A model generated the notes under the pieces. That model saw nothing but the letters and a program-made list of their open reading frames with translations, searched no databases and was not told the DNA's origin. From Endomicrobiia bacterium (GTDB taxonomy: Bacteria; Elusimicrobiota; Endomicrobiia; Endomicrobiales; Endomicrobiaceae), in contig WQUP01000064.1 of assembly GCA_009782015.1 (NCBI GenBank), positions 1 through 14,848 on the forward strand: 14,848 bases of DNA. The letters are read 5' to 3'. Position 1 is the stretch's first letter. Each line of letters opens with the position of its first letter. Below are positions 1 through 14,848 of this stretch, one piece after another. The translations under genes were made by a program, and so were the position numbers.

Positions 1-2
1 CG

Positions 3-1748
3 GAGTACGTCAAAGATAAATTCGGCTGCAAAGAGGCGGACGGGGCATGGCTTGCCGAAAGGGTATGGGAGCCCGGCCTTGCGAAAGTTCTTGCCGAGAG
101 CGGCATAAGATACACAGTGCTTGACGACGCGCATTTTGCGTCAGCCGGAATGGATCCGGAATCTTTAAGGGGTTATTACACTACGGAAGATCAGGGCTCG
201 TCGATCAACATATTTCCTATAAGCCAGAAACTGAGGTATATGATACCTTTTCAGGATGTGGACAACACCGTAAAATATTTTAAATTTCTGGCTTCTCAGC
301 CTTCCGAGACAAATCCCGTTATAGTGATGGCAGACGACGGAGAAAAATTCGGCATGTGGCCGGGCACCAATAAACACGTCTATGAAAACGGATGGCTTGA
401 GAGATTTTTGACGGCCATTGAGGAAAACTCGGATATAGTCGAGACTGCGAGTTTTTCGGACGTATTGAAAACGCAGAACTCTTCCGCAAGAGTTTATCTG
501 CCGTGCGCTTCTTACTTTGAAATGTCGGAGTGGTCTCTTCCGAGTGTGCCGCAGCAGAAGTTTGAGGATGTTTTAGGCAGATACGGCGGGGACGCCGAAG
601 CCAGAACATTTTTGCGCGGCGGTTTTTGGAGGGGCTTTCTTACAAAATACGAAGAAGCGAACAATATGCACAAGAAGATGCTTTATGTGAGCGGCAAAAT
701 AGAAAAAATATCGGAAAGCGGCAAAAGAGTTCCAGAAAGAGTCAGAGGCAGTCTTTATGCGGGGCAGTGCAACTGCGCTTACTGGCACGGCGTTTTCGGC
801 GGCCTGTATCTTCCGCATCTGAGAAATGCCGTGTACAAAAAGCTTCTCAGGGCAGAATCTTTCTACGTCAAGACAATGCTTAAAAAGCCGGGATGGAACC
901 GCTTTGATTTCGACTGCGACGGCTGCGACGAATATTTGTACGAGAGCGCAGGGCAGAATCTGTACGCAAAGCCGTCTTGCGGCGGAACGATTTTCGAATG
1001 GGATTTGTTTAAAATTAAACATAATCTTCTCGACGCGCTTACAAGAAGATACGAGGCGTACCATAAAAAACTCAAGGACAATATATCGAACGCCGTAATC
1101 GCAAATGACGACGATCATGAAGTCCGCACGATACACAGCGATCAGGTAAAAGTCAAAGAAGCCGGCTTGGATAAATATCTCGTTTATGACGCTTACAGAA
1201 GAAGTTCGCTTGCCGATCATTTTTTAGCCAACGGAATCAGCCGTGAAGATTTTTCTTTCTCAAGATACGAGGAGCTGGGAGATTTTGTTTCCGGAAAATA
1301 CAACGCCGTCGTAAAAGACGGCAAGCTTTTTCTCGGAAGAAACGGAAAAGTCGGCGGCAATGACGTCTCCGTTATAAAAATTATCACGCCGCGCACCGAA
1401 GGGTATCTGGCGGAATATATAGTAAAAAACAACTCGGCCGAGACTCTTGATTTTTGTTTTGCTCCGGAACAGATTTTTGCGTTTTCATCGAAAACGGGAG
1501 AGGATACGGCCGATCTTAAAAAGATCTCCGAATGGAAGAGATACGACGAGTTTTTAAAAATAACGGTAGAATTGAAGATGCCTTTTAAATGCGATTTGTT
1601 CGTCTGCCCCGTGGAAACAATTTCAAATTCCGAGAACGGATATGAAAAAACGTATCAGGGCACGTCGGTGACGCCTTTGGTCAGATGTCTCATGCGCCCG
1701 GGGGAAGATCAGACATTTTCGCTTGAGACATCGGTAATAAACGAATAA
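3..1748 (+). CDS. GH57 4-alpha-glucanotransferase / alpha-amylase family protein (5' end outside window)
   Basis: Acts on alpha-1,4-glucans (maltodextrin, glycogen-like polymers) by a retaining mechanism, probably in the cytoplasm. The reading frame is open from the first complete codon at 3, so the start lies upstream; 581 residues are visible. Visible residue 19 is the Glu of WLAERVWEP, the family nucleophile region. MADDGEKFGMWPG near residues 109-121 holds the Asp acid/base region (codons 333-338), and SYFEMSEWSLP near 170-180 is the next conserved block. AYWHGVFGGLYLPHLR near 259-274 is typical of the middle domain, and the rest is a beta-rich C-terminal domain. Thermococcus 4-alpha-glucanotransferase has about 660 residues with its nucleophile at 123, so about 100 residues are probably missing here. 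The choice between transferase and amylase is inferred from the motifs. A PTS block lies downstream after a 148-nt gap, which suggests carbohydrate metabolism. Confidence 0.9.
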   Translation, partial: EYVKDKFGCKEADGAWLAERVWEPGLAKVLAESGIRYTVLDDAHFASAGMDPESLRGYYTTEDQGSSINIFPISQKLRYMIPFQDVDNTVKYFKFLASQPSETNPVIVMADDGEKFGMWPGTNKHVYENGWLERFLTAIEENSDIVETASFSDVLKTQNSSARVYLPCASYFEMSEWSLPSVPQQKFEDVLGRYGGDAEARTFLRGGFWRGFLTKYEEANNMHKKMLYVSGKIEKISESGKRVPERVRGSLYAGQCNCAYWHGVFGGLYLPHLRNAVYKKLLRAESFYVKTMLKKPGWNRFDFDCDGCDEYLYESAGQNLYAKPSCGGTIFEWDLFKIKHNLLDALTRRYEAYHKKLKDNISNAVIANDDDHEVRTIHSDQVKVKEAGLDKYLVYDAYRRSSLADHFLANGISREDFSFSRYEELGDFVSGKYNAVVKDGKLFLGRNGKVGGNDVSVIKIITPRTEGYLAEYIVKNNSAETLDFCFAPEQIFAFSSKTGEDTADLKKISEWKRYDEFLKITVELKMPFKCDLFVCPVETISNSENGYEKTYQGTSVTPLVRCLMRPGEDQTFSLETSVINE

Positions 1749-1880
1749 AGTTTGGAGTTTGAAGTGTGGAGTGTGAAGTTAATGTGTTTTCGCTATGCGA
1801 AAACCTGTTAATAGGTTTATGGGACATTGTCCCCGAAACACGACAACTCCGCTCTTCACACTGCCGTTAAACTCCACACT
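1749..1880. repeat. Composite heptad palindromic element E1
   Basis: Starts directly after the GH57 stop codon. The left arm (1749-1780) is four degenerate 7-bp units of the form AGTTTGG/AGTGTGA. The right arm (1845-1880) reads as the same units on the other strand. The centre holds a perfect mini-hairpin at 1786-1804 (GTTTTCGC, loop TAT, GCGAAAAC) and a second one around GGGACATTGTCCC near 1820-1833. Its reverse complement aligns with element E2 (2548-2666), so the two are inverted copies around the EIIC gene. All of this is read directly from the sequence; function is unknown. Confidence 0.85.
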
Positions 1881-1896
1881 ATAGGTATTAGGTATT

Positions 1897-2535
1897 ATGA
1901 TAACAAGCGTATTTCTTCTTGCTTTTATTGCGGTTCTTTGCAGTTTGGACGTAACTGCCTTCGGGCAGTTTATGTTGTGCCGTCCTATTTTTTGCGCGCC
2001 GCTTTTCGGCTTCATAATGGGAGACATAAATACGGGACTGTGGATAGGAATGATTTCCGAGATGGTTTGGATTAAGGCTATACCGATGGGCGTTGCGGTG
2101 CCGATAGACATAGCGTCGATAAGCATAATGGCCACTTACTGGTCATGCAAATATTTTAAGGGAACTCACGAGGCTGCGATGTGGGCGATGGCTCTGGCGA
2201 TACCGTTTGCGTTTTTTTACAGAGAAATAGACGTTTACGGAAGAAATTTCAATATCAGGATAATGCACTGGGTTGAAGACGGCATAAACAAAAATAAAGA
2301 AAGCAGAATAAACTGGGGGCTGTTTTGGGGTTTGTTCTTTTCTGCCGCCAGGCTGTACGCGTTTTATTTGTTCGCTATGACGCTCGGCGGATTAATATTT
2401 CAGCTTGTATATTGCCAGTTCCCGGCTTTTGTAGTCGGAGGCTTCAAAAAGGCGTGGAGTCTGCTTCCGATTCTGGGCTTTGGGGCGGTTTTGTACAATT
2501 TCAGGAACATAAAGATTCCGTTTATGAAAAAGTGA
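1897..2535 (+). CDS. PTS mannose/fructose/sorbose-family EIIC component
   Basis: Integral membrane sugar-translocating subunit of a mannose-family phosphotransferase permease; it works with EIID and is energised through EIIA/EIIB. The 212-residue protein is strongly hydrophobic. It carries the family-like block from FGQFMLCRPI through the MGDINTGLWIGMISEMVW stretch and a following G...VPID segment (residues about 23-72), which resembles ManY. At 212 residues it is short for the family (usually about 250-265), with the shortening towards the C-terminus. The ATG at 1897 has a weak AGG at 1889-1891 upstream. EIID follows 154 nt downstream. The gene sits between inverted repeat copies E1 and E2. 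No EIIA or EIIB is present between GH57 and this gene, so these must be encoded elsewhere or be missing. Substrate specificity cannot be read from the sequence. Confidence 0.82.
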   Translation: MITSVFLLAFIAVLCSLDVTAFGQFMLCRPIFCAPLFGFIMGDINTGLWIGMISEMVWIKAIPMGVAVPIDIASISIMATYWSCKYFKGTHEAAMWAMALAIPFAFFYREIDVYGRNFNIRIMHWVEDGINKNKESRINWGLFWGLFFSAARLYAFYLFAMTLGGLIFQLVYCQFPAFVVGGFKKAWSLLPILGFGAVLYNFRNIKIPFMKK

Positions 2536-2547
2536 CCCGATAAATAA

Positions 2548-2666
2548 AGTTTGGAGTTTAGCAGCAGTGTGGAGAGTGGAGTTGTCGTGTTTCGGCTAAG
2601 CCGAAACTGATTAGTAGGTTTTCGCAAAGCGAAAACTCATTCACTCCACACTTCACACTCCAAACT
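2548..2666. repeat. Composite heptad palindromic element E2 (inverted copy of E1)
   Basis: Lies 12 nt after the EIIC stop. The left arm (2548-2584) has 7-bp units such as AGTTTGG and AGTGTGG; the right arm (2641-2666) is their reverse complement. Two perfect 8-bp mini-hairpins sit in the centre: 2589-2607 (GTTTCGGC, loop TAA, GCCGAAAC) and 2618-2636 (GTTTTCGC, loop AAA, GCGAAAAC). Its first 48 bases match the reverse complement of E1 at 43 positions by eye. The GTTTTCGC hairpin is kept in E1 with a different loop. Confidence 0.85.
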
Positions 2667-2689
2667 CAATACTGTTTTTAGAAGGAAAA

Positions 2690-3484
2690 ATGGCTAAAGC
2701 GTATCTGTATTCCAAGATGTTTTTTAAAACGTTTTTTTTGCAGGCTCTCTGGAATTTCGAGAGGCTGCAGAACATAGGTTTTTTATTCGTGCTAAAGCCT
2801 TTTCTTGACAAGATTTATTCCGACAAAGAAAAGAGAAGAGAAGCTCTTTTGCGCCATACGGGATTTTTCAATACTCATCCGTACATGGCGAACGTCATCA
2901 TCGCGATAACCGCCAATATGGAGCAGCAGGCCGCGGACGGCAATCTTGACGACGTTAAAAAGATTAATCTCGTCAAAAGCACGATGGCCGGCCCTCTTGC
3001 GGCCATAGGAGATTCGTTTTTTTGGGGGACTCTCAGGCCGGTAGCGGCGTTCATAAGCATTTTTTTCGTGATACTGTTTTCAAGAGGACTTGATCAGAAA
3101 TTTCCGGCGTTCAGCATAATGATACCTCTGATTTTTATCTTCATTTACAATATTGTGCATCTGCCTTTAAGGTATTGGTTTTTGTTCATAAGTTTCAAAC
3201 TGGATAAGGAAAGCATAGCTTTCATATCTAAGCTGGAGTTTAAATTTTTATGGGAGATGGCCAGATATTTCGGATTGATTATTATCGTGGCGTCGTTGTT
3301 TTTTTACTTTAATATTTTCGGTTTCGGCCCGGGGAACACAATCTTTTTTGCAAATGCGGTTCCCGACGCGCTTGTTTACGGAATAGTGCTTGTGCTTGCA
3401 ACGCTGCTGGGCAGGTTCAGCGCCAATTTTATGTTTTACAGCGTAATTTTGCTGTGCATAGCGATGTCGTATTTAGGATTATAA
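2690..3484 (+). CDS. PTS mannose/fructose/sorbose-family EIID component
   Basis: Second membrane subunit of the mannose-family permease, partner of the EIIC encoded upstream. The 264-residue protein has a soluble N-terminal half followed by hydrophobic segments near residues 118-134, 142-158, 194-212 and 228-264. Family-like blocks are the N-terminal QALWNFERLQNIGF (about 18-31), FFNTHPYMA (59-67) and GPLAAIGDSFFWGTLRP (101-117), which strongly resemble ManZ/EIID proteins. Length is normal for the family. The ATG at 2690 is preceded by an AGAAGGA ribosome-binding site at 2680-2686, which fixes the start. HPr begins 2 nt after the stop, so the two are surely co-transcribed. Transported sugar unknown. 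Confidence 0.9.
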   Translation: MAKAYLYSKMFFKTFFLQALWNFERLQNIGFLFVLKPFLDKIYSDKEKRREALLRHTGFFNTHPYMANVIIAITANMEQQAADGNLDDVKKINLVKSTMAGPLAAIGDSFFWGTLRPVAAFISIFFVILFSRGLDQKFPAFSIMIPLIFIFIYNIVHLPLRYWFLFISFKLDKESIAFISKLEFKFLWEMARYFGLIIIVASLFFYFNIFGFGPGNTIFFANAVPDALVYGIVLVLATLLGRFSANFMFYSVILLCIAMSYLGL

Positions 3485-3486
3485 AA

Positions 3487-3756
3487 ATGACAGAGAGAGT
3501 TATCAAGGTTTTAAATAAGATGGGGCTTCACGCGAGGCCTGCGGCTATGCTTGTGCAGACCGTCGCAAAGTTTAGTTCAAACGTCAAAATTCTAAAAGAG
3601 AGTTTTGAAGTTGACGCAAAAAGCATTATGGGCGTTATGACTCTGGCCGCAGGGCCCGGGTGCGAATTGAAATTTGTGTCTGACGGGCCGGATGAAACCG
3701 AAGTGTTGGACGCCGTGGAACAGTTGTTTAATTCAGGTTTTGAAGAGTTGAGGTAG
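3487..3756 (+). CDS. ptsH: Phosphocarrier protein HPr
   Basis: Small cytoplasmic carrier that takes phosphate from Enzyme I on His15 and passes it to EIIA. At 89 residues it has the normal length. GLHARPAA places the phosphorylated His at residue 15, and KSIMGVM places Ser at residue 46, the site used by HPr kinase/phosphorylase in organisms that have HprK. The reading frame is open upstream to 3454 inside the EIID gene, but the ATG at 3487 gives the canonical N-terminus; TAGGA at 3474-3478 can serve as ribosome-binding site. It lies between EIID (2-nt gap) and Enzyme I (7-nt gap). Keeping Ser46 suggests, but does not show, regulation by an HprK encoded elsewhere. Confidence 0.96.
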   Translation: MTERVIKVLNKMGLHARPAAMLVQTVAKFSSNVKILKESFEVDAKSIMGVMTLAAGPGCELKFVSDGPDETEVLDAVEQLFNSGFEELR

Positions 3757-3763
3757 AAAAATT

Positions 3764-5506
3764 ATGGCCCAGAACAGCAATGTGGTGTTAAAAGGCGTAG
3801 CGGCGTCTGCCGGCATAGTTATAGGCAAAGCGTTTCTTCTTGAAGACGATGATTTTTGTCTCATAGAGAGACAGCTTCCCAGGCATGTCAGAGCCGCCGA
3901 ACTGAAGCGGCTTGAAGACGCTCTGGAAAAAACCAGAGCAGAGTTCAGGACTGCTCACGATAAAATAAACGAGGTGCTCGGCGAAAATTACGCCAAGATA
4001 GCCGACGTGCATCTTCTCATACTTGACGACCCCGTCATGAAAAACGACGTGTCCAAGCTTATAAACGACGGCGTAAACGCCGAGTTTGCGGTATATAAGG
4101 TTTTGGACAAAATAATAGCTTCTTTCGACGCTATGAAGGACGAGTATTTCAGGGAAAGAAAACAGGATATACAGGACGTAAGCAAAAAAATAATCAATAA
4201 CCTCCTCGGCAAAGAAAAAAGAACTCTGGCCAGCCTCAACGACGATTCGATAGTCATAGCGCACAATCTTACGCCGGCCGATACGGTTGCGATAAGAGAG
4301 AAGTTCGTAAAAGGTTTTGCCACGGATATCGGCGGGAAAACTTCGCATACGGCAATTGTGGCGCAGGGGCTTGAGATCCCCGCGGTTGTCGGATTAAAAA
4401 ACATCTCGGCTCAGGTAAAAAACGGAGAGACGGTAATAGTTGACGGAAATAAAGGCGAAGTGATTTTAAAGCCGAGCGAAGAGATAATCGAGAAGTACAA
4501 AAAAGAATGTACGCTTCAGGCGGAGAGAGTAAAAGAGCTTGCCAAACTTAAAGATCTTCCGGCTGAAACTTCAGACGGACACAAAGTCGCAATCCTGGCC
4601 AATATAGACAATCCTCACGATATGAGCTCCGTAAACAAAAACGGAGCAGGCGGCATAGGGCTCTACAGGAGCGAGTTTTTATTTTTCAACAGAAACAACA
4701 TGCCGTCGGAAAACGAGCATTACCAAAACTACGGAAAAGTCGCAAAAGCCGCGCCGGACAAAGAAGTCGTAATAAGGACTATAGACTTGGGCGGCGACAA
4801 ACTCGCCGGCATGGGTCTGTTTGACATGCAAAAAGAGCAAAACCCTTTTATGGGGCTCAGGGCTATAAGACTTTGCCTGAGATATCCGGAGATTTTTATA
4901 GATCAGCTGAAAGGGATACTGCGCGCTTCGTCGGCAAATAAGAATATAAAGATTATGTATCCGATGATATCCGGTTTGGGCGAGCTCAGGGAAGCCAACA
5001 AAATACTTGAAAAAGTGAAAGCCAGCCTGAGAGCCGAAAAAGTAAAGTTTAACGAAGATATAGAAGTAGGCGTTATGATAGAGGTTCCTTCGGCGGCCGT
5101 CATAGTCGAAGAGATAGCGAAAGAGGTTGATTTTATCTCTATCGGTACAAATGATCTTATACAATATACTCTCGCGGTTGACCGGGTCAACGAAAACGTC
5201 GCGCATCTTTACGACCCGCTCCATCCCGCGATTTTAAGGCTTATAAAAAACATAATAGACGCAGGGCACTCCGCGGGAATAAAAGTCGCCATGTGCGGAG
5301 AGATGGCCGGAGATCCCGATTTTACGGTTGTTCTCTTGGGGCTTGGGCTTGACGAATTCAGCGTCTCCGCGCCGCAGATTCCTAAAGTTAAAAAAGTAAT
5401 AAGAAGCGTCTCTTTTGCAGATTCAAAAGCCGCAGCCGAAGAGATGCTCAAATGCCGCGACAAAGAAGGCATCGCCAAGGCGATGAAAAAAATTAAAAAC
5501 GACTGA
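3764..5506 (+). CDS. ptsI: Phosphoenolpyruvate-protein phosphotransferase (PTS Enzyme I)
   Basis: Cytoplasmic enzyme that autophosphorylates from phosphoenolpyruvate and phosphorylates HPr, starting the PTS cascade. The 580-residue length is normal. An N-terminal HPr-binding helical region is followed by the phosphohistidine domain with GGKTSHTAIVA, putting the active His at residue 195. The C-terminal PEP-binding TIM barrel contains RTIDLGGDK (338-346), NPFMGLRAIR (360-369), IEVPSAA (439-445), SIGTNDLIQYTLAVDR (459-474) and VAMCGEMAGD with the catalytic Cys at 511. All expected catalytic motifs are present. The GAGG at 3746-3749, inside the end of ptsH, is a plausible ribosome-binding site for the ATG at 3764. 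Last gene of the PTS block; palindromic element E3 begins 2 nt after its stop. Confidence 0.97.
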   Translation: MAQNSNVVLKGVAASAGIVIGKAFLLEDDDFCLIERQLPRHVRAAELKRLEDALEKTRAEFRTAHDKINEVLGENYAKIADVHLLILDDPVMKNDVSKLINDGVNAEFAVYKVLDKIIASFDAMKDEYFRERKQDIQDVSKKIINNLLGKEKRTLASLNDDSIVIAHNLTPADTVAIREKFVKGFATDIGGKTSHTAIVAQGLEIPAVVGLKNISAQVKNGETVIVDGNKGEVILKPSEEIIEKYKKECTLQAERVKELAKLKDLPAETSDGHKVAILANIDNPHDMSSVNKNGAGGIGLYRSEFLFFNRNNMPSENEHYQNYGKVAKAAPDKEVVIRTIDLGGDKLAGMGLFDMQKEQNPFMGLRAIRLCLRYPEIFIDQLKGILRASSANKNIKIMYPMISGLGELREANKILEKVKASLRAEKVKFNEDIEVGVMIEVPSAAVIVEEIAKEVDFISIGTNDLIQYTLAVDRVNENVAHLYDPLHPAILRLIKNIIDAGHSAGIKVAMCGEMAGDPDFTVVLLGLGLDEFSVSAPQIPKVKKVIRSVSFADSKAAAEEMLKCRDKEGIAKAMKKIKND

Positions 5507-5507
5507 T

Positions 5508-5600
5508 GCTGGGAAGCTGAGAAGTTGGGAAGCTGAGCAACTGCAACAACAAAGTCTTGGTCTTTGCTCAACTTCCCAGCTTCTCAGCTCTCTCAGCTTC
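5508..5600. repeat. Composite octad palindromic element E3
   Basis: Fills the ptsI-lepA gap. The left arm (5508-5540) consists of degenerate 8-bp units of the AGCTGAGA/AGTTGGGA type. The right arm (5564-5600) is the reverse complement, and 23 of the 25 innermost bases match by eye. The centre contains a smaller possible hairpin, CAAAG ... CTTTG. The unit sequence is unlike E1/E2 but the architecture is the same. The lepA ribosome-binding site begins 4 nt after it. Confidence 0.82.
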
Positions 5601-5613
5601 TATCAGGGACAAC

Positions 5614-7404
5614 ATGGAAAGCAACATAAGAAATTTTTGCATAATAGCGCACATAGACCACGGCAAAAGCACTCTGGCGGACAGGCTGCTCGAATATACC
5701 GGAACTATCTCTAAAAGAGAGATGAAGGACCAGATACTCGACGGCATGGAGCTTGAAAGAGAGCGCGGCATAACCATAAAAGCCAAGGCCGTCAGAATGA
5801 ACTATAAGGACAAAGACGGCAAAGAATATGTGCTCAACCTCATAGACACGCCCGGACACGTTGATTTTACTTATGAGGTCTCAAGGGCGCTCGCCGCGTG
5901 CGAAGGCGCGATTTTAGTTATAGACGCGACGCAGGGCGTTGAAGCCCAGACTCTTGCAAATACCATGCTTGCAAAAAACGCTCATTTAAAAATAATTCCC
6001 GTCATAAATAAAATAGATCTTCCGACGGCGGACGTTGACAGCGCGTACGAACAGATGAAAGAAGGTCTTGACGTTGACGCCGAGCCCATACTTGCAAGCG
6101 CCAAAGAAGGAATAGGAATAGGCGAGATAGTCGATTCGGTCATAGCTAACGTTCCTCCGGCGAAAGTAATCGAAGACGAGCCTCTTTCCGCAATTATTTT
6201 CGATTCTTTTTACGACTCTTACCGCGGCGTTATAGTCATAGTAAGAGTTTTTGAAGGCAGGATACGCAAAGGCATGAAAATATCTCTTATGGCTTCCGGC
6301 GCCGAGTATGAAGTCCTTGAAGCCGGATACATGAGAATAAAGATGGTTGAAGCGGACGAACTCTCTTCGGGCGAAGTCGGATATGTTGTTGCGGGAATAA
6401 AAGACATACACGATATAAAAATAGGCGATACGATAACCGAAAAGACTAATCCTACGACGCATCCGCATCCGGGTTATAAAGAGATACATCCTTTTGTTTT
6501 TGCCGGTCTTTACCCCAACAGCACTTCGGAATACGACGGTTTAAAGACGGCTCTTGAAAAGCTCAGGCTATCGGATTCTTCTTTGGTATATGCTCCTGAG
6601 ACTTCGGTTGCCCTCGGGTTTGGGTTTAGGTGCGGTTTTCTCGGTTCGCTTCATCTTGAAATAGTTAAAGAGAGGCTTGAAAGAGAGTTCGGTCTGAGCC
6701 TGCTTGTCACAGCTCCGAACGTCGTATATAAAGTGAAAGTCAAAGATGCCGTGTTTACAATAGATAATCCGGCAAAATTTCCAAATAACGCCGATATAAG
6801 CGAGATTTGGGAGCCGTACGTCGAAGCTACTATAATATGTCCGGCGGAATATCTCGGCGCGCTGCTTGACCTGTGCCAGAAAAGAAGAGGCAGGCAGATA
6901 CAGCTGAAGTACATGAACACGAAAATAGTGGTCATGAAATATCATCTTCCGCTTGCAGAGATCATAGTCGGTTTTTACGACGCGCTCAAATCGGTTTCAA
7001 AGGGTTACGCCTCTTTCGATTACGAGCACATAGCTCCGCAGCAGGGGGATCTTGTAAAGCTTGAGATAATGATTAACTCCGAAGTCGTGGACGCTTTTAC
7101 CATAATTACTCATCAGGATAAAGCGCAGTCTGCCGCTCATTTCCTTACGGAAAAATTGAGAGGAATAATACCGAGGCACATGTTTGAAATTCCGATACAG
7201 GCCAAAGTCAACAATAAGATAATCGCAAGGGAAAATATATCCGCGGTACGCAAAGACGTTTTGGCCAAATGTTACGGCGGCGACATAACGAGAAAACGCA
7301 AGCTGCTAGAGAAACAGAAAGAAGGAAAACGCAAGATGAGGCAGTTCGGCAGGGTCGAAATCCCTCCGGAAGCCTTTGTCGCGGTTTTAAAAATAGACGA
7401 ATAA
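5614..7404 (+). CDS. lepA: Elongation factor 4 (LepA), ribosome-associated translational GTPase
   Basis: GTPase that acts on elongating or stalled ribosomes (EF4, described as back-translocase and as an initiation/assembly factor). The 596-residue length is normal. G motifs: AHIDHGKST (12-20), RERGITI (49-55), DTPGH (78-82), NKID (132-135) and ASAKEG (161-166). The LepA-specific C-terminus is recognisable by RKDVLAKCYGGDITRKRKL and the KMRQFGRVEIP segment. The frame is open upstream to a TTG at 5557 within repeat E3. The ATG at 5614 is preferred because it gives the canonical MESNIRNFCIIAHIDHGKS start and has AGGGA at 5605-5609. lepB follows, the usual lepA-lepB order. Palindromic elements lie on both sides (E3, E4) but have different unit sequences. 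Confidence 0.97.
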   Translation: MESNIRNFCIIAHIDHGKSTLADRLLEYTGTISKREMKDQILDGMELERERGITIKAKAVRMNYKDKDGKEYVLNLIDTPGHVDFTYEVSRALAACEGAILVIDATQGVEAQTLANTMLAKNAHLKIIPVINKIDLPTADVDSAYEQMKEGLDVDAEPILASAKEGIGIGEIVDSVIANVPPAKVIEDEPLSAIIFDSFYDSYRGVIVIVRVFEGRIRKGMKISLMASGAEYEVLEAGYMRIKMVEADELSSGEVGYVVAGIKDIHDIKIGDTITEKTNPTTHPHPGYKEIHPFVFAGLYPNSTSEYDGLKTALEKLRLSDSSLVYAPETSVALGFGFRCGFLGSLHLEIVKERLEREFGLSLLVTAPNVVYKVKVKDAVFTIDNPAKFPNNADISEIWEPYVEATIICPAEYLGALLDLCQKRRGRQIQLKYMNTKIVVMKYHLPLAEIIVGFYDALKSVSKGYASFDYEHIAPQQGDLVKLEIMINSEVVDAFTIITHQDKAQSAAHFLTEKLRGIIPRHMFEIPIQAKVNNKIIARENISAVRKDVLAKCYGGDITRKRKLLEKQKEGKRKMRQFGRVEIPPEAFVAVLKIDE

Positions 7405-7409
7405 TAACG

Positions 7410-7531
7410 GACGATGCAAAGATGCGAGGATGCGAAGATGCCATGTAACGACAGAAGGGTGCAAAAAAAATACAAACTGACATTGTTTTTACCTCGCCTC
7501 TTCGCCTCTTCGCATCTTGGCGTCATTTTTT
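7410..7531. repeat. Composite octad palindromic element E4, with terminal T-run
   Basis: Begins 5 nt after the lepA stop. The left arm (7410-7442) is built of 8-bp units like GATGCGAG/GATGCGAA; the right arm (7491-7524) reads on the other strand as GATGCGAA/GAGGCGAA-type units. The centre includes an A8 run (7463-7470). The right arm is followed by a six-T run (7526-7531), so the whole resembles a large terminator hairpin for + strand transcription. The lepB ribosome-binding site (AAGGAG, 7532-7537) starts immediately afterwards. Confidence 0.78.
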
Positions 7532-7544
7532 AAGGAGATGTTAT

Positions 7545-8321
7545 ATGTCAATGGAACTGAAGTTGTTTTTGGCGGGGTGCATTCTTTTTGTCGTAGCCAT
7601 GTTGATGAAGGCGAGCAGAAATCATTTTAAGACGAAAGTCTCGCAGAGCCTTTTTAAAAACGTATATTCGTGGGTTGATACACTTTGGACGGCTTTGATA
7701 ATCGCGTCGTTTTTGATGTTTTTTTTCATACAGGCATTTAAAATTCCGTCCGGCAGCATGAGAAATACTTTCTACGAAGGCGACCATCTTTTTGTAAACA
7801 AATTTATATACGGTTTTCATATTCCGTTCAGCGACGGAAAGAGATTTGCCGCCTTAAAAAGTCTTGCGCCCGGAGATATAGTAGTTTTCACGTGCCCTCC
7901 TTCCGCGCTGACAGTTTCGGAGAGAGAAGCCAAAATCACCAAGGATTATATCAAACGATGCGTCGCAGTCGGCGGCGATACGGTTGAGGTAAAAGACAAA
8001 AAACTTTATGTCAACGGCATCCCTGTTGACGAGCCGTACGTAAACTTCGGCGATCCCAATGTTTATCAGAGCTTTAATCTGTTTAACGATGCGGCCGAGT
8101 ATCAGAAAGCTTGGGAAGACGGAAAGTTCAACTCCATTCCGCCTAATTTCATAAGAGATAATTTCGGTCCCGTTACGGTGCCCCAAGGATGTTACATGAT
8201 GATGGGAGATAACCGCGACTACTCTTTTGACTCGAGATTTTGGGGGCCATTGCCGGACAAATACATAAAAGGCAAAGCATTATTTTTGTACTGGCCGCTT
8301 CAAAGAATAAGACTTGTTTAA
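7545..8321 (+). CDS. lepB: Signal peptidase I
   Basis: Membrane serine protease that removes signal peptides from secreted and outer-membrane proteins, possibly including the adhesin encoded downstream. The 258-residue protein has two hydrophobic segments (about 5-22 and 46-63), then the periplasmic domain. IPSGSM places the nucleophile at Ser71 and DYIKR places the general-base lysine at Lys137. GDNRDYSFDSRFWG (221-234) is the conserved box E, and the VNKF and VGGDTVE segments also fit. The ATG at 7545 has an AAGGAG site at 7532-7537. An in-frame ATG two codons later is possible but further from the site. The TAA stop lies inside the first bases of repeat E5, whose matching copy E6 carries the same TTTAAC sequence. 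Confidence 0.96.
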   Translation: MSMELKLFLAGCILFVVAMLMKASRNHFKTKVSQSLFKNVYSWVDTLWTALIIASFLMFFFIQAFKIPSGSMRNTFYEGDHLFVNKFIYGFHIPFSDGKRFAALKSLAPGDIVVFTCPPSALTVSEREAKITKDYIKRCVAVGGDTVEVKDKKLYVNGIPVDEPYVNFGDPNVYQSFNLFNDAAEYQKAWEDGKFNSIPPNFIRDNFGPVTVPQGCYMMMGDNRDYSFDSRFWGPLPDKYIKGKALFLYWPLQRIRLV

Positions 8322-8418
8322 CGACAGAGTGAAGATTGAAGAGTGGGGAGTGAAGATAAGACGAACAAATGCTTTTGCCGTATCTTCACTCCTCACTCTC
8401 AACTCTTCAATCTTTTTT
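8317..8418. repeat. Composite heptad palindromic element E5 (inverted copy of E6)
   Basis: The left arm contains 7-bp units such as GAGTGAA and GAGTGGG up to about 8356; the right arm (about 8381-8411) is their complement; a T6 run ends it (8413-8418). Compared with the reverse complement of E6, the first 46 bases differ at 2 positions and the last 45 at 1 position by eye, with a divergent 11- to 12-nt centre. The similarity starts within the lepB stop codon region (TTTAACGACAGAGTG). Confidence 0.9.
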
Positions 8419-8431
8419 ACAGGGGGTTCAA

Positions 8432-8851
8432 ATGTCTTGGATTGCATGGTTGGTTGCCGCAATAGTTCTTGTTATTTTAGAAATTTCTACTCCGGGAATT
8501 TTTTTCTTTCTTAGTCTTGCCGTGGGAGCTTTTGTTGCTGCAATAGCCGCATATTTCGGCGTCTCGCACTGGATTGACTACATAATTTTTGCCGTCGTGT
8601 CAATTCTGTCGATATTTACCGTCAGGCCGCTTTTTAAGCGTTATTTTAAAAGAGCCGAAACCGCAAAGTCGAATGTTGACGCCTTGATAGGCGCCGAAGC
8701 CATGGTTACGGCGGGTATATCTCCGTCAAAAGACGGCTTTGTCAAAGTCATGAGCGAGATTTGGCTTGCAAATTCCGACGAAGAAATAAAAGAAGGCGAA
8801 AAAGTAAAAGTAATTTCCGTAAGCGGAACGAAGCTGTTTGTAAAAAAATAA
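8432..8851 (+). CDS. NfeD-like membrane protein (short NfeD1b type)
   Basis: Inner-membrane protein of the family that pairs with SPFH/stomatin proteins (E. coli YbbJ with QmcA) in membrane-quality or microdomain functions; the biochemical role is poorly defined. 139 residues: three hydrophobic segments (about 3-22, 24-42, 49-66), then a small soluble beta-rich domain (about 80-139) with LIGAEAMVTAGISP and GEKVKVISVSGTKLFV, typical of the NfeD OB-fold. No ClpP-like protease domain is present. The frame is open upstream to 8369 through repeat E5, but the ATG at 8432 is preceded by AGGGGG (8421-8426) and gives the normal N-terminus. The partner SPFH gene follows. The gene lies exactly between inverted repeats E5 and E6, and the A-run of E6 overlaps its stop codon. 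Confidence 0.88.
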   Translation: MSWIAWLVAAIVLVILEISTPGIFFFLSLAVGAFVAAIAAYFGVSHWIDYIIFAVVSILSIFTVRPLFKRYFKRAETAKSNVDALIGAEAMVTAGISPSKDGFVKVMSEIWLANSDEEIKEGEKVKVISVSGTKLFVKK

Positions 8852-8952
8852 AAAAGAGTGAAGAGTTGAGAGTGAGGAGTGAAGATACGGCAAAGGCGTT
8901 TATTTAGTCTTATCTTCACTCTCCACTCTTCAATCTCCACTCTGTCGTTAAA
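8850..8952. repeat. Composite heptad palindromic element E6 (inverted copy of E5)
   Basis: Mirror image of E5: it begins with an A-run that overlaps the nfeD stop codon (TAA at 8849-8851), has 7-bp units GAGTGAA/GAGTTGA in the left arm, their complement in the right arm, and ends with GTCGTTAAA at 8944-8952. The SPFH ribosome-binding site AAAGGGGG (8951-8958) overlaps its last bases. Identity to reverse-complemented E5 is very high except in the centre (about 8898-8910). Confidence 0.9.
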
Positions 8953-8964
8953 AGGGGGCTTAAA

Positions 8965-9897
8965 ATGTTGCCAGTTATCGTTGTTTTAGTGTTTTTCGCA
9001 GTGATTTTTGTCGCGAGCTCGATAGTAATCATCCGCCAGTATGAAAAGGGTCTTATTGAAACTTTGGGCAAATATTCGGGGACAAGGTCTTCCGGCCCGA
9101 ATATTATCGTTCCGATATTTCAGAGAATTATCAGAGTTGATATGAGAGAGCGCGTTATCGATGTTCCGCCGCAGAGCGTTATCACGAAAGACAACGTCTC
9201 GGTTGTAGTTGACGCTATCATTTACTTTCAGGTTACGGATCCCGTCAAAGTCGTTTATAACATCGAGAACTTTGCTCTTGCCGCGCTGAAGCTCGCGCAG
9301 ACTAACTTGAGAAACGTTATCGGAGATATGGAGCTTGACAGCACTCTTACCGCCAGAGGAAAGATCAACGCTCAGCTCAGGGAAGTTATGGATGAAGCTA
9401 CCGACAAATGGGGCGTTAAAGTTACAAGAGTCGAAATCCAGAAGATCGATCCGCCGCGCGATATTACCGACTCAATGTCAAAACAGATGAAAGCCGAAAG
9501 AGAAAAAAGAGCCAACATTTTGGAAGCCGAAGGTTTGAGGCAGGCTGCCATTTTGAAAGCCGAAGGCGCGAAGCAGGCGGTGATTCTTGAAGCGGAAGCC
9601 ATGAAAGAAAAGCAGGTTCTTGAAGCTACGGGACAGGCGGAAGCTATTAAAAAAGTAGCCGATGCAGAAAAGTACCAGATAGAAATAGTCTATAGCGCTA
9701 TTCACGCCGGCAATCCGACAAACGACCTTATAGCCGTTAAATATCTTGAGGCTCTGGGAAAAGTGGCGGACGGCCAGGCGACAAAGATATTCCTGCCGCT
9801 TGAAACAGCCGGAGTAACCGCTTCCATAGGCGGAGTGGCAGAGCTCTTTAAGGATCCATCTAAAATAGCGAAAGCAATATCTGCGGATAAAAAGTAA
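8965..9897 (+). CDS. SPFH/Band 7 (stomatin/paraslipin, QmcA-like) membrane protein
   Basis: Membrane-anchored scaffold protein expected to form large oligomeric rings and to act with the NfeD-like protein encoded just upstream. 310 residues: a hydrophobic N-terminal anchor (1-23), the SPFH domain (about 24-175) with EKGLIETLGKYSG, the GPNIIVPIFQRI segment, DMRERVIDVPPQSVITKDNVSV and the RVEIQKIDPP segment, then an Ala/Glu/Lys-rich coiled coil (about 175-235) made of imperfect repeats around ILEAEG and ILKAEG. A C-terminal segment follows, ending in a Lys-rich tail. Length and order match the paraslipin/QmcA group. The ATG at 8965 has AAAGGGGG upstream. A strong terminator follows the stop, so this is the last gene of its transcript. 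Not HflK/HflC: only one such gene is present and the NfeD partner points to the QmcA group. Confidence 0.92.
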   Translation: MLPVIVVLVFFAVIFVASSIVIIRQYEKGLIETLGKYSGTRSSGPNIIVPIFQRIIRVDMRERVIDVPPQSVITKDNVSVVVDAIIYFQVTDPVKVVYNIENFALAALKLAQTNLRNVIGDMELDSTLTARGKINAQLREVMDEATDKWGVKVTRVEIQKIDPPRDITDSMSKQMKAEREKRANILEAEGLRQAAILKAEGAKQAVILEAEAMKEKQVLEATGQAEAIKKVADAEKYQIEIVYSAIHAGNPTNDLIAVKYLEALGKVADGQATKIFLPLETAGVTASIGGVAELFKDPSKIAKAISADKK

Positions 9898-9910
9898 TCA
9901 ATTCACATAC

Positions 9911-9946
9911 AAAAAGCGCCATTTCCTTAACGGAGTGGCGCTTTTT
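9911..9946. terminator. Strong, probably bidirectional intrinsic terminator
   Basis: Perfect 11-bp stem: AAAAAGCGCCA (9911-9921) pairs with TGGCGCTTTTT (9936-9946). The loop is 14 nt, with a possible inner TCC/GGA pairing. Five Ts end the + strand arm and five As begin it, so it could stop transcription from both sides. It lies 13 nt after the SPFH stop and only 13 nt before the hemW ATG. Confidence 0.9.
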
Positions 9947-9959
9947 GAATTGGACGGCC

Positions 9960-11045
9960 ATGACAGGACTATACATACATATTCCTTTTTGCAGAAAAAA
10001 ATGTTTTTACTGCGACTTCTTTTCCGTAGAATACGGCGAGTCGGCTGCAGATTCCTATATTGACGCGCTTTTGTCGGAAGCTGCCGCTTGCGGCAAGCGC
10101 GGTATTGAAACCGTTTATTTCGGCGGCGGAACTCCTTCCGTGTTGTCCGAACCCCAGATTAAAAAACTTCTTGAAGGGCTTAATGATATTTTTGATTTTT
10201 CCGGAAACGCATCGGAAATTACCTTTGAAATGAATCCGGAATCAGTATCAGCCGAAAAGTTAAAGCTGTTGAAAAGCTGCGGCGTAAACAGGCTAAGCCT
10301 TGGGCTTCAGTCAGCAGTTGCCTCGGAACTTAAAATGCTTGGCAGGGTGCACGATTACAATATGTTTGAGAAAGCTTTTGAAAGCGCCAGAAAAGAGGGT
10401 TTTGACAATATAAATATCGACCTCATTTACGGGCTTCCCGGGCAGAGCATTGCAGATTGGTCTGAAAATTTAAAGAAAGTTTTGCTTTTCGGCAGCGAAC
10501 ATATATCGCTCTATCCCTTGTCCGTAGAAGAGAATACCGTTTTTTATAAAAATAAAGTATCGGTCAACGGCGACGCACAGAGAGAGATGTATGAAAAAGC
10601 GTCGGGGACGCTTGAAAAAGCAGGTTATAGCCATTATGAAATATCGAATTGGGCAAAGCCCGGAAAAGAAGCCGTTCACAACAGCAACTATTGGCGAAAT
10701 TTTGAATACATAGGCCTTGGCGCCGGAGCTTCCGGCTATCTGGACTGCTTCAGATACTCCAACGTCGAAAATATCGAAGAGTATTGTAAGTTGATTTCAA
10801 AAGGCGTCTCTGCCAGAGCCGAAAATGATTTTGTAAATGACGACAACCGCAGAACCGAAGCGATAATTCTGGGGCTAAGGCTTTTAAAAGAAGGCGTTGA
10901 CGAAAATCTTTTTGCGTACGGACGCAATGCCGCGGTTTTAGAAAAGCTCACGGAACGCGGGCTTTTAGAAAAAGAAGACGGCAGGGTAAGACTTTCCAAA
11001 AACGCGGTTTTTGTTTCAAACTCCGTTCTGTGCGAATTCATATGA
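9960..11045 (+). CDS. hemW: HemW-like radical SAM protein (heme chaperone, formerly HemN-like coproporphyrinogen oxidase)
   Basis: Radical-SAM [4Fe-4S] protein; characterised HemW members bind and deliver heme rather than oxidise coproporphyrinogen. From the ATG at 9960 it has 361 residues, a usual length. CRKKCFYC puts the cluster cysteines at 11, 15 and 18, followed by DF as in the HemW/CPO family. GGGTPS (55-60) is the SAM-binding glycine motif, and the MNPES, GVNRLSLGLQS and DLIYGLPGQS segments fit the barrel. The WRNFEYIGLGAGASGY segment is also typical. The frame extends to a TTG at 9945, but that lies inside the terminator stem; the ATG gives the canonical short N-terminus. No good ribosome-binding site precedes it. 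HemW rather than true HemN is judged from length and the N-terminal motif spacing. Confidence 0.93.
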   Translation: MTGLYIHIPFCRKKCFYCDFFSVEYGESAADSYIDALLSEAAACGKRGIETVYFGGGTPSVLSEPQIKKLLEGLNDIFDFSGNASEITFEMNPESVSAEKLKLLKSCGVNRLSLGLQSAVASELKMLGRVHDYNMFEKAFESARKEGFDNINIDLIYGLPGQSIADWSENLKKVLLFGSEHISLYPLSVEENTVFYKNKVSVNGDAQREMYEKASGTLEKAGYSHYEISNWAKPGKEAVHNSNYWRNFEYIGLGAGASGYLDCFRYSNVENIEEYCKLISKGVSARAENDFVNDDNRRTEAIILGLRLLKEGVDENLFAYGRNAAVLEKLTERGLLEKEDGRVRLSKNAVFVSNSVLCEFI

Positions 11046-11070
11046 CAAATTTGGAACTTGTTGCCTTGCA

Positions 11071-11098
11071 TTGACTGCACGCATAAAGATTTTATAGT
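11071..11098 (+). promoter_or_regulatory. Candidate sigma70-type promoter downstream of hemW
   Basis: TTGACT (11071-11076), a 16-nt spacer and TATAGT (11093-11098) resemble -35 and -10 boxes. Transcription would start near 11105 and run through the mini-hairpins and CACAG tract to the terminator at 11518 or, by read-through, into the adhesin gene. This rests on motif match only. Confidence 0.5.
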
Positions 11099-11370
11099 AT
11101 ATGCCAACGGCAGTTTTAATATGTTATTGAGTTACATAAAAAAACCAACCTTACACCAAGATATAGGCATCCATGGTTTTCAAATTACCGGCAGTCTCCG
11201 GAAAGTTTTAACCGCGCCATGGGCATTGCGCTTTATATTTTTTAGAGACAGCTGATCGGAAAAATGAAATGCTCATGTCTTCGGAATTAAAGTATTTGCA
11301 TCATACGGTACTTCGTCCCTGCGCTTTTGATTTCCAACAGTGCCGCGGCCGCGCCGAAGCAGCGAAGGCG

Positions 11371-11417
11371 CACAGCACAGGAGACAAGGTCTCCGCAGCA
11401 CAGGGAACAAGGTTCCC
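11371..11417. repeat. Two matched mini-hairpins in a tandem 23-nt unit
   Basis: GGAGACAAGGTCTCC (11380-11394) and GGGAACAAGGTTCCC (11403-11417) are perfect 6-bp stems around the same AAG loop. Each is preceded by CAGCACA-type sequence like the microsatellite that follows. The stems differ at two positions, and the opposite arms carry the compensating changes, so pairing is kept although sequence has changed. Confidence 0.85.
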
Positions 11418-11469
11418 ACAGCACAGCACAGCACAGCACAGCACAGCACAGCACAGCACAGCACAGCAC
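11417..11469. repeat. CACAG pentanucleotide microsatellite (10.6 copies)
   Basis: Ten perfect CACAG units plus CAC, uninterrupted. It lies 145 nt upstream of the adhesin start and is non-coding. Such pure simple repeats are prone to slippage, so copy number may vary between cells. It is 5-bp based, so changes would alter spacing or RNA structure, not a reading frame. Confidence 0.95.
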
Positions 11470-11517
11470 TAACTAACAACAAGCATCCATTACATGCGTC
11501 ATTTGTAGAATTTGAAC

Positions 11518-11541
11518 CGCTATCATCGATAGCGTTTTTTT
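11518..11541 (+). terminator. Intrinsic terminator 73 nt before the adhesin start
   Basis: CGCTATC (11518-11524), loop ATC, GATAGCG (11528-11534), followed directly by seven Ts (11535-11541). A 7-bp stem plus T-run is a standard intrinsic terminator for + strand transcription. No convincing promoter was seen between it and the adhesin ATG, so it may control read-through into that gene. Confidence 0.72.
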
Positions 11542-11614
11542 ATTTTATATGAAATCTGCATTGAATGTGAATTTTTATAGAAGCAGCCTCATAAATTTCA
11601 AAAGGGAGAATTAA

Positions 11615-14600
11615 ATGAAGAAACACAAGTCAAAGATCTTGTCTCTGGCCGTAAGCTGCGCTTTTCTCGTAACCATCGTAGCAAACTCATGGGCTCAGTC
11701 GTATAATGTGTCGGCCGGCGGATCGTTTTCCGGTTCTTCCGTGCCTGCGGCGCCCGCAGACGGCGACACCATAAACTTGCAGGGCGCGACAGCCACCGGC
11801 GACGTCGCGGTTACCCTTCCGGTAACCGGGACAACAGGTGTGCTCAACATAATAAGCGCTCCTGCGGCCGGAAGCATTGTCACGATCAGCGGCATAACTA
11901 CTCCGCTGTTTGCAAACAGCGCTGCAAATACAAATTTGACGGTTAACTTGACCGGCGGAAATCTCACTTTTACCGGCTCTAATGTCTCCGGAAACGGAGG
12001 CGTATTCTACAGCGCAGGCAGCGATCTAACTATTAATCTTTCCGGCGGTTCAGTGTTGACCTTTATGAATAACACCTCGAACATAAATCTTTCACCGTAC
12101 AAAGCCGGCGCAGCTATTTCCGGGGCCGGCAATGTGACTGTGGCCGGAAGTATCAATTTGAGCAATAATACCGTGACTTTCGCCAACGCCGTCCAAGGCG
12201 GCGGCGGAGCGGTATATGCCGAAAACAACGCAACCCTGGGAGTAACAGGCGGATCATCCGTTATCTCCGGCAACACAACGAACGGCTCCGGCGGCGGAGC
12301 GGGTATTTATGCCTATAACGGCAATGTAACGCTCAACGGCGACTGGACAGTCAACGGCAACAACGGTATGCAGTATAAAGGCGCGATAACCAGCCAGTTC
12401 GGCAGCGTTGTAGTAAACGGCAATCTGTCGGCAGACGGCAACACCGCAGGCAGCGCCGCCGTAATTTCAGCTAGTAAAAGCGTTACCGCAGGCGTTGTCG
12501 GAGGCTCATCCTTGCTTACCAATAATGTCGCAGGCGGCAGCGCCGGCGCAATCAGCGGCGGCCAGGATGTGACATTGCTTGGCAACTGGACGATTGAACA
12601 CAACAGCGCAGGCCGAGGAGTCGGCGCGGTAAACTCGGGCGCCAGTATCACCATAGGCGATGTCGGAGGCGTTTCCACGCTTTCCTATAATGTTGCACAA
12701 GCCTACGGCGGCTACGGAGGCGCTCTTGCGGCCGGGGTTAATGTGACGCTCAACGGCGACTGGACGGTCAGCTACAACAAAGGTTATATCGCCGGCGGCG
12801 CAATAGTAGCTATTACCGGTGACGTTGCAGTGAACGGCAGTTTGTCGGCAGATAACAATACAGTGGACGGCAACGGCGGCTTGATTTATGCAAGAAACAA
12901 TATAAATATAACCGGCGACGCAATTTTGACCGGCAATACTGCTACGGACGAGGGAGGTGCGCTTTTTGCGAGGGACGGAACAGTCAATCTCGGCGGGGCA
13001 GGCGCAACCATCACGCTTGCCGATAACACAGCCGACTACTGCGGCGGCGCAATTTTTTCCAATACCGGCGCCGTCACCATCGGCGGGGAAGGGGCAACCA
13101 TCTTACTCTCGGGCAATACCGCAACAACCGGCAATGGCGGAGCTATCTACGCCAACAATTACATAACGCTTAACGGCGACGTAACGGCAACCGAGAATGC
13201 GGCAGGCGGAGGAGGCGGGGCAATAGAAGGGGAAGGAAATGTCACTATTAATGGAACCGTCACGCTTTCCAACAATACTGCCGTAACCTTCGGCGGCGCT
13301 GTTGGCACCACCGGTACCGGCGGTAACATAATTTTTAACGGTGACGTGACAGCTGTCGGCAATACTGCCGGCGATTTAGGCGGCGCGATAGCATCTGTCA
13401 ATGGCGACGTCGCCATCGGCGGAGAAGGCGCAACTGCAATACTGTCGGACAATACTTCCGCATATTCCTCAGGAGGCGCAATATATGCCTTAACCAACGT
13501 TAATATAACGGGCGATTCCGCTTTGACCGGCAACAGAGCCTTTGCTTACGGCGGTGCAATCTGTGCGTACCAAGGCAGCGTCAGCATTGGCGGCGCAGGC
13601 GCAACAAGTACTATTTCAAACAATACAGTTGACTACTACGGCGGCGCGATTTTTGCCGGAACCGGCGTAACTATAACAGGCAATGCCGCCTTGGAAAACA
13701 ACACCGCCGCATACGGCGGCGCCATATTTGCGTACGATAATGTTTCGATTGGTGAAGCCGGCGCAACCTCTGCGCTCACAGGCAACAGCGCTTCAAACGG
13801 TTACGGCGGCGCAATATTTACATACAAAGACGTAACAATATCCGGCAACTCCGCAGTGACCGGTAACAGCGCAGTGTACAGCGGCGGTACTGTTTACGGC
13901 GGTGCAATATGCGCTTACGGCAGCGTTGTCATGGGCGGGAACGGTACAACTACAGAACTTTCCAACAATACCGCAACGAACGGCTACGGCGGCGCTATAT
14001 TTGCCGTAACCGGCGTAACGGTATCCGGCAACTCAATCATAACCAATAACACGGCGATATTCGGAGGCGCAATAATGACTCTCGGCACGACAAGCAACGT
14101 TACCATCGGCGCGGCCGGAACAACAACGACTTTAAGCAATAATACGGCAACAGCAGGCTCCGGCGGCGGAATTTATTCCGCAGGGACTGTTACCGTAATC
14201 GGCGCTTTGACTGCGGAAAATAACACGTCTGCAGGGAACGGAGGCGCGATAATGGTAGAAAAGGATTTAGCGCTGAATGCTACTAACGGAAACTTTACAT
14301 TTTCCGGCAATACGGATTCTGCGGGAGCAAACGCAATATACCTGTACAACACCGGCGGAGCGGCGGCGGCAACGCTGAACGCTGCCGGCGGCGATATAAT
14401 ATTTTATGATCCAATTGCCAACAACGCGGCGAACGGGCTGGTGACTATTAATAAGACAGGAGCCGGAATGGTAAGTTTCGACGGGGACAAACTCGGGGCA
14501 GGCAACACATCTCTGATTTACGGGAACACGACGGTATCTGCCGGAACATTTGAAATATCCAACAACGCGGCATACGGCGCATTGGGCGCAGACGCAGGGC

Positions 14601-14848
14601 AGTCGGGCGCATCCTCATTCACGGCGCTTGCGGGAACAACTGTACAGGGCGGAACATACGGCACGCTTTGCGCTGACAACGTAGTTTTGGACGGAGCGAC
14701 ATTAGACATAGCGGGCAGGCAGGCGTTTGCGGCGTCGGGGCACTACAACACATTTGTCATTGACCCGTCAACGCTTTCCATGAACGGCACAAACGTAATT
14801 TTTAACACATACCTCGGCGACGACAGCTCTCCGAGCGATCTGTTGATA
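11615..14848 (+). CDS. Large Pmp/autotransporter-like beta-helix surface protein (3' end outside window)
   Basis: Probable secreted or surface-exposed adhesin. The frame is open from ATG 11615 to the window end (1078 codons, no stop), so the protein is incomplete. AAAGGGAGAA at 11601-11610 supports the start. Residues 1-27 form a clear signal peptide: a Lys-rich start, a hydrophobic core and likely cleavage after Ala27 (NSWA before QS). Residues about 30-390 are Gly/Asn/Thr-rich beta-helix-like sequence. Residues 394-883 hold regular repeats with 14 GGAI motifs and many LSNNTA/LTGNTA motifs, similar to chlamydial Pmp repeats (GGAI and FxxN). The last visible part (about 960-1078) resembles the passenger-to-barrel region of pertactin-type autotransporters, ending in LGDDSSPSDLLI. 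A C-terminal beta-barrel would therefore be expected just downstream. Role in attachment is inferred. Confidence 0.85.
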   Translation, partial: MKKHKSKILSLAVSCAFLVTIVANSWAQSYNVSAGGSFSGSSVPAAPADGDTINLQGATATGDVAVTLPVTGTTGVLNIISAPAAGSIVTISGITTPLFANSAANTNLTVNLTGGNLTFTGSNVSGNGGVFYSAGSDLTINLSGGSVLTFMNNTSNINLSPYKAGAAISGAGNVTVAGSINLSNNTVTFANAVQGGGGAVYAENNATLGVTGGSSVISGNTTNGSGGGAGIYAYNGNVTLNGDWTVNGNNGMQYKGAITSQFGSVVVNGNLSADGNTAGSAAVISASKSVTAGVVGGSSLLTNNVAGGSAGAISGGQDVTLLGNWTIEHNSAGRGVGAVNSGASITIGDVGGVSTLSYNVAQAYGGYGGALAAGVNVTLNGDWTVSYNKGYIAGGAIVAITGDVAVNGSLSADNNTVDGNGGLIYARNNINITGDAILTGNTATDEGGALFARDGTVNLGGAGATITLADNTADYCGGAIFSNTGAVTIGGEGATILLSGNTATTGNGGAIYANNYITLNGDVTATENAAGGGGGAIEGEGNVTINGTVTLSNNTAVTFGGAVGTTGTGGNIIFNGDVTAVGNTAGDLGGAIASVNGDVAIGGEGATAILSDNTSAYSSGGAIYALTNVNITGDSALTGNRAFAYGGAICAYQGSVSIGGAGATSTISNNTVDYYGGAIFAGTGVTITGNAALENNTAAYGGAIFAYDNVSIGEAGATSALTGNSASNGYGGAIFTYKDVTISGNSAVTGNSAVYSGGTVYGGAICAYGSVVMGGNGTTTELSNNTATNGYGGAIFAVTGVTVSGNSIITNNTAIFGGAIMTLGTTSNVTIGAAGTTTTLSNNTATAGSGGGIYSAGTVTVIGALTAENNTSAGNGGAIMVEKDLALNATNGNFTFSGNTDSAGANAIYLYNTGGAAAATLNAAGGDIIFYDPIANNAANGLVTINKTGAGMVSFDGDKLGAGNTSLIYGNTTVSAGTFEISNNAAYGALGADAGQSGASSFTALAGTTVQGGTYGTLCADNVVLDGATLDIAGRQAFAASGHYNTFVIDPSTLSMNGTNVIFNTYLGDDSSPSDLLI
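12794..14263 (+). repeat. Pmp-like GGAI repeat array inside the adhesin
   Basis: Two half-units alternate. One has the form VTIGGAGAT..LSNNTA..GGAI, the other VTISGNSAVTGN.A..GGAI. Each is about 22-28 residues, suggesting successive coils of a right-handed beta-helix. By eye there are 14 GGAI plus variants such as GGAL, GGAV and GGGI. GGCGGCGC-rich DNA recurs at each unit and could permit recombination between units. Confidence 0.85.

Follow-up and report, generated by a model that had tools for sequence, protein, structure and literature searches.

Inverted Repeats Bracketing nfeD Are One Pair within a Dispersed Family of Gene-Gap Hairpins

Introduction

In the window analysed here, which is the whole 14,848-nt stretch of contig WQUP01000064.1, the gene nfeD stands between two near-identical inverted repeats, E5 and E6. 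Such an arrangement raises the question of what the repeats do to the gene. They could invert it and switch it off, carry it as a cassette, or pair in the transcript and loop it out; alternatively, the gene could have been enclosed when a repeat was copied from one of its gaps to the other. The window was compared with its own genome (G000), with the relatives G001, G003, G005, G006, and G007, and with the congeners G002 and G004. The own-genome sample comprised 60 of the 290 contigs and the window, and G001–G004 were represented by 20 stretches each.

A Pfam scan of seven window proteins recognised PTS IIC, PTS IID, LepA, a signal peptidase, NfeD, SPFH/Band_7, and a radical SAM protein with a HemN C-terminal domain. 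The SPFH protein has 90% identity with the homologue of Candidatus Endomicrobium embiratermitis. The window belongs to the genome of a termite-gut bacterium of the Endomicrobium group (Elusimicrobiota). The window also contains a tandem array of about 10 copies of the 5-nt unit CACAG (11417–11471) and numerous degenerate direct repeats at 11953–14407, a region which resembles a long gene for a glycine-/asparagine-rich surface protein that would continue past the end of the window.

The Inverted Pair around nfeD

The genes lepB (signal peptidase, Pfam Peptidase_S26; 7545–8321), nfeD (NfeD C-terminal domain, Pfam NfeD; 8432–8851), and the SPFH/Band_7 protein gene (Pfam; 8965–9897) all lie on the plus strand. 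E5 (8317–8419, minus strand) overlaps the lepB stop codon with its left end. Its inverted sister E6 (8849–8952, plus strand) overlaps the nfeD stop codon with its left end, and its right end is just 5′ of the SPFH ribosome-binding site. The Pfam assignments confirmed that nfeD is the sole gene enclosed by the pair, with lepB on one side and the SPFH partner on the other.

The two elements were compared by global alignment of 8317–8419 with the reverse complement of 8849–8952. It gave 96 identical columns out of 104, in agreement with the initial annotation, which had described near-identical copies with mismatches mostly in the centre. The first 46 columns held 2 mismatches and the last 44 held 1, whereas the 14 central columns had 4 mismatches and one 1-nt gap. 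The longest exact run was 36 nt. With blastn, E5 matched E6 at 92.3% over 104, and with window positions 8310–8425 as the query, E6 was retrieved from the own genome at an E-value of 2.6e-37. The likeness ends at identical letters on both sides, beyond which the flanks differ, and the matching stretches include the stop codons of lepB (8319–8321) and nfeD (8849–8851). Both ends of E5 and E6 carry TAAA/TTTA, as a target-site duplication could, but these letters are equally expected from the stop-codon context. With regard to the U-run of an intrinsic terminator, TTTTTT was seen by eye at the end of E5 on the gene strand and at E6 on the opposite strand.

Each copy is itself a hairpin. The arms of E5 are 33 nt long, 85% complementary, and separated by a 22-nt loop, and those of E6 are 82% complementary. 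In both elements, the arms consist of tandem 7-mers of the GAGTGAA kind (assigned partly by eye). The predicted folding energy was −44.9 kcal/mol for E5 and −43.1 kcal/mol for E6, as compared with means of −18.1 and −19.4 kcal/mol for 100 shuffles that preserved base composition only. The likeness of E5 and E6 is far above chance, yet they are one pair among many copies.

A Dispersed Family of Hairpins

Further hairpins built from short units were found elsewhere in the window. One of them (1744–1893, plus strand) lies to the left of the PTS IIC gene, is composed of the 7-nt units AGTTTGG/AGTGTGG, and has a loop of two small hairpins. To the right of the same gene lies its inverted relative (2535–2680, minus strand), alike at 107 of 135 positions and likewise with two small hairpins in its loop. 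PTS IIC is the second gene of the window that is bracketed by inverted elements, so the nfeD bracket is not unique. Hairpins with 8-nt units are present 5′ of lepA (5505–5600, plus strand; AGCTGAGA/AGTTGGGA) and between lepA and lepB (7413–7524, plus strand; GATGCGAA/GATGCGAG).

In the own genome, 40 places were scored for E5 out of 179 first-look candidates, and among these 40 the top non-self match was E6 (92%), followed by a match of 88%. A 23-nt heptamer tract matched the own genome 284 times (overlaps counted), G001 14 times, and G003 33 times, with 0 matches in G002 and 0 in G004; 7 of the 294 genomes of the phylum sample had any match. As a control, the tract was read backwards. It gave 0 matches in the own genome, G001, G002, G003, and G004, but a few other genomes matched. 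One distant phylum member, G179, matched this backwards control 44 times, which may reflect another heptamer array family.

Stems with paired arms and a 7- or 8-nt period were also counted directly. A detector for such stems gave 67 hits over 368 kb for the own genome, 41 over 244 kb for G001, and 55 over 400 kb for G003, as compared with 4 over 335 kb and 3 over 142 kb for the element-poor congeners G002 and G004, respectively. Sequence shuffled in 2-nt blocks yielded 0 or 1 periodic stems per genome. No Rfam match reached the gathering score, and the plasmid collection gave one partial match covering 31% of the query. E5 and E6 belong to a large dispersed family of hairpin repeats that fills many gene gaps in the own genome and in some relatives.

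The members of this family differ in their units and loops. The arm periods in the own sample were 7 nt in 38 elements, 8 nt in 29, and 9 nt in 6, with 0–1 elements each for 4, 5, 6, 10, and 11 nt; in G003, periods of 7, 8, 5, and 9 nt were found 49, 6, 6, and 4 times, all these counts omitting unpaired arrays because the detector requires paired arms. The variety of units found by the same detector is wide and includes AAGAGTG, AACTATT, AATCATT, AAGCTGAG, AAGATGCG, and others. One unit may occur with several loop types, AAGAGTG having three of them in G001, and a given loop type with several units: an ACGGCAA-like loop, defined loosely with one mismatch allowed, was combined with up to 19 units per genome. 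Outer arm edges carried an ACGGCA-like motif (at most 1 mismatch) in 28 to 41% of cases and inner edges in 29 to 43%; for random 28-nt stretches the figure was 7 to 10%, a comparison that is slightly generous for the inner stretches, which were 33 nt. In a first-look alignment of mixed orientations, with E5 read a second time in one row and one place entered twice, the ends of the other copies varied.

Position in Gene Gaps

We collected 221 distinct elements from six genomes, a set that includes loci fetched for matching E5. They lie between co-directional genes in 148 cases, convergent genes in 15, and divergent genes in 14; the remainder are inside called open reading frames (12) or else at a contig end or far from a called gene (32). 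The stems start at a median of 4 nt past the upstream stop codon and leave a median of 21 nt between their end and the following start codon. By eye, one element (L107, 7026–7109) at a gene end provides the stop codon of that gene, and the gap is nearly missing in G007.

Gap occupancy was determined in the sampled stretches for hairpins with 7- or 8-nt units and gaps of up to 600 nt; the minimum for a called gene was an ATG open reading frame of 70 codons, which makes absolute gap and gene counts approximate. Of the co-directional gaps, the own genome had 45 of 153 occupied, G001 24 of 130, and G003 41 of 216, whereas the figures for G002 and G004 were 0 of 224 and 3 of 66. Co-directional gaps in these stretches had a median length of 114 nt for the own genome, 24 nt for G002, and 32.5 nt for G004. 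Since co-directional gaps make up a similar share of the occupied gaps (45/53) and of all gaps (153/190) in the own genome, there is little preference for the co-directional arrangement as such.

The orientation of 55 E6-like elements was also followed. It was resolved for 31 co-directional copies, of which 22 were canonical and 9 reversed, the orientation of E5 being that of 9 of the 31; 16 copies were unresolved, 7 convergent, and 1 divergent. In the own genome alone, 7 copies were canonical and 6 reversed, with the reference E6 counted in this tally, and orientation was therefore left out of the evidence. Tables of occupancy in orthologous gaps were drawn up for G000–G001 (10 gaps, 4/1/1/4, p = 0.21), G000–G003 (9 gaps, 1/3/0/5, p = 0.44), and G000–G005 (7 gaps, 3/1/0/3, p = 0.14), numbers of gaps that are too few to decide whether occupancy is conserved across species.

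The nfeD Locus in Relatives

Among 80 loci fetched around SPFH genes, 72 had both nfeD and SPFH matches. The two genes were on one strand in 72 of 72 loci, and nfeD was less than 400 nt upstream in 71. Of these 72 loci, 52 also had a same-strand lepB gene no more than 500 nt upstream. In G002 and G004, the order lepB-nfeD-SPFH is intact and the gaps are short, with neither the E5 family nor hairpins in them. Hairpins are present in both nfeD gaps of G001, G003, G005, and G007 (judged partly by eye), and G006 has, by eye, a short remnant-like hairpin in one of these gaps that was missed by the detector.

The nfeD hairpins of the relatives are not copies of one bracket. In G005, the two are alike in direct orientation at 145 of 161 positions, a stretch whose final 25 or so letters are the ribosome-binding site and start codon; the unit is about one letter from that of the window, and the loop differs. 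The G007 pair is also direct (79 of 86 positions alike) and is built from an unrelated 8-mer. The two hairpins of G001 are unlike, one being of the window kind (GAGTGAA/GAGTGTA) and the other of the ATTAATA type, and those of G003 are alike only in part.

These data bear on the proposal of a switch in which nfeD is flipped, and so turned off, when E5 recombines with E6. The inverted copies are 92% alike, and a 36-nt exact identity is in principle enough for occasional homologous recombination. However, the single orientation of nfeD relative to SPFH in all 72 loci does not bear out such a switch. The alike pairs of G005 and G007 are direct, so whole-element recombination cannot invert nfeD there. 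Three genome samples together yielded five near pairs with a score of 0.6 or more; four of these are direct and E5/E6 is the sole inverted one, though the weaker PTS pair of the window, which is outside those five, is inverted as well. No invertase was recognised among the seven Pfam-scanned window proteins. We regard flipping of nfeD as most improbable.

Movement of nfeD as a mobile cassette between E5 and E6 is barely credible, even though an element at each end of one gene resembles a composite element. The position of lepB in 52 of 72 loci, and the same gene order in G002 and G004 in gaps that lack the E5 family, argue against it. So do the gap hairpins of G001, G003, G005, and G007, which vary in unit, loop, or orientation, and the different element pair that brackets the PTS IIC gene. 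The comparison of nfeD context in relatives had been put forward at the outset as a check, and the repeat-free order in the two congeners speaks against inversion and cassette movement alike. Nothing found suggests that nfeD flips or moves.

RNA Folding

The remaining role suggested for the bracket was that E5 and E6 pair in RNA, loop out nfeD, and set its translation or stability relative to SPFH. Such pairing is energetically possible. The full-length fold with E5–E6 pairing had −279.2 kcal/mol, against −194.1 kcal/mol when the pair span was limited to at most 150 nt, and 100 bases of E5 were paired to E6. The direct pairs of G005 and G007 favour long-range pairing less (−195.2 vs. −172.3 and −174.2 vs. 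−155.3 kcal/mol, respectively), and some pairing over the distance is predicted for them because each copy is palindromic. Pairing between E5 and E6 would then be what any two alike palindromes sharing a transcript should show.

Selection for a stem in the sense-strand RNA should favour G-U over A-C among arm mismatches. In 148 co-directional elements, no sense-strand excess of G-U over A-C was seen (240 vs. 229, p = 0.64), so this selection is unsupported, and the looping proposed earlier stands as an energetic possibility whose function the mismatches do not support. RNA-level selection on the stem was rejected as a candidate on the same counts, which are still compatible with a role of single copies.

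The match of nfeD units within each of three species would agree with regulation by looping. In G001, in contrast, the nfeD units are unlike, and in G002 and G004 there are no hairpins at the locus. Most near neighbours elsewhere are also unlike (6 of 32 near pairs in the own sample score at least 0.35), and the local hairpins of E5 and E6 would probably form first during transcription. Taken with the mismatch counts, this makes regulation of nfeD by looping very unlikely.

Local Copying of Elements

The likeness of neighbouring elements was assessed in the own sample, which contained 66 elements. Pairs less than 1.5 kb apart had a mean likeness of 0.202, as compared with 0.122 for all pairs (permutation, p = 0.0014), and 3 of 32 near pairs scored at least 0.6, where 0.10 was expected (p = 0.0004). 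The same test was borderline in G001 (10 near pairs, p = 0.05), and no excess was seen in G003 (19 near pairs, p = 0.32). Some near-pair copies exceed the element: the rpsM leader is alike at 183 of 199 positions, L147, a tandem duplication, at 173 of 186, and in L210 the likeness extends by about 30 nt. In the ribosomal gene cluster L117 (by eye infA, rpsM, rpsK, and rpsD), the element and leader up to the rpsM start codon (2035–2233) are repeated before rpsK (2629–2822) with the above 183 of 199 positions alike, so that the whole gene gap was copied.

Copies are also found far from each other. For the G005 nfeD element, two copies on other contigs are closer (95% and 94%) than its neighbour (91%), and for that of G007 the neighbour, at 87%, has hardly any lead over others (87% and 85%). 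The PTS element of the window has its best copy elsewhere (88%, vs. 79% for the neighbour), 40 places being scored in each of these searches. On another contig of the own genome, we followed two element-holding gaps into G005, G006, and G007, which are too distant from the own genome for exact empty sites. The same element was found in none of them; the gaps were short or contained other sequence, once, in G005, a hairpin with 8-nt units, which fits insertion and loss. Dispersal and local copying both occur. Local copying of elements is likely and is not special to nfeD. The earlier suggestion that copies are kept alike locally, by template switching, thus holds in part: the near-pair excess of the own genome agrees with it, but there is none in G003, and copies are also dispersed.

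It could be asked whether E5 and E6 are instead old copies whose likeness is maintained by gene conversion or template switching and does not reflect recent copying. The mechanism overlaps with that of the explanation favoured below, and we consider it possible but somewhat unlikely. The nfeD pair is alike within G000, G005, and G007 and differs between them (by about one unit letter and the loop in G005, altogether in G007), an element-plus-leader copy exists at rpsM and rpsK, and the arms complement their own partner better (0.81) than the arms of other elements (0.71). On the other hand, the two closer G005 copies lie on other contigs, and the two own-contig gaps without that element in G005, G006, and G007 are as insertion and loss would leave them. 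Moreover, E5 and E6 diverge most in their centres, where conversion would have no evident reason to stop.

E5 and E6 are probably sister copies of a dispersed, mobile-like gap hairpin, whose local copying would have bracketed nfeD passively. This explanation is based on the high copy number, the position after stop codons, the precise ends of E5 and E6, the element-free short gaps in two congeners, and the likeness of near neighbours. One of the two nfeD gaps would have received an element copy, which would then have been copied to the other gap in the opposite orientation, either through local transposition or through a template switch or recombination event involving the hairpins. The gene itself would have stayed in place and become bracketed passively. 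Elements may persist where they are harmless to both genes, between the stop codon and the next ribosome-binding site. Against this explanation, local copying is clear in the own genome only, G002 and G004 are not hairpin-free (4 and 3 detector hits), and a search for Y1_Tnp transposases identified no mobilising enzyme. The nfeD bracket is probably an ordinary consequence of element density and local copying. A switchable or mobile nfeD is removed as a false lead, and the real feature is the expansion of unit-built gap hairpins.

The nfeD gaps of G000, G005, and G007, which match within and differ between species, also gave rise to a reading of in-place rewriting. The repeats would be modular, with ACGGCA-like edges and loops that stay and a 7- or 8-nt unit that is rewritten in both arms together. 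We hold this to be unlikely, all the more as the G005 unit at nfeD is about one letter from that of the window and one of the G001 units there is of the window kind, which reduces the contrast between species and weakens the conversion reading as well. If the reading were true, a mechanism not yet described would be placing tandem units in the two arms of an intergenic hairpin and homogenising neighbours. Endomicrobium has element-rich as well as element-poor congeners, in which the gain, loss, and copying of hairpins could be tracked with strain-level data.

Comparison with Known Repeats

REP/BIME elements with their RAYT transposase are intergenic palindromes in operons. The Endomicrobium hairpins are likewise intergenic palindromes, and a Y1 (RAYT-like) transposase match was found in G001, G003, G005, and G006. 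The own genome (71% complete), the element-bearing G007 (completeness not given), G002, and G004 gave no such match. Among five Y1 loci of G001 and G003, one (L275) has a periodic hairpin beside the gene, one (L277) a stem inside the gene, and three have none; one locus, L276, is cut by a contig end. In 4 of 5 scanned loci, unlike in REP/RAYT systems, no such hairpin thus stands beside the transposase gene, and the gene is not regularly flanked by the elements. Y1/RAYT was rejected as the mobiliser, as neither its distribution nor its flanks fit. The RAYT-like Y1 genes L273 and L274, from element-bearing Endomicrobium genomes, bear short terminal palindromes of their own (by eye).

Cyanobacterial short tandemly repeated repetitive (STRR) sequences consist of heptamer units in tandem in intergenic DNA, and the Endomicrobium elements share this. 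They differ from the Rickettsia palindromic element, as frequent in-frame insertion into genes was not found: 12 of 221 lie inside open reading frames, which were called by length and are possibly spurious. Like the MITEs described in a review (PMC10969869), the hairpins are short, non-coding, intergenic, and present in high copy number, with inverted ends and a stem-loop; unlike those MITEs, their arms are made of 7/8-nt tandem units. There are many dispersed copies, and as to conserved ends, those of E5 and E6 coincide while those of other copies vary. The hairpins can at most be called MITE-like.

The nearest published elements found are the inverted heptamer arrays of Xanthomonas described by Rehm et al. 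(2015; PMC4692102). That paper reports arrays of GGGAATC in Xanthomonas and GGGGA(C/T)T in Nostoc, of unknown function, with frequent convergent (inverted) array pairs (70 in X. campestris and 75 in X. axonopodis pv. citri). As in these arrays, there are 7-nt units in Endomicrobium that are mostly non-coding and dispersed, and as in Xanthomonas inverted pairing occurs; tandem 7-nt units in intergenic DNA, often as inverted pairs, were found here too. The same paper treats one G-rich quadruplex-type unit per organism and cites three heptamers for Calothrix (PMC4692102). Endomicrobium, by comparison, has many 7-/8-nt units per genome, paired arms, differing loops, and ACGGCA-like edges, and units such as AAGAGTG, AACTATT, and AAGCTGAG do not fit a G-rich quadruplex-type unit, as judged by unit sequence. 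Similar inverted heptamer arrays are thus known from another phylum, without a mechanism. The TAACTGA repeats of Beggiatoaceae, which belong to an unrelated phylum, are described in PMC4679880 as 169 direct sets and one inverted set, mostly before start codons. They resemble the Endomicrobium elements as 7-nt intergenic arrays of patchy spread and, in that description, differ from them in having no hairpin architecture. In the open literature searched with selected terms, we found no account of such elements in Endomicrobium or Elusimicrobiota; Endomicrobia genomes are treated in PMC11257099.

Two observations stand apart from the above. The 23-nt heptamer pattern was matched by 77 viral-contig stretches (L278–L354). 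A second class of palindromes, non-periodic and of the TGTCATTCCCGCGAAAGCGGGAATCCA and GTCATTGCGGCCTCCGAGCCGCAATCT types, is present in the own genome at L170 (3687–3777 and 6529–6599) and L173 (3566–3635).
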